A DNA stretch of 64,000 bases. Source: Solibacillus sp. FSL H8-0523 (GTDB lineage Bacteria > Bacillota > Bacilli > Bacillales_A > Planococcaceae). Location: positions 3,782,001 to 3,846,000 of the forward strand of contig NZ_CP150291.1 in the NCBI RefSeq assembly GCF_038051985.1. Direction: 5' to 3'. The position numbers and the translations under genes are program-made. The notes beneath the pieces are model-generated. The model worked only from the letters and a program-made list of their open reading frames with translations, did no database searches and had not been told where the DNA came from. This document shows positions 1 through 64,000 of the stretch, in pieces. How positions within the stretch are numbered: the stretch's first letter is position 1; the number at the start of each line of letters is the position of its first letter.

Positions 1-416
1 GGCGCATCGCAGGATATGTCGTGGCAGAACCATTCGGCGCAATTTCTGTGTCACTTGAAAATGGCAACGTGCTCTATCAATCCGAAGACATCTGGCAGGA
101 TTCTATCGACTGCGGCTTAGTATTACGAGGTCAGTTTATTGAAAATAATAAAGAGCTCGTTCAAAGCTTCGTAGATGACTATATTGCAGGTGGCGATCTT
201 GCCCAGCATAAAGACGATCATACACATGATGTTGTAAGCGAATATTTAACAGTTGAAAAAGATGTGTTAGACCTGTCATTACAATGGATTTCTTATGATA
301 ACTTAGCCATTGAAAAAGACAGCTATGAAATTTTACGCAATGCATTAATTGAAATGGAGCTTTCTAAAAACCCTCCAACCTATGAGGAATTTGTAGATGC
401 TCGCCTTGTAAACTAA
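1..416 (+). CDS. ABC transporter substrate-binding protein, NitT/TauT type (3' part only)
   Basis: The open frame enters from the left edge (first full codon at base 3), so only the C-terminal ~137 residues are seen. The VAEPFGA stretch near its start is typical of the NMT1/SsuA/NrtA-like periplasmic-binding fold, in which an extracellular lipoprotein hands a small organic ligand to a permease. The next gene, 19 bases downstream on the same strand, is an SsuC/TauC-like permease, which supports the call. Signal peptide and ligand-binding residues lie outside the window, so the substrate (sulfonate, nitrate, pyrimidine precursor or other) cannot be told. Confidence 0.75.
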   Translation, partial: RIAGYVVAEPFGAISVSLENGNVLYQSEDIWQDSIDCGLVLRGQFIENNKELVQSFVDDYIAGGDLAQHKDDHTHDVVSEYLTVEKDVLDLSLQWISYDNLAIEKDSYEILRNALIEMELSKNPPTYEEFVDARLVN

Positions 417-435
417 CTAAGGACGGAGGGATCGT

Positions 436-1197
436 ATGGTCATATTGAGAAAGTTTTCACCGGTTGCACTTGGGTTTTTATTAGTAATCATCGTTTGGCA
501 ATTGGCTACAATTTTCGGTGGGCATCAAGCAGCACTCTTCCCTCCTCCGTTAAAAGTAGGCGAAGCTTTGTTTGGCATCATCATGGATGGCTCAATTTTC
601 ACCCATATCCAAATTAGCTTATTTCGCTTCTTTTCAGGTTATTTAACAGCTGTTATTATCGCCATCTTGCTAGGCTTGATTTTAGGCAGACTGCCAAAAG
701 TATGGCAAGTGATTGACCCAATTGTGCAAGTATTGCGCCCAGTGTCACCTATTGCTTGGTCTCCGTTTATTGTCTTATGGTTTGGTATCGGCAATATGCC
801 TGCTATCGTTATTATTTTTTTAGCAGCGTTTTTCCCAGTTTTATTATCAACCGTATCTGCTGTACGTAAAGTCGATAAAACGTATTTACGCATTGCAGCA
901 AATTTTGAGATGAGCCAGATTGATACATTAAGAAAAATCGTTTTACCTGCATCGTTTCCTATGATTGCAAATGGCTTGCATATGGCTTTAGGCTCTGCTT
1001 GGATCTTTTTAGTGGCAGGGGAAATGGTTGGAGCACAATCGGGGCTTGGCTTCTTAATTATCGATGCTCGAAATGCACTAAGTTTAGATTTAGTACTAGC
1101 AAGCATCGTTGTTATTGGGGTTCTTGGTTTAGTTTTAGATAAGGGGATTCACTACTTTGAGGCTTGGGTCAACAAAATTTGGGGTGGAACAACTTAA
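436..1197 (+). CDS. ABC transporter permease, SsuC/TauC family
   Basis: A 253-residue, strongly hydrophobic protein with about six membrane segments. A GGAGGG ribosome site lies 5 bases before the ATG. The EAA-type cytoplasmic loop, where the ATPase docks, is visible as AANFEMSQIDTLRKIVLPAS around residues 154-173. The length matches BPD_transp_1 permeases of the nitrate/sulfonate/taurine group. It forms the transmembrane channel of the importer whose binding protein ends just upstream; the ATPase gene must lie outside the window. No strong terminator is seen before the convergent HxlR gene, whose 3' end is only 14 bases away. Confidence 0.88.
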   Translation: MVILRKFSPVALGFLLVIIVWQLATIFGGHQAALFPPPLKVGEALFGIIMDGSIFTHIQISLFRFFSGYLTAVIIAILLGLILGRLPKVWQVIDPIVQVLRPVSPIAWSPFIVLWFGIGNMPAIVIIFLAAFFPVLLSTVSAVRKVDKTYLRIAANFEMSQIDTLRKIVLPASFPMIANGLHMALGSAWIFLVAGEMVGAQSGLGFLIIDARNALSLDLVLASIVVIGVLGLVLDKGIHYFEAWVNKIWGGTT

Positions 1198-1211
1198 AAA
1201 GACTCAATGGT

Positions 1212-1634
1212 TCAAGCTAATGGTCGAATATTGATTTGCTCCACTTTTTGTCCAGTTTTTGTTGAATAATAACCAACTGCTACACGGTCATTGTTTTCAT
1301 CAACAATTTCTTTATAACACGTGTCTAAATGGTCGGCGCCCCATATAATCATTGCATTAAATACATGCTCTAAGGCTTGACCCTTTTCAGTTAATGTATA
1401 TCGATAACGTGGTGGATGTGCCACGTAAAGCTCTGCTTTTACAAGTCCCGCCTGCTCTAATTCCTTTAAGCGACTTGATAATGTATTCGCTGAAAGGCCA
1501 GGGAGTTTTAGTTTAATATCATTGAAGTTTGTTTCACCTATAAGTAATTCGTGGATCACTAATAATGTCCATCGATCACCTATTACATTTAATGTTTGTG
1601 CGATATTACAAGGTAAGTCATAGCGTGTTTTCAT
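1212..1634 (-). CDS. HxlR-family winged-helix transcriptional regulator
   Basis: A 140-residue protein with the HxlR signature: an N-terminal Cys at residue 9, then GDRWTLLVIHELLIGETNF, a recognition region with LPGLSANTLSSRLKELEQAGLV, and the wing PPRYRYTLTEKG. In known HxlR proteins such as YodB and HypR the N-terminal Cys senses electrophiles or disulfide stress; a redox role here is only inferred. It is transcribed divergently from the DUF4242/flavoprotein operon, and the 96-bp gap between them holds two inverted repeats, so it probably controls that operon and itself. A TCCTCC (GGAGGA on the coding strand) ribosome site precedes the ATG. Confidence 0.9.
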   Translation of the reverse strand: MKTRYDLPCNIAQTLNVIGDRWTLLVIHELLIGETNFNDIKLKLPGLSANTLSSRLKELEQAGLVKAELYVAHPPRYRYTLTEKGQALEHVFNAMIIWGADHLDTCYKEIVDENNDRVAVGYYSTKTGQKVEQINIRPLA

Positions 1635-1656
1635 GTCGTCTCCTCCTTGTAATTAA

Positions 1657-1677
1657 GTATAAGCATTAATTTTATAC
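1657..1677. promoter_or_regulatory. Inverted repeat near the hxlR-type gene start (candidate operator)
   Basis: GTATAA, 9 bases, TTATAC: a perfect 6-bp inverted repeat 22 bp before the start of the HxlR-type gene, within its own promoter region. It could serve autoregulation. AT-rich 6-bp arms occur by chance fairly often, so this is weak. Confidence 0.3.
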
Positions 1678-1682
1678 AATGC

Positions 1683-1701
1683 GAGTTAATTTTTTTAACT
1701 C
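1683..1701. promoter_or_regulatory. 19-bp palindrome between divergent genes (candidate HxlR operator)
   Basis: GAGTTAA, 5 bases, TTAACTC: a perfect 7-bp inverted repeat 30 bp upstream of the DUF4242 start codon, in the only region shared by the divergent genes. Dimeric winged-helix regulators of the HxlR family bind dyads of this size, so this is the best operator candidate. The link to the HxlR protein is inferred from position. Confidence 0.45.
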
Positions 1702-1730
1702 AATAAAACTATATATTGGAGGAATTTAAA

Positions 1731-2246
1731 ATGACTTTATTTTTAGTAGAATCAACGATTAACGAAATTTCAACAAAGGGCGCTTTCTCAGCATTCGTTG
1801 AAAAGGTGCATGCAACGGAAGGTACTCATGTTATCGAAGTGCAAGTAGCAAAAGACTTTTCACGTGCCTATTTCATTATTGAAGCAGCAACTGAGCAAGA
1901 GGCAAAATCAGCGTTAGAAGCACAAAACGCCGTAGCTGATTTAACAAAAGAAGTGCGCTTAATCGGGAAAGAATTAGATGAAGTTAAAAATAACAATGAA
2001 CAAGTAAACTATTTAGTAGAATGGGAAATTCCTGCTGAAATAACGATGGAAAAATATTTAGAGCGTAAAAAGAAAAATTCAGTGAAATACGAAGAAGTGC
2101 CTGATGTGAAATTCTCTCGTACGTATGTATGTGAAGATATGACAAAATGCTTGTGCTTCTATGACGCACCAGATGAAGCAGCAGTAAAGCGTGCTCGTGA
2201 AGCCGTTCAAACACCAATTACATCTCTTACTGAATTAGCTGATTAA
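1731..2246 (+). CDS. DUF4242-containing protein (SCO4226 nickel-binding-like)
   Basis: A 171-residue protein. The start is the ATG at 1731, because GGAGG at 1718-1722 sits 8 bases before it; a longer frame from a TTG would overlap that ribosome site. Residues ~88-165 (from YLVEWEIP to the final SLTEL) resemble DUF4242, a small alpha/beta ferredoxin-like domain whose Streptomyces member binds nickel. Residues 1-80 look like a second, more divergent copy of the same fold. No signal peptide or membrane segment is seen, so it is probably cytosolic. It starts an operon with the flavoprotein downstream (15-base gap). The role is unknown; metal binding is only family inference. Confidence 0.75.
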   Translation: MTLFLVESTINEISTKGAFSAFVEKVHATEGTHVIEVQVAKDFSRAYFIIEAATEQEAKSALEAQNAVADLTKEVRLIGKELDEVKNNNEQVNYLVEWEIPAEITMEKYLERKKKNSVKYEEVPDVKFSRTYVCEDMTKCLCFYDAPDEAAVKRAREAVQTPITSLTELAD

Positions 2247-2261
2247 TAAGGAGGAAGGAAA

Positions 2262-3302
2262 ATGGCAATAAATATTGAGCTGCTTCATCAAATTATCGAT
2301 GAGAAGCTAAAACCGATCGTTAAAAAAGTTGATGAACAGGCCTTTTATGCAGAAGAGTATATTTTAGCTTTAGCGAATGCAGGTTTTTTCGATTCGACAA
2401 ATAAAGACGTACCAACTATTTTACAAGATGAAGCAGCGATTGTCCGTGAGACGGCAAAGGTTTGTATGACAACAGCCTTTTGCATTTGGTGCCATTTAGC
2501 TGCCTTAACCTATTTACGTCATACAGAGAATATGTATTTGCGAAAAACGATTTTACCCCAAATTGAACAAGGTGAATTTTTAGGCGCTACTGGCTTATCA
2601 AACCCTATGAAGTATTATTCCGGTTTAGAAAAGTTGCATCTTTCAGCTGAAAAAACAGCAGATGGTTATATTATTAATGGGACTTTACCTGCTGTTTCAA
2701 ATCTTGGACAACGTCATTATTTCGGCGTAATTGCCACTTTAGATGATCAAGAAGTAATGGTGCTTGTCTCAACAAAAGCAAATGGACTTGAGTTAAAAGA
2801 AAAGGTTGGCTTTATCGGGGTAAATGGTAGTGCTACGTATTCTTGCAAGTTCGAGAAAGTATTCATTCCAAATGAACAGGTCATTGCACACGAAGCTAAA
2901 GCCTTTTGTGATAAAATTCGCCCTACCTTTATTTATTATCAAATTCCATTAGGTGCTGGTGTAATCGCGGCAGCAGTTGAAGGGATTGAAAAAGTAAAAG
3001 CAAAACAAAATGGTAGCAACGAATATTTACAAGTGCAGGCAACGGACTTAGAAGCAACCTATAAGGAAATCCTTCACGACCTAAACGGAGTCGCGCAACA
3101 ATTAACATTAAAGTCGGTTGTCCCTCTTCGTTTAAAAACAGTTGAAAATACATTAGCTGCCGTGCAGGCGAACATGCTTCATAATGGTGCGGCTGGCTAT
3201 GTTGCCGGAAGTGTCCCTTCTCGTAAACTTCGTGAAGCGTACTTCTTTGCAAACTTAACACCAACTGTTCGCCATTTACAAAAATTGCAGACTAAAATTT
3301 AA
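2262..3302 (+). CDS. Acyl-CoA dehydrogenase-family flavoprotein
   Basis: A 346-residue protein preceded by a GAGGAAGGAA ribosome site. It has the all-alpha N-terminal domain, a middle beta domain (GATGLSNPMK, then FEKVFIPNEQVI) and a C-terminal four-helix bundle, as in the acyl-CoA dehydrogenase superfamily. It is shorter than classical 380-residue dehydrogenases, and no clear catalytic-base glutamate can be assigned. The family includes flavin-dependent monooxygenases acting on sulfur compounds (DszC/SfnC type) as well as true dehydrogenases. Next to a sulfonate/taurine-type importer, a monooxygenase or desulfurisation role is plausible but unproven. It is co-transcribed with the DUF4242 gene. 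Confidence 0.78.
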   Translation: MAINIELLHQIIDEKLKPIVKKVDEQAFYAEEYILALANAGFFDSTNKDVPTILQDEAAIVRETAKVCMTTAFCIWCHLAALTYLRHTENMYLRKTILPQIEQGEFLGATGLSNPMKYYSGLEKLHLSAEKTADGYIINGTLPAVSNLGQRHYFGVIATLDDQEVMVLVSTKANGLELKEKVGFIGVNGSATYSCKFEKVFIPNEQVIAHEAKAFCDKIRPTFIYYQIPLGAGVIAAAVEGIEKVKAKQNGSNEYLQVQATDLEATYKEILHDLNGVAQQLTLKSVVPLRLKTVENTLAAVQANMLHNGAAGYVAGSVPSRKLREAYFFANLTPTVRHLQKLQTKI

Positions 3303-3308
3303 ACAACA

Positions 3309-3353
3309 ATCCCCCTCGAGTCCCTAGTAATATAGGGCATCGAGGGGATTTTA
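3309..3353. terminator. Bidirectional rho-independent terminator
   Basis: Arms near CCCCTCGAGTCCCTA and TAGGGCATCGAGGGG form an imperfect stem followed by a T-rich tract on both strands. It separates the flavoprotein gene from the convergent ctaG gene. Confidence 0.8.
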
Positions 3354-3359
3354 TTAATT

Positions 3360-4154
3360 CTAGTCTATTGCACATGCTTGTTCCTTCACCACTCGCGGTT
3401 TCGTCGCCCGGTACCAGTGCAGACAAAGAATAAAGATAATCACCGCATCGATTAAATCCCCACCGTAGTACATCACCATACTCCCCTGCTGAGCTTGTTC
3501 AAGAATTACTCCACTCGGCGGATGCGTGTATAGATATTTCGCTAATATCCCATGACTCGCCAGTGCAAGTATTAACACGATAGCGCGGTACATAAAGGAC
3601 TTCCGGTGAAATACGGGATCTATATAAATCATTGAAATTGTAAATAAATAACCTGCTAAGAGGATATGGACATGTACGAAAAATGAGACCACGCTATTGT
3701 CATGCATAAGCGTGTAAAGCTCCGTCGTATATAACAACCAAAGTCCACCCATGTTAAGGAGTGTTGCAACAACTGGATCCGTGACAATTCGTGCTAGCCA
3801 GCTTTTCAACAACTTTGTCAGTAGTCGTGCGGAGTTTGTACTGAGCGTTCTTAGTAGGAGTGTAATCGGTGCGGCTAGCACAAGGAGCAGTGGTGCTAGC
3901 ATTCCTAAAAGTAAATGCCCCATCATATGCATCGTAAAATCTTCATGCGCAAGATTTGCTAGCGGACCAACTACAGCAAGCGATGCGCATAATAAGCCAA
4001 GGCACCAACAAATTGTGCGGTACATCGGCCATTTTTTATAATTGCGATTCGTAAAAAGCACCGCGCCAACATACAGCACGGCAAGTAAACTAAACCCAAA
4101 TATGAAAAGCAACTGCACAACTTCGTGACCATTTGCTACGTGATGTGTATGCAT
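3360..4154 (-). CDS. ctaG: Cytochrome c oxidase assembly factor CtaG (caa3_CtaG family)
   Basis: A 264-residue polytopic membrane protein with about seven hydrophobic segments and conserved His-containing motifs: HMMGHLLLGMLAPLLLVL near residue 75 and the ASHGILAKYLY region near residue 200. B. subtilis CtaG supports assembly of the CuA-containing caa3 terminal oxidase, and the histidines are thought to take part in copper handling. The start codon abuts the stop of the DUF2243 gene upstream (TAA then ATG), with AAAAGG inside that gene as ribosome site, so the two are translationally coupled. No oxidase subunits are nearby; in many Bacillales ctaG sits in the cta cluster. Confidence 0.88.
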   Translation of the reverse strand: MHTHHVANGHEVVQLLFIFGFSLLAVLYVGAVLFTNRNYKKWPMYRTICWCLGLLCASLAVVGPLANLAHEDFTMHMMGHLLLGMLAPLLLVLAAPITLLLRTLSTNSARLLTKLLKSWLARIVTDPVVATLLNMGGLWLLYTTELYTLMHDNSVVSFFVHVHILLAGYLFTISMIYIDPVFHRKSFMYRAIVLILALASHGILAKYLYTHPPSGVILEQAQQGSMVMYYGGDLIDAVIIFILCLHWYRATKPRVVKEQACAID

Positions 4155-4625
4155 TTAATAATACCTTTTTAATTTATTTGTCCGTCTCATCAGTTCAATA
4201 CCTGCTAGCAAAATAACCGCCGCCACCACATTCCACACGATATCGTAGAGGTACACATTTTCTACATATCGGATTTGATGCAGGCGCATAATTTTATGCT
4301 GAATAATACCATCATATAATTGGAACCCACCGACACCGACTAGTATTCCAGCAAGCCATCGTTTAAACCAATAACTATGTCTACGCCGAAGATCTGCGAA
4401 CATAAACAATCCCGCAATTGTCGCAAACCAACTAAACGCATGAAATAACCCATCCGAGATTAAGCCAACATCCGTTGTCGATTTATCGTAAAAATGATGC
4501 CAGCGTAGTAGCTGATGAAAAATTACCTCATCCACAAAAGCAATTAACCCTAAGCCAAATAGAAAGCCTGACCAAAAATTCCGGCTCATATCTACACGAC
4601 CACTTCCACCACTTTTTATCGCCAT
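4155..4625 (-). CDS. DUF2243 membrane protein
   Basis: A 156-residue protein with four predicted membrane helices and conserved FVDEVIFHQLLRWHH and GGFQLYDGIIQHKIMRLHQIR motifs, which define DUF2243. Function is unknown. The many histidines facing the membrane and the pairing with ctaG (no intergenic base) suggest a part in copper or oxidase assembly; this is context inference. A GAGGGGAA ribosome site precedes the ATG. Confidence 0.82.
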   Translation of the reverse strand: MAIKSGGSGRVDMSRNFWSGFLFGLGLIAFVDEVIFHQLLRWHHFYDKSTTDVGLISDGLFHAFSWFATIAGLFMFADLRRRHSYWFKRWLAGILVGVGGFQLYDGIIQHKIMRLHQIRYVENVYLYDIVWNVVAAVILLAGIELMRRTNKLKRYY

Positions 4626-4768
4626 CTCTCGTTCCCCTCAATTCGTTTTACGCTTAGTCTTTCCTGATTCTTTACGTATCATTCTATGCACGAAATCTGC
4701 ATGGTATTTGTTTCTTTATCCATACTATCGGTGTTAATAATGAATGAAAATAAAGTGAGGCGTTGTAT

Positions 4769-5626
4769 ATGTATTATTACAAAGAAGAATTAATCAATAT
4801 TATTAAACCTGATAAACCAGATCCAGAAGCAGCGCGTGTGTTACAGGAGATTTTAGGCGGGCATTACGGGGAAATGCGCACAATGATGCAATATTTTTTC
4901 CAAAGCTCCAATTTTAGAGGGAAAGAAACGCAGTATCGGGATTTACTGCGCGGGGTGTTTTTAGAAGAAATTGCGCACGTAGAGCTTGTACAAAATACGA
5001 TTAATCAGTTGTTAAATGATTCCGGCGAATCGATTGCGCCTGGAAATACCGGTGTTGACGGCGCACCTTTAGATGATGCAGTCCGCCATGCAAATCCGCA
5101 TCATTTTATCGTTGGCGCACAGGCCTCTTTACCTGTAGACGCTGCCGGCAATCCTTGGAATGGCTCATGGGTTTATGCACATGGCAACTTGATTGCCGAT
5201 TTACTGGATAACTTAATTTTGGAATCAACCGGTGTGCTGCAAAAAACGCGCATTTACGAAATGAGCTCAAACCAGACGTTTCGTGAGACGCTCGCTTTCC
5301 TTATCGTGCGAGATAACGCGCATCAAAACGCCTTCGCTAAAGCATTAGAAACTTTAGGCGTTGATTGGGGCAAGCTGTTCCCAGTGCCAAACTACGACAT
5401 CAACAAATACCCCGAATGCCGAAAATTCGTCGATATGGGCTTCCATAATGTGCAATTCAACTTCAGACTCGATCCAACACGTATCGGTGAAATCTTCCAA
5501 GGTCAAACGCCAAGTCGAAACGGCGGGACCCTTGAAGTAACCCCACCACCAGTCGGCTTCCCGTTGCCATACATGCCGGAGATGCCAAATGAGCATAGTC
5601 CAGGGCTTGGGGATATGGGGAGATAA
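4769..5626 (+). CDS. Manganese catalase
   Basis: A 285-residue ferritin-like protein with the di-manganese ligand motifs of non-haem catalases: E...H in the first helices (GGHYGEMRTMMQYFFQ), EEIAHVE at ~70, the NLILESTG region at ~155 and RDNAHQNAF at ~185. It breaks hydrogen peroxide down to water and oxygen in the cytosol; related proteins (CotJC, YdbD) occur in spores or under stress. The ATG at 4769 is chosen over a TTG at 4763 because GTGAGG at 4755-4760 gives an 8-base spacing. The tail from ~255 is proline-rich, as in relatives. The gene stands alone, with its own terminator. Confidence 0.9.
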   Translation: MYYYKEELINIIKPDKPDPEAARVLQEILGGHYGEMRTMMQYFFQSSNFRGKETQYRDLLRGVFLEEIAHVELVQNTINQLLNDSGESIAPGNTGVDGAPLDDAVRHANPHHFIVGAQASLPVDAAGNPWNGSWVYAHGNLIADLLDNLILESTGVLQKTRIYEMSSNQTFRETLAFLIVRDNAHQNAFAKALETLGVDWGKLFPVPNYDINKYPECRKFVDMGFHNVQFNFRLDPTRIGEIFQGQTPSRNGGTLEVTPPPVGFPLPYMPEMPNEHSPGLGDMGR

Positions 5627-5638
5627 GTTTGGGAATGA

Positions 5639-5685
5639 AAAAAGCTTGGTAGTAGCCTTTTTAATCAGGCTGTACCAAGCTTTTT
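5639..5685 (+). terminator. Rho-independent terminator of the catalase gene
   Basis: AAAGCTTGGTA pairs with TACCAAGCTTT, followed by a T run on the plus strand, 13 bases after the catalase stop. Confidence 0.85.
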
Positions 5686-5704
5686 ATGTTGTTATTACAG
5701 TATT

Positions 5705-5745
5705 CAATCGTAGAAGGTGGGTTAGAGTATTGTCATACAGCACGC
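5705..5745 (-). pseudogene. guaA (remnant): Vestige of a guaA 3' end
   Basis: About 41 bp closely match the last codons of the intact guaA at 6319-6360: the bases TGTCATACAGCACGC are identical in both, and so are most flanking bases. On the minus strand the remnant reads VLYD, then a single-base shift, then PPSTIEY, against [16 protein letters not shown] in the intact gene. An in-frame stop and an indel show it is dead. Nothing further upstream of it resembles guaA. It implies an extra guaA copy once ended here. Confidence 0.7.
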
Positions 5746-5766
5746 TAACCCTTGATAAAATTGAAG

Positions 5767-5916
5767 TTATTTATCTGTTTGTTCTTGCTTCTTTTTTAAA
5801 TACTCTGCACGTAACTTTTCGATTTGTTGCTTTTTATCAAATTGGGCAGGCTTGTTTTTTTCATGAAACTTTGTCACAGCTGCCATACCTTTATAATCCA
5901 GTTGATATTTTCCCAC
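5767..5916 (-). CDS. Small basic protein of unknown function (49 aa)
   Basis: An unlisted short frame starting with GTG at 5916, with AGGTGAA 6 bases upstream as ribosome site. The product begins MGKYQLDYKGMAAVTKFHEK, then has a Lys/Gln/Glu-rich helix (residues ~25-49) with charged heptad-like spacing. There is no Cys, signal peptide or membrane segment. A TATAAT-like hexamer lies upstream near 5965. The coding look (clean start signal, helical composition, no alternative gene) makes it credible; function is unknown. Confidence 0.65.
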   Translation of the reverse strand: MGKYQLDYKGMAAVTKFHEKNKPAQFDKKQQIEKLRAEYLKKKQEQTDK

Positions 5917-6115
5917 GTTGTTCACCTACTTTTCATGTCTTTCAAGAGAATTGGTTCATTGAATTATACCTTATTTTGTGAAGGTAGGCGCTATTAATGC
6001 ATTATTCGGGTTGTATCTATCAGCAAAAAACTCAAAAATTTAGTAAACCTATTTTTGCTAAATTTGACTATAACAAAAAACCACCCCATGAAGAGGTGGT
6101 TTTTTGCTCAAGTTA
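5917..6115. other. Gap with two hairpins, no gene
   Basis: It holds the presumed promoter of the small gene, an inverted repeat AAATTTAG/CTAAATTT at 6036-6065, and the guaA terminator hairpin at 6075-6105. No open frame with a ribosome site was found. Confidence 0.6.
6075..6105. terminator. Bidirectional terminator beyond guaA repeats
   Basis: AAAAAACCACC pairs with GGTGGTTTTTT around a short loop. On the minus strand it lies after the guaA gene and its two repeat units and would end that transcript. Confidence 0.85.
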
Positions 6116-6307
6116 GATGTGCGGCTGTCGCTTCGCTTTCGCCGCAAACGCTCGCTTTGCTACGCAAAAAATTTCTCCGGGCTAAAGCTCCTCGAAATTT
6201 GGCGATCCGAAAAGATGTGCGGCTGTCGCTTCGCTTTCGCCGCAAACGCTCGCTTTGCTACGCAAAAAATTTCTCCGGGCTAAAGCTCCTCGAAATTTGG
6301 CGATCGT
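6116..6307. repeat. 98-bp tandem repeat, two units, directly after guaA
   Basis: Unit 1 begins at 6116 and unit 2 at 6214 (period 98); unit 2 runs to 6307, the base before the guaA stop codon. Each unit contains nested dyads: GCGG..CCGC, GCAAA..TTTGC and AAATTTC..GAAATTT, the last followed by a T run on the minus strand as in an intrinsic terminator. The same array, almost base for base, follows the second guaA at 8072-8249. GC content is well above the neighbourhood. It looks like a REP- or MITE-like structured element; frames running through it are not genes. Confidence 0.9.
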
Positions 6308-7858
6308 TTACTCCCACTCAATAGTAGCTGGTGGCTTAGAAGTGATGTCATACAGCACGCGGTTAATGCCGTTTACTTCGTTGACAATACGTACAGAAAT
6401 CTTTTCTAACACGTCATAAGGAATGCGTGCCCAGTCAGATGTCATGCCGTCGATTGATGTTACGCCGCGGATACCGATTGCGTAGTCGTATGTACGGCCA
6501 TCGCCCATTACACCTACTGAACGGATGTCTGGTAATACGCAGAAGTATTGCCAAATGTCGCGCTCAAGTCCTGCGTTTTTGATTTCTTCACGTAAGATGA
6601 AGTCAGCTTCGCGTACGATTTCTAGTTTTTCTTCTGTTACTTCACCAAGTACACGGATACCTAATCCTGGACCTGGGAATGGTTGACGCCATACGACTGC
6701 TTCTGGAAGACCTAACTCTAAACCTAAAGCGCGTACTTCGTCTTTGAATAATGTATTAAGTGGTTCAATTAACTCGAACTTCATGTCTTCTGGTAATCCA
6801 CCTACGTTATGATGAGATTTAATTGTTTGGGCAGTTGCTGTACCAGATTCAATGATATCTGTGTAAAGCGTACCTTGTGCTAAGAAGTCCATGTCTTTTA
6901 ATTTTGCTGACTCTTCGTCAAACACGTAAATGAATTCGTTACCGATAATTTTACGTTTTTGTTCTGGATCAGACACGCCTTTAAGCTTGTTCATGAAGCG
7001 TTCACGTGCATCGATTTTGATTAATTTCATATCGAAGTCTTCTGTGAAAGTTTTCATTACTTGCTCAACTTCGCCTTTACGGTTTAAGTTGTGGTCTACG
7101 AACATACATGTTAATTGGTCTCCGATTGCTTTGTGGATTAATACCGCAACCACTGATGAGTCAACACCACCTGATAATGCGCAAAGTACTTGCTTGTCGC
7201 CCACTTGCTCACGGATTTTTGAAATTTCGATTTCGATGAAGTTTGCCATCGACCAATCGCCTTTAGCACCACAAATTTCGATTACGAAGTTTTTCAGTAA
7301 GTCGTTCCCGTATACAGAGTGACGTACTTCTGGGTGGAATTGTACTGCATATAGTTTACGAGATGTATCTGCCATTGCAGCGATTGGACAAGCTGGGCTC
7401 GTTGCGATTACTTCAAAGCCTTGTGGAACCGCTGTTACGTGGTCACCGTGGCTCATCCATACGATTTGGTCTTTCGGTAAGTCACCGAATAATTTGTTGT
7501 CTGTTGTAACGTTGATTTCGGCTTTACCGTATTCACGTGTTTCCGCGCCTTCAACTTTACCACCTTGTGTATGCGCCATTAGCTGCATGCCATAACAAAT
7601 ACCTAAGATCGGTAAACCTAAGTCAAAAATCGCTGGATCTACTTTGAATGCTGAATCATCGTATACCGAGTTTGGACCACCTGAGAATACGATACCGACA
7701 GCGTTCATGTCTTTAATTTCATCTGCTGTAATTGTATGTGGGTGTAATTCAGAGAACACGCCAAATTCACGGATACGGCGTGTAATTAATTGGTTAAATT
7801 GACTACCGAAATCTAATACTACGATTTTTTCTTGTTCTTTTAATAAGGGAGTTGACAC
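6308..7858 (-). CDS. guaA: GMP synthase (glutamine-hydrolysing)
   Basis: A 516-residue enzyme turning XMP into GMP with ATP and glutamine, the last step of guanine nucleotide synthesis. The class I glutaminase domain (1-~200) has Cys88 in GICYG and the His175/Glu177 pair in FHPE. The ATP pyrophosphatase domain has the PP-loop SGGVDSS at 229-235. The C-terminal dimerisation domain ends in TIEWE. The start is taken as the GTG at 7858, 6 bases after AGAGGTG; an earlier GTG at 7867 overlaps that site. Length matches B. subtilis GuaA (513). It lies downstream of a divergent paralogue and seems to be the functional copy. Its leader has a terminator-like hairpin but no recognisable aptamer. Confidence 0.96.
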
Positions 7859-7899
7859 GTTTTGCACCTCTTCTAGTTAGTTTCATCTATTTTTAATCA

Positions 7900-7942
7900 C
7901 AAAAAGGATGTGTCTGTACTGCTTGTTAAGACACACCCTTTT
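7900..7942 (-). terminator. Hairpin in the guaA leader (possible attenuator)
   Basis: On the minus strand GGGTGTGTCT pairs with AGACACATCC, followed by TTTTTGTG, about 40 bases before the guaA start. Being upstream of the gene, it could end transcription from guaA2 or act as an attenuator. No purine aptamer is found upstream of it. Confidence 0.6.
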
Positions 7943-8071
7943 ATAGGTAAGGGAGGGTGAATGATTTATACAAACACTGTTGTCATATCTTGTAAGATAG
8001 TAACGTGCTATGGCTAAATGATTTTGCCCCTCCTCTTTTTTATAAATTATCGTTTTGTTGTTTCTATACGG
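7943..8071. other. Gap between the guaA leader hairpin and repeats, no gene
   Basis: It contains a 14-bp palindrome TATCTTGTAAGATA at 7986-7999 and an isolated AGGAGGGG on the minus strand with no frame of any length after it. A guaA promoter is expected here, but no convincing pair of hexamers was found. Confidence 0.5.
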
Positions 8072-8249
8072 GCTTCGCTTTCGCCGCAAACGCTCGCTTT
8101 GCTACGCAAAAAATTTCTCCGGGCTAAAGCTCCTCGAAATTTGGCGATTCGAAAAGATGTGCGGCTGTCGCTTCGCTTTCGCCGCAAACGCTCGCTTTGC
8201 TACGCAAAAAATTTCTCCGGGCTAAAGCTCCTCGAAATTTGGCGATCGT
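8072..8249. repeat. 98-bp tandem repeat, truncated unit plus full unit, after guaA2
   Basis: The first unit lacks its first 14 bases and runs 8072-8155. The second starts at 8156 and ends at 8249, the base before the guaA2 stop codon, at exactly the same offset (94 bases) as behind the other guaA. The copies differ from those at 6116-6307 by roughly one base, although the two adjacent genes are strongly diverged. Confidence 0.9.
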
Positions 8250-9554
8250 TTACTCCCACTCGATCGTGCCGCCTGGTTTTGGTGACAGGTCGTAGCACAC
8301 GCGGTTAACGTGTTTTACTTCGTTAATGATACGGTCTGTGATTTTTAATAAGATCGGCCAGTCGATTGGCTCGATTGTTGCTGTCATCGCATCAATTGTG
8401 TTAACGGCACGAATGATTACTGGGTATTCATACGTACGCTCGTTATTACGAACACCTACTGATTTGAAGTTCGGTACAACCGTGAAATATTGCCATACTG
8501 TTTTGTCTAAACCAGCAAGTGCAAATTCCTCACGTAAAATCGCATCTGATTCACGTACTGCTTCAAGACGTTCTGGTTCAATTTCACCTAAAACTCGTAC
8601 ACCAAGGCCTGGACCTGGGAATGGTTGACGGTATACCATATCATGCGGTAAGCCAAGCTCTACGCCACATGCACGAACTTCGTCTTTGAATAATTGGAAT
8701 AATGGTTCCACTAATTCAAATTTCAAGTCTTCTGGTAAGCCACCTACGTTATGGTGAGATTTCACGACTTTATGTGTTTTTGTACCTGATTCTACGATAT
8801 CCGGATAAATTGTCCCTTGTGCTAAGAAGTCGATGCCGTCTAATTTACGTGCTTCTTCTTCAAATACACGAATGAATTCGTTCCCGATAATTTTACGTTT
8901 TTCTTCTGGTTCTGCTACGCCTTTAAGTTTGCCTAAGAAGCGCTCAGATGCATCTACGTAAATTAAGTTTTCTTCTAAGTCTTTTTCGAACATTTTAATA
9001 ACGCCTTCAGACTCATTTTTACGCATTAACCCGTGGTTTACGTGTACACAAACTAATTGCTTACCGATTGCTTTTACAAGTAATGCTGCAACAACTGAAG
9101 AATCTACACCGCCTGAAAGGGCTAAAAGTACTTTTTTATCGCCGATTTGCTCGCGCATTAACGCGATTTGATCTTCAACGAAGTTTTTCATGTTCCAGTT
9201 TGCTTCTGCTTTACATGTATCGAATACGAAATCTTTTAGAATTACTTTCGATTCTTCTTCATTTGGCCATACTGCTAATGTTTTAAGAGCTTTCGTAGAA
9301 GGATGTTCTACACTAATAACAGGAATATCTAAATTATAGATTTCATCTAATACGTCGATTGCTTCACCGTCAATGATATTATTTTTACCACCGTTTAAAA
9401 TAATCCCTTTTACAGTTTTTAAATTTTTAATATTCTCGGCAGTAATATCATGTGCATGAATTTCACTATATACGCCTAAATCACGAATCCAACGGGCAAT
9501 CGTTGTATTCTCACTACTACCTAAATCTAATACTAAAATGTTATCTTGCTTCAA
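8250..9554 (-). CDS. GuaA-like protein with degenerate, shortened glutaminase domain
   Basis: A 434-residue GMP synthase paralogue. The ATP pyrophosphatase and dimerisation domains are intact: SGGVDSS at 147-153, [22 protein letters not shown] and the terminal TIEWE. The N-terminal glutaminase domain is cut from ~200 to ~115 residues. Its LDLGSS and LNGGK blocks survive, but the nucleophile block GICYG is replaced by ISVEHP, and the block with the catalytic His and Glu is gone. It therefore cannot hydrolyse glutamine; ammonia-dependent XMP amination, or another nucleotide amination, is possible. The TTG at 9554 is chosen because AGGAGG lies 10 bases before it. It occupies the slot after yebA where B. 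subtilis keeps guaA, and is led by a purine riboswitch. Confidence 0.85.
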   Translation of the reverse strand: MKQDNILVLDLGSSENTTIARWIRDLGVYSEIHAHDITAENIKNLKTVKGIILNGGKNNIIDGEAIDVLDEIYNLDIPVISVEHPSTKALKTLAVWPNEEESKVILKDFVFDTCKAEANWNMKNFVEDQIALMREQIGDKKVLLALSGGVDSSVVAALLVKAIGKQLVCVHVNHGLMRKNESEGVIKMFEKDLEENLIYVDASERFLGKLKGVAEPEEKRKIIGNEFIRVFEEEARKLDGIDFLAQGTIYPDIVESGTKTHKVVKSHHNVGGLPEDLKFELVEPLFQLFKDEVRACGVELGLPHDMVYRQPFPGPGLGVRVLGEIEPERLEAVRESDAILREEFALAGLDKTVWQYFTVVPNFKSVGVRNNERTYEYPVIIRAVNTIDAMTATIEPIDWPILLKITDRIINEVKHVNRVCYDLSPKPGGTIEWE

Positions 9555-9643
9555 GCTAATACAGCCTCCTATTAATGTGTTGTCCAACTATTTTTGTTTT
9601 TCCCATCACTTCAAACAATTTGTATAGAGGGCCTAAAAACGGC

Positions 9644-9688
9644 AAAAAACGCGTAGAAAAACCAATTTACACAAGCTTTTCTACGCGT
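9644..9688 (-). terminator. Riboswitch expression-platform terminator of guaA2
   Basis: On the minus strand AACGCGTAGAAAA pairs with TTTTCTACGCGTT and is followed by TTTTTT. It lies between the purine aptamer and the coding start, so ligand binding would be expected to favour it and switch guaA2 off. Confidence 0.85.
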
Positions 9689-9745
9689 TCTCCTCATTAT
9701 TTATATAGGCAGATAGACGTCTCCAAAAAGGTACACGTCTACCTA

Positions 9746-9817
9746 CCGTCATAGAATAAGTTGTTTATGGTAACTTAGTAGAAACACCCGAACCGTATTA
9801 TCGGGCCTATATGAAGG
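9746..9817 (-). ncRNA. Purine riboswitch aptamer (guanine type)
   Basis: Minus-strand elements in order: P1 CCTTCATA with TATGACGG (one mismatch), P2 CCCG/CGGG around the GATAATACGG loop, the invariant GTTTCTAC junction, P3 AAGTT/AACTT around ACCATAAAC, then a junction TTCTATGA. The residue equivalent to C74 of the B. subtilis xpt aptamer is C, which pairs with guanine rather than adenine. A stem AGACGT/ACGTCT at 9716-9740 and the terminator at 9644-9688 complete the platform. It lies in the 313-base leader between yebA and guaA2. Confidence 0.9.
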
Positions 9818-9867
9818 CACATCACTTATTGATTTTTTTTAAATTTTACTCTTTACTATCCCTAAAA

Positions 9868-12009
9868 TCAACTGCTAGTGCGATTGATTAAATATTCCCA
9901 ACTTTCTTTCATTTTAGCCACATCAAATTCCTTTGATTTGCCCGCGTAAATATATTGCTCATAAACGTAAGTTAACTCACTCATTTTCGTTGTCTCAAGA
10001 TCATGGTCAACACGTTTTGCGAACTGCTGTAACGTCTCATGCGATCCACGTTTTAAATAAATTCGTTCTAGTTGTTTCAGTAAAATGAAATACGCATCCT
10101 CGAAATTATTTGGATTGTTTAATTTCGCTCGGTTCATTTGCACAACGAGTTTTGGTTGCCATTTACCACGCTTACGCCATGCGATGATTGCTGCTAAAAG
10201 AAGTATACCACCAAGCACATAAAACACCCATTTGTATTTCGTAAAATCAATCGAGCTCGCTTTTGTAGCACCACCCGTTACGGTATCTTGCTCTTCTGGC
10301 TCTGGTCGCTCGACTTCTGGTGTTTCCATTTCCGGTAGTTGCTCTTCTTGAGTACTTTCTACATCATAATCAATATTTACTGGGTTGCTAAAGCCAACTG
10401 TCGGCTCAAACGGCATCCAGCCAACCCCATCAATATACGCCTCAACCCATGAGTGCGCATCATTATTTGTTACCTGGTATGTTGTCAGGTCAGCATTCGA
10501 AGCAACACGCTCTCCTGCTGAAAAGCCTTTCACCCAGCGCGCTTGAATGCCAACAGCACGCAACATTACGACCATGGAAGTCGAAAAGTTATCACAGTAA
10601 CCAAGTTTGGTTTCAAATAAAAATTGATCGACGTAATCCTCATCCGCTTTCGGTACGGCTACATTCGTCGTTTCATACTTGTAGCCACTACGTGCGAAGT
10701 AATTTTCAATCGCTCGCGCCTTATTATAAATGCTGGCATGACCATCTGTAATTTCATGCGCTAAATCAATAACACGCTGTGGCAATTCGTCTGGAAGTTG
10801 CAAGTAGCGAGGGTCTGACCCCGTTGATGACAACGTTTCTTTTAACGCCGTAAAGCTATATTCCGGCTGCTGGAAGGTCATTTCATACACAGTCGGCTTT
10901 ACGATTTCCCGATTTGACAGCAAGTTTAATTTTTCGTTTGTATGATTAAACCTAAGCAGATTCGTTGGATCATTCGTTGAATAGCTCGTTGTTCCGTATG
11001 CTTGAAGTAAAAAGTTATAGTCTCCCATCGAATGGACTTCAACCGTTTGTGGCTCTGTTTCTCCTGGCATTACCGAAAATTCAATTGGGTGTGAAAATTG
11101 TAAATCTGACAGCACATCACGGCCACCTGTATGAACCCACCCCTTTGACGTATAGTAGTCCTTCGTTTCTACACGCCAATATTGACGAATCGGTGTTTCA
11201 ATTTCGTAAACAACCGTATTATCGCCAACAAACGGCCCACCTAAGCTTTCATCATTTTCCCCGTAGCCAACTGTAGCAACGGTTTGACTCGATGAACCAC
11301 CTAGCCCAACCATCCCCTTCATATAAGGTACTGGGTCCGGCCATTGTGGTTCCGCCTTTGGTAAATATGCGGCGGTAAGCCCCGCAATCGTGACAAACAA
11401 AATAATTGGTGTCGCGTAAATGAAATAACTCGTCCAATCCTTTTGCATATTAGCCGATTGCATTAACCTTTTAATAAATAATAGCGATGTTAACACTAGT
11501 CCTAAAATCATAACTTTAATAATTGCGAGTTTCCCGTCATACTCCGTAAAGGTATCCAGCGTGGCAATGAAAAACACCGTTAGCACAAGGAAATAATAAA
11601 TCGTATGACGTACGCTCACCCAATGCTGAATTAAGTAAATCAGCATCCATATTAAAATGAAGAAAAGACTTGTTCGGAATGGATCACTGACTAAAATCCA
11701 GTCCCCATTTAATATAACTTCCACATTGTAGCGCAGTTCATTCGATAAAAACTGCCATGTTGTGAATTCACCATCATTGTAAACACTGGTGATAAACCAC
11801 GTAATATACAACACTTTAATTGGCCACGATAGTAGAACCGGTAAGCTAAACACACCAATCGTTAAACAAATCGCTATAAACAATAAAAATTGCATAAAAT
11901 AGCCGGTCTTCGTTAGCTGCATAATCGGTACTAACCATTCACGCAAAATCAAGAAAATAATGATATAAAAAACAGCTAACTCAATTTTTTCGGATGTGCT
12001 TCGTTTCAT
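9868..12009 (-). CDS. yebA: Membrane transglutaminase-like protein (TgpA/YebA family)
   Basis: 713 residues. About six membrane helices fill residues 1-~215, followed by an outside domain with the transglutaminase core: GYCDNFSTSMV (catalytic Cys, ~480), HSWVEAYIDGVGWMPFEPT (catalytic His, ~525) and a downstream acidic residue. Another helix lies at ~610-630, then a cytoplasmic tail of the DUF4129 type. Its ATG overlaps the stop of the DUF58 gene by four bases, so it is the last gene of the MoxR-DUF58-transglutaminase operon. Such trios are thought to assemble or modify membrane or cell-wall proteins; the substrate is unknown. Confidence 0.9.
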   Translation of the reverse strand: MKRSTSEKIELAVFYIIIFLILREWLVPIMQLTKTGYFMQFLLFIAICLTIGVFSLPVLLSWPIKVLYITWFITSVYNDGEFTTWQFLSNELRYNVEVILNGDWILVSDPFRTSLFFILIWMLIYLIQHWVSVRHTIYYFLVLTVFFIATLDTFTEYDGKLAIIKVMILGLVLTSLLFIKRLMQSANMQKDWTSYFIYATPIILFVTIAGLTAAYLPKAEPQWPDPVPYMKGMVGLGGSSSQTVATVGYGENDESLGGPFVGDNTVVYEIETPIRQYWRVETKDYYTSKGWVHTGGRDVLSDLQFSHPIEFSVMPGETEPQTVEVHSMGDYNFLLQAYGTTSYSTNDPTNLLRFNHTNEKLNLLSNREIVKPTVYEMTFQQPEYSFTALKETLSSTGSDPRYLQLPDELPQRVIDLAHEITDGHASIYNKARAIENYFARSGYKYETTNVAVPKADEDYVDQFLFETKLGYCDNFSTSMVVMLRAVGIQARWVKGFSAGERVASNADLTTYQVTNNDAHSWVEAYIDGVGWMPFEPTVGFSNPVNIDYDVESTQEEQLPEMETPEVERPEPEEQDTVTGGATKASSIDFTKYKWVFYVLGGILLLAAIIAWRKRGKWQPKLVVQMNRAKLNNPNNFEDAYFILLKQLERIYLKRGSHETLQQFAKRVDHDLETTKMSELTYVYEQYIYAGKSKEFDVAKMKESWEYLINRTSS

Positions 12010-13184
12010 AGCGACTTCACCTCCGACCTCGGATTCAATGGTTCTTTTATAATATGCACCTCATTATGATTTCTTAGGTGCACTGGCTCTGCTTCACTAT
12101 TTACAACAAAGCACACAATTTTGCCCATGCTCTTTACACTTGTGTTTAGCGCTTCCTGTAGCTGCGGCGTCAACTCGCCTGTCACGATAATCACGATAGA
12201 GCGACTCATCGTTTTTTGTTCTTCAAATAACAAACGCTCTACACCAAACTGCGCATCAGGCTGCACCGTTACAAAATGCTGCATGACCTTTTTAAACTGA
12301 CTATCTGTTTTTAATACTGGTGCAAAATAACGGTCTGTCCCCAAACTTAAAAACGAGACATCCCCGCGTGCTTTAATCGTTTTGTTAATGTACGAAGCCG
12401 TAAACTCTACCACTTGCTCGAAGTTTTTTTGCACTGCACGATCAATGAGCACAAACGTATTTTGTGCATTGCGGTCTTCGAATTCTTTCGTACGTAGCTC
12501 CCCATTTTTCGCAAAGGATTTCCAATGAATCCAAGAAAAACGGTCCCCTGGTACATACTCACGTACACCAGTTGCCATCGTTGTATCTTTAATAAGAGAA
12601 AAACGCGTTTGGCTTGCGCCTTGATCGTACTGCATCGTAATTTGTTCTGGCTTTACATCATACAGTTTCGGATAAACTAAAAATAATTGCGGATGCACTA
12701 CATCAACTTTTCGTATTGTCCAACCAAAAAAATCAGTACACATAAATTCGACGCCTTTAAAATGATGTTCTCCTCGTTTCAAATTGCGTAATTCATACGT
12801 CCATTCAAATTCACGCTTCCAGCCCACTAAAAATAGCTTTGTTGCATGACCGTTAATTTCTTCATAAAACTCACGATTCATCGACATTTCCCTCGCTGTC
12901 ATAAAGACGAGCGGAAACCAGCTTTTATTTTTAAAGCGCACAGTTACCTCGATTGTATCCCCACGTTCAATGACATCTCTCGATAAGGTACGTGACACTT
13001 CTTTTAGACGAATCGGCACAATCGCTAACAAAACCGAATAAATCGAGAATGGTAAAATTGTGAAAAATACAAACCAACTCACAAAACCGCCCTGGAACAT
13101 GGCATAACAATATGTAATGACAAGCAAGACAAGTACGGTAATTAGTCTACCTCCGTGCGCAAAGAAGTATCTGATTTTGTTCAT
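12006..13184 (-). CDS. yeaD: DUF58 domain protein (YeaD-like)
   Basis: 392 residues. Two membrane helices at ~13-60 are followed by a beta-rich region and the DUF58 hallmark around residues 205-230 (GVREYVPGDRFSWIHWKSFAK), next to a von Willebrand A-like fold. It overlaps by four bases both the MoxR ATPase gene upstream and yebA downstream. It probably links the AAA+ ATPase to the membrane transglutaminase. Function has not been defined in detail in the family. Confidence 0.9.
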   Translation of the reverse strand: MNKIRYFFAHGGRLITVLVLLVITYCYAMFQGGFVSWFVFFTILPFSIYSVLLAIVPIRLKEVSRTLSRDVIERGDTIEVTVRFKNKSWFPLVFMTAREMSMNREFYEEINGHATKLFLVGWKREFEWTYELRNLKRGEHHFKGVEFMCTDFFGWTIRKVDVVHPQLFLVYPKLYDVKPEQITMQYDQGASQTRFSLIKDTTMATGVREYVPGDRFSWIHWKSFAKNGELRTKEFEDRNAQNTFVLIDRAVQKNFEQVVEFTASYINKTIKARGDVSFLSLGTDRYFAPVLKTDSQFKKVMQHFVTVQPDAQFGVERLLFEEQKTMSRSIVIIVTGELTPQLQEALNTSVKSMGKIVCFVVNSEAEPVHLRNHNEVHIIKEPLNPRSEVKSL

Positions 13185-14125
13185 TCCACAACATACCTTT
13201 TCACCGGCACATTCACGAAATGCAACACGCGGTTGATTACTTGTTCTTCAGTCACACCTTCATAGCGCGCCTCTGGTTTTAACATTAAGCGGTGGCCAAA
13301 TACGAATTTTGCTAAATATTGTACATCATCTGGAATGACGTAATCGCGCCCCTTCATAAAGGCATAGCTTTGCGCTGCACGCATTAACGCAATCGATGCA
13401 CGCGGACTCACCCCTAAATAGACGTTTTCGTGATGGCGTGTATGCTGAGCAAGTGACACAATATATTCTTTAATGTTGTCCTCTACATGAACTTCTTTTA
13501 CTTGTCGCTTTAATTCAATTAACTGTTCAATCGTTAGAACGGCCGTAATATCATCAATCGGCACGGAATTTTCAGCACGGCGTAACACTTCGATTTCTTC
13601 TTCCTTTGTCGGATAACCCATCCTGATTTTCAATAAAAAGCGGTCTAATTGTGCTTCAGGTAGTGGGTAAGTTCCTTCATATTCAATCGGGTTTTGCGTC
13701 GCCATCACAAAGAACGGCTTTGGTAATGACAGTGTCTCACCGTCAACAGTAATCGATGCTTCTTCCATACTTTCCAATAGTGCAGCCTGTGTTTTTGGGG
13801 ATGTACGGTTAATTTCATCCGCGAGTACAATATTGCCGACAATTGGGCCTGGGCGGAACTCAAATTGTAGGGTTTTCGGATTGTATACCGACACTCCAAT
13901 CACATCAGAAGGTAGTAAATCTGGTGTGAATTGAATGCGCTTAAAGCTCGCGCCTAAAGATTTGGAAAGTGCACGCACCATCATCGTTTTCCCTACGCCC
14001 GGCACATCTTCTAGTAATACATGCCCTCCCGCAAGCAACGATACGATGCTTAACTCTGCAATCTCTCGCTTACCGATCATGACTTTTTCGATATTTCTGA
14101 TAATTTTTTCGATTTGTTCATTCAT
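13181..14125 (-). CDS. yeaC: MoxR-family AAA+ ATPase (YeaC-like)
   Basis: 314 residues. Walker A is DVPGVGKT at ~39-46, Walker B is VLADEINRT at ~106-114, sensor 1 is MATQNP, and the arginine-finger region is PEAQLDRFLLK, followed by the winged AAA lid of MoxR proteins. These ATPases act as chaperones for assembly of partner complexes, here presumably the DUF58 and transglutaminase proteins encoded next to it. First gene of the operon; a GGGGGATA ribosome site precedes the ATG. Confidence 0.93.
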   Translation of the reverse strand: MNEQIEKIIRNIEKVMIGKREIAELSIVSLLAGGHVLLEDVPGVGKTMMVRALSKSLGASFKRIQFTPDLLPSDVIGVSVYNPKTLQFEFRPGPIVGNIVLADEINRTSPKTQAALLESMEEASITVDGETLSLPKPFFVMATQNPIEYEGTYPLPEAQLDRFLLKIRMGYPTKEEEIEVLRRAENSVPIDDITAVLTIEQLIELKRQVKEVHVEDNIKEYIVSLAQHTRHHENVYLGVSPRASIALMRAAQSYAFMKGRDYVIPDDVQYLAKFVFGHRLMLKPEARYEGVTEEQVINRVLHFVNVPVKRYVVE

Positions 14126-14248
14126 AGTATATCCCCCTTAGCTGAATCTCTCGTTTATCACACTAAATTAAGCATAACGAAAACAAAATGCGAGTACAAG
14201 GATAAAGATAGACCTATTTCCAAATACTAACTATTTTCCAAAACAAAA

Positions 14249-14289
14249 TAAAATCACCCGACTACATTAGAAGTTAGTCGAGTGATTTA
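14249..14289. terminator. Terminator after the 112-aa unknown gene
   Basis: AAATCACCCGACTA pairs with TAGTCGAGTGATTT. The stem overlaps the stop codon at 14287-14289, and the minus strand continues into a T tract. Confidence 0.75.
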
Positions 14290-14625
14290 AATAGATGTTT
14301 TATAGCCCACTATACGGCGATTGTATTTATTCATCATATTTGCCTGGGCGGTATATTGATAGAGTTGATTTAGCGTTACCGCTGAATCCGCATTATACTG
14401 GATTCCTTTAACGATTAGCCGCGCTTTGTTTGTAACCAGCTTTTTCGTTTTCGCTTGCGGCTTTGGTTTTTTTGTTTTACTTTGCTGCAACTGCTCGCGC
14501 GGATCACGGTAACTGTCGTGCATACCACTGTTAATGGCATCAGCGAAATAGGTGTCCGATAAAGCGGAACGAGTTGAATTTCGATAAATCGAGCTTGATG
14601 CAGGTCCTACTCGTGAGGTTCTCAT
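14287..14625 (-). CDS. Hypothetical protein, 112 aa, basic and Ser/Thr-rich
   Basis: Not recognised. An AAGGAG ribosome site sits 8 bases before the ATG. The N-terminal ~45 residues are Ser/Arg/Tyr-rich and probably disordered. A Lys/Gln/Pro-rich stretch (KTKKPKPQAKTKK) covers ~49-62, and the last ~45 residues (ITS...NADSAVTLNQLYQYTAQANMM-like) could fold as a small mixed domain. No membrane segment or signal peptide. It stands alone between yeaC and nadE with its own terminator. Confidence 0.65.
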   Translation of the reverse strand: MRTSRVGPASSSIYRNSTRSALSDTYFADAINSGMHDSYRDPREQLQQSKTKKPKPQAKTKKLVTNKARLIVKGIQYNADSAVTLNQLYQYTAQANMMNKYNRRIVGYKTSI

Positions 14626-14820
14626 AAGCGTTTCTCCTTTTTAGTGTTCTTAGGTATATATATCGACATGTTCACAAAATCTTTAAATAAAAATAAGACA
14701 TGTGTTGCTATACAGCAAATCATTATTGGAGGAGTGACTTTCAATTTAAGGTATAAGTACCTAATTAATATTAAAAAGTCCATCATAGTTGGGGGTGACA
14801 AGATAAAGAATAAAATAAAC
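14626..14820. other. AT-rich gap, no supported gene
   Basis: A 62-codon frame on the plus strand starts near 14644 with no ribosome site and continues into the inverted-repeat segment at 14821; it is not accepted. Nothing else is visible apart from the presumed promoter of the 112-aa gene. Confidence 0.5.
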
Positions 14821-14907
14821 TTTTCTAATTGAATCCGTTCTGCCGCGTGGCTTTAGCGCTGTCTTGCCGTAGCCCGCCGATCAAAACAGCAACACTTTAT
14901 TAGAAAA
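14821..14907. repeat. GC-rich segment bounded by a 9-bp inverted repeat
   Basis: TTTTCTAAT at 14821-14829 and ATTAGAAAA at 14899-14907 enclose about 69 bp of unusually GC-rich sequence with internal complementarity (GCCGCG, GGCTTTAGC, GCCCGCCG). The right arm abuts the nadE terminator. It could be a small palindromic insertion or a structured RNA; no identity is recognised. Confidence 0.45.
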
Positions 14908-14940
14908 GCCACCATCTCCTAGTAATAAGAAATGGTGGCT
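14907..14940 (-). terminator. Terminator of the pncB-nadE operon
   Basis: On the minus strand AGCCACCATTTC pairs with GATGGTGGCT and is followed by TTTTC, just after the nadE stop. Confidence 0.8.
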
Positions 14941-14949
14941 GGGTATGGG

Positions 14950-15774
14950 TTATTTCCAAAACTCATCAAACACCGTAATCGGTAAGTTGCGTTTGTGCAT
15001 CGAGCGTTTGTAGTGACCTTCTAGCGTTTCGCGCGCCTTATCAGGAATTGCTTTTCCTTCTAAGTAATCATCAATTTGCTCATACGTCACACCAAGTGCG
15101 GTTTCGTCCGGTAATGATGGGCGGTCTTCTTCTAGATCTGCTGTTGGTGTTTTTTCATATAAGTGCACTGGGCAATCCAGATGTTTTAAAATTTGGCGGC
15201 CTTGGCGTTTATTTAAGCGGAAAATCGGCATTAAATCCGCGCCACCGTCACCAAATTTTGTGAAGAAGCCCGTGATTGCTTCTGCTGCATGGTCGGTGCC
15301 TAAAACAACCGCACTGCTCATCGCAGCAATTGAAAACTGCACTTTCATACGCTCACGTGCTTTTTCGTTGCCCTTCGCAAAGTCGCTTAGTTCAACGCCC
15401 GCATCTGCTAACGCACGTACACTCGCATCCACCGCTTCTTTAATATTGACCGTGTAAATTTTAGTTGGCTCGATATAATCTAACGCATCTTGGCAATCTT
15501 GTTCATCGGCTTGTACACCATACGGTAAGCGCACTGCCCAAAATGAATACTTCGCTTCGTCTGCTTCTGCGTTTAATTCATCGACCGCAAGCTGTGTTAA
15601 CTTCCCTGTTAACGTCGAATCTTGGCCACCGCTAATACCAAGAACAAAACCCTTTAAGAAGCTATGCTTTTTTGCATAGTCCTTTAAAAAATCAATCGAA
15701 CGACGAATTTCTTGTTCGACATTAATTTCTGGTACTACCTTTAATTCTTCTATAATTTGTTGTTGTAACGACAC
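14950..15774 (-). CDS. nadE: NH3-dependent NAD+ synthetase
   Basis: 274 residues, the length of the single-domain ammonia-dependent enzyme (B. subtilis 272). The PP-loop is [14 protein letters not shown] at ~46-59. It amidates nicotinic acid adenine dinucleotide to NAD+ in the cytosol using ATP and ammonia. GTG start with AAGGAGGG 6 bases upstream. It lies 12 bases after pncB, so the pair is a salvage operon from nicotinate to NAD+; the intervening adenylyltransferase NadD is not here. Confidence 0.95.
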
Positions 15775-15786
15775 AGCAAACCCTCC

Positions 15787-17256
15787 TTATTGTTGTTCGA
15801 GTTCTGTTACCATATCGCGTACTTCCCTAATATTACGCATTTTGTTGTCCCAGCATTTTTGGCTTAAATCCACTGGGTATTCTTCCGGATTTAATGAACG
15901 CTTGTATTCATCCCATAAAAGTTCTAAATTAGCTTTTGCATACTTTCGAATGTCCATTAATGCTGGATTTTCGTAAACAATTTCACCTTGATCAATGACT
16001 AATCGGTGCAGCTCTTTGGCTTCGAAGTTTGTCACAAATTTCGAGATGAATGTATGCACAGGGTGGAACATTTTAATGCGTTTTTCACCTTGTGGATTTT
16101 CATCCGCCATTGTAATGTAGTCACCTTCAGATTTCCCATTTTTCTTATTGATAATACGGAATACCTTTTTTTGACCTGGTGTCGTTACTTTTTCGGCGTT
16201 CGCTGAAATTTTGATTGTGTCTTCCATTTCACCGTTTGCGTTTTCAATCGATACCATTTTATAAACGGCACCTAAAGCCGGTTGATCATAAGCAGTGATT
16301 AGCTTCGTACCGATTCCCCACGAATCGACACGCGCGCCCTGTGCTTTTAAGTTTAAAATTGTATATTCGTCTAAATCATTGGAAACGACTACTTTTGCAT
16401 TCGGGAAGCCTGCTTCATCTAACATGCGACGCGCTTCCTTTGATAAAAATGCAATATCACCGCTATCCAAACGAATGCCGATGAAGTTGATTTTATCGCC
16501 TAACTCTTTCGCTACTCGAATCGCTGTTGGCACGCCTGATTTTAACGTGTTGTAAGTATCCACTAAAAATACGCAGTCTTTATGACGCTTTGCATACGAA
16601 TGGAATGCATCGTAGTCATTTTTGTACGCTTGTACTAATGCATGTGCGTGTGTACCAGCAACCGGAATATTAAATAGCTTACCTGCACGAACGTTAGATG
16701 TTGATTCAAAGCCACCAATAACGGCTGCACGCGCTCCCCAGATCGCTGCGTCCATCTCTTGCGCACGGCGTGTACCAAACTCCATCGCTACTTCATCGTG
16801 CACGACTTGCTTGATACGACTTGCCTTTGTCGCGATTAACGTTTGGTAATTCACGATATTTAACAGTGCTGTTTCAATTAATTGTGCTTCTACAAGCGGT
16901 GCTTCAATGCGTACGATTGGTTCGTTTGCAAAAACAAGCTCCCCTTCAACCATTGAATACATCGAGCCTGTAAAACGAATCGTTTTCAAGTAATCGATAA
17001 AATCTTCTTCATATTGTAGTTCATCACGTAAGTATGCAATGTCTGTTTCACTAAACTTAAAGTTTTTTAAATAATCTAGCATGCGTTCTAATCCTGCGAA
17101 TACCGCATAGCCATTGCCGAATGGTAACTTTCTAAAATACAGCTCAAATATTGCTTTGCGGTTATGAATACCATCAGCCCAATAACTTTCCGCCATATTA
17201 ATTTGATACAAGTCTGTATGCAAAGCTAAGCTATCGTCTACATACTTTTCTGTCAT
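15787..17256 (-). CDS. pncB: Nicotinate phosphoribosyltransferase
   Basis: 489 residues. It makes nicotinate mononucleotide from nicotinate and PRPP with ATP hydrolysis, the entry step of NAD salvage. LHTDLYQINMAE near the N-terminus, MEFGTRRAQ at ~155, the autophosphorylated-His neighbourhood GTHAHALVQAY at ~205-215, and IRLDSGDIAFLS at ~265 mark the PncB/NadC-like barrel. The start is the ATG at 17256, preceded by AGAAGGGAA; a longer frame to 17301 adds 15 residues with no ribosome site. It forms an operon with nadE. Confidence 0.95.
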   Translation of the reverse strand: MTEKYVDDSLALHTDLYQINMAESYWADGIHNRKAIFELYFRKLPFGNGYAVFAGLERMLDYLKNFKFSETDIAYLRDELQYEEDFIDYLKTIRFTGSMYSMVEGELVFANEPIVRIEAPLVEAQLIETALLNIVNYQTLIATKASRIKQVVHDEVAMEFGTRRAQEMDAAIWGARAAVIGGFESTSNVRAGKLFNIPVAGTHAHALVQAYKNDYDAFHSYAKRHKDCVFLVDTYNTLKSGVPTAIRVAKELGDKINFIGIRLDSGDIAFLSKEARRMLDEAGFPNAKVVVSNDLDEYTILNLKAQGARVDSWGIGTKLITAYDQPALGAVYKMVSIENANGEMEDTIKISANAEKVTTPGQKKVFRIINKKNGKSEGDYITMADENPQGEKRIKMFHPVHTFISKFVTNFEAKELHRLVIDQGEIVYENPALMDIRKYAKANLELLWDEYKRSLNPEEYPVDLSQKCWDNKMRNIREVRDMVTELEQQ

Positions 17257-17559
17257 AATGAGTTCCCTTCTTCCAAAAACATAATTAGTCATAGTATACA
17301 CTATCTTGAATTATTTCGACTCTTAGAGTTCCTAATGAATGAATGTCACCTTTCTTAACATCTAGTCTTATTTCCTTACCCTCTACTTTTCCCCAATTTC
17401 ACATAGAAAAAACGTGGACATACCTTTCATGAAAATGCATCGTTTCACAATTTTTGATCATTTTTTTCAGAAGAAAAGTTTGAAATATCTTTTGGTAGCG
17501 CTTTAACATGAGGCGTATCAACTATATCTCGCAATTCGATTAAACCCATCGAAATTACA
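17257..17559. other. Intergenic region between divergent pncB and glnK
   Basis: It must carry the pncB promoter on the minus strand and the upstream part of the glnK promoter. It contains no supported frame. The glnK-proximal boxes are listed separately. Confidence 0.5.
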
Positions 17560-17576
17560 TGTCAGTTTTTCTTACA
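17560..17576. promoter_or_regulatory. GlnR/TnrA box 1 upstream of glnK
   Basis: TGTCAGTTTTTCTTACA fits the consensus TGTNA-N7-TNACA exactly. It is centred about 60 bases upstream of the likely start of transcription, close to the activating TnrA position known for B. subtilis amtB-glnK (nrgAB). Confidence 0.75.
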
Positions 17577-17593
17577 TAAAAGGATTGATTTAT

Positions 17594-17622
17594 TTGAAAA
17601 TTCAATTTAACATGTTAGATAA
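17594..17622 (+). promoter_or_regulatory. Likely glnK-amtB promoter
   Basis: TTGAAA at 17594-17599 with a -10-like element about 17 bases on (around AGATAA, 17617-17622). The -10 is weak, as expected for a regulated promoter, and lies inside GlnR/TnrA box 2. Confidence 0.45.
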
Positions 17623-17629
17623 CATAACA
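17613..17629. promoter_or_regulatory. GlnR/TnrA box 2 over the glnK -10 region
   Basis: TGTTAGATAACATAACA also fits TGTNA-N7-TNACA exactly, 53 bases (about five helical turns) after box 1. It overlaps the likely -10 and ends just before the ribosome site, the position of a repressing GlnR site. Confidence 0.7.
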
Positions 17630-17645
17630 TAAGGAGTTGTTGAGC

Positions 17646-17987
17646 ATGAAAAAAATCGAAGCAATCATTCGTCCTGAAGTGTTCGCTAAAGTTCGTGAAG
17701 GTTTGGCTCTTGAAGGAATCGATGGTTTAAGCATCTCTGAAATCGCAGGTGCCGGTCGCCAGGAAGGTCGTATCGGGTTATTCCGCGGAAATTCTTTCTC
17801 AATGGAGTTTTCACAAAAATTAAAGCTTGAAATGGTTGTCGATAACGCAAAAGTTCAAGCAATTATCGATGTGTTATTACGAGAAGCCTCTACTGGTGAA
17901 GTTGGAGACGGTAAAATCTTCATCTACCCTGTAGAACAAGCAATTCGTATCCGTACAAAAGAACTTGGCTCAATCGCCATTGACTAA
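17646..17987 (+). CDS. glnK: P-II family nitrogen regulator GlnK
   Basis: 113 residues. The start is the ATG at 17646, 9 bases after AAGGAG; an upstream TTG is less likely. The P-II fold shows the N-terminal MKKIEAIIRPE, a T-loop region GRQEGRIGLFRGNSF (37-51) and the B-loop EASTGEVGDGKIFI. The T-loop lacks the tyrosine that is uridylylated in enteric P-II, as in Bacillus homologues. It senses ATP/ADP and 2-oxoglutarate and binds AmtB or TnrA/GlnR in relatives. The order here is glnK then amtB; B. subtilis has amtB first. Confidence 0.93.
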   Translation: MKKIEAIIRPEVFAKVREGLALEGIDGLSISEIAGAGRQEGRIGLFRGNSFSMEFSQKLKLEMVVDNAKVQAIIDVLLREASTGEVGDGKIFIYPVEQAIRIRTKELGSIAID

Positions 17988-18015
17988 TTCAGTTCACTAA
18001 AAGGAGGAATGTCTT

Positions 18016-19326
18016 ATGATGACAAACGAAGCGTTAGAACTTTCGATTAACTTAGTATGGGTGATGCTCGGTGCATTTTTCGTGTTCTTCATGCACGCAG
18101 GCTTCGCAATGGTAGAGGCAGGCTTTACGCGCTCTAAAAACGCAGTAAACATTTTAATGAAAAACATTTTAACTATCTCAATCGGTGGTATCGTCTACTT
18201 CGCAGTGGGCTACGCGATTATGTTCGGCGATAGTGCTGGTGGATTTATCGGAACTTCTGGTTTCTTACTTAACGGTGTAGACGATATCGCATTCTTCGTC
18301 TTCCAAGCAATGTTTGCAGCAACATGTGCCACAATCATTTCTGGTGCAGTAGCTGAACGTACAAATATTGTTGCATACTTAGCTTTAGTCGTAGTTATGA
18401 CGGCTGTGATTTACCCAGTTGTTGGTCACTGGATTTGGCAAGGCGATGGCTGGTTAACAGCATTAGGCTTCACTGATTTCGCAGGTTCGACAGTTGTTCA
18501 CTTAACGGGTGCAGCTGGTGCATTAGTTGTAGCCGCAATGGTTGGTCCTCGTGTTGGTAAATACGCAAAAGGTGTCGTCAATGTTATTCCAGGTCACTCG
18601 ATTCCACTTGGAGCATTAGGTGTATTCATTTTATGGTTAGGTTGGTACGGCTTTAACGGTGCCTCTACATTAGCGGCAGATCCAGCGTCAGTGCCTGGCG
18701 TTATCGCAAACACATTCCTTGCAGCTTCAGCCGGTGTTATCGCTACAGCTTTATATACGCGTATCCGTTATGGCTATATCGATGGTTCCTTAACACTAAA
18801 CGGTGCATTAGCTGGTTTAGTAAGTATTACAGCAGGTGCTGCGAACTTAAGTATCGTTGGCGCAATTGCTGCAGGTTTTGTAGGTGGTATCATTTTAGTA
18901 GAAGCAGTACGTTTCATCGAGCACAAATTACGCGTAGATGATCCAGTAGGTGCGGTGGCGGTTCACGGTGTTGCAGGTATCTGGGGTACATTAGCGGTTG
19001 GTTTATTCGATATTACAGGTGGCGGCTTATTATATGGTGGCGGCGCTACATTACTTGGTGTTCAAGCTTTAGGTGTTGCAGCAATTATTGCTTGGACTGC
19101 TGGTACAGTCGCAATCTCAGTATTCATTATTAAAGCATTCATTCCATTACGTGTAACAAGCGAAGAAGAAATCAAAGGCTTAGATATTGCAGAACACGGT
19201 GCTTATGCATACGAAATGCAAGACACATTTAAAGGTGTAACAAGATCAAACGATAGCTTTGCACAACGCTTAACAAATTTAGGTAAACCGCAAAGCAATT
19301 CAAATGTACAAGAAAAACGTGTGTAA
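18016..19326 (+). CDS. amtB: Ammonium transporter AmtB
   Basis: 436 residues with about 11 membrane helices. Amt hallmarks are visible: FFMHAGFAMVEAGFTR (~25-40), the external Trp/Phe gate area, and the twin pore histidines in VVHLTGAAGALV (~165) and VAVHGVAGIWGTLAVG (~318). It conducts ammonium across the cytoplasmic membrane under nitrogen limitation. It lies 28 bases after glnK with AAGGAGGAA as ribosome site, so both share the GlnR/TnrA-type promoter. GlnK probably plugs the channel when nitrogen is ample, as in relatives. Confidence 0.96.
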   Translation: MMTNEALELSINLVWVMLGAFFVFFMHAGFAMVEAGFTRSKNAVNILMKNILTISIGGIVYFAVGYAIMFGDSAGGFIGTSGFLLNGVDDIAFFVFQAMFAATCATIISGAVAERTNIVAYLALVVVMTAVIYPVVGHWIWQGDGWLTALGFTDFAGSTVVHLTGAAGALVVAAMVGPRVGKYAKGVVNVIPGHSIPLGALGVFILWLGWYGFNGASTLAADPASVPGVIANTFLAASAGVIATALYTRIRYGYIDGSLTLNGALAGLVSITAGAANLSIVGAIAAGFVGGIILVEAVRFIEHKLRVDDPVGAVAVHGVAGIWGTLAVGLFDITGGGLLYGGGATLLGVQALGVAAIIAWTAGTVAISVFIIKAFIPLRVTSEEEIKGLDIAEHGAYAYEMQDTFKGVTRSNDSFAQRLTNLGKPQSNSNVQEKRV

Positions 19327-19427
19327 ACTTCCTTTAGGTTCCCGAATTCCTTTTGCTTCCCCTAAAGCATAAAGGCGCGGAGTGTGCTCCCTTACACACT
19401 CTCGAATCATTCTTTCAAAATATAAGC

Positions 19428-19475
19428 AAGAAAAGCATGTTCAAACCCCCAATTTGAGCATGCTTTTCTTATTTT
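19428..19475 (+). terminator. Terminator of glnK-amtB
   Basis: AAGAAAAGCATGTTCAAA pairs with TTTGAGCATGCTTTTCTT, followed by ATTTT; a long, nearly perfect stem about 100 bases after amtB. A smaller GTGTG/CACAC hairpin at about 19380-19400 lies before it. Confidence 0.85.
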
Positions 19476-19534
19476 GCAATTATTCTCGGAAAAACGTATC
19501 CTAAATATAGGAACTATTAAAAGGAGTTGTTTTC

Positions 19535-20506
19535 ATGGCATTACGTAATCTTTTCAATTCATTAGCAGAAAACGAAGCACTTAGCGAAGCCGCGCAAAAT
19601 TACGGCTTCAAACTGGGTGGCCAGCATGTAGTAGCTGGTACAAACTTACAGGAGGCAATCGAGTGTGTCCGCGCCTTAAACGAGCAAGGCATCACTTGTA
19701 CGATTGATCGTTTAGGCGAATTCGTAACCGAAGAAGCGGTCGCAACAAAAGCAAAAGAGGGAATTTTAGCATTAATCGAAGCAATTCACGCCGAGGAATT
19801 AAACGCACACATTTCATTAAAACCATCACAGCTTGGTTTAGACATCGACATTGATTTTTGCTACGACAACTTACGCGAAATCGTTGAATGCGCGAATGAA
19901 TACGGGATTTTCGTGAATTTTGATATGGAGGATAGCTCAAGCCTACAACTAACATTCGATATGTTAGAAGAGCTACAAAAATCATTCAAAAATGTTGGTA
20001 CGGTTATCCAGGCTAACTTACACCGCACAAAAGACGATATTGAAAACCTTAAAGATAGCCGCTTACGCATTGTAAAAGGGGCTTATAAAGAAACAGAAGA
20101 AATTGCCTATCAGGATAAGTTAGATATCGATATTAATTTCATTGAGCTTATTGAATACCATTTAGCACACGGGAACTTCACATCAATTGCGACACATGAT
20201 CATAATATCATTAAGCATGTGAAATACTTTGTTGAAGAACACAAGATTCCAAAAGACAAATTCGAGTTCCAAATGCTTTACGGCTTCCGCAAAGACTTAC
20301 AGCTTGAGCTTGCACAGGAGGGCTACAATGTGTGCGTATACGTACCATACGGTGAACAGTGGTACAGCTACTTCATGCAACGTTTAGCTGAGCGTCCACA
20401 AAATATTAACCTTGTAACAAATCAAGTGTTTAACAAAAAAACAAATACCGTACTTGCTGTTGCAGCCGGTGCATTTATCCTTGGTCGTTTAACAAAACGC
20501 AAATAA
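19535..20506 (+). CDS. Proline dehydrogenase
   Basis: 323 residues, the size of monofunctional Gram-positive ProDH (FadM/PutB type). A FAD-dependent barrel oxidising proline to pyrroline-5-carboxylate and feeding electrons to the membrane. The GAYKE motif (~185), the VNFDMED stretch (~127-133), the DFEFQMLYGFR motif (~244-252) and the CVYVPYGEQWYSYFMQRLAERPQN region (in two parts, ~270-293) are typical. AAAAGGAG lies before the ATG. The partner P5C dehydrogenase is not adjacent. The last ~15 residues are hydrophobic and may touch the membrane. Single gene with its own terminator. Confidence 0.92.
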   Translation: MALRNLFNSLAENEALSEAAQNYGFKLGGQHVVAGTNLQEAIECVRALNEQGITCTIDRLGEFVTEEAVATKAKEGILALIEAIHAEELNAHISLKPSQLGLDIDIDFCYDNLREIVECANEYGIFVNFDMEDSSSLQLTFDMLEELQKSFKNVGTVIQANLHRTKDDIENLKDSRLRIVKGAYKETEEIAYQDKLDIDINFIELIEYHLAHGNFTSIATHDHNIIKHVKYFVEEHKIPKDKFEFQMLYGFRKDLQLELAQEGYNVCVYVPYGEQWYSYFMQRLAERPQNINLVTNQVFNKKTNTVLAVAAGAFILGRLTKRK

Positions 20507-20510
20507 AAAA

Positions 20511-20550
20511 ACAGGCATCGTTTACCTTTGTTTAGTAAACGATGCCTGTT
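20511..20550. terminator. Bidirectional terminator between prodh and desR
   Basis: ACAGGCATCGTTTAC pairs perfectly with GTAAACGATGCCTGT; A/T tracts flank both sides, so it serves both convergent genes. Confidence 0.9.
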
Positions 20551-21156
20551 TTACTTATTCCAGCCTTTTTCTTTAAAGCGCGCTATCGCTTCAATGCGGT
20601 TACCGACGCCAAGCTTATCTAAAATCGTTGAAATGTAATTACGGACCGTCCCTGCTGATAAAAACAGTTCCGCCGCAATTTCCTTCGTCGTTTTCCCTTC
20701 GGCCACAAGCTCAAGTACTTGGCTTTCACGCTCAGTTAACGGATTTTCGCTATCATCTTCATAGACAAAGTCCACAAGCTCTGGTGCGTAAATACGACGT
20801 CCATCCATAATGATACGGATTGAATTAACAAGTTCTTCAATCGGATTATCCTTCAGTAAATATCCACGCACCCCTGCTTTACGCGCACGTTCAAAGTAAC
20901 CAGGACGCGCAAATGTCGTTAAAATAATGATTTTACACTCACCGCCGCGTAATGCCTCTGCTGCATCTAGTCCTGTTTTTACTGGCATTTCTATATCCAT
21001 AATGCAAATATCCGGCTGAAGCTCATTCACTAAGTCAATTGCTTCCTCACCGTTTTTTGCTAATCCTACTACTTCAATATCTTCTTCCATACTTAGAAGT
21101 GATTTCATCGCACCAAGAAGCATCCCCTGGTCTTCTGCAATGACAATTCGAATCAT
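20551..21156 (-). CDS. desR: DesR-like response regulator (NarL/FixJ)
   Basis: 201 residues. The receiver domain has the phospho-acceptor Asp54 in CIMDIEMP and Lys at ~106. The C-terminal LuxR-type HTH (~135-195) contains LTERESQVLELVAEGKTTKEIA (split reading) and the recognition helix SAGTVRNYISTIL. The Asp54 position and the neighbourhood match B. subtilis DesR, which when phosphorylated activates the des desaturase gene in the cold. It overlaps the desK stop by four bases. Confidence 0.93.
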   Translation of the reverse strand: MIRIVIAEDQGMLLGAMKSLLSMEEDIEVVGLAKNGEEAIDLVNELQPDICIMDIEMPVKTGLDAAEALRGGECKIIILTTFARPGYFERARKAGVRGYLLKDNPIEELVNSIRIIMDGRRIYAPELVDFVYEDDSENPLTERESQVLELVAEGKTTKEIAAELFLSAGTVRNYISTILDKLGVGNRIEAIARFKEKGWNK

Positions 21157-22289
21157 GCCTGTTTCTCTCCTTTTTGATGGGTTATGGCTAACGGAACCCT
21201 TAATGTCACCGTCGTTCCATCACTACTGTCAATTTCTAGCGCGCCATTTAAAAACTCAATGCGCTCATACATCCCCTTTAAACCGTTACCACCAGTTAAC
21301 TCGTTGGCGCGTTCAAAGCCAATCCCGTTATCTTGAATCATCATTTGAAATTCGTCGTCACTTTGATAGAAGGTAATTCGACAAAGTGACGCTTTACTAT
21401 GCTTCACAATATTGGTAACCGCTTCTTTTAAACACATACTAATCACGTTTTCTGCAAGCGTGGGCATTTTAATTTCTGCGGTATCACCGTTTAATTTTAA
21501 TTTAATTTGCGCGGCCTTTAAAATTTGCTCTACGCGGTATAGCTCTTCTTCGATTCGCACCGCGCGCATATCTGCTACGAGTTCACGAACTTCTTTTAGC
21601 GCGATACTTGCGGTCTGACGAATGTCTTTAATTTCAACTACGGCCAGCTGCGGATTTTTTTCGATCAAGCGCATCGCTAAATCACTTTTCAAGCCGATCA
21701 TCGATAATTTTTGCCCTAATGTATCATGCAAATCACGCGCAATACGTTGGCGCTCTTCAAATACCGTCAACTCTGAAATGCGTTCACGTGCTGTTTCCAG
21801 TTCACCTTCTAAGTTTTCACGCTTCGTTCTTGAATACAACGTAAACGGTAGTAACACCACTCCAAGCATATTGATAATGATAAACGGCGTTTGCGAAATG
21901 AATAAATCGAGGAATATAAAGTAGCCCCCGACAATCGACAAGACCGTAAAGCCAATATGTAATCCGTACATAATGTAAAAACCAACTGCTTGCTTAATAT
22001 TACCGATGAAAAACGCGGTAAAGAGCGATAAATACACATAACCAAAGATCAGTGTCATTAAAATATTAAGCACCATTTGGAAGCTAATCCACATATACTT
22101 TAGTCCGTTACTCGCACTAAATGAAAAGAAGTGGCATAAGAAGTAACCTAAAATGATGACAATCCCTACGATAATTTGCCACAATGTAAACGATTGAATG
22201 ATGAAGAAAAATGGCATGATACAAAAGATGATCCATATATAAATACTCAACATCGGACTTTTCGGGATGATACTATACCAAGTTTGCAT
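21153..22289 (-). CDS. desK: DesK-like sensor histidine kinase
   Basis: 378 residues. Residues ~15-150 hold four to five hydrophobic helices and no large outside domain. A coiled linker (~155-175) leads to the HisKA_3 box EERQRIARDLHDTLGQKL with His188, exactly the phosphorylated position of B. subtilis DesK, and a C-terminal GHKL ATPase (DNGIGFE, GNGLKGM). DesK measures membrane thickness and switches between kinase and phosphatase. It has its own promoter with an extended -10 at 22317, separated from des by a terminator. Confidence 0.93.
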   Translation of the reverse strand: MQTWYSIIPKSPMLSIYIWIIFCIMPFFFIIQSFTLWQIIVGIVIILGYFLCHFFSFSASNGLKYMWISFQMVLNILMTLIFGYVYLSLFTAFFIGNIKQAVGFYIMYGLHIGFTVLSIVGGYFIFLDLFISQTPFIIINMLGVVLLPFTLYSRTKRENLEGELETARERISELTVFEERQRIARDLHDTLGQKLSMIGLKSDLAMRLIEKNPQLAVVEIKDIRQTASIALKEVRELVADMRAVRIEEELYRVEQILKAAQIKLKLNGDTAEIKMPTLAENVISMCLKEAVTNIVKHSKASLCRITFYQSDDEFQMMIQDNGIGFERANELTGGNGLKGMYERIEFLNGALEIDSSDGTTVTLRVPLAITHQKGEKQA

Positions 22290-22316
22290 AACAGCCTCGA
22301 TTCTCTTTTTGTTCCT

Positions 22317-22325
22317 ATTATATCA
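22317..22325 (-). promoter_or_regulatory. desKR promoter, extended -10
   Basis: Minus strand TGATATAAT: a perfect TATAAT with the upstream TG of an extended -10 element, 28 bases before the desK start. No good -35 is seen, as is usual for extended -10 promoters; the des terminator stem occupies that place. Confidence 0.6.
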
Positions 22326-22329
22326 AAAT

Positions 22330-22358
22330 AGGCGCCTCTCGCATGGCTGAGGCGCCTG
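22330..22358 (-). terminator. Terminator after des
   Basis: AGGCGCCTCA pairs with the TGAGGCGCCT counterpart around a short loop, just after the des stop and followed by TATTTT on the minus strand. Some read-through into desKR is possible. Confidence 0.75.
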
Positions 22359-22366
22359 TTTTGTTG

Positions 22367-23401
22367 CTATTTCGTTGCGAACTGTTTATCGCGCATGGAT
22401 TCACGCTCTGCTGCTTCTTTAAATGTCACGAAACGATAGTTTTCTGGATCGTATAATTTATAACGAATTGATTCTAAGCTTTTTTTGATGGTAATCGTTG
22501 TTGCTTGTTGAAGCGGCTTCACTGTTTCGTGCGCATCCTCTAATTTATAGTTTGGAATACGTGGTGATAGGTGATGCACATGGTGGAAGCCGATGTTGCC
22601 TGTTACCCATTGTAATAACTTCGGTAGCTTGTAGTATGAGCTTCCTTCTACTGCCGCTTTCACATAATCCCACTTCTCATCTACTTCGAAGTATGAATCT
22701 TCATATGTGTGTTGGATGTAGAACAACCAAATGCCTAACGAGCCTGCGATAAATAATGTTAAACCGTGTACTAGTAAGAACGTAGACAAACCAAACACCC
22801 AAATCAGTGTCGTACAGATTGCTAATAACGCGATGTTCGTATAGTACGTATTCATGCGCTCTTTACGCTTCGCATCTTTACGATTTATGCGATTTAATAC
22901 AAGTACCATAAATAATGGCCCTAAGCCAAATAACACGAATGGATTACGATAGAAACGGTAGCCTAAGCGACCCATTTTTGTTTTTTCAAGGTATTCATCT
23001 ACTGTTAACATGTCGATATCACCAATACCACGCTTGTCTAAGTTCGCGCTTGTCGCATGGTGAATCGTATGCTCACGTTTCCATTTTTCGTATGGGAATG
23101 ACGTTAAAAGGCCTGTAATATTACCGATGATGTCATTTGCCTTTTTACTCTTAAAAAATGAACCGTGTGTACAGTCATGGAAAATGATAAACGCACGAAC
23201 AACAAAACCTGAAGCAACGATACTACAAATCGCCGTATACCAAGGTGAGTATTGTAATAATACGTAACCAGCTACCCAAATCACTAAGAGTGGTACTAGG
23301 GTATTTAATAATTGCTGAATACTAACTCGTGTTTCAGATTTTGCAAACGGCGCCACATCTTTTCGTAGCTGCTTCGTTTTTTCTGCATCTGTTTTAGCCA
23401 T
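22367..23401 (-). CDS. des: Fatty acid desaturase (Des type)
   Basis: 344 residues. Three histidine boxes bind the di-iron centre: HDCTHG (~86-91), HTIHH (~122-126) and HHVHH (~280-284), between four or more membrane helices. It introduces a cis double bond into membrane phospholipid acyl chains, lowering the melting point in the cold. The start is the ATG at 23401 with AAAGAGGG upstream; the frame to 23422 adds seven residues over the ribosome site. Upstream lies a 14-bp palindrome suited to DesR. The order des-desK-desR equals that of B. subtilis. Confidence 0.94.
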   Translation of the reverse strand: MAKTDAEKTKQLRKDVAPFAKSETRVSIQQLLNTLVPLLVIWVAGYVLLQYSPWYTAICSIVASGFVVRAFIIFHDCTHGSFFKSKKANDIIGNITGLLTSFPYEKWKREHTIHHATSANLDKRGIGDIDMLTVDEYLEKTKMGRLGYRFYRNPFVLFGLGPLFMVLVLNRINRKDAKRKERMNTYYTNIALLAICTTLIWVFGLSTFLLVHGLTLFIAGSLGIWLFYIQHTYEDSYFEVDEKWDYVKAAVEGSSYYKLPKLLQWVTGNIGFHHVHHLSPRIPNYKLEDAHETVKPLQQATTITIKKSLESIRYKLYDPENYRFVTFKEAAERESMRDKQFATK

Positions 23402-23436
23402 TGTGAATCCCTCTTTCCTCAATCTTTATTAACACC

Positions 23437-23502
23437 ATCTTATAAAAATTGAGCAAATGACAATACGCGCAAACATCATTATTTTTTTATGACATCTGTC
23501 AT
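23437..23502 (-). promoter_or_regulatory. des promoter: des promoter with candidate DesR operator
   Basis: A -10 TAAGAT lies at 23437-23442 (minus strand), with only a poor -35 (TATTGT at 17-base spacing), as for an activator-dependent promoter. Upstream, ATGACATCTGTCAT at 23489-23502 is a perfect 14-bp palindrome centred about 65 bases before the likely start, inside the region where DesR binds at B. subtilis des (from memory, about -77 to -28). Confidence 0.55.
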
Positions 23503-23529
23503 ATGACCAGGTATTAATCTATCATTTTA

Positions 23530-24042
23530 TTAATTTTCACGCGGATTTTCAGGTCCTTTTAAGTCAAGTTGATAAAATACCAAATCTAACCAACGCCCAA
23601 ATTTATACCCCGCATTACGAATTGTGCCACTATATGTAAACCCTAATTTCTCGTGAATGATCATACTCGCTGCGTTTTCTTTATCAATACCCGCAACCAT
23701 TGTTTTCACATCCTGCGCTTTCGCATGGTCAATTAAAACGTGCATGAGCTTTGTCGCAATGCCTTTTTTATAGTGATTTTTATGAACATACACCGAATGC
23801 TCTACGGTGTATTGATAAGCTGGATAGGCACGGAAAGCCCCGTATGTCGCGTAGCCTGCTACCTCACCGTCGATATCAAAAACAAATAACGGCTCCCGGT
23901 TCTTTTGCTTGCTGTCAAACCACTGCATACGTTGGTCTAATGTTTGTTCTTTGTACATATAAATCGCCGTTGAATGCAAAATGTTGTCGTTAAAAATTTC
24001 TAAAATGGCTGGTACATCTGCTGCTGTTGCTTGTCGGATCAT
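23530..24042 (-). CDS. GNAT acetyltransferase, phosphinothricin acetyltransferase-like
   Basis: 170 residues. A GNAT fold with MIRQATAADVPAILEIFND at the start, the VEHSVYVHKNHYKKGIATKLM core (split reading) carrying the acetyl-CoA pyrophosphate loop, and ENAASMIIHEKLGF near ~130-143, as in the PAT/Bar subfamily. It probably acetylates an amino group of a small amino-acid-like substrate; actual phosphinothricin resistance is not implied. The ATG at 24042 follows GGAGGGGG by about 8 bases; the longer frame to 24060 starts at a TTG within that site. It lies just after the metH terminator. Confidence 0.85.
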   Translation of the reverse strand: MIRQATAADVPAILEIFNDNILHSTAIYMYKEQTLDQRMQWFDSKQKNREPLFVFDIDGEVAGYATYGAFRAYPAYQYTVEHSVYVHKNHYKKGIATKLMHVLIDHAKAQDVKTMVAGIDKENAASMIIHEKLGFTYSGTIRNAGYKFGRWLDLVFYQLDLKGPENPREN

Positions 24043-24070
24043 TTTTTCGTCCCCCTCCAAATTTACAAAA

Positions 24071-24096
24071 CCGCCCTATGTAACATAAGGCGGCTA
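24071..24096 (-). terminator. Terminator of the yitJ-metH operon
   Basis: CCGCCTTATG pairs with CATAGGGCGG, followed by TTTTG on the minus strand, just after metH. Confidence 0.8.
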
Positions 24097-24101
24097 AGAT
24101 G

Positions 24102-27100
24102 TTATACGTTAAAGTAGCGTGCATCTGGATGTGCGAACACAATCGCCGATACACTTGCTTCTGGTTCCATCATAAAGCCTTCTGTTAATTGTACACCAAT
24201 TTGTTCAGGCTTCAGTACAGCAAATAATTTTTCTTGGTCTTCTAAATTCGGACACGCTGGGTAGCCAAAGCTGAAGCGCTGTCCTTGGTATTTCGCAGCG
24301 AAGCGATCACGCATTGTAAAATCGGTCGCATCAGGGAAGCCCCAATGGTCGCGAATTTCTTGGTGAATACGCTCTGCAAAGCCCTCTGCAAGCTCTAGTG
24401 CTGTTGATTGCAGGGCATGGCTTTCTAAAAACTTACCAGCTTCTTTTAACTCGCTAGCTTTTTTACTAACCCCTTTACCAGCTGTTACAACCATTAATGC
24501 GACATAATCCATTTCTCCGCTTGCTACCGGCTTCAAATAATCCGCTAAGCATAAGAATGGTGCCGTTTGCTGACGTGGGAAGGTGAAGCGCTGAATTTCA
24601 GTTTTCGCATCTTCTGGGCTATAAATGACAACATCATCGCCGTCCGATTGTGCAGGATAAAATTGATACATCCCCGAAGCTTGTAACTCACCGCTTGTTA
24701 AATAGCCATTCACTAAGTCCGTCAATAACACCGCACGTTCATCTTGATCTGCGAGTAGCTGCTGTAAATTGCCCTTTAAGCCTAAATGATGGCCGATTAA
24801 AGTACGCATATTGACGTAAGGATGTAAATGCGCAACAGAATAATCCGGCTTCACATGCGGCACTAAATCTTTTGGCGTCAGCACCGATGCATCACTCACT
24901 GTTCGCACAGGTTTTTCCGTAACTTCAACGACTGGGCGTGCCGCGCGTTTGGCATCTGCCTCTAAACGCTGTTCGCGTGATTCCTTTAATTCGGCGATTA
25001 ATAGCTCCCGCTCGTCTTTATTCATTAAACGATTGGCCTGTTCTAAGCCTTGCATCGCATCTTTTGAGTAAATAACAGGACCATCATATTGATCAGCAAT
25101 TTTCGTTTCAGTAAAGCGACGCGATAAGGCCGCACCCCCTACTAAAATTGGAATATCAATGCCCGCATCCTTAAAGTCCTGCGCGGTAATGACCATTTGC
25201 TGTGCCGATTTTACAAGTAAGCCCGATAACCCAACAAAATCTGGCTTTTCTTTGCGAATCGCTTCGATAAGTTGCGCTGGTGTCACTTTAATCCCTAAAT
25301 CAATTACACGGAAGCCGTTATTGCTTAAAATAATATCGACTAAGTTTTTACCAATATCATGCACATCACCTTTTACAGTCGCAAGCACCATCGTTCCCTT
25401 ATTTGCTGATGTATCGCCTTTTTCCATAAATTTCTCTAAATGTGCAACGGCTGCTTTCATAACGCCCGCACTTTGAAGTACTTCGGCTACGATTAACTGA
25501 TTAGCGTTGAATAAACGACCAACCTCTGCCATCCCGGCCATCAGTGGTCCATTAATAATTTCAAGTGGCGTCTCAAAGATTTGACGTGCTAAATCTAAAT
25601 CTTCAATTAACCCTTCTTTTGTACCTTCTAAAATATAGTAAGCTAAACGTTCTTCAACCGTTGCTGGTAATTCTTTTACGACCGCATCTTTCTTTTTACC
25701 ACGGTAAAAGTCGGTAAATACTGCTAATGTTTCATCATTCGTATTAAAAATTAAGTCATTCGCAAGCTTAATTTCCTGCTCAGGAATTGACGCGTAACGC
25801 TCTAGCTTTTCGGTATTCACAATCGCATAATCAAGGCCTGCTTGTGTACAGTGGTATAAATACACCGCATTTAACACTTCACGACCAACTGGCGGTAAAC
25901 CGAATGACACGTTACTTACGCCAAGCACGGTTAAACACCCTGGTAAGTGTTCTTTAATGAGACGAATCCCTTCGATTGTTTCTTCAGCTGCTCCGATATA
26001 TTGCTCATCGCCTGTACCAACTGGGAACATTAATGGATCAAAAATAATATCCCCTGGTGACATGCCCCATTTTTCTGTTAGTAATTTAAACGAGCGTTGG
26101 GCCACCTCAAGTTTTTTCTCACGTGTAACGGCCATCCCGATTTCATCAATTGTACCTACAACAAGTGCGGCACCGTACTTTTTGACGAGTGGCATCACCG
26201 CGTCAAAGCGCTCTTCACCGTCCTCTAAGTTAATCGAGTTAATGATTGCCTTCCCTTGTGAAAACTTAAGTGCTTCTTCCATAACCTTTTCGTCTGTTGA
26301 ATCGATTACAAGCGGCACCTTCACTTTTTTCACGACTTCTTGCATGAAGTTTTTCATATCTTCCACTTCATCACGGTCTGGGTTTGCTAAGCAAATATCA
26401 ATGACATGCGCCCCATTTTTCACTTGGGCACGCGCAATTTCAGCCGCCTCTTCGAATTTCCCCTCGATGATTAAGTTTTTAAATTTACGTGAACCGATAA
26501 CGTTTGTACGCTCTCCAATAAATAATGGGCGCATCGAATCATCGTATTGTAAAGGTTCAATCCCTGAGAGAACGTGACCGTGCGTCGCCTCTTTTGGCTG
26601 ACGCGGCGCATAGCCGTCAACTGCCGCGCGAATGGCTGCGATATGTGCTGGCGTTGTCCCACAGCAGCCGCCCACAATATTTAACCAGCCCTTTTCAGCG
26701 AAGCCTTGTAGTTTTTTTGATAACGAATCCGGCGTCTCATGGTAGCAGCCCTCTTCATCTGGTAATCCCGCATTTGGATAACAGCTAATATAACCCGTCG
26801 AAAGCTCCGCTAATGAACGCAGGTGATCGGTCATAAATTCTGGACCTGTCGCACAGTTTAACCCTACTGATAATGGCTTGATATGTTCAATCGAAATGTA
26901 AAAGGCTTCAATCGATTGCCCGGCTAATGTTGTCCCCATCGGCTCGATTGTTCCTGAAATCATCACCGGAATTTCTTTACCTAACTCTGTAAATGCGCGG
27001 TGTACCGCAATCGTTCCAGCCTTAACGTTTAACATATCTTGTGACGTTTCTAATAAGATTAAGTCCGCGCCCGCTTCGATTAACGCCTTTGCCTGTTGGT

Positions 27101-27533
27101 AGAAGTTTTCCTCTAGCTCCTCAAACGAAATACCGCCTGTTACCGATAGAGTTTTCGTCGTTGGCCCCATTGCTCCTGCAACAAAGCGTGGCCATTCTGG
27201 TGTTGAAAATTCACGTGCCGCATCTAATGCGATTTTGACAGCACCTGTATTGATTGCATCCGCTTTATGTCCTAAATCATACTCATTTAATACAAGCGGC
27301 GTTCCACCAAATGTATTGGTACAAATAATATCTGCGCCCGCTTCTAAATAGGCACGATGAATTTTTTTTAGTACATCAGGACGTGTCAGTACAAGGTTTT
27401 CGTTACAGCCATCTAAGTCCTCGCCGCCGAAATCTTCGTACGTTAAATTTTCAGCCTGTAGCATCGTCCCCATGGCACCATCGATGACTAAAATTCGTTT
27501 TTGTAATTGCTCATGAATTGGGTGATTAAACAT
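24102..27533 (-). CDS. metH: Cobalamin-dependent methionine synthase
   Basis: 1143 residues with the full four-module plan. Homocysteine-binding barrel ~1-325 with the zinc cysteines (NCATG ~240, GGCCGTTP ~305). Methyltetrahydrofolate-binding barrel ~345-610. Cap plus B12 domain ~640-880 with the cobalt-ligand motif DVHDIGKN. Activation domain ~900-1143 ending near a PxGYPACPN motif that binds S-adenosylmethionine. It transfers methyl from 5-methyl-THF to homocysteine. The ATG at 27533 has AAAGGAG upstream and overlaps the yitJ stop by eight bases (ATGTTTAA), so the two are translationally coupled. B12 must be imported or made elsewhere. Confidence 0.96.
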   Translation of the reverse strand: MFNHPIHEQLQKRILVIDGAMGTMLQAENLTYEDFGGEDLDGCNENLVLTRPDVLKKIHRAYLEAGADIICTNTFGGTPLVLNEYDLGHKADAINTGAVKIALDAAREFSTPEWPRFVAGAMGPTTKTLSVTGGISFEELEENFYQQAKALIEAGADLILLETSQDMLNVKAGTIAVHRAFTELGKEIPVMISGTIEPMGTTLAGQSIEAFYISIEHIKPLSVGLNCATGPEFMTDHLRSLAELSTGYISCYPNAGLPDEEGCYHETPDSLSKKLQGFAEKGWLNIVGGCCGTTPAHIAAIRAAVDGYAPRQPKEATHGHVLSGIEPLQYDDSMRPLFIGERTNVIGSRKFKNLIIEGKFEEAAEIARAQVKNGAHVIDICLANPDRDEVEDMKNFMQEVVKKVKVPLVIDSTDEKVMEEALKFSQGKAIINSINLEDGEERFDAVMPLVKKYGAALVVGTIDEIGMAVTREKKLEVAQRSFKLLTEKWGMSPGDIIFDPLMFPVGTGDEQYIGAAEETIEGIRLIKEHLPGCLTVLGVSNVSFGLPPVGREVLNAVYLYHCTQAGLDYAIVNTEKLERYASIPEQEIKLANDLIFNTNDETLAVFTDFYRGKKKDAVVKELPATVEERLAYYILEGTKEGLIEDLDLARQIFETPLEIINGPLMAGMAEVGRLFNANQLIVAEVLQSAGVMKAAVAHLEKFMEKGDTSANKGTMVLATVKGDVHDIGKNLVDIILSNNGFRVIDLGIKVTPAQLIEAIRKEKPDFVGLSGLLVKSAQQMVITAQDFKDAGIDIPILVGGAALSRRFTETKIADQYDGPVIYSKDAMQGLEQANRLMNKDERELLIAELKESREQRLEADAKRAARPVVEVTEKPVRTVSDASVLTPKDLVPHVKPDYSVAHLHPYVNMRTLIGHHLGLKGNLQQLLADQDERAVLLTDLVNGYLTSGELQASGMYQFYPAQSDGDDVVIYSPEDAKTEIQRFTFPRQQTAPFLCLADYLKPVASGEMDYVALMVVTAGKGVSKKASELKEAGKFLESHALQSTALELAEGFAERIHQEIRDHWGFPDATDFTMRDRFAAKYQGQRFSFGYPACPNLEDQEKLFAVLKPEQIGVQLTEGFMMEPEASVSAIVFAHPDARYFNV

Positions 27534-29367
27534 TTGTTTTTTCTCCTTTATGTTTCGCGTCATACTGTTTTACATAATCCATTAATTGTAATGTCATATC
27601 GTATCGTAAAAACGGTGTAATTAAGTAAATACCGTTGAAATACTGACATGCTGTATCTAGTAATTCTTGCGCGATTGCTAAGCCTTCTTGTGTTGCTGCC
27701 TCTTTATCGTCCCCACATGCTGCCATGCGTGCTAATACTTCATCAGATAGTTTAATGCCTGGCACTTCATGGTGTAAAAACTCGGCACTGCGTGATGAAG
27801 TTAGTGGCATAATGCCGATATAAATAGGCGTTTCTAGATGCTTAGTTGCTTCGTAAATTTCTACAATTTTTTCCTTTGTATATACCGGCTGCGAGATGAA
27901 GTAATCCGCGCCATGCTCAATTTTCTTTTCTAAACGCTGCACTGCGCGATCTAACACACGCACGTTTGGGTTAAAAGCTGCTGCTACAGAGAAGTTCGCC
28001 TGTTTACGTAGTGACTTCCCGGTAAACGAGCCACCTTCATTTAATTGCTTAATGAGTGAAATTAACTCCATTGACGACACATCATACACACTCGTTGCCC
28101 CTGGGAAATCGCCAACCTTTGTTGGGTCTCCTGTGACAACTAAAATGTCATGTAGCTCTAGTGCATCCAGCCCCATTAAATGAGACTGTAAGCCAATTAA
28201 GTTACGGTCACGGCAAGTTAAATGTGGCAGTGAGCGAATGCCGTACTCCTTTAAAATCGCCGCCATCGCGATATTACTAATACGAGGTGAGGCTAATGAA
28301 TTATCTGCCATCATCACAACATCCGCGCCCGCCTCTGCTAGCTTTTTCGCACCCTCCACAAAGCCATCAATTTCTAAGTGACGCGGTGTGTCGAGTTCAA
28401 CAATTACCGAACGCTCGCGCTTTGCTTTTTCGTGCAGTGGTTCATGTTTACGCGGTTCTGCCACGCGGACAAATTCCGTACGTCCCTTTGTTTCTGCCTT
28501 CTCTTCAATTGGCGAAAGCTTGGCTAAACGTTTTTTCGCTGCTGCGATATGCTTTGGCGTTGTCCCGCAGCACCCACCAATTAAACGCACGCCTTGGTTC
28601 ACTAACTCTTCTGCGGCACGTGCAAAATAGTCCGTTTCCGATTCATACACAACGCGGCCGTCTTCTACATCTAAAAGTGAGGCATTCGGATAAGCCGATA
28701 AATATGCCGTTTCCGGTAGACTTACTCCTTCAAACGCTTGAATCGTATGGAATGGCCCTAGTCGACAGTTGCTACCTACAATATCCGCTCCTAAACGTTG
28801 TAGATCGTGTAACGCTTCATTTAGCGACATCCCGTTTTGTAGTACGCCTGCTTCTTGCATCGTTACTTGCGCGATAATCGGTAAATCCGTTAATGTACGC
28901 AGTAGTTGTACACTCTGCGCTAATTCTTCAAAATCATAATACGTTTCAAGTAAAAATCCGTCTGGCTCACCGGCAAGTAGTACCTCCGCTTGCTCTTTAA
29001 ATGCCACTAAAATTTCCTCTAGTGTGGCATCGCTTTTACGAATGCCGCGAATCCCGCCAATTGTTGCAAGTACGTACTGGCCACCCGCTGCTGCGCGCTT
29101 CGCGATTTTCAGTGCCGCTTCGTTAAATTCCTGCACACGTCCCTCATAGCCGTAGCGTGCGAGCTTAATAGCATTTGCTCCATATGTATTCGTTTGAATA
29201 ATATCTGCACCCGCAGCGATATACTCTCCGTGAATTTTTTCAATAATTTCCGGACGTGCCACATTCATTTCCTCATGACAATAATCCAGTCCATACGAAT
29301 ATAATAATGTGCCAATCGCACCGTCTGCCGTTAATACCTTTGTTTTTAAATCTTGTAGTAAACCCAT
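27526..29367 (-). CDS. yitJ: Bifunctional homocysteine S-methyltransferase / methylene-THF reductase
   Basis: 613 residues (B. subtilis YitJ 612). The N-terminal homocysteine methyltransferase domain (~1-290) has GSNCRLGP and the zinc motif GGCCGTTP. The C-terminal MTHFR barrel (~325-605) has VIVELDTPRH, HLTCRDRN and ISQPVYT. It reduces methylene-THF to the methyl-THF used by MetH, encoded just after it. The ATG at 29367 follows GGAG; the frame to 29388 adds seven residues. Transcription begins behind a SAM-I riboswitch, so the whole remethylation operon is shut when SAM is high. Confidence 0.94.
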   Translation of the reverse strand: MGLLQDLKTKVLTADGAIGTLLYSYGLDYCHEEMNVARPEIIEKIHGEYIAAGADIIQTNTYGANAIKLARYGYEGRVQEFNEAALKIAKRAAAGGQYVLATIGGIRGIRKSDATLEEILVAFKEQAEVLLAGEPDGFLLETYYDFEELAQSVQLLRTLTDLPIIAQVTMQEAGVLQNGMSLNEALHDLQRLGADIVGSNCRLGPFHTIQAFEGVSLPETAYLSAYPNASLLDVEDGRVVYESETDYFARAAEELVNQGVRLIGGCCGTTPKHIAAAKKRLAKLSPIEEKAETKGRTEFVRVAEPRKHEPLHEKAKRERSVIVELDTPRHLEIDGFVEGAKKLAEAGADVVMMADNSLASPRISNIAMAAILKEYGIRSLPHLTCRDRNLIGLQSHLMGLDALELHDILVVTGDPTKVGDFPGATSVYDVSSMELISLIKQLNEGGSFTGKSLRKQANFSVAAAFNPNVRVLDRAVQRLEKKIEHGADYFISQPVYTKEKIVEIYEATKHLETPIYIGIMPLTSSRSAEFLHHEVPGIKLSDEVLARMAACGDDKEAATQEGLAIAQELLDTACQYFNGIYLITPFLRYDMTLQLMDYVKQYDAKHKGEKTNV

Positions 29368-29417
29368 CGCCTTCACTCCATTATTCACAGTATTTTCAGT
29401 CTATTAACACTATAAAA

Positions 29418-29448
29418 AAGCCTTCTTTTCATATAAAAAGAAGGCTTC
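29418..29448 (-). terminator. SAM riboswitch terminator
   Basis: AGAAGCCTTCTTTT pairs with AAAAGAAGGCTT on the minus strand, followed by TTTTTTATAG. It lies between the SAM-I aptamer and the yitJ start. Confidence 0.85.
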
Positions 29449-29470
29449 TATCATGTCGGATTTCGTTTCC

Positions 29471-29578
29471 TTCTCATCTTCTGGCGAAGCGCCAACTGGA
29501 TTTAGCACCTGACAAATGAAATGTTGGTTGCTGAAGCTTCACCGGGCCAGTTCCCTCTGCTTCTCTCGATAAGAAATT
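29471..29578 (-). ncRNA. SAM-I (S-box) riboswitch aptamer
   Basis: Minus-strand blocks in order: P1 TTCTTATC pairing with GATGAGAA, then CGAGAG, GCAGAGGGAACTGGCCC, GAAGCTTCAGCAACC and GGTGCTAAATCC, all close to the S-box consensus. It lies ahead of yitJ-metH, as in B. subtilis yitJ. SAM binding should allow the terminator at 29418 to form. Confidence 0.95.
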
Positions 29579-29605
29579 TTATGAATTTTTCAAATAATTA
29601 AATGA

Positions 29606-29634
29606 ATCATAACTTTATCACACTGGAACGTCAA
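29606..29634 (-). promoter_or_regulatory. Promoter of the yitJ-metH leader
   Basis: Minus strand TTGACG, 17 bases, TATGAT: a good sigma-A promoter whose start would fall about 20 bases before the S-box aptamer. Confidence 0.75.
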
Positions 29635-29696
29635 CCCTTTAGGCAAATAAAGTGCTTTTTCATGCAATGAAAACGCTTCATTTGGGTAATTCCGAT

Positions 29697-31079
29697 TTAA
29701 ACACGTGCGATAATTTGTTCGGCTGTTTTTTTGCCATTTTGAATACACGCACCAATTCCAACACCAAAATAAGAGCAGCCCGCAAGTAAGACATTTGGAT
29801 AATGCAAAGCTAATTCTTTTATCACATGACCTAACGCTTCGTTATGTGCTAAATCATAACGCGGCATTTGGCCGATCCACTTTGTGACGTTAACAACAGT
29901 CGGCTTTTCTTCAATGCCCAGACTTAGTTTTATATCGCCTAAAGCGACCTCTGTCAGTTGTTCATCGGTCATGGCAGCTAGCTCCTCGTAGCGCGGATTA
30001 ATGTTTTTATAGAACAAACGGACAAGTAAGTTACCTTCTGACGACGTATGCTTCCATTTACGACTCGTCCATGTTGAGGCATTACATACTAAATCTGAGT
30101 TATGGGATACGATAAAGCCCGTGCCATCTGCTGGTAACATGCGATCTGCCACATCAAAACCAACATACATCGTTAATGCTGAGGCAGTCGTGAATTTTTC
30201 TAATTGCGTACGTAAACCAGCGTCTTGTAATACCGTAGACACCGTTTCATTTGGTGTTGCAAGGACAACGATATCCGCAATAAGCGTTTCGTTTCCTAAC
30301 ACAACACAGTAGCGCTCACCCTGTTTTTCAACGGCTTGAATCGCTGTATTTTTCATGAATTCCACTTCTGGTAAAGTCTCTTCTAATCGGTCAATCAACG
30401 CCGATAAGCCACCTTTAAACGAAATGAATTTTTTATTTGCCGCCTTCTCAAATTGTGCACGGTTTGCTTCAAAGCCTTTCATAATCGAACCGTACTCATT
30501 TTTATAGTCGACTAAATAAGGCAATGTCGAGTTGAGACTTAATTGATACAAATCACCTGAATATACCCCCGCTAACACTGGTGCGATTTGTTTACGCACA
30601 ATTTCCTCACCTAGGAAGTACTCTAAGAAATGGCCAATTGAGCTTTCCTTTGTAAAATTTGTGTTCGGTAATTCTAAATCTTTTAGCGCACGCTGTTTGC
30701 CTTCTTCTGAAATAAGTGTACTTGCCATTAACGACTCCATGCTCATTGGAATACCAAACGTTGAACCAGCTGGAATTGCGTGTAACTCGTTATTCGTATG
30801 AATATAGGAAATGCCCGTTTCGTTATAAACGAGTTCACTTTCAAATCCTAATTCCTGCACAAGCTCTAACACACCCGGATGACGGGCAACGATTGAATCC
30901 GCCCCTGTTTCCATAATAAAGCTTCCATCATGCTCTGAATGAATTTTACCGCCTAAATATGGTTTTTTTTCGATTAATACTAAACGTGCGTTGACATTTT
31001 TTTCCGCCAGTTGTTTTTTTAAATAATGCATCGTCGTTAAGCCAGTAATTCCGCCGCCAACTACTACTATTGTTTTCAT
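29697..31079 (-). CDS. hemY: Coproporphyrinogen III oxidase (HemY/CgoX type)
   Basis: 460 residues. The N-terminal Rossmann dinucleotide motif VVGGGITGLTTMHYL (~6-20) binds FAD, and the C-terminal GCSYFGVGIGACIQNGKK block closes the FAD site. In Firmicutes this oxygen-dependent enzyme makes coproporphyrin III from coproporphyrinogen III in the coproporphyrin-dependent haem pathway; older names call it protoporphyrinogen oxidase. AGGAGCGAAACAAAT precedes the ATG. It stands alone, without hemE and hemH, its usual partners in B. subtilis. Confidence 0.93.
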   Translation of the reverse strand: MKTIVVVGGGITGLTTMHYLKKQLAEKNVNARLVLIEKKPYLGGKIHSEHDGSFIMETGADSIVARHPGVLELVQELGFESELVYNETGISYIHTNNELHAIPAGSTFGIPMSMESLMASTLISEEGKQRALKDLELPNTNFTKESSIGHFLEYFLGEEIVRKQIAPVLAGVYSGDLYQLSLNSTLPYLVDYKNEYGSIMKGFEANRAQFEKAANKKFISFKGGLSALIDRLEETLPEVEFMKNTAIQAVEKQGERYCVVLGNETLIADIVVLATPNETVSTVLQDAGLRTQLEKFTTASALTMYVGFDVADRMLPADGTGFIVSHNSDLVCNASTWTSRKWKHTSSEGNLLVRLFYKNINPRYEELAAMTDEQLTEVALGDIKLSLGIEEKPTVVNVTKWIGQMPRYDLAHNEALGHVIKELALHYPNVLLAGCSYFGVGIGACIQNGKKTAEQIIARV

Positions 31080-31174
31080 ATTTGTTTCGCTCCTATTTGT
31101 TCGCTCTTAATTTCTTTTTTCAGTATAAGCCTTTTTTACGAAAAATAGGGCTGACGGATATTACAATTTTGTAT

Positions 31175-31212
31175 AAAAAAATGCACGCTAAGGGAAATCC
31201 CTTAGCATGCAT
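31175..31212 (-). terminator. Terminator of the HemAT-type gene
   Basis: ATGCATGCTAAGGGAT pairs with TCCCTTAGCGTGCAT on the minus strand, followed by TTTTTTT. Confidence 0.85.
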
Positions 31213-32514
31213 CTAGTTTCCTTTTTCTAATGACTGCGCAACTTGTGCTAACATATCTGCTGCATCTGTTACTTCGTCAAAAGCACTGCCTAATTCTACA
31301 ATTACCTCGCCAATCTCGCCGACTTCTTGCTCAACTAAACTATTTTGTATTTTCGTTTCTTGCATTGACTCGACGATCGCATTAAATTGTATTTCCGTAT
31401 TATGCATACTTTGCTCACCAACTAGTACCGCTGATTTAATTTCTTGAATCGACTCTTGAAGTTTGGCCGTACGCATATTTGTATTTTGTAACAACGCTTC
31501 AACATTTACTGCCGATTCTTTTGTTTGTTCAGACAGCTTACGAACCTCACCAGCTACAACACCAAACCCTTTACCCGCTTCCCCAGCACGTGCTGCTTCA
31601 ATTGCCGCGTTAAGTGCAAGTAAATTTGTTTGGTTGGCGATGTTTGTTACGATGCCCATTGTAGATTCCATTTCTTTTGAAACCTCTGTTAGCTTGTCCA
31701 TCTCCTCTGAAATCAGTCCTACTGAGTGATGAATGGCATTCATGCTTACGGTTTGCTGTTGAATCTGAACTTTCCCTTGATACGCTTGATCTGTTGCAAC
31801 TTTAGAAATATCAATCGCCTTTTTCGCATAGGCAATCATCACATCTGATTGTGATGTTAGCTGATGGAAGGAAGCATTTGTTTCTTCTGAAATGGCTGCT
31901 AAGTTCGCTGAGGATTCAATTACGGCATTCCCTATTTGACGCTTTTGTTGCTCTAGTTTTTCTTGCATGCGTTCGATAACAAGCTCATACTCTTCTAATA
32001 CGACTTGTTGCTCGAAATTTAAGATTTTTGAAATCGCTGCAATCGTACGGAATCGTTGGTCATCATCATCGATATGATCTTGTACTAATCGAATAAAGTC
32101 GATTAGTAGACTTTGGAATGCGCCGATATACCATTTCGTTTTGAGCCCGATATGTACATGAACACGAGAAATCTTTTTACGTTTCTCAAAGTATTCCGAA
32201 TCGATGACACCGCTAAACATTTCACAAATATGACGCTTTAACGTTACTTTTAAACGGTCGACAGAGCTATGGTCATTAATAATATCAACCAAACTTTGCT
32301 CCATCCCTAAATTTTTATAAAACGTATCTACAATTCTTTCAATATTTTCATCTACTTGCGGTTTAAATACTTTCAAGTGTTTTAAATCATCTTCTGTTAA
32401 ACCTAGCATTTTTAATTGTTTCATTACGGCACTATTTCTAGTACTTTCAAGCTTTACATCAACTGTATTCCAATCAATTACTTGTTTTTCATTTTTCTTT
32501 TTATTAAAAAACAT
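31213..32514 (-). CDS. hemAT: Globin-coupled aerotaxis transducer (HemAT-like)
   Basis: 433 residues, no membrane segment. Residues ~15-185 form a sensor globin: the motif RVHVHIGL...KWYIGAF gives His119 as the proximal haem ligand. Residues ~190-433 are a methyl-accepting signalling domain with the conserved hairpin tip around [20 protein letters not shown] (~295-314). It senses oxygen and signals through CheA to the flagellar motor. Single gene; no other chemotaxis gene is close, apart from a decayed MCP fragment at 38205. Confidence 0.93.
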
Positions 32515-32925
32515 TAGCGACCTCGCCTTTTCCTATTGTTATAAAAAAGTTATTTATTCATATATATGAAACATGAGTTAAATTTATTCATAACACTCTG
32601 CGCTATCGTCTCAAATACGTTTGTTTCACTATCAAAATCCCATCTAACCTACAACTTCTCTATTATAAGGAAGCGACTTGTTCTTGAAAACTATTTCCGA
32701 CTATTTTCCAACATTCTATGCTTTGGTACTACACAGCTATGTTAGCACCTAGTTATATCATCGTGTAAATTCATTCCATCCCCAAATATTCGCTCTCTAA
32801 TTCTGTACCAAAAGCGCCATTGAATTCCCAACATACACTTTTATGACCGTCCGTTCGTTCTTATTAGTCCTAAAGACCTAAAACGAAAAGGACCGCCACA
32901 AAATCGTTGTGACAAGCCCTCTTTG
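32515..32925. other. 411-bp AT-rich gap, no gene
   Basis: On the minus strand a TATAAT at 32662-32667 with a weak -35 could start the hemAT transcript. A weak CACAA/TTGTG hairpin at about 32895-32915 lies after the next gene. No frame with a ribosome site was found. Confidence 0.45.
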
Positions 32926-33417
32926 TTAAATCGCTGTAAGTCTTGTTGATAGTATGTTCATCTCTACTTCTAGGGCAATCGAACGTATGTCAAAATAACG
33001 TAAGCGTTCCTCACTGCGGTCCATTAACTGCTGGTTCGAATCTTTCATATTAATGGCATCACATACAAATAGCTTTAATGTACGAATACCTGATTCAATT
33101 TTCCGGATTTCTTTCCCGTAAACTAGGGCTGTATTATCCGTGGTCTTGCCTTTTTTCATTTGAAAAATATTCGTATTAATTAAATCATCAATTTTATCGT
33201 AACGGTTTACTTGCTTCTCCGTCATCCTTTGAATTCTTTGATTGTATTTTATTACATCGTTACTTTCTAACTGTATTTGGATATAGCCTTTTAAATATTC
33301 TACAATTGTACATAATGTCGTTAACGTTTCTCGCTGCTCGGCTAGCACTTGCTGTAATTTTTGAACGATATCCTTATTATGATTAGAAGAGAATTGTGGA
33401 GCTGCAAACATGAACAT
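32926..33417 (-). CDS. Hypothetical helical protein, 163 aa
   Basis: Not recognised. AAGGAGGGGG lies 8 bases before the ATG, a very strong ribosome site. The protein is almost wholly helical: heptad-like stretches at ~15-75 (QKLQQVLAEQRETLTTLCTI, then many charged residues) and ~95-160. It has two Cys and no signal peptide or membrane segment. Its composition resembles regulatory or structural coiled-coil proteins. It sits alone between the SEL1 gene and hemAT; a role with hemAT cannot be shown. Confidence 0.75.
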   Translation of the reverse strand: MFMFAAPQFSSNHNKDIVQKLQQVLAEQRETLTTLCTIVEYLKGYIQIQLESNDVIKYNQRIQRMTEKQVNRYDKIDDLINTNIFQMKKGKTTDNTALVYGKEIRKIESGIRTLKLFVCDAINMKDSNQQLMDRSEERLRYFDIRSIALEVEMNILSTRLTAI

Positions 33418-33500
33418 AAAATTCCCCCTCCTTAATATAACTTCCTTACATTAATATAATTCCTAAATTCAGATGAAATTAAACCTGTAATTACTTTTCT

Positions 33501-33632
33501 TTAATTCCCATGCTGCGAAAGCCAGTCTATTGTTTTTTCTGCCATTATTTTTTGTTGATCTAGCGGTGAAATTGCACTTAATAGATCTCCCTTTTTTCCC
33601 CATACAGTAGTCCTAAGGTCAGTCCAAGCCAT
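33501..33632 (-). CDS. Possible 43-aa small protein (weak)
   Basis: An ATG-initiated frame of 43 codons with a tidy composition: MAWTDLRTTVWGKKGDLLSA, then a polar helix ending QHGN. The frame is open a further ten codons upstream, almost to the stop of the SEL1 gene, but without a start codon. No ribosome site precedes the ATG. It may be the tail of a decayed gene rather than an active one. Confidence 0.3.
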   Translation of the reverse strand: MAWTDLRTTVWGKKGDLLSAISPLDQQKIMAEKTIDWLSQHGN

Positions 33633-33660
33633 TTCAGTAATTTTCTCATCTAGAAAAAAC

Positions 33661-34479
33661 TCACTCCCCGTCTTGTTGAAGGTATGTTAATTTTTCACGC
33701 CATTTTTGCGCCTGTGCATCGTTTGTTTGCTCATAGTAATGTACGAGCTTTTTCGTAGATTCTAGATCCCCCAATAAACTAGCTTGTTTATAATAATGAA
33801 CCGCTTTTTCCATCAGCCCTTCTTCAAGCTCCGAAATATAACCCAAGTTAAAGAAGGCATCCAGGTGAAAGTGCTCGGCAGCTTGTTCGAAGTAATAAAT
33901 AGCTTGCTCTCTATTTTGAGGTTGACCGAGCGCCCCTTCAAAATAAATCATACCTAAACGATACAGGCTCTCGACATCCCCACCACGTGCAGCTTCCTCA
34001 TAAAAAGTCAGTGCTTGCTGGTCATCAACTTCGGTACCTAGCCCTTGCTCATACATAATCCCAAGTGTGAACATCGCTTCTACCACACCGGACTCCGCAG
34101 CTTTTGTAAACCATTTTAAAGCAAGGCGTTCATCGTGCCCTGTACCTTCACCGTTGAAATACATATCCGCTAAATTGTTCATCGCATCTGGATGTCCAAG
34201 TTGTGCGGCCTTCTTGTACATCTCAAATGCGCGCTCTTCGTCTTCCATTTCAAAATAGACATTTCCAAGCTCATACATTGCTTCTGTATTCCCAAGTAAA
34301 ATTGCTTTGTTCAACCACTCGTTTGCTTGTTCAAAATTTTGGTGTTCTTTATATAATAATGCAACAACTACAACCGATTGTTCAATACCTTTTTTTGCTA
34401 ATTTAAATTGTTGTTGCCAATGCTTCGGCTCTAAGAAATGTTGTGTAAGCCAATCCTGAAATTGCTCTTCCGTTTGCAT
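33661..34479 (-). CDS. SEL1/TPR repeat protein
   Basis: 272 residues from the ATG at 34479; an in-frame ATG at 34500, inside the LysR gene, is an alternative. From ~45 to ~255 it has six to seven SEL1-like repeats of ~36 residues with the A-x-x-x-LG-x-(M/L)Y-x-x-G pattern (AMYELGNVYFE, AMNNLADMYFNGEG, AMFTLGIMYEQGLG, SLYRLGMIYFEGALG). Such superhelical scaffolds bind other proteins. No signal peptide, so cytosolic. It follows the LysR gene with no gap and probably shares its transcript. Confidence 0.85.
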   Translation of the reverse strand: MQTEEQFQDWLTQHFLEPKHWQQQFKLAKKGIEQSVVVVALLYKEHQNFEQANEWLNKAILLGNTEAMYELGNVYFEMEDEERAFEMYKKAAQLGHPDAMNNLADMYFNGEGTGHDERLALKWFTKAAESGVVEAMFTLGIMYEQGLGTEVDDQQALTFYEEAARGGDVESLYRLGMIYFEGALGQPQNREQAIYYFEQAAEHFHLDAFFNLGYISELEEGLMEKAVHYYKQASLLGDLESTKKLVHYYEQTNDAQAQKWREKLTYLQQDGE

Positions 34480-34483
34480 CACA

Positions 34484-35371
34484 TCACTCTTTTCTTTCAT
34501 TAAAATAATCCACTAAATACTGCTTAAATTCACTTGCTGCTGGGGGTAAATAGCGATTTTTTGCCCATGAAACCCCAACAGAGCGATAGCATGGTGGATC
34601 TACTTTAAGGCGTTTTACTTTATAATCATCGAGTCCTTTAATATTTGGAATCATTGATATACCCATACCCGCACTCACAAATCCTGCTACCGTATGCATC
34701 TCTTCTGCTGCAAATGTTGTTTTCAATTTAATACCAGCCTCTAAGAACAGTTCATCTACCAAGTGTCGTAGTGAATTGCCCTTTTTTATTGCAATAAACG
34801 GCTCGTTTTTGACATCCTCTAATTTCACAGCGCTTTGTTTCGCTAGTGGGTGTGTCACCGGAACAATGACAAATAGTTCCTCAACAAATAGCTCTTCTGT
34901 TTCAATATCAATTACTTTTGATTCAATTTTTTGTGAAAGGCATAAATCAATAGCACCTTCCTCTAAACGCTTTAATAAATTTAATGAGGTTGCCTGCGTT
35001 AGCGAAAACTGCATATTCGGAAATTGCTTCGTTGTTGCTGCGATTAATTCTGGAACGACTTCCATCCCTAATGTATGAATAAAACCAAACGAAACTTCAC
35101 CTGAACCTGGGCGAATAATATCCTCAAATTCCTCACGAATCCGCTCATATTCCTCTAAGATAATGTCGACACTTTGTAAAAAAAGCTCGCCAAAACGATT
35201 TAAATAAATCGAGCGCCCTTCACGGCTAAATAATGGCACGCCAAGTTGTTGCTCAATACTAGCAATAGACTTACTTAACGCCGGTTGGGAAATCGCTAAA
35301 ACCTCCGCTGCTCGTGTCATATGTTGCATTGTAGCAACGGTTTTGAAATATTGAAGCTGTTCCATCTCCAT
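34484..35371 (-). CDS. LysR-family transcriptional regulator
   Basis: 295 residues. An N-terminal winged helix (QYFKTVATMQHMTRAAEVLA, then SQPALSKSIASIEQQLG, ~7-45) and a C-terminal periplasmic-binding-like effector domain (~90-290). GTGAGGT lies 7 bases before the ATG. It is divergent from an esterase gene 195 bp away, the usual LysR arrangement, so the esterase is its most likely target. The effector is unknown. Confidence 0.92.
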   Translation of the reverse strand: MEMEQLQYFKTVATMQHMTRAAEVLAISQPALSKSIASIEQQLGVPLFSREGRSIYLNRFGELFLQSVDIILEEYERIREEFEDIIRPGSGEVSFGFIHTLGMEVVPELIAATTKQFPNMQFSLTQATSLNLLKRLEEGAIDLCLSQKIESKVIDIETEELFVEELFVIVPVTHPLAKQSAVKLEDVKNEPFIAIKKGNSLRHLVDELFLEAGIKLKTTFAAEEMHTVAGFVSAGMGISMIPNIKGLDDYKVKRLKVDPPCYRSVGVSWAKNRYLPPAASEFKQYLVDYFNERKE

Positions 35372-35566
35372 TTTTCATACCTCACATCATTCATAACTTT
35401 TTTGAATCAAAACAATAAGAATAATAAATTGTACTTATGTATTAATAGCTTTATAATAATCGATAGCAGCAAGTTTTCATATCAAAATTATTTTTAATTT
35501 TCAATAGTTTTTATAAAAAATATACAAAATTGACATAATTCACTTCACAAAGGAGTCTAAAAGACA

Positions 35567-36313
35567 ATGAAACTCATCGCGCCCAAACCTTTTACAATTG
35601 AAGCTGGTAAACGTGCCGTACTTTTATTACACGGTTTTACTGGCAATACCAATGATGTAAAACGTTTAGGAAAATATTTAGCTGATCGTAACTATACTGT
35701 ACATGCGCCTTTATATAAAGGACATGGAGGTGGCCCTGACTTATTAATTCAATCAAACCCTATTGAATGGTGGAATAGTGTAATCGAAGGCTACGATGAG
35801 TTAAAAAATCGTGGCTACGAAGAAATTGCGGTAGCCGGCGTATCTCTTGGTGGAATTTTCTCGTTAAAGCTTGGTGAAGAACGTCCAACAAAAGCGATTG
35901 TTACAATGTCTGCTCCTGCAAGTTCAAAATCTACAGATAGTTTGCAAAATCGCATCGTTGATTATGCAATCAATTATAAAAAATTATCAGGTACATACGA
36001 CGAAGCAATCGATAGTCGTACAAAAATCGCAGAGCTCGTGAAAATGCCTTCATTAAATTATTTACAAAGCATGATTAACGAAACAAGCGAAAAATTAAAT
36101 GTAATCAAGACGCCCGTTCATATTTTACGTGGTCTAGAAGATGACGAATATTACTGCGAGAGTGCTGACCTCATTTATAGTTCAGTAAATTCCCGCATTA
36201 AATCTGTTAAAACATTCATTAACTCTGGTCATATTTTAACATTAGGTAAAGAGCGTGAATTAGTTTTTGAAGAAATTTATCGTTTCTTTGAAGGCTTAAA
36301 ATGGCAAAATTAA
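35567..36313 (+). CDS. Carboxylesterase, Est30 family
   Basis: 248 residues, alpha/beta hydrolase. HGFTG (~25-29) forms the oxyanion hole, GVSLGG (~92-97) holds the nucleophile Ser94, the acid lies near GLEDDE (~190), and SGHILT holds the catalytic His (~221). Sequence and length follow Geobacillus Est30, a cytosolic short-chain carboxylesterase. AAAGGAG lies before the ATG. Divergent from the LysR regulator. The natural substrate is unknown. Confidence 0.92.
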   Translation: MKLIAPKPFTIEAGKRAVLLLHGFTGNTNDVKRLGKYLADRNYTVHAPLYKGHGGGPDLLIQSNPIEWWNSVIEGYDELKNRGYEEIAVAGVSLGGIFSLKLGEERPTKAIVTMSAPASSKSTDSLQNRIVDYAINYKKLSGTYDEAIDSRTKIAELVKMPSLNYLQSMINETSEKLNVIKTPVHILRGLEDDEYYCESADLIYSSVNSRIKSVKTFINSGHILTLGKERELVFEEIYRFFEGLKWQN

Positions 36314-36370
36314 GGCAACACTGTATTGTGTCCCCTTGCAAAAATCCCCGTTTTTGCAATGATATATAAA

Positions 36371-36408
36371 GAGCGGTAAATGGATCCCCGTCCATTTACC
36401 GCTTTTTC
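36371..36408. terminator. Bidirectional terminator between esterase and GDSL genes
   Basis: AGCGGTAAATGGA pairs perfectly with TCCATTTACCGCT, with T/A tracts outside, ending next to the stop of the convergent GDSL gene. Confidence 0.88.
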
Positions 36409-37779
36409 TTATTCCTCTGACATGGTTAATACTAAAATTTTTGCGAACTGTGCACGTGTCAAATTACCTTTTGGTGAGAAAGTTGTTGCACTTGTACCTT
36501 GTACAACATCGATATCATATAAAAATGTAATTGCAACTTGTGTTTCACGGTCATAATTTTTAATATCGTTAAACGGTGCAATCACTTCTGGTTCATATGC
36601 TTCCCCTGCCAAATTATTCGACAAACGCATTAAAATTAATGCAAGTTGTGCACGTGTAATTTCCCCTTTAGGATTGAAGTAACCTTCATTTTCACGTACT
36701 AATCCCGCTTCATACGCTGCGGCAATTTCATTTTGTGTTTGCTGTGTATAATTGCTAATGTCTTTAAATGGTGCAGGCTTCGTCGCTTCTAACTCAAAAG
36801 CACGTGCGATAACCGATAACACTTCCACACGTGTCATATTTGTATTTGGTTTAAATGTCCCGTCCTCATAGCCCTTTATAAAGCCATCTGCATACGCGAT
36901 ATTAATATAATCTTTGCCCCAATGATTAGCGATATCTGTAAATGGTGCTTCATTTACTGGCTCATCAATTAGTGCTTCTTCTAAATCCGCTAAAATTGCT
37001 GCGAAATAATCTTCCATCATTTTTTCAGCAACTACTTCATAGCCTGCTTCACTTAAATGAATATTGTTTGGATTCGGTAAAAATACTGCAACATCTTCAG
37101 CAATTAACGGTGCCACTTCAGAAAAAATCCCGCTATTTGCTTCTACTACTGCTTTAATTGAATTATTCATTGTCGTAACAAGCATATTTAGTTGCGCTTG
37201 AATCGCCGAATCTTGAATATGTGGGAATGGATTATATAACCCCATTACAATTAGATCTACTTCTGGATTTAACGCATAAATACTTTTGAAGATTTTTTCA
37301 TAATTCGTTGATACTTGTTGAATGCTCCCTAAAACACCTGCTGCATCAAATGAAAACGCACCTGATTCAGAGCGTGTCACATTTTTTAAGACATCATTGG
37401 CACCAACGCTTAATGTAATAAAATCGGCTTCTTTAATCGCCTGGTGAATCGTTGCTGTTTTTTGCGACACACCATTTAAATCATAAATGGGCTTTGTTAC
37501 GTTTTTTTCAATATCATTTAGCACATCTACCGTTGTATAACCCGGCAAAGAAAACCCTTTATTAAAATGGATTGCTGCCGGGTCATCAGAATAGCCCTTC
37601 GCAATAAAATCGGCATAACCTAAACCAAGTTCATTTAATTCATTTACACCTGTAGCAAGTGAGTCACCTAATGCTAAATAATTTAGTCCATCACTTTCTT
37701 CTGCTTGTGCTGGGATTGTTACGGGTAATATGAGCTGTAACATTAATATAAATGCTGCTACTATACTAAACTTCTTCAT
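36409..37779 (-). CDS. Secreted SGNH/GDSL hydrolase with three SLH domains
   Basis: 456 residues. A signal peptide runs to about residue 26 (AQA before EES). The SGNH hydrolase domain (~30-265) has ALGDSLATG with the nucleophile Ser, SVGANDV with the oxyanion Asn, and NNIHLSEAG with the catalytic His. Three S-layer homology modules follow (~275-335, ~338-395, ~400-456), each with the F-x-D-I...A/ITR-A pattern. The protein is exported and held on the cell wall through pyruvylated polymer, hydrolysing esters of lipid or wall polymers. The usual catalytic Asp of the DxxH block is Asn here (N-N-I-H), so the triad may be a dyad. Confidence 0.9.
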   Translation of the reverse strand: MKKFSIVAAFILMLQLILPVTIPAQAEESDGLNYLALGDSLATGVNELNELGLGYADFIAKGYSDDPAAIHFNKGFSLPGYTTVDVLNDIEKNVTKPIYDLNGVSQKTATIHQAIKEADFITLSVGANDVLKNVTRSESGAFSFDAAGVLGSIQQVSTNYEKIFKSIYALNPEVDLIVMGLYNPFPHIQDSAIQAQLNMLVTTMNNSIKAVVEANSGIFSEVAPLIAEDVAVFLPNPNNIHLSEAGYEVVAEKMMEDYFAAILADLEEALIDEPVNEAPFTDIANHWGKDYINIAYADGFIKGYEDGTFKPNTNMTRVEVLSVIARAFELEATKPAPFKDISNYTQQTQNEIAAAYEAGLVRENEGYFNPKGEITRAQLALILMRLSNNLAGEAYEPEVIAPFNDIKNYDRETQVAITFLYDIDVVQGTSATTFSPKGNLTRAQFAKILVLTMSEE

Positions 37780-38204
37780 CTAAAACCTCCTAAATATGAC
37801 TTGTTCATATTATAAGTTATAAAGTTATATAAAACAAAATTTTGATAAAAATAGAAATATATAACACATAATGAGCTACTTTGTTTTTCTAATATATATT
37901 TTCCCCTTTTGGCTACACGATTTCGAGTGAAATGCCGCTATATTAATATACTTTCTAAACATAAATTCAAAAAGATATTTCGAATTGGATTTCAACTCTA
38001 ATAATATAAAAATACCATTTAATAATAAATAACTTTTAACTTATGAATGAATTTCCTGTTCCAACTAATGAGTTATCCCTTGAAATAAATCAAATAACCT
38101 AACATTTAATATAAAAATGATTATTTTTAATCATTTTTAAAATAAGTAAAATAGTTCTGTTATTAATCTAATTTTGGGTATTTACAGGATAAGTGGTTGA
38201 TGAA
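37780..38204. other. AT-rich gap with a long perfect palindrome
   Basis: No gene is seen. At 38113-38138 an 11-bp arm, AAAAATGATTA, pairs perfectly with TAATCATTTTT around TTTT: either a terminator or an operator. The part next to 37780 should hold the GDSL promoter on the minus strand. Confidence 0.5.
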
Positions 38205-38301
38205 ATGAACTTTAAATCAATTAGCGCAAGAATTCTATTCAGTTTTAGAAAATGAGTTGGATATTTTAGTAGCTGACTATGAGTTGGCAGGGGCCATGTG
38301 A
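38205..38301 (+). pseudogene. Remnant of a methyl-accepting chemotaxis protein gene
   Basis: The plus strand starts MNFKSISARILFSFRK and stops; one base over, the frame continues ENELDILVADYELAGAM and stops. Both pieces look like the first residues and the ligand-domain start of Bacillales chemoreceptors (short basic tail, then LPxLxADYxLAxxM), with the first membrane helix missing between them. No further receptor sequence follows. Identification rests on pattern memory only. Confidence 0.5.
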
Positions 38302-38318
38302 CCTCGTACGAAAAGAAG

Positions 38319-38356
38319 AAAAAAAACACCTCGCATCAATAAAATGATGCGAAGTG
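38319..38356 (-). terminator. groESL terminator
   Basis: CACTTCGCATCA pairs with TGATGCGAGGTG, then TTTTTTTT on the minus strand, about 55 bases after groEL. Confidence 0.9.
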
Positions 38357-38410
38357 TAACTTTGTATGGAACTGTTTTCAAAAAGGAACAAAAGCGTTGC
38401 CGCGTGGAAG

Positions 38411-40133
<1,723 letters not shown>

Positions 40134-40153
40134 AGTTTAAATTTCGTTTTAAA

Positions 40154-40438
40154 TTAACCGACGATAGCGAGTACATCGCTTTCGCGTAAAATTAAATATT
40201 CTACGCCGTCGTACTTCACTTCGGTACCTGAGAATTTTGAGAAGATGATTTCGTCGCCTACTTTTACGTCAAGCTCTACACGAGTTCCGTTGTCAAGAAC
40301 GCGACCCGTACCTACAGCTACAACTTTACCAGTTTGTGGCTTTTCTTTTGCAGAGTCAGGTAATACAATACCGAACGCTGTTTTTTCCTCTACTTCTACA
40401 AGTTCGATAATAATGCGATCTCCTAATGGTCTTAACAA
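40154..40438 (-). CDS. groES: 10-kDa co-chaperonin GroES
   Basis: 94 residues, exactly the usual length, if translation begins at the TTG at 40438: AGGAGG lies 9 bases upstream and the product then starts [11 protein letters not shown]-like, as in all GroES. A longer frame from a TTG at 40447 overlaps the optimal spacing. The mobile loop is [18 protein letters not shown] (~17-34); the C-terminus [12 protein letters not shown] is typical. It caps GroEL. Use of TTG in so highly expressed a gene is notable. Confidence 0.96.
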
Positions 40439-40468
40439 TTGAAACAACCTCCTAAATATTTGTTCTTT

Positions 40469-40495
40469 TTAGCACTCTCATCAATCGAGTGCTAA
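40469..40495. promoter_or_regulatory. CIRCE operator (HrcA site)
   Basis: TTAGCACTC, 9 bases, GAGTGCTAA: a perfect match to the CIRCE consensus, between the promoter and groES. HrcA represses from it until heat draws off GroEL. Confidence 0.97.
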
Positions 40496-40505
40496 CACAT
40501 TACTA

Positions 40506-40534
40506 ATTTTAATGAATTCCCTATTTTTTTGCAA
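40506..40534 (-). promoter_or_regulatory. groESL promoter
   Basis: Minus strand TTGCAA, 17 bases, TAAAAT: a sigma-A promoter placed so that transcription starts just before or at the CIRCE. Confidence 0.8.
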
Positions 40535-40632
40535 GTATGTGCGCTAAAAAATTTTGTTTTATCTAGAAATTCCTCTACAATATAGAAGAATTACCTTTGA
40601 ACGTTACTATATATAGAAAGAAGGTTTATGCT

Positions 40633-41358
40633 GTGACGAACGTTTCCTCTCCTAAGTTTAAAACACAAAAGACGGCCTTTTATGTGTTATTGACTTATAT
40701 TATTTGTCAATTATCCGTATTTTTACTTATATTCATTCCTGACTTAAAAAATGCCTTACTGACACTATTTTCTGGAACACCCGATGAGCAGTTAATTAAA
40801 TTATCTGGCTGGTGGAGTACCGCTTCATTTATGGTTGCCGTTGTTGTAAGCTTTATTCTTATTGCTAAAAATAAAAGTTTTTGGAATGTCTTTAGCGGCG
40901 AAAAGATGCCTTTAGGAAAATCAATTGGCTGGGGAGTCATTGGTTTCTTTCTCGTATTTTTAGGGCAAAGCATTGGCGCTTATATTGAGTTCGCACTCGG
41001 CATTGAAGTAGGCTCAGAAAACACAGAATCGATTATGGAAGTCACAAAAGTGGCTCCTATCATGATCATTGCCATTGTATTTTTAGGTCCTGTTTTAGAA
41101 GAATTGGTGTTCCGTCGTGTGATTTTCGGCTCTATTATTCAAAATTATAACTTCTGGATTGCAAGCATTGTGAGTGCTGTAGTATTCGCTGCCATTCACA
41201 TGGACTTTACGCACATTCTGTTATATACGATTTGTGGGATGATTTTTGCCTTCTTATACCACAAGACAAAGCGTCTAATTACACCCATCATTGCGCACGT
41301 ATTACTAAACGGCTTCGTCACATTTATACAAATGAATGCCGATAAATTTCAAGTTTAA
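40633..41358 (+). CDS. ydiL: CPBP-family intramembrane glutamic protease (YdiL-like)
   Basis: 241 residues with seven or eight membrane helices. Motif 1 EELVFRR (~157-163), motif 2 the FAAIHMDF region (~190) and motif 3 HVLLNG (~225) carry the catalytic Glu and His of the Rce1/CPBP family. Start GTG at 40633 with GAAGG upstream; the frame from 40597 crosses that site. Lies divergent to groESL, as does ydiL in B. subtilis. Substrate unknown; relatives act in bacteriocin immunity or membrane protein turnover. Confidence 0.85.
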   Translation: MTNVSSPKFKTQKTAFYVLLTYIICQLSVFLLIFIPDLKNALLTLFSGTPDEQLIKLSGWWSTASFMVAVVVSFILIAKNKSFWNVFSGEKMPLGKSIGWGVIGFFLVFLGQSIGAYIEFALGIEVGSENTESIMEVTKVAPIMIIAIVFLGPVLEELVFRRVIFGSIIQNYNFWIASIVSAVVFAAIHMDFTHILLYTICGMIFAFLYHKTKRLITPIIAHVLLNGFVTFIQMNADKFQV

Positions 41359-41365
41359 CAACTGA

Positions 41366-41411
41366 AAAAGCCCTGGAAGTTTTACACTACGTAAAATTTC
41401 TAGGGCTTTTG
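41366..41411 (+). terminator. Terminator of the CPBP protease gene
   Basis: AAAAGCCCTGGAAGTTTTAC pairs imperfectly with GTAAAATTTCTAGGGCTTTT, followed by TT. Confidence 0.85.
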
Positions 41412-41420
41412 TTGTTTCAT

Positions 41421-41449
41421 AAAAAAAACGCTACCTCAACGATAGCGCT
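41421..41449 (-). terminator. Terminator of tatAC
   Basis: AGCGCTATCG and TAGCGTTTTTTTT on the minus strand form a short stem with a long T run, just after tatC. Confidence 0.75.
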
Positions 41450-41454
41450 CTCTA

Positions 41455-42276
41455 TTAACTATTTAATTGTTCCATTTGTTTACGCTGTTGTTCAAGTAGC
41501 GCTTCTACTTGCAACTCACGCTCACGTTCTTCCTCCGCTAACTGGCGCTCTTTTTCAGCCACTTCATATTTACGATAACCCATACGAGAAATAACAATAC
41601 TCACCTCATACAAAATAAAGAGCGGAATCGCAATGATGATGTTCGATACTAAATCAGGCGGTGCAAGTAGCACAGAAATGACGATTAATACGAAATACGC
41701 GTATTTACGGAACTTAATCATAAGCTTTGGATTAATGAGCCCTAAACGGGACACAAACAAGGTCACCACTGGTAATTGGAATAGAATACCGAACGGCACG
41801 ATTAGTTTAAGTAAAAATGAGAAAAACTGATTAATACCAATTGTTGGCGTTATTTCTAAATCACCTGACAAATCCATCATAAAACGCATAATAAACGGGA
41901 ATAAAACAAAGTAGGCAAAGGCCATACCACCAATACCAAGAATAAACGCATAAGGTATGTATTTTAATGTTGCCTTGCGTTCTGTCTCATGCAAGCCTGG
42001 CGTAATAAATGCCCATAGCTGATAAAGCAAAATCGGCGATACGATCACTGCCGCGACAATGAAGGTCACTTGTAAATACACAGTTAACGGATCTCCCGGA
42101 CTGAAGGCATTCAATGTAAAACTCGCAGCAAGATCGCTGCGTTGAATGTATCGTATAATCGGTTTTGCACTATAGAACCCTGCAAAAAGGGCCATGACAA
42201 AGAAAATCGCTACAAAAAATAAGCGCTTTCTCAGTTCTTCCATATGTTCAACAACGGTTAATTCTTGTGGATTCAT
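41455..42276 (-). CDS. tatC: Twin-arginine translocase subunit TatC
   Basis: 273 residues with six membrane helices. HMEELRKRLFFVAIFF at the start and the conserved periplasmic loop region FSPGDPLTVYLQ are TatC hallmarks; it reads the RR signal peptide. Residues ~240-273 form an extra Glu/Arg/Gln-rich helix (EKERQLAEEERERELQVEAL), longer than in most TatC proteins. Follows tatA by 17 bases. Confidence 0.95.
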   Translation of the reverse strand: MNPQELTVVEHMEELRKRLFFVAIFFVMALFAGFYSAKPIIRYIQRSDLAASFTLNAFSPGDPLTVYLQVTFIVAAVIVSPILLYQLWAFITPGLHETERKATLKYIPYAFILGIGGMAFAYFVLFPFIMRFMMDLSGDLEITPTIGINQFFSFLLKLIVPFGILFQLPVVTLFVSRLGLINPKLMIKFRKYAYFVLIVISVLLAPPDLVSNIIIAIPLFILYEVSIVISRMGYRKYEVAEKERQLAEEERERELQVEALLEQQRKQMEQLNS

Positions 42277-42293
42277 ACTAAGACATCCTTAAT

Positions 42294-42521
42294 TTACTTA
42301 ACGTCTGTTTTTTCGTTATCTTTATGTTCAATGACCGATTTCTTCGTCGTGTGATCATCTTCGTCATCTGTTAATCCTTTAGTGGCACTACGGAATTCAC
42401 GTAAAGTCGAACCCATGGCACGGCCTAAAGATGGTAATTTTTTTGGACCAAAAATCAATAATGCAATCAAACCGATGATAATTAGGCTTACAGGTGTAAT
42501 CGCACTTAAATGCATTTCCAC
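42294..42521 (-). CDS. tatA: Twin-arginine translocase subunit TatA
   Basis: 75 residues from the GTG at 42521, which lies 6 bases after AGGAGGTG; an ATG two codons later is the alternative, and the frame to 42551 runs over the ribosome site. One membrane helix (~8-25), the [14 protein letters not shown] hinge and amphipathic helix (~26-45) and an acidic/charged tail. It forms the pore of a minimal TatA-TatC system with the next gene. Confidence 0.94.
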
Positions 42522-42615
42522 TATAGCCACCTCCTCTATTATTATGTACATTTTACAGTAATTAACGATAAATTGCCATTTATGGTAATGTGAACAATTT
42601 GTTACTAATTTGTTA

Positions 42616-43248
42616 TTAATCTGAATTTCGTACTAAATAGATGAGCGCTTGCAGCTCTACCGATAAATCAATATTCATTACTTTAATCGAATCTGGTACC
42701 GATAGACGCACTGGTGTGAAGTTTAAGATGCCTTTTGCATTCATATTCGCTAGACGGTCTGTCATCATTTGCGCCGAGCGTGAAGGTACCGTTAAAATAG
42801 CTAATTCCGCGCTAAACTCCTCATACATTTCCTCTAAACGATCTGGATGAAAGACAGGGATATCGCTAATCATCGTTCCTTCAAAAGGTGCCTTTGAATC
42901 AAATGCCACGACAATACGTGTATTGTGGTTTTTTTGGAAATTGTATTTTAATAAGCCATTCCCTAAGTTCCCGACCCCAATTAGCGCGACATTCATCGCC
43001 TCATCCTGATCTAAAGTTTGACGGAAAAATTCGATTAAATAGGGCACATCATAGCCATAGCCCTTCTTACCGAGTGCACCAAAATAAGAAAAATCACGGC
43101 GAATCGTAGCCGAATCTATTTTCATTGCATCACTTAATTCCTGTGATGAAATGCGTTTTTTACCTTCATTTGCAAAGTTTTTTAAAAATCGATAATACAG
43201 AGGAAGTCTTTTCGTTGTTGCTTGTGGAATTTTTGTTTCTGGTTTCAC
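42616..43248 (-). CDS. rex: Redox-sensing transcriptional repressor Rex
   Basis: 210 residues. Winged helix (~1-80) with [14 protein letters not shown], then a Rossmann NAD(H)-binding domain with [14 protein letters not shown] (~90-103). It releases DNA when the NADH/NAD+ ratio rises and controls fermentation and respiration genes. The place between tatA and ydiF matches B. subtilis, though moaC is absent here. Confidence 0.96.
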
Positions 43249-43400
43249 ACATTCTCCTCCTACTTACAATTGGAAATCGTTTTCAAGCCTTAAGTTTAAG
43301 CAAATTAATCTTACTAAACTACTAGCCTCAAGTAAAGTATCCATCGTTGCACGCCGCGTGTCCATCCTTTAAACTAAATAGTAGAAACTGAGGTGTAAAC

Positions 43401-45341
43401 ATGATTGTCCTACAAGTAAATCAATTATATAAATCCTTCATTACCGATGAAATTTTAAGCGGCGTCAAACTTGAAGTTCAACACCGTGACCGCGTGGCAT
43501 TAGTAGGCCGCAACGGTGCTGGGAAATCCACATTATTAAAAATTATCGCTGGTCAAATGAGCTATGACTCAGGCGAAATTATTATTCCAAAAGATGTTCG
43601 TGTTGGCTATTTAGAGCAGCATGCTGGCATTGATTCAGCTTTATCTATTTGGGACGAAATGATGACAATTTTCGATAACTTGCGCATACAAGAGCAAACA
43701 CTACGTCAACTCGAACAGCAAATGGCTGACCCGAACGTTTACGAAAACAGCGAAACATACGGTCGCGTGATGGCAGAGTATGACCAAATACAACATGATT
43801 TCAAAGATGCAGGTGGCTATCAGTACGAGGCCGACACACGCTCTGTCCTACACGGGATGCAGTTTTTCCCTGCCGACTATGCCTTGCCCATCCAATCATT
43901 ATCCGGTGGTCAGCGTACACGCTTAGCACTTGCAAAACTATTACTATCAAAGCCTGATTTACTAATCCTAGATGAGCCCACAAACCACTTAGATATTGAA
44001 ACATTGTCTTGGTTAGAAAGTTATTTAAAGGGCTATGACGGCGCGATTTTAATCGTTTCACATGACCGTTACTTCTTAGACCAAGTCGTGTCTACCGTTT
44101 ACGAGGTATCACGTACAAAGGTTAGTAAGTATGTCGGAAACTACAGTGCCTACTTAGATGAAAAGGCAAAAAATTACGAGCGTGATCTAAAAATGTATGA
44201 GCGCCAAATGGATGAAAAGTCTAAACTTGAAACATTTGTTCAAAAAAACTTAGCCCGTGCATCGACAACAAAAATGGCGCAATCTCGTCGTAAAGTATTA
44301 GAAAAAACAAATTGGATGGATTCTCCTGATGGCGATGAAAAAAGTGCAAACTTCGGATTTTCTATCGAACGCCAAAGCGGAAATGACGTATTATCAATCG
44401 ATGCATTAGCAATCGGCTACCCCGACAAAGAAATCTCATCGAATATTACGATGCGCGTATTCCGCGAAGACCGCATTGCATTAGTCGGTCCAAACGGTGT
44501 CGGCAAATCGACCTTACTAAAAACCGTTGTGAAAGATTTAGCCGCATTTTCAGGGGAGATTCGCTATGGTACTAATGTTCAAATCGGCTACTACGATCAG
44601 GAGCAAGCAAAGCTCCATTCCAACAAGCCCGTGTTAAACGAGTTATGGGATGAGTGGCCTTTAATGAACGAAAAAGATATTCGCAGTATTTTAGGGAATT
44701 TCTTATTTAGTGGTGATGACGTATCAAAATCAGTCAACTCGTTATCCGGCGGTGAAAAAGCCCGTTTAGCTTTAGCCAAACTCATGATGCAAAAATCAAA
44801 TTTCTTAGTGCTAGATGAGCCGACCAATCACCTTGACTTAGACAGCAAGGAAATTTTAGAAAATGCATTAATCGATTATCCTGGCACACTGCTATTCGTT
44901 TCGCATGACCGTTATTTCATAAACCGAATTGCAACAAAGGTTGTAGAATTGTCTGGTACAGGCTCATTTGAGTATTTAGGGGACTATGATTACTACGTAG
45001 AGAAAAAACAAGAGCTTGAGGAATTAGCTGCGATGAAGGCTGCTGCAACAGGTTCAAAATCACAAGAGCCTAGCCCGCAAACAAAATCAACGTCTACGAT
45101 TGATAAGGATGCAAAAAAACGCGAACGTCAAATTCGTCGCGCTATTGAAGATATCGAAAAGAATATGGCAACCCTTGATGAAACAATCAAACAATACGAG
45201 GCACAGCTCTGCGATCCAGCAGTTTTCTCGGATCACGAAAAAACGTTAGCAATCCAAACAGAGCTATCACAAACAAAAGATCAGCACGAGACATTCGAAA
45301 TGGAATGGCTTGAACTCAATGACGAATTAGATCAATTATAA
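43401..45341 (+). CDS. ydiF: ABC-F family ATPase (YdiF)
   Basis: 646 residues, two ABC domains and no membrane segment. First Walker A GRNGAGKST (36-44) with LSGGQ (~170) and LLILDEPTNHLD; linker (~240-310); second Walker A GPNGVGKST (~360) with LSGGEKARLALAKL and FLVLDEPTNHLD; then a linker and a C-terminal coiled coil (~560-646). ABC-F proteins of this kind bind the ribosomal E site and ease stalled translation. Divergent to rex, convergent with the next gene. Confidence 0.94.
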   Translation: MIVLQVNQLYKSFITDEILSGVKLEVQHRDRVALVGRNGAGKSTLLKIIAGQMSYDSGEIIIPKDVRVGYLEQHAGIDSALSIWDEMMTIFDNLRIQEQTLRQLEQQMADPNVYENSETYGRVMAEYDQIQHDFKDAGGYQYEADTRSVLHGMQFFPADYALPIQSLSGGQRTRLALAKLLLSKPDLLILDEPTNHLDIETLSWLESYLKGYDGAILIVSHDRYFLDQVVSTVYEVSRTKVSKYVGNYSAYLDEKAKNYERDLKMYERQMDEKSKLETFVQKNLARASTTKMAQSRRKVLEKTNWMDSPDGDEKSANFGFSIERQSGNDVLSIDALAIGYPDKEISSNITMRVFREDRIALVGPNGVGKSTLLKTVVKDLAAFSGEIRYGTNVQIGYYDQEQAKLHSNKPVLNELWDEWPLMNEKDIRSILGNFLFSGDDVSKSVNSLSGGEKARLALAKLMMQKSNFLVLDEPTNHLDLDSKEILENALIDYPGTLLFVSHDRYFINRIATKVVELSGTGSFEYLGDYDYYVEKKQELEELAAMKAAATGSKSQEPSPQTKSTSTIDKDAKKRERQIRRAIEDIEKNMATLDETIKQYEAQLCDPAVFSDHEKTLAIQTELSQTKDQHETFEMEWLELNDELDQL

Positions 45342-45345
45342 AAAT

Positions 45346-45385
45346 AAGGAGAACGCTCACACAATTATTGTGGCGTTCTCCTTTT
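45346..45385. terminator. Bidirectional terminator after ydiF
   Basis: AAGGAGAACGC and GCGTTCTCCTT enclose a second stem CACAAT/ATTGTG; perfect dyad shared by convergent genes. Confidence 0.9.
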
Positions 45386-45386
45386 A

Positions 45387-45773
45387 TTATTTCACATGAA
45401 AGCTTTTTAACATTTGTAGTTTTTGATAGGCCGTATAGGCACCGTAAATCCAACCAAAGAACACAAGTGTTAGTAATGCTACAACCGTATTTACCATAGC
45501 AATAATTGGCTGCCACGGCGAATTTGCTTTTTGTGCCCGAAATGGCTGCCTCGCCCCAATACGGATACTCTGAAAAACATCAATCATCTGGCTTCTACCA
45601 TATACAAGTGCCAGCGGATAAAAAATTAAAGCCAAAATAACAAAGATTCCTCCAAACGAGGCCAAAAAGAGCCCGTTGCCAGACCAGCTCAGTAAATACA
45701 ACACACCGATGAGTAACGCTCCCCCTATAACAAGTAGCGTAATCATTTTATTACGCTCCTTCAAGTAATTCAT
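45387..45773 (-). CDS. Hypothetical membrane protein, 128 aa
   Basis: Starts at the ATG at 45773, 6 bases after CGGAGGTG. Three likely membrane helices: ~12-30, ~35-58 and ~95-118, with a basic loop between the second and third (IRIGARQPFRAQKANSPW). No known motif. It occupies the place of ydiK, a small membrane gene in the same part of the B. subtilis chromosome, but homology is not shown. Confidence 0.75.
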   Translation of the reverse strand: MNYLKERNKMITLLVIGGALLIGVLYLLSWSGNGLFLASFGGIFVILALIFYPLALVYGRSQMIDVFQSIRIGARQPFRAQKANSPWQPIIAMVNTVVALLTLVFFGWIYGAYTAYQKLQMLKSFHVK

Positions 45774-45939
45774 GAAAAACACCTCCGTCATCAGTCATTT
45801 TTACACTATACCCTTTCTGAAGGGAATTCTTACATTTCACTTTACTATTGTATGATACTAATGAATCCTTTATTTCCAATTAACGATTCGACATATATAT
45901 AGGTCAATATGCTAATTTCCGACAAAAAAGCCTACAAAT
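45774..45939. other. AT-rich flank of the DnaA-box region, no gene
   Basis: Contains the promoter region of the membrane protein gene. Nothing else distinct. Confidence 0.5.
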
Positions 45940-46150
45940 TTATACACAATTCAAATTCAGTCATATCAACATATCAACAGTGTTTTCCACATTATCCACA
46001 ACTAAAATGAATTTTATTCACATGCAGTTGTGAAAAAACAGCCACTATATATAGATAAATCACATTTTACCCACAGGTTATCCACAGTTTGTGTATAAGT
46101 ACGCATGTTCGCACCTTTTTTAAAATATTAATTTCAGTTTCTGTGGATAA
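45940..46150. promoter_or_regulatory. Cluster of DnaA boxes
   Basis: Three perfect TTATCCACA boxes: 45992-46000 (+), 46078-46086 (+), 46142-46150 (-). Five with one mismatch: 45940-45948 (TTATACACA), 45983-45991 (TTTTCCACA, directly abutting a perfect box), 46014-46022 (TTATTCACA), 46067-46075 (TTACCCACA) and 46090-46098 (reverse TTATACACA). All within 211 bp of AT-rich non-coding DNA downstream of tsaD. From memory, B. subtilis has a DnaA-box cluster in the region of gcp (tsaD), so the site may be conserved. No dnaA or dnaN is near, so this is not oriC. Confidence 0.85.
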
Positions 46151-46280
46151 TTTTCTGAAAAATTGTGCATTAAATAAAAATTTGTTATAAAGCACATTTT
46201 CATATCATAAAATACAATTTACGACTATTTTTTATTATTCTAAAAAATCGGTACTCCTAGCTGTTCCAACTACCTAGAAC

Positions 46281-46328
46281 AAAAAAGCATGATGCGCCGG
46301 AAAATTAATTTCCAGTTCACCATGCTTA
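46281..46328 (-). terminator. Terminator of the tsaE-tsaB-rimI-tsaD operon
   Basis: AGCATGGTGAACTGGAAA pairs imperfectly with TTTTCCGGCGCATCATGCT, followed by TTTTTTG on the minus strand. Confidence 0.85.
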
Positions 46329-46336
46329 GTAAGCTG

Positions 46337-47350
46337 TTATTTCCAGCTTATTAGTTCCATTCCGGGACGACCATTCATCGCTAAATTTCCACGAACACCC
46401 GCTTCATACATTTGGTAGGCAGCTGCACCAATCATCGCAGCATTATCTGTGCATAATTTTAAAGGCGGTACATAGAATGGAATACCCTCGTCTTTAAACG
46501 CAGCTTCAAGTGCCGTACGTAAACCTTTATTTGCCGATACACCGCCAGCAGCAATAACTTGCTTTACGCCAAACTCACGCGATGCACGTACAGTTTTCGC
46601 TGTTAATACTTCTACAACACTGTCTTGGAAGCCTTTTGCCACTTGCTCAGGAATAATTTCTTCACCACGTTGATCCATATTGTGCTTATAGTTAATGACT
46701 GCCGATTTTAAGCCACTAAAGCTAAAATCATACGAGCCTTCTTCTAGCCACACACGTGGGAATTTCACCGCTTCTGTCGCTTCATGAGCTAAACGGTCAA
46801 TATGCGGTCCACCTGGATACGGCATGTTTAATACACGTGCTACTTTATCGTATGCTTCACCTGCTGCGTCATCCCGTGTTTCACCAATTACTTCAAATGA
46901 ACCATGCTCACGCATCAATACAAGCTCTGTATGGCCTCCTGATACTACTAAAGCCAGTAATGGAAACTCCATCGGCTGCACTAAATTGTTCGCATAAATA
47001 TGTCCTGCAATATGATGCGTGCCGATTAACGGTAAACCATGTACAAAGGCAAATGCTTTTGCGGCGTTAATGCCGATTAACAAAGCGCCCACTAACCCTG
47101 GACCTTCTGTTACCGCTACAGCTGTTAATTCATTCGGTGTCATATTTGCTTGCTTTAGTGCCTCTTCTAATACAATCGTCACCTGCTCGACATGATGGCG
47201 TGATGCAATTTCTGGTACAACCCCGCCAAAGCGCTTGTGACTTTCGATTTGTGATGACACAACGTTTGAGATTATTTCCGTGCCATTTTTAATGATTGCT
47301 GCTGCTGTTTCATCGCAGCTTGTTTCAATTGCTAATATATAATTGTCCAT
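46337..47350 (-). CDS. tsaD: tRNA N6-adenosine threonylcarbamoyltransferase TsaD
   Basis: 337 residues from the ATG at 47350 (GGGTGAA upstream; overlaps the rimI stop by one base). AIETSCDET at the start, the metal-binding HHIAGH (~110), VSGGHTEL and the [12 protein letters not shown] motif (~265) identify the Kae1/TsaD ATPase fold. It transfers threonylcarbamoyl to A37 of ANN-decoding tRNAs, with TsaB and TsaE encoded in the same operon. Confidence 0.97.
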
Positions 47351-47793
47351 TATAAATTCACCCACATGACTAACGCATCTTCTTGGTTATCCGTATAGTA
47401 GCCTTTACGAATGCCACCGTCTTGGAATCCAAGCTTGCGATATAAATTTTGCGCAACCGTATTTGTTACGCGTACTTCTAAACTCATCGTATCCATATTC
47501 GCTTCCTTAGCAACACGAATCGCCTCACGCATTAACGCTTCACCTAGACCTTGTCCGCGAACCGCTTCGACAACTGCTACATTGGTAATTTGCGCCGCAT
47601 CCACAACAAGCCACACACCACAAAAACCAACTAATTCACCGACTTCATTTTCAGCTACTAAATAATGCGAAAACTTATTTTCGTTGACTTCGTAATAAAA
47701 CGAATCTAACGTCCACGGTGTCGGAAATGTTGCGAGCTCAATGGCATGAACTGCCGGAACATCTTCTAATGTCATTTTACGATAATGTACCAT
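47350..47793 (-). CDS. rimI: Ribosomal protein S18-alanine N-acetyltransferase RimI
   Basis: 147 residues, a GNAT fold: [19 protein letters not shown] (~70-88) holds the acetyl-CoA loop, and [20 protein letters not shown] (~103-122) the C-terminal motif. The name follows RimI of E. coli; in Firmicutes the protein clusters with tsa genes and the true substrate is less sure. Start and stop overlap both neighbours by one base. Confidence 0.92.
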
Positions 47794-48497
47794 TATTGTT
47801 GCTCCTTTTTCTGTTCCTTAATCCAGTTCGCCTCTGCTTCTGCAATACGGCGATACTGTGGTACAAATGCATGCACAGCATCCACTGAAGGCAGCTCCTG
47901 ATTTTGCGCTAACGCAATAAGCTCCGCAGCACGTGGTAAGTCCAGCGTAAATGATGCACGCACAGCACGGTCTCCTAATACTTCTTTGATTTTTTCAAAG
48001 TAAATGTCAACATCAGTTCCTACGAACATTACAGGACGATTTAACGCATCGAGCTTTGTTAATAGGCCGTCAATATGATCGTGATAATCTTCAATAACCG
48101 TCTCCTGTGTTAAACCTTCATACACACCAGCATATACATTTTGACGACGTGCATCAAACAGTGCACATACTGCGTCACTAGACACACGCGCATTCGCTGC
48201 AAGCACTTTTAAGCTCGACACACCAACTAACGGCTTTTGCAGTGACCAGGCTAATGTTTTTGCTAATGTTACCCCAATACGCACACCCGTGTACGATCCG
48301 GGTCCTTCTGAAACCGCAATCGCATCTAGTTCAGCCGGAGTAACACCTGCTTTTTTCATAACCTCTTCAACAGCCGGCATTGCACCCACTGAATGTGTTA
48401 ATTTAATATTTTGTACTACCTCTGCAACTACTTTACCGTCCTTTACAACTGCGACAGATAGTGGCGCATTTGCTGTTTCAATTCCTAACCAAATCAT
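47793..48497 (-). CDS. tsaB: tRNA threonylcarbamoyladenosine biosynthesis protein TsaB
   Basis: 234 residues. An ASKHA fold with LGIETANAPLSVAV at the N-terminus, AVSEGPGSYTGVRIG (~64-78), and no metal-binding histidines, as expected for the TsaD paralogue that acts as a dimer platform. Overlaps tsaE by four bases (ATGA). Confidence 0.95.
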   Translation of the reverse strand: MIWLGIETANAPLSVAVVKDGKVVAEVVQNIKLTHSVGAMPAVEEVMKKAGVTPAELDAIAVSEGPGSYTGVRIGVTLAKTLAWSLQKPLVGVSSLKVLAANARVSSDAVCALFDARRQNVYAGVYEGLTQETVIEDYHDHIDGLLTKLDALNRPVMFVGTDVDIYFEKIKEVLGDRAVRASFTLDLPRAAELIALAQNQELPSVDAVHAFVPQYRRIAEAEANWIKEQKKEQQ

Positions 48498-48946
48498 TTT
48501 AGTAACTCCTCACATAAGCGCACATATTTCTCGCCCATTGGTTTAAATAAAAACTTACGACTCGTATCATCAATACGTGTAATTTCAATTGCCAAACGCT
48601 CTTTTGGCAAATCTTCTTCAATTAAATGCGCCCACTCTACAACTGTGACCGCATCGCCATAAAAAATTTCATCCCATCCTAAATCCTCATCGCTATCTTC
48701 TAAACGATAAACATCCAAGTGATTTAACGGAATTCGACCCTCATATTGCTTCATAATCGTAAACGTCGGACTATTCACGTTACGTTTAATTCCTAAGCCC
48801 TTTGCAAAGCTTTGCGTAAACGTTGTCTTACCAGCGCCTAAATCGCCTTCTAATGTAATTGTATATTGTGGCGCTACTAGCTCCGCCAATTTTAAAGCAA
48901 GTGCCTGTGTTTCCTCTAATGCGTATACTTGTTTTTCAAATATCAT
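48494..48946 (-). CDS. tsaE: tRNA threonylcarbamoyladenosine biosynthesis ATPase TsaE
   Basis: 150 residues. Walker A GDLGAGKTTF (~35-44), a conserved HLDVYRL (~75-81) and VVEWAHLIEEDLP (~103-115). Its ATPase activity drives turnover of the TsaBD complex. First gene of the operon. In B. subtilis thiL precedes it; here it is a small lipoprotein gene. Confidence 0.95.
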   Translation of the reverse strand: MIFEKQVYALEETQALALKLAELVAPQYTITLEGDLGAGKTTFTQSFAKGLGIKRNVNSPTFTIMKQYEGRIPLNHLDVYRLEDSDEDLGWDEIFYGDAVTVVEWAHLIEEDLPKERLAIEITRIDDTSRKFLFKPMGEKYVRLCEELLK

Positions 48947-49036
48947 ATTGTGCTTCCTTCCACAAAAAAGTCCATTACTTCTAGTTTACTTGAAGTAACG
49001 CAATTGTTCAAAATGTATCACTTATTTATACATAAC

Positions 49037-49067
49037 AAAAAGCCCTATAAGCAAGTTGCCTATAAGA
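49037..49067 (-). terminator. Terminator after the lipoprotein gene
   Basis: CTTATAGGC and GCTTATAGGG on the minus strand pair with a wobble, followed by TTTTTG, just before the tsaE promoter region. Confidence 0.6.
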
Positions 49068-49074
49068 CTTCTCT

Positions 49075-49413
49075 TTACCTTGTTGAATTTCCTCGGCGCT
49101 CCACGATTTCCTTTTTCGTCAACTTATCTTTTTTAAATGTAAGCATATACCCCTGTGTCAACAGCAGCTCATCATTCCATTCGTACACGCCTTTTTCTAG
49201 TTCCGTACCCGCCCCACCCGCAATTCGTACTACTTCCATGTAAGACATGCCTTCTTTTACTTGTTCATATTCTTGTTCATTCATATATTTTTGCCAGCTA
49301 TGTGCATTACTCTCTTCAATCGCCAAAATTTCATCTTTGCAAGCTGTCATCATAATAAGTAGCAAGAAGATGAGACAAATAGCTGGGTACACGCTTAACC
49401 CATTTTTATTCAT
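49075..49413 (-). CDS. Small lipoprotein, DUF3862/SmpA-OmlA-like
   Basis: 112 residues from the ATG at 49413 with GGGGGAGTG upstream. Signal peptide ending in a lipobox (MTAC, Cys ~25), so anchored to the outer face of the membrane. Residues ~50-105 (VKEGMSYMEVVRIAGG, GVYEWND, LTFKKDKLTKKEIV) resemble the DUF3862/BamE-like two-helix plus three-strand fold. Function unknown. Single gene upstream of the tsa operon. Confidence 0.8.
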   Translation of the reverse strand: MNKNGLSVYPAICLIFLLLIMMTACKDEILAIEESNAHSWQKYMNEQEYEQVKEGMSYMEVVRIAGGAGTELEKGVYEWNDELLLTQGYMLTFKKDKLTKKEIVERRGNSTR

Positions 49414-49535
49414 CAACACTCCCCCTTAACAACATATGAAAATTTTCCCTCAAGGTACGTGTTCAAAACATTTGAAAAACCTTGAAACAAACTACATTAC
49501 TTAACTATTATTATTTACGAGTATCTTCTTAAGCA

Positions 49536-49566
49536 TAAAAAAAGCAATTCGCCTTCGCGAATTACT
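49536..49566 (-). terminator. Terminator of the isolated tRNA-Asp
   Basis: AATTCGC pairs with GCGAATT around GAAG; followed by a CTTTTTTT run on the minus strand. Confidence 0.88.
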
Positions 49567-49583
49567 TGAATAGTTAATTTAAA

Positions 49584-49659
49584 TGGCGGTCCCGACCGGG
49601 ATCGAACCGGCGATCTCCTGCGTGACAGGCAGGCATGTTAACCGCTACACCACGGGACC
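49584..49659 (-). tRNA. trnD-Asp: tRNA-Asp (GTC), isolated copy
   Basis: 76 bases with encoded CCA. Acceptor GGTCCCG/CGGGACC, anticodon GTC in the loop CTGTCAC, T-loop GGTTCGATCCC. Identical to the copy at 55501-55576. It lies past the rrn terminator and has its own promoter (49690-49718) and terminator. Confidence 0.97.
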
Positions 49660-49689
49660 ATTTATTATTTTCTCTATTGGACACTATTT

Positions 49690-49718
49690 ATTCTATCAGA
49701 AATCAACTTATGAGACAA
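49690..49718 (-). promoter_or_regulatory. Promoter of the isolated tRNA-Asp
   Basis: Minus strand TTGTCT, 17 bases, TAGAAT; transcription would start about 20 bases before the tRNA. Confidence 0.65.
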
Positions 49719-49777
49719 CTACTTTTTTAAAATACGTTTTTTCTCTCTTAAGCTATTATTATCTAAATTAATACTCC

Positions 49778-49822
49778 GTAGGGATCGAAAAGCTCGAAGA
49801 GCTGGCGCTTTAGCCAACAATG
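49778..49822. repeat. Palindromic element, possible relative of the guaA 98-bp repeat
   Basis: The minus strand contains GGCTAAAGCGCCAGCTC followed by TTCGAGCTTTTCGATC. This follows the order GGGCTAAAGCTCCTCGAAATTT...GATC of the 98-bp units with small changes. It lies just past the rrn terminator. Relationship is by eye only. Confidence 0.4.
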
Positions 49823-49827
49823 CGAAC

Positions 49828-49857
49828 AAAAAAACCACTGATTTCTCAGTGGTTTTG
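49828..49857 (-). terminator. rrn operon terminator
   Basis: AAAACCACTGAGAAATCAGTGGTTTTTTT on the minus strand (arms AAACCACTGA/TCAGTGGTTT), directly after 5S. Confidence 0.92.
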
Positions 49858-49862
49858 CGTGT

Positions 49863-49979
<117 letters not shown>

Positions 49980-50037
49980 TATTGAAAGAATTATTCTTTC
50001 AAAACTGGATAAACGTTTCATTGATGTTCATAAATTG

Positions 50038-54829
<4,792 letters not shown>

Positions 54830-54980
54830 TAGTTAGTTTGAAAGCTCATTTGCTTTGCTAGCGATCCAACTAATTAAAGTTGAAATCTATTGTTTGTTTC
54901 ATTTAAGAAACTTGTTTTTCATTAACGTTGCTTGTTCAGTTTTCAAGGTTCATGTTGTTGTCGTTTGTGACAACTTTTAT

Positions 54981-55009
54981 ATCTTATCATTTTTAAAATG
55001 TTATGTCAA
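54981..55009 (-). promoter_or_regulatory. rrn promoter P2
   Basis: Minus strand TTGACA, 17 bases, TAAGAT. Lies between the tRNA cluster and 16S. Confidence 0.85.
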
Positions 55010-55065
55010 CACTTTATTTTAAATGATTTTTTCGAAATTGTTTGTCGTTCTTAACGACTCTTATA

Positions 55066-55094
55066 ATATTACCTCATTCATTTCTGAATGTCAA
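55066..55094 (-). promoter_or_regulatory. rrn promoter P1
   Basis: Minus strand TTGACA, 17 bases, TAATAT, 85 bases upstream of P2: the tandem arrangement common for Bacillales rrn operons. Confidence 0.85.
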
Positions 55095-55109
55095 CAGCTT
55101 TTTTAAAAC

Positions 55110-55183
55110 TGGAGCGGGTGATCGGAATCGAACCGACAACATCAGCTTGGAAGGCTGAGGTTTTACCACTAAACTACACCCGC
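55110..55183 (-). tRNA. tRNA-Gly (TCC)
   Basis: 74 bases with CCA; acceptor GCGGGTG/CACCCGC, anticodon loop CTTCCAA. Last tRNA of the cluster before the rrn promoters. Confidence 0.97.
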
Positions 55184-55197
55184 ATATTAAATTACTA

Positions 55198-55283
55198 TGG
55201 TGCGGCCGAGAGGACTTGAACCTCCACGGGGTTGCCCCCACTAGGCCCTCAACCTAGCGCGTATGCCATTCCGCCACGACCGC
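55198..55283 (-). tRNA. tRNA-Leu (GAG)
   Basis: 86 bases with CCA and a long variable arm (class II). Anticodon stem CTAGG/CCTAG around TTGAGGG, acceptor GCGGTCG/CGGCCGC. Confidence 0.97.
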
Positions 55284-55338
55284 TTCATCCGACTTTTCTC
55301 ATTATATACAACTTTGAGATTTTTTGTCAATATGAAAC

Positions 55339-55414
55339 TGGTGAGCCATGAAGGATTCGAACCTTCGACCCTCTGATTAAAAGTCAGATGCTCTACCAAC
55401 TGAGCTAATGGCTC
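55339..55414 (-). tRNA. tRNA-Lys (TTT)
   Basis: 76 bases with CCA; acceptor GAGCCAT/ATGGCTC, anticodon TTT in CTGACTTTTAATCAG. Confidence 0.97.
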
Positions 55415-55421
55415 TTGAAAA

Positions 55422-55496
55422 TGGCTGGGGAACCTGGATTCGAACCAGGGCATGACGGAATCAAAATCCGTTGCCTTACCGCTTGGCTATACCCCA
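55422..55496 (-). tRNA. tRNA-Gln (TTG)
   Basis: 75 bases with CCA; acceptor TGGGGTA with its TTCCCCA partner, anticodon TTG in GGATTTTGATTCC. Confidence 0.97.
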
Positions 55497-55500
55497 ATAA

Positions 55501-55576
55501 TGGCGGTCCCGACCGGGATCGAACCGGCGATCTCCTGCGTGACAGGCAGGCATGTTAACCGCTACACCACGGGACC
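55501..55576 (-). tRNA. tRNA-Asp (GTC), cluster copy
   Basis: 76 bases with CCA, identical to the isolated copy at 49584-49659. Confidence 0.97.
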
Positions 55577-55600
55577 ATAAGTAAACACTATAAAATTAAG

Positions 55601-55675
55601 TGGTGACCCGTACGGGATTCGAACCCGTGTTACCGCCGTGAAAGGGCGGTGTCTTAACCACTTGACCAACGGGCC
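55601..55675 (-). tRNA. tRNA-Glu (TTC)
   Basis: 75 bases with CCA; anticodon TTC in CCGCCCTTTCACGGCGG, acceptor GGCCCGT/ACGGGTC with wobble. Confidence 0.97.
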
Positions 55676-55681
55676 AATGAA

Positions 55682-55757
55682 TGGCTCCGAAGGCAGGACT
55701 CGAACCTGCGACCTGCCGGTTAACAGCCGGATGCTCTACCAACTGAGCTACTTCGGA
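55682..55757 (-). tRNA. tRNA-Asn (GTT)
   Basis: 76 bases with CCA; anticodon GTT in CCGGCTGTTAACCGG, acceptor TCCGAAG/CTTCGGA. First tRNA of the cluster. Confidence 0.97.
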
Positions 55758-55800
55758 ATAATCTCTTCATTTTGTCGACGTCATCTTGTCGACTTTTATT

Positions 55801-55829
55801 ATTATAGGTGCCGACCTATCAATCGTCAA
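55801..55829 (-). promoter_or_regulatory. Promoter of the tRNA cluster
   Basis: Minus strand TTGACG, 17 bases, TATAAT: near-consensus, about 45 bases before tRNA-Asn. Two GTCGAC sites lie between promoter and tRNA. Confidence 0.88.
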
Positions 55830-55947
55830 CACTTTTTAGTGATTTTTTTCGAAGAAAAAATCCCTTCCTATATAATAGCATTTTCACTTTTATTGCGATA
55901 AGAGGTATTTTCCCCAAAAACACTTATATCAAACCTCTTACATGAAA

Positions 55948-56415
55948 TTAAATTTCACTTTCTACAAATCGAATTTTCCCCTTACAAATACTACAACAGT
56001 ATTTCCGGACATCCATTTTTCGTTTACGCTTATAGCTTTGCCCACAATTTTCACAACGGTAATAATGAATTACGCCTTTTTTCTTTACCTTAACAGGCAC
56101 TTCAATACGCGAACAGAATCTCGGCGCACCTACTCGCTTCAATAGGTTCCTAAAGTCTGCATCACGATGTTGATAACCCATCCCTAAAATATGTAGGTGA
56201 TAATGGCACAACTCATGCAATATGATTCCCCTTAACTCTTCTATCCCAAAATGATTGTATAACTTTTTATTTAATTCGATATTGTGACTGCTTAATAAAT
56301 AACGCCCACCTGTCGACTTCAACCTACTATTAAAATATGCTTTATGTACAAAAGGACGATTAAAATATTGAAGTGATAATTGTTCAACTAATTGCTGTGC
56401 TTGTTCATCTGTCAT
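55948..56415 (-). CDS. sprT: SprT-like zinc protein (YdcK)
   Basis: 155 residues from the ATG at 56415, with GGAGTGA upstream; the longer frame to 56490 has no ribosome site. The HELCHYHLH motif (~63-71) is the zinc protease-like HExxH of SprT/Spartan proteins, and a C-terminal zinc ribbon has CENC (~115) and CCSIC (~134). Family members in eukaryotes cut DNA-protein crosslinks; the bacterial role is unsettled. Follows tex, as ydcK follows ydcI in B. subtilis. Confidence 0.92.
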   Translation of the reverse strand: MTDEQAQQLVEQLSLQYFNRPFVHKAYFNSRLKSTGGRYLLSSHNIELNKKLYNHFGIEELRGIILHELCHYHLHILGMGYQHRDADFRNLLKRVGAPRFCSRIEVPVKVKKKGVIHYYRCENCGQSYKRKRKMDVRKYCCSICKGKIRFVESEI

Positions 56416-56496
56416 TTCTTTCACTCCGTTTTTACAAAATAAAAAAGCACACGAACGAATCCATGTACTTTTTATTATAATAAATTTCACTTTGTT

Positions 56497-58668
56497 TTAC
56501 ACGCTAGGTTGTGCTACTGGCGGTAACATCGTTAAGGAGATACGTCCTTTATTCGCTTCTACCTTTTCTACCCAAACTGTTACGATATCACCTAAGGCCA
56601 CGACGTCTAATGGATGCTTGACGCGAGCTTTTTGCAATTTTGAAATATGCACTAGCCCGTCTTGCTTGACGCCAATATCAACGAACGCCCCAAAGTCTAC
56701 TACGTTACGAACCGTTCCTTGTAGTTCCATACCTACTTGTAAGTCTTCCATTTTTAAAACATCCGTTTTTAATAACGGCTGAGGAAAGGCATCACGTGGA
56801 TCTCGGGATGGTTTCATTAATGTATCCACAATATCTTTTAACGTCACTTCACCTACATTAAGTGTCGTACTTAATTCCGCTAAACTTAGCTGACCAATTG
56901 CTTGTTCTGCCTTTGGTGTGCCCACATCTTTTTTCACTAATCCAGCCGCTTCTAAAATAGCTTCAGCTAATTTATAGCTTTCTGGGTGAATACCTGTTGC
57001 ATCTAGTGGATTTTTCGCCTCTGGAATACGTAAGAAACCGATTGCCTGCTCGTATGTTTTTGCGCCTAATCTCGGGATTTTTTTCAGTTGAGCGCGTGAT
57101 GTGAATGGACCATTTTCACCGCGCATCGTTACGATGTTTTCTGCAACTGTTTTTGATAAGCCCGATACATATTGCAGTAGTGATGCGGATGCGGTGTTCA
57201 CATTGACTCCTACTTGGTTAACCGCTGTTTCAACGATAAATGTTAGTGAGTCTGCTAATTGCTTTTGTGATACGTCATGCTGATATTGGCCAACACCGAC
57301 TGCTTTTGGTTCGATTTTCACTAATTCTGATAGCGGATCTTGCAAGCGACGGGCAATAGACACCGCGCTACGCTGCTCTACTTGTAAATCAGGGAATTCC
57401 GCACGTGCGACATCGGATGCAGAGTAAACAGATGCACCAGCTTCGTTTACAATTACGTACGCAGCCTCACCCTCTACTTCTTTTAAAATTTCTGCAATAA
57501 ATTGCTCCGTCTCACGTGAAGCCGTACCGTTACCAATGGCGATGATGCTTATTGGATATTTCTTTAATAACGATTTAATCGTTTCCTTCGATTTTGTTGT
57601 ATCCGATGTTGTATGCGGGTAAATAACCCCGATTTCAATCATCTTCCCTGTTTCATCAACAACTGCTAATTTACAGCCCGTACGATAAGCTGGGTCTACC
57701 CCAAGTACGACTTTCCCGCGCATTGGCGGCTGTAATAATAAATTACGTAAGTTTTCTGAGAAAATATGAATCGCTTGCGCTTCCCCTTTTGTCGTTAACT
57801 CTGATCGTAATTCATTTTCAATGGATGGCTTGATTAAGCGTTTGTAACTATCCGCAATGGCCAATTTCACCTGTTCAACAGAAGGTCCAACAAAATTTCT
57901 TGGAATAAAATGCAGTTCCATTTGCGAAACTGCTTTATCCACTGGCACATCAATTGCAGCACGTAAAATATCTTCCTTTTCACCACGATTTACAGCTAGC
58001 GTGCGGTGTGGTGCCATACGTGAAACCGGTTCTTCATACTCGTAATACATTTCGAATACTTGCTTTTCGTCTTTTTCTGCATTTTTTACAGATGTTACGA
58101 GCTTCCCTTCACGCCAAGAAAGCTTACGCAATTTCTCACGTACTGCTGCATCATCTGCAAAGTGCTCTGCTATAATATCACGTGCACCCGCTAAAGCCTC
58201 TTCAACAGTTGATACACCTTGTTCTTCATTTACATAACTAGCAGCTAACAATTCGACTGACTGCTTGCTAAATTTTAAAATGTGATCAGCTAACGGTTGT
58301 AACCCGCGTTCTTTGGCAATCGTTGCTTTCGTACGGCGCTTTTGCTTATACGGACGATATAAATCCTCTACTCGTTGTAGTACGGTTGCCGCTTGAATTG
58401 CTTGCTGTAACTCTTCTGTTAGTTTGCCCTGCTCGTCGATTAAGCGGATGACTTCTTCTTTTCTCGTTTCTAATTGTTGTATGTAGTGATAGCGATCTTC
58501 AATTGCTTTGATTTGTACTTCGTCTAGAGAACCAGTCGCTTCCTTACGGTAACGGGCAATAAACGGCACTGTATTTCCTTCTTCTAGTAATTCAATAACC
58601 GTTTGCGCCTGTTTTGCTTGTACATTTGTCTCTTGGGCAATCATTTGTAGCATTTTCTTTTGTTCCAT
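56497..58668 (-). CDS. tex: Tex-family RNA-binding protein (YdcI)
   Basis: 723 residues. Tex N-domain (~5-190), YqgF/RNase H-like domain (~325-450, VVLGVDPAYRTGCKLAVVD), helix-hairpin-helix repeats (~490-560), and a C-terminal S1 RNA-binding domain (~645-715, GTVRNVVDFGAFVDIGVKQDG region). Tex affects transcription and translation fidelity; details are unsettled. Upstream of sprT; no rsbX lies between it and sigB. Confidence 0.94.
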   Translation of the reverse strand: MEQKKMLQMIAQETNVQAKQAQTVIELLEEGNTVPFIARYRKEATGSLDEVQIKAIEDRYHYIQQLETRKEEVIRLIDEQGKLTEELQQAIQAATVLQRVEDLYRPYKQKRRTKATIAKERGLQPLADHILKFSKQSVELLAASYVNEEQGVSTVEEALAGARDIIAEHFADDAAVREKLRKLSWREGKLVTSVKNAEKDEKQVFEMYYEYEEPVSRMAPHRTLAVNRGEKEDILRAAIDVPVDKAVSQMELHFIPRNFVGPSVEQVKLAIADSYKRLIKPSIENELRSELTTKGEAQAIHIFSENLRNLLLQPPMRGKVVLGVDPAYRTGCKLAVVDETGKMIEIGVIYPHTTSDTTKSKETIKSLLKKYPISIIAIGNGTASRETEQFIAEILKEVEGEAAYVIVNEAGASVYSASDVARAEFPDLQVEQRSAVSIARRLQDPLSELVKIEPKAVGVGQYQHDVSQKQLADSLTFIVETAVNQVGVNVNTASASLLQYVSGLSKTVAENIVTMRGENGPFTSRAQLKKIPRLGAKTYEQAIGFLRIPEAKNPLDATGIHPESYKLAEAILEAAGLVKKDVGTPKAEQAIGQLSLAELSTTLNVGEVTLKDIVDTLMKPSRDPRDAFPQPLLKTDVLKMEDLQVGMELQGTVRNVVDFGAFVDIGVKQDGLVHISKLQKARVKHPLDVVALGDIVTVWVEKVEANKGRISLTMLPPVAQPSV

Positions 58669-58788
58669 TGTGCCACTCCTTTTGCGTTTGAACTTCTTTT
58701 AGTGTACCACTAACATTTCCTCGTTACTCTTACAAACTCGTATTTTTGCGTACAAAAAAAGAGCCCACTTCTAGTAGACTCCAAACTA

Positions 58789-59574
58789 TTAAAGTGAAAC
58801 GCCGCCACTCGATACGATAGTATCTTGTAATTTTTTTATCGCCTTACGCTGAATGCGTGAAACATGCATTTGCGAGATACCGAGTCGTTCGCCCGCTTCT
58901 TTTTGACTTAGCTGCTCTAAATAGGTTAATTGAATAATTTGATGCTCTCGTTCAGTTAATACATTCATTGCATCTGCTACAATCATACGACGGTTCGTTA
59001 CCTCAAAACCGACATCCTCTTTACCAACGACATCAAATAACGTGACCGTGCTACCATCTGAATCAGATTCGATGGAATGATCCATCGATAACGCTTGGTA
59101 ACTACGCCCCATCTCCATGGCCTCTAATACTTCTTCGTCTTGTACCTCTAAAAAATTTGCAATTTCACTAATGGATGGTGAGCGTTGCAATTCAGTTGTT
59201 AATGCCTCTACTGCCGATTTAATACGTGGACCTAATTCCTTAATACGTCTTGGAACATGAACATCCCATGTTTTATCACGTAAAAAGCGTTTAATTTCCC
59301 CGACAATCGTTGGCACAGCAAATGCTTCAAAACTCCTGCCAAATGAGGGGTCAAATCGACGAATTGCACCTAATAAGCCTAGCATACCTACTTGTACAAT
59401 ATCATCATAATACGATTTACCATGAGAATATTTACGAGCAATCGATTCGACTAATTGTTGATAGTGAATGACTAAATTCGTTTGCGCTTCTTCACTCGCA
59501 TGCCCTTGATAGTCAGCAATCCAATCTAGTACTTCTTCTTTTGATGAATTTCTAGGTAGTGATTCTTTCGACAT
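58789..59574 (-). CDS. sigB: General stress sigma factor SigB
   Basis: 261 residues (B. subtilis 262). Region 2 (~35-105) has YYDDIVQVGMLGLLGAIRRFDP; region 3 ~120-180; region 4 HTH (~215-255) has SQKEAGERLGISQMHVSRIQ. Directs RNA polymerase to stress genes; held inactive by RsbW. Its start lies 23 bases inside rsbW, so translation is coupled. Confidence 0.95.
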   Translation of the reverse strand: MSKESLPRNSSKEEVLDWIADYQGHASEEAQTNLVIHYQQLVESIARKYSHGKSYYDDIVQVGMLGLLGAIRRFDPSFGRSFEAFAVPTIVGEIKRFLRDKTWDVHVPRRIKELGPRIKSAVEALTTELQRSPSISEIANFLEVQDEEVLEAMEMGRSYQALSMDHSIESDSDGSTVTLFDVVGKEDVGFEVTNRRMIVADAMNVLTEREHQIIQLTYLEQLSQKEAGERLGISQMHVSRIQRKAIKKLQDTIVSSGGVSL

Positions 59575-60025
59575 TCCCCTTCACCTGCTCTCTCGAGACA
59601 TACTTTGTCATGAAAACAGTTACGCCTCCTTCATTATTTAACTTCACTTCATCCATTAAAGTTTCCATTAAATAAATCCCTAATCCACCTTCACGTAAAA
59701 GTGCTACATTTTCATTTTCATGGTAAGGACCGATTTTCGATTTTACTTCTTCAAAGTTAAAGCTAACACCGTAATCCGCCACCATGATTTCGATTTTATC
59801 ATCGAAAAGCGCACAGCCAATAACAACCTCTCCGCTATCGTCTTCCTTGTAAGCATGATGAACAACATTTGTTACTGCTTCACTTGTGGCAATTTTCAAA
59901 TCTTCTATTTCATCGTAAGTGAATCCAACACGTACAGCTAATCCCGAAATTGTTAAACGAATGACACTAACATACTGCGGCTTAGCCGGCACTCGAATTT
60001 CGATATAATCAAATGCTCTCATCAT
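59552..60025 (-). CDS. rsbW: Anti-sigma factor/serine kinase RsbW
   Basis: 157 residues. GHKL ATPase fold: DLKIATSEAVTNVVHHAYKED (in two parts, ~42-62) is the N-box, VADYGVSF the G1 box, and GGLGIYLMETLMDEV the G2 box. Binds SigB, or phosphorylates RsbV. Overlaps rsbV by four bases. Confidence 0.95.
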   Translation of the reverse strand: MMRAFDYIEIRVPAKPQYVSVIRLTISGLAVRVGFTYDEIEDLKIATSEAVTNVVHHAYKEDDSGEVVIGCALFDDKIEIMVADYGVSFNFEEVKSKIGPYHENENVALLREGGLGIYLMETLMDEVKLNNEGGVTVFMTKYVSREQVKGNVERITT

Positions 60026-60354
60026 TTCAACTCCAATTCCTCGTTGGTTTCAATACTCATTAATTCACTTAATCCTGTAATTTCGAATAATCTTACTAAA
60101 CGATTCGATAAATTCACTAATTTTAGTGATGCATTTTCTCGTATTACTTTTTTATAAAACGCTACAAAAATCCCTAAGCCTGTACTATCCATGTAATTTA
60201 CCTTTGATAGATCAAGTTCAATTTCACGCCCTTCTACAATGTGTACTGTTTCTAACTCTTCACGCAAAATAGGGGCTGTAAATGTATCAATTTCACCCTC
60301 AATATAACCTCTTAGAACACTACCATCTTCTCTAAATTGAACATTAACATTCAT
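60022..60354 (-). CDS. rsbV: Anti-anti-sigma factor RsbV
   Basis: 110 residues, a STAS domain with the phosphorylated Ser57 in MDSTGLGIF (B. subtilis Ser56). Unphosphorylated RsbV pulls RsbW off SigB. A SigB-type promoter lies 35 bases upstream, so rsbVW-sigB is autocatalytic. Confidence 0.95.
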   Translation of the reverse strand: MNVNVQFREDGSVLRGYIEGEIDTFTAPILREELETVHIVEGREIELDLSKVNYMDSTGLGIFVAFYKKVIRENASLKLVNLSNRLVRLFEITGLSELMSIETNEELELK

Positions 60355-60388
60355 TTCCAGACACCTCCGTATACTAAACTATATTAAG

Positions 60389-60414
60389 TTTCCCTTTATT
60401 GCTTGTACCTAAAC
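60389..60414 (-). promoter_or_regulatory. SigB-dependent promoter upstream of rsbV
   Basis: Minus strand GTTTAG, 14 bases, GGGAAA, against the SigB consensus GTTTAA, 12-15 bases, GGGWAW; one mismatch. It lies between rsbU and rsbV, as in B. subtilis. Confidence 0.75.
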
Positions 60415-60423
60415 ACTTTTAAA

Positions 60424-61419
60424 CTATTTTTTGAAAATAACTACAGTAAAGTCGTCTTCCAAATCAAAGTCTGGCATTGCCTTCAAATAGGTATACATTC
60501 TTTCACACATTTCTTGCGCTGTTAGATGGCTATAGCTTAATGCGAGATCTTTTATAACATCCCGTGGATCGAGATCCCCTTGCTTACGAAAATCCGTTAC
60601 ACCGTCCGTAATCATTAAAATAAAATCATTATCTTCTAGTTCAATTTCATGCTGTGGGTATTTAACTTCAGGCATTACGCCTAACAATAGCCCTTTCGAT
60701 TCCAAGTCATAGAATGTTTGCTCACGTGCCTTGTAATAAATAGCCGGTTCGTGCCCGGCAGAGCCGTACGTAAACAAATTATCTTCCATATCGTACGTTC
60801 CGTAAAACATCGATACAAACATGCTATCATCTACACTTTTTTCAATGATGCGATTTAACACTTCTAAAATATAAGATGGATCATTTGTTGCATACTCTAA
60901 TGTATCAAGCCCATATTTCACCATCGACATGCAAAGTGCAGCGGGAACACCCTTGCCAACAACATCGGTAACCGCTACACTAACATAGTTTTCATCATCG
61001 CTTAAAAAATGTACGTAGTCTCCATTCATTTTGCGAATAGGAATCGATACCATCCCTACATCGATTGCATTTATTTTTGGAATTGTTGTACGAAGAATCA
61101 TGTCTTGAATTTTCGTTGCAACATTCATTTCAACCCGTAACTCTTCTTGCTGCTCTAACAGACTTTCATGCTCTTTAAGCGTTAGCCCGAAATGCACCAT
61201 AATTTCGATTAGGAAATCGTAGCTGTTTGAAACCTCTCTCGATAAATTCGGATAAATCTGCTCAAGTGCATGCTTATGAATATTAATTACTTCCTCAGGT
61301 GTAACTTTCTTCTGAATAAGTTGTCGAATAAAGTTTTGCCCAATATACAAATTTCGTTCTGTTTGATTTGCTAAGTAGTCTGCTAATATTTTATGATATT
61401 GGATTTGTAATTCTTTCAA
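60424..61419 (-). CDS. rsbU: Phosphoserine phosphatase RsbU
   Basis: 331 residues (B. subtilis 335). An N-terminal helical RsbT-binding domain (~1-85), linker, and a PP2C domain (~120-331) with GGDYVHFL-like (here MNGDYVHF, the first metal Asp), VAVTDVVGKGVPAALCM (~155) and ILMITDGVTDF (~270). Dephosphorylates RsbV after RsbT binds. TTG start with AGGAAGTGA upstream. Confidence 0.94.
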   Translation of the reverse strand: MKELQIQYHKILADYLANQTERNLYIGQNFIRQLIQKKVTPEEVINIHKHALEQIYPNLSREVSNSYDFLIEIMVHFGLTLKEHESLLEQQEELRVEMNVATKIQDMILRTTIPKINAIDVGMVSIPIRKMNGDYVHFLSDDENYVSVAVTDVVGKGVPAALCMSMVKYGLDTLEYATNDPSYILEVLNRIIEKSVDDSMFVSMFYGTYDMEDNLFTYGSAGHEPAIYYKAREQTFYDLESKGLLLGVMPEVKYPQHEIELEDNDFILMITDGVTDFRKQGDLDPRDVIKDLALSYSHLTAQEMCERMYTYLKAMPDFDLEDDFTVVIFKK

Positions 61420-61432
61420 GTATAATCACTTC

Positions 61433-61837
61433 CTACTGCACCCATTTTTCAATCACAACCAACGTGCCTTCCCCTATAGATGATTGAATATCCATCTTAT
61501 CCATCAACCGTTTGACACCAGGAAGTCCCGCGCCTAAGCCGCCAGACGTAGAATAACCGTCTTCCATCACCTTTTTTAAATTATTAATGCCTGGCCCTTT
61601 GTCAGCCGCAATAATGCGTATACCTACTTTACTTCCATCTCGAATACGTTCTAGTACAATTTCACCCGCGCGTGCATATAAATATATGTTTCGAGCTAAT
61701 TCGCTAATTGCCGTCGTAATTCGAGCTTGGTCTACCGCACCAAAACCTATCGCTTTCGCTTCGTCCCTACCTAATTGGCGTGCAGCTACAATATCCCATT
61801 CAGTTATAATTTCTACGGTAGATCTGATTTCCATCAT
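61433..61837 (-). CDS. rsbT: Serine/threonine kinase RsbT
   Basis: 134 residues (B. subtilis 133) from the ATG at 61837, with GGAGGCGCT directly before it. GHKL kinase: ARITTAISELARNIYLYA (~45-62), ADKGPGI (~83) and GLGAGLPGVKRLMDKM (~103). Normally kept in the stressosome by RsbR and RsbS and released on stress to activate RsbU. Here it is the first gene of the operon; no rsbR or rsbS lies upstream. Confidence 0.93.
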   Translation of the reverse strand: MMEIRSTVEIITEWDIVAARQLGRDEAKAIGFGAVDQARITTAISELARNIYLYARAGEIVLERIRDGSKVGIRIIAADKGPGINNLKKVMEDGYSTSGGLGAGLPGVKRLMDKMDIQSSIGEGTLVVIEKWVQ

Positions 61838-62104
61838 AGCGCCTCCAAATCTTTTAAAATCATTCACTTGAATAGTTTATTTTTTCTGAATTGTACATCA
61901 ATTATAGCAAAATACGATGTTTTTTTGTTAATTCTACGAAAATAAAATAAATTAACATTAATATACAATTTATAGACTTTATTCTAATTCATCCTAAACT
62001 TTTTTACACTAGATAAGACTCACTTCTTGATCAGTTTCTCCTTAGCCATTGAATAAACTACGCCAACACATCTAATGTTTAACGAATTTTTACTTTTTAG
62101 CTAT
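61838..62104. other. AT-rich gap where rsbR and rsbS would be expected
   Basis: Holds an extended -10 promoter for rsbT at 61901-61909 (TGCTATAAT on the minus strand), 64 bases before its start. No trace of rsbR or rsbS was recognised in any frame. Confidence 0.6.
61901..61909 (-). promoter_or_regulatory. Likely rsbT promoter (extended -10)
   Basis: TGCTATAAT on the minus strand, a consensus extended -10. A TTAACA at a 19-base spacing is a poor -35. Confidence 0.6.
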
Positions 62105-62142
62105 AAAAAAGCACCGAAACCAGATGTCTCGATGCTTTTTTT
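62105..62142 (-). terminator. Terminator of mazEF
   Basis: GCATCGA pairs with TCGGTGC (one wobble) around GACATCTGGTT, followed by TTTTTTAT on the minus strand. Separates mazEF from the rsb operon. Confidence 0.82.
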
Positions 62143-62147
62143 ATGTA

Positions 62148-62498
62148 TTAAAATTTTACAAGTCCTAAACTAATACCAAGTGCAATATCCACCTCATGCA
62201 TTAATTTGGCATCAAGCTGTGTAATCCGATCTGTTAATCGAGATTTATCAATAGTACGCAATTGTTCAAGCAAAATTACTGAATCACGTTCAAACCCATA
62301 CTTTTTCGCATCGATTTCAACATGTGTAGGCAATTTTGCTTTTTGAATTTGCGCAGTAATTGCAGCAATAATAACTGTTGGGCTAAAACGATTACCTATA
62401 TCATTTTGAATAATAAGAACAGGTCTTGTACCACCCTGTTCAGACCCAATAACTGGTGATAAATCGGCAAAAAAAACGTCTCCACGTTTTACAATCAA
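62148..62498 (-). CDS. mazF: mRNA interferase MazF (EndoA/NdoA)
   Basis: 116 residues, the exact length of B. subtilis Endo[21 protein letters not shown] (4-23, the S1-S2 loop) and RPVLIIQND, ending [11 protein letters not shown], mark PemK/MazF ribonucleases, which cut mRNA at short motifs (UACAU in B. subtilis). TTG start, GGGGGATGA upstream. Four bases after mazE. Confidence 0.96.
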
Positions 62499-62502
62499 AT
62501 TG

Positions 62503-62790
62503 TCATCCCCCGCTTACGAGACGCTCCACCATATGTTCTGCCTCATACTCTGCATGTAAGCACTCACTGCAAATTGTCAGATTAATTTGCGACATTTCCA
62601 CATAGCCCTTCATTAAAGCTTCCCGTATTTGATTTGGTTGCATATGCTTTGTATATTCTTTAGTAGCTAAATACGTGATTACTTCGTTCCCATCCGTATT
62701 CCTACCAAATGTTCTTTCAAATTGTGCAATTAACTCATTTGGAATATTAATTACTACTTCTTCTACTTCTACAATTTCTTTTGCGTACAA
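62503..62790 (-). CDS. mazE: Antitoxin MazE (EndoAI)
   Basis: 95 residues from the TTG at 62790, 6 bases after GGAGGTG; the longer frame to 62817 overlaps that site. Ribbon-helix-helix N-terminus ([18 protein letters not shown], ~11-28) and a C-terminal toxin-binding tail. Neutralises MazF and represses its operon. Tail has CSEC, a Cys pair not usual in EndoAI. Confidence 0.85.
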
Positions 62791-62831
62791 AACAAGCACC
62801 TCCACCGTCCATACCATTTCTAATTCATTCT

Positions 62832-62844
62832 AACATTGAATGTT
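62832..62844. promoter_or_regulatory. 13-bp palindrome upstream of mazEF
   Basis: AACATTGAATGTT, a perfect dyad 42 bases before the mazE start. Candidate operator for the MazE-MazF complex. Confidence 0.4.
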
Positions 62845-62949
62845 CGCAAAGAAAAGACAAGAAAACAAAAAAACTGACAATTCTCGCGACGGAAACAGAA
62901 TATTACGTGGAGGTACTTATTATAATCTACATTTCACATAAATCACATC

Positions 62950-64000
62950 TTATTTATATACTCTTGGAACTCGAGCCGTAATGACACAAGGTACTTCATA
63001 ATTAATTGTTTCTAACTTGTTGGCCCAATCATCCATTGTAATTTCCTGTTGGCCTTGCTTACCAATCAATACAACAGGCTCTCCCACATTATATGCTTTC
63101 GGAAGTAAAATCATACTTTGATCCATACAAATTCGACCAATAATTTTCGCACGCTCGCCACCTACAAGTACCTCTTGCCCGCTTAACTTACGAATCATCC
63201 CATCTGCGTAGCCAATAGGAATTGTTCCAATGTATACGTCTTCGTTTGCGGTAAACAGAGCACCATAACCAACTGATTGTCCCGCCTCTAGTTTCTTTAC
63301 GTGTACAAGCTCTGTTTGTAACGAAAAGGCTGGTTGAATCGGAAATGGTAAAATTTCGCCGACATATGAAGAAGGAGTTAACCCATACATCGAAATCCCA
63401 AATCGTACGGCATCATACTGTAAGGATGTGTCTTTTACTAATGCCGTTGCGGTATTTGCCACATGAACAAGTCTAGGCTTTGTAGGTAACGCCCCTAAAA
63501 GCTCCTTAAATAGGTATACTTGGTTGTCAAAGTACAACGTATCTTCTTCATCTGCTGTTGCGAAATGTGTGAAAATACCGTCAAGAATAAACTGTGATGT
63601 GGCTGCAATGGCTTCGTATAGTGCTTGTAACTCTTCTTTTGTTGTCACACCAATGCGCCCCATGCCGGAATCAATTTTAATATGCACCTTTACGGATTGC
63701 GGAAGTGGTGAATACGCATTCGCATGGTTGATCCAATCTGCAGAAAAAACAGTCAGGGTAATATTTTCTTTGGAAGCGTATGGAATAAAGTTTAGTGGTG
63801 TTGCTCCTAATATTAAAATATCGATATCGGGAAAGTTAGTTCTCATATGTACAGCTTCATCAGGTGTTGCAACGGCAAGCATTGTTGCTCCTGCTCGAAT
63901 TGCTGCTTTTGCTACTTCAATATCACCATGGCCATATGCATTGGCCTTCACTACAGCAATGATTTGTACGTCTGGTTGCAGATGTTTGCGCAGTGAGCTA
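62950..64000 (-). CDS. alr: Alanine racemase (5' end outside window)
   Basis: At least 350 residues are in the window. PLP-lysine motif VVKANAYGHG near the right edge, KIDSGMGRIGV, the YGLTPS loop, and the C-terminal Tyr/Arg active-site area ICMDQSMI. Interconverts L- and D-alanine for peptidoglycan. An internal GTG at 63951 is not the start; the frame is open to the window edge. alr-mazE-mazF order as in B. subtilis. Confidence 0.96.
   Translation of the reverse strand, partial: SSLRKHLQPDVQIIAVVKANAYGHGDIEVAKAAIRAGATMLAVATPDEAVHMRTNFPDIDILILGATPLNFIPYASKENITLTVFSADWINHANAYSPLPQSVKVHIKIDSGMGRIGVTTKEELQALYEAIAATSQFILDGIFTHFATADEEDTLYFDNQVYLFKELLGALPTKPRLVHVANTATALVKDTSLQYDAVRFGISMYGLTPSSYVGEILPFPIQPAFSLQTELVHVKKLEAGQSVGYGALFTANEDVYIGTIPIGYADGMIRKLSGQEVLVGGERAKIIGRICMDQSMILLPKAYNVGEPVVLIGKQGQQEITMDDWANKLETINYEVPCVITARVPRVYK

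Follow-up and report, generated by a model that had tools for sequence, protein, structure and literature searches.

Organization of the guaA locus

The window analysed here is a stretch of 64,000 nucleotides of the genome of Solibacillus sp. FSL H8-0523, and all coordinates are positions in it unless another record is named. Its minus strand carries, in this order, a purine aptamer, a terminator-like hairpin, a guaA gene of 434 codons, two repeats, a guaA gene of 519 codons and the same two repeats. The first gene, hereafter the short guaA (8250..9554, minus strand, stop codon included), encodes a 434-aa GMP synthetase without a glutaminase active site. Its open reading frame spans positions 8250-9587 of the minus strand, the conserved start being the TTG codon at 9554, with the ribosome-binding site AGGAGG recognized in the sequence at 9565..9570 (minus strand); in alignments the start region (M/L)KQD of the short form is conserved across phyla. 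A complete guaA lies downstream (6308..7867, minus strand), as the first-pass annotation had stated, and codes for a 519-aa enzyme of the glutamine-hydrolysing type (NF000848, 824 bits; TIGR00888, 269 bits). These are the only two guaA genes of the genome, which is a single contig of 4.14 Mb, and the full copy is its only TIGR00888 match above the cut-off.

The short protein was described beforehand as a GuaA paralogue that keeps the synthetase motifs and has lost the glutaminase site, and both parts of this description were confirmed. Indeed (i) residues 105-434 (8253..9242, minus strand) form the ATP pyrophosphatase and dimerisation domains with their catalytic motifs kept, among them the PP-loop SGGVDSS (residues 147-153; 9096..9116, minus strand) identified in alignments, with a TIGR00884 score of 456.5 bits against a cut-off of 338.75 and a complete GMP_synt_C match, (ii) residues 1-104 (9243..9554, minus strand) are a remnant of a class I GATase domain, recognized by partial Pfam/NCBIfam matches that cover only profile positions 1-76 of 190 in Pfam and reach 53.8 bits for TIGR00888, against a cut-off of 172.15, (iii) ISVEHP (residues 80-85; 9300..9317, minus strand) is aligned where the nucleophile motif GICYG is expected, and the QFHPE block with the catalytic His and Glu is not present in the alignment, so that the Cys-His-Glu triad of EC 6.3.5.2 is gone, and (iv) the protein has about 85 residues fewer than the full copy. 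By BLASTP, the two copies are 61% identical over residues 105-434 and 43% identical over residues 2-82, with no significant segment between residues 82 and 105. The remnant retains the interface helix alpha1 (residues 16-25), and the predicted model gives it pLDDT values of 87-97 per 10-residue block. A frameshift or an assembly error as the origin of the short form is ruled out by its recurrence across phyla and within the genus, where five of 16 genomes, counting the present one, have the gene as a single uninterrupted match to residues 1-434.

The 3' end of the short guaA and two repeat units placed directly after its stop codon, 98 bp apart (8072..8351, minus strand), form a segment of 280 nt that is 88% identical to the 3' end of the full guaA followed by the same two units (6130..6409, minus strand). 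Four such units were found genome-wide, all directly behind the two guaA stops. Similar units are found after the stop codons of both guaA genes in G012, of the short gene in G014 and G002 and of the full gene in the Caryophanon loci L032 and L033. This suggests that the repeats are a small element or an attachment-site scar at guaA 3' ends. The guaA gene is an integration site for Tn5801-type elements. In at least six gut loci (L040, L042, L082, L083, L091 and L098), the short guaA is followed, at about 1.0-1.8 kb from its 3' end, by genes with tyrosine-integrase domains (Pfam), and for this reason it may itself be used as an integration site.

Purine riboswitch

The aptamer belongs to the purine riboswitch family RF00167 (9732..9834, minus strand; 65.3 bits against a gathering score of 37) and has a C at the specificity position, which we take to indicate the guanine type. 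Sequence and folding place a terminator-like hairpin with a T run between the aptamer and the short guaA (about 9644..9690, minus strand); the hairpin is absent from the output of a simple terminator scan, and the fold of 9630-9834 has a z-score of -6.0. The strand after P3 contains one additional U, and with 65 bits the aptamer scores below those of relatives (74-84 bits); to judge from these features it may be weakened.

The first-pass annotation had proposed that the short gene is led by a riboswitch lacking in the intact copy and is guanine-repressed. The arrangement itself stands, the aptamer and hairpin preceding the short gene and no Rfam purine match being found for the intact copy in the window, but in the genus the aptamer normally leads the full guaA. 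Indeed, a regular expression detected a purine-aptamer motif before the full guaA in 11 genomes of the genus without the short gene, and Rfam confirmed it in all three of those tested (one match of the regular expression, in L038, was taken as false). The short gene of the window therefore sits between the riboswitch and the old guaA. According to Rfam, the only loci in which an aptamer precedes the short gene are that of the window and three of Caryophanon (L032, L033 and L142, the last, from G089, being assigned to Caryophanon by the genus code common to the genome of L032). It lies between the short and the full guaA in G001, G002 and G014 (Rfam) and downstream of the short gene, before a permease gene, in L034 and L035. 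The stretches read from G012, G074, G118 and G127 gave no aptamer, and neither did any of the eight gut loci scanned with Rfam. Given such variable position or absence, the short form is not defined by an association with the riboswitch. Guanine repression may thus apply to this species and to Caryophanon, where the sequence suggests it, but not to the other relatives with the short gene, and the control by the riboswitch is probably due to chance placement, the short gene having arrived beside an old, regulated guaA.

Distribution and phylogeny of the short form

The absence of this form from close relatives, which would have spoken against the first-pass reading, is excluded. In the genus, the short gene is present in five of 16 species at 91-100% identity, and the full guaA in all 16. 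The sample of the family contains it in 12 of 151 genomes, distributed over four of 19 genera, and 11 of these 12 also have a full guaA. Two further samples, one drawn from the family to which a Lachnospiraceae genome belongs and one from the order that includes a Bacteroidales bin, contained it in 27 of 200 and in four of 149 genomes, respectively, the latter sample serving only for counts of the short form, as its threshold hides some full guaA genes.

The best 80 loci of a scan of genome contigs, a list that favours close relatives, comprise 68 short forms (three of them cut at a contig end), three synthetase-only forms and nine full guaA genes. Among them, the short forms match at 61-94% identity over nearly the whole length and recur in Bacillota, Bacteroidota and Kiritimatiellota, in hosts that include Caryophanon, Sporosarcina sp. 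ACRSM, Lachnospiraceae, Oscillospiraceae, Erysipelotrichaceae, Bacteroidales and Kiritimatiellae. L063, L086 and L095 (a contig-end piece) are counted as short forms, not as synthetase-only ones. The synthetase-only loci L105, L108 and L111, from bins of Clostridia and Spirochaetaceae, have open frames of 327-351 aa that lack the remnant and are shortened ahead of the lid.

In a tree of the synthetase part (112 rows, quick method), all the reduced forms lie on one side of a single branch with an SH-aLRT support of 100 and a stem length of 0.66, the synthetase-only relatives, one of which comes from a spirochaete bin, falling in the same clade as the short forms. L061 (ambiguous letters) and L101 (truncated sequence) were left out of the tree and of the substitution and habitat counts; L045, a contig-end fragment of another guaA, is contained in the tree and was dropped from the substitution analysis. 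Three substitutions in the synthetase part are specific to the clade, namely F to H, D to N and, in the lid, I to V (sites H171, N173 and V264). Pairwise dN/dS ratios among nine Planococcaceae sequences are 0.01-0.06 for the synthetase part and, for the remnant, 0.05-0.20 in 34 of 36 pairs, the other two being saturated. The short GuaA is an old clade under strong purifying selection.

Carriage by viruses or plasmids was considered and rejected: three loci on viral contigs are full guaA genes by match length (1,527 nt), and of three records filed as plasmids with a short gene, two look chromosomal and the third is almost unannotated. The so-called plasmids NZ_OY725961.1 and NZ_OY725764.1 carry kdp, hydrogenase and guaA genes and look like pieces of chromosome. 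On the Enterococcus plasmid NZ_LR135354.1, an unannotated guaA-like stretch beside a predicted cfr(D) gene corresponds to query residues 80-434 at 60% identity and looks like a piece of a full-type guaA.

Genomes relying on the short form

A search of 42 whole genomes with a reduced form, picked from the best 80 loci, detected a full guaA in 29 and none in the other 13 (11 with the 434-aa form and two with the synthetase-only form). As 11 of these 13 are metagenome bins by title, the absence may sometimes be due to incompleteness. No protein of the 13 genomes scored above the TIGR00888 cut-off, which was exceeded in all 14 control genomes, four archaea among them. Weaker matches in ten of the 13 correspond to proteins of CarA size (about 360-430 aa), of TrpG/PabA size (about 190-220 aa) and to other GATases, and G026, G049 and G052 have no match to this profile besides the short gene itself.

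Among the 11 genomes with the 434-aa form as sole copy, IMP dehydrogenase is above its cut-off in eight and PurH in seven, six of which also have IMP dehydrogenase. In brief, IMP dehydrogenase is below the cut-off in G028, G034 and G049 (where the match is split), and PurH does not exceed its cut-off in G028, G039, G049 and G052, with no match at all in G049; in the PurH search, G183 stands for G019, which has the same coordinates. Neither synthetase-only genome has an IMP dehydrogenase above the cut-off. Outside the 42, G334 has the short gene, no full guaA found and a PurH below the cut-off. Furthermore, guaB adjoins the short gene in G037 and G038, and an ORF with an IMP dehydrogenase domain precedes it in L088 and L090. 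In the sole-copy 434-aa genomes that encode these enzymes, where neither a full guaA nor a GuaA-type glutaminase above the cut-off was found, the short form is evidently the GMP synthase.

Two Sporosarcina-like genomes have a lone short gene between a gene with a transglutaminase domain and a gene of the xanthine/uracil permease family; these neighbour domains were checked in REN13, whose completeness is 99%. The REN13 record (L035/G183) is titled Arthrobacter beigongshangensis, and is probably mislabelled or contaminated, since its short guaA and neighbours group with Sporosarcina sp. ACRSM. In G059, which is congeneric with one of the two genomes, a 517-aa guaA occupies that same slot. G059 belongs to the family of the window and has a completeness of 100, and the only guaA found in it (L151:2270-3820) has GISYG instead of GICYG, with Ser at the position of the glutaminase nucleophile. 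Its product is 51% identical to the full GuaA of the window in the glutaminase part and 77% in the synthetase part, against 59-61% glutaminase identity in three other genomes whose synthetase part is 76-77% identical; its glutaminase domain is diverging fast. A second, independent loss of the glutaminase in a sole GMP synthetase seems to have taken place here; a single-codon sequencing error is also possible.

The short protein, with about 85 residues and one active site missing, could be taken for a decaying duplicate or a pseudo-enzyme that merely modulates GuaA. That explanation is close to refuted and most improbable, given the low dN/dS of the synthetase part, the identity kept over nearly the full length across phyla in the best 80 loci and the 13 of 42 genomes in which no full guaA was found.

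Role of the short GuaA

We consider it very likely that the short GuaA is a working GMP synthetase that draws its nitrogen from free ammonia, a reading advanced in the first-pass annotation and well supported by the comparative evidence, which includes the seven PurH-positive genomes in which no other GMP synthase was found. The motifs SGGVDS, DXXES and KD(D/E)V(K/R) and the C-terminal XMP loop are invariant in 50 aligned short forms, as is the lid KSHH except for its Ser, which is nearly invariant, the lid Ile being replaced by Val; residue roles were taken from passages of PMC10526850 and PMC4673825. The protein would homodimerise and adenylate XMP, and ammonia would then attack the adenyl-XMP directly, while the glutaminase remnant with helix alpha1 would form a fixed cap that remains docked to the interface helices alpha11/alpha12. 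Solibacillus sp. FSL H8-0523 would thus have an ammonia route, positioned behind an old purine riboswitch, beside its glutamine-dependent enzyme.

The first-pass annotation had also considered a glutaminase acting in trans, perhaps through a heteromer with GuaA. The short enzyme would then receive its ammonia either from the GATase domain of a full-length partner in a heterodimer or from a different class I GATase. The 61% identity of the two copies over the synthetase and dimerisation parts is compatible with this, as is the adjacency of the genes here and in several unrelated genomes, with about 35-130 bp from the stop of the full gene to the start of the short one in L061, L080, L093, L145, L146 and a Parabacteroides distasonis record; archaea, moreover, possess two-subunit GMP synthetases. 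However, a heteromer with GuaA cannot operate in the sole-copy genomes, where no full guaA was found, and with 0/13 such genomes encoding a GuaA-type GATase above the cut-off, and G026, G049 and G052 showing no other match to that profile, supply in trans is not a general mechanism. The two genes are also far apart in some genomes (about 0.73 Mb in G036), and in the predicted structure the remnant with helix alpha1 would occupy the docking face. Ten of the 13 encode further class I GATases, with lengths like those of CarA or TrpG, which remain candidate donors. Overall, this mechanism is quite unlikely: it is unsupported in the single-copy genomes and possible in genomes with both genes, such as this one.

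An enzyme without the target cysteine could sustain GMP synthesis under attack by competitors, and the short form could accordingly serve as a bypass of glutamine antagonists (of the azaserine, DON or acivicin type) or of nucleoside inhibitors of GMP synthetase. A second copy beside an intact enzyme, the occurrence across phyla, the integrase genes behind the short gene in the gut loci and the altered synthetase residues, lid included, are in line with such a function, but the sole-copy genomes with an adjoining guaB point to a housekeeping role, and we regard the bypass as unlikely.

Returning to ammonia as the donor, known GMP synthetases use it in free form only at high concentration, so that either the niche is rich in ammonia or the enzyme has a better affinity. 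The F to H, D to N and lid I to V changes could reflect altered kinetics or an altered substrate. Among the 69 reduced loci retained from the best 80, 24 come from records titled after a part of the ruminant gut (cecum, colon or rectum in 22, stomach in two), and the left-out L101 comes from the rumen; these titles, which depend on the make-up of the source collection, are only a lead towards ammonia-rich niches. For Sporosarcina pasteurii, a passage of PMC7775470 describes ammonia as mandatory, with urea able to replace it. A tentative scenario, which we hold to be possible but not probable, is that glutamine was repeatedly dropped as nitrogen donor for GMP in ammonia-rich habitats (hindgut, dung, urea-rich soil), one reduced GuaA clade having crossed phyla and, in some lineages, taken the place of the glutamine enzyme, and the sole GuaA of one Planococcaceae relative having been disarmed by a Cys to Ser change. 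If so, such strains would need free ammonia to make guanine nucleotides, and this dependence could be part of the long-known ammonia need of Sporosarcina-type bacteria.

Comparison with known GMP synthetases

In a review, bacterial GMP synthetases are described as two-domain, glutamine-using enzymes, and a literature search of open-licence PMC papers found no published description of a bacterial short GuaA. In the GMPS phylogeny of PMC9312489, sequences had to align over at least 80% of the canonical domains to be retained, a filter by which the short form would tend to be excluded. Both annotated short-form records examined carry the label 'glutamine-hydrolyzing GMP synthase'. A widespread form without the glutaminase site changes flux predictions for gut bacteria. 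It is also a natural experiment on the contribution of the glutaminase domain to the synthetase, and with it ammonia can be tested directly as a physiological donor. The Parabacteroides distasonis record has the short guaA (product WP_022191716.1) and the full guaA side by side, so that a cultivable gut species is available for study.

As regards regulation, the locus resembles other guaA genes preceded by RF00167 in having an aptamer above the gathering score, a terminator-like hairpin and the guanine-type C, and differs in that the aptamer precedes the short gene only here and in the three Caryophanon loci, which is not a family trait. Single-domain NadE, the ammonia-dependent NAD synthetase, acts on another substrate, and its single-domain form is considered the likely ancestor, whereas the short GuaA keeps part of a glutaminase domain. 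With the two-domain GuaA (EC 6.3.5.2; Escherichia coli 1GPM, Plasmodium falciparum 3UOW/4WIO), the short form shares the ATP pyrophosphatase and dimerisation domains, the XMP-binding C-terminus and the interface helices, and its predicted model aligns with E. coli GMPS (9kpv) over 408 residues. It differs from this type in a GATase part of only about 104 residues without Cys-His-Glu, in the first lid residue (V in 71/71 of the short clade, against IK(S/T)HH) and in VHVN in place of V(F)V(D). With the archaeal GuaAa and GuaAb (Methanocaldococcus jannaschii 6JP9, Pyrococcus horikoshii 2DPL), it shares a synthetase chain without an active glutaminase of its own. It differs in retaining a GATase remnant, and a separate glutaminase of the GuaAa kind was not found above the TIGR00888 cut-off in any of the 13 genomes without a full guaA. 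The synthetase-only L105, L108 and L111 are close to this two-subunit type in architecture.
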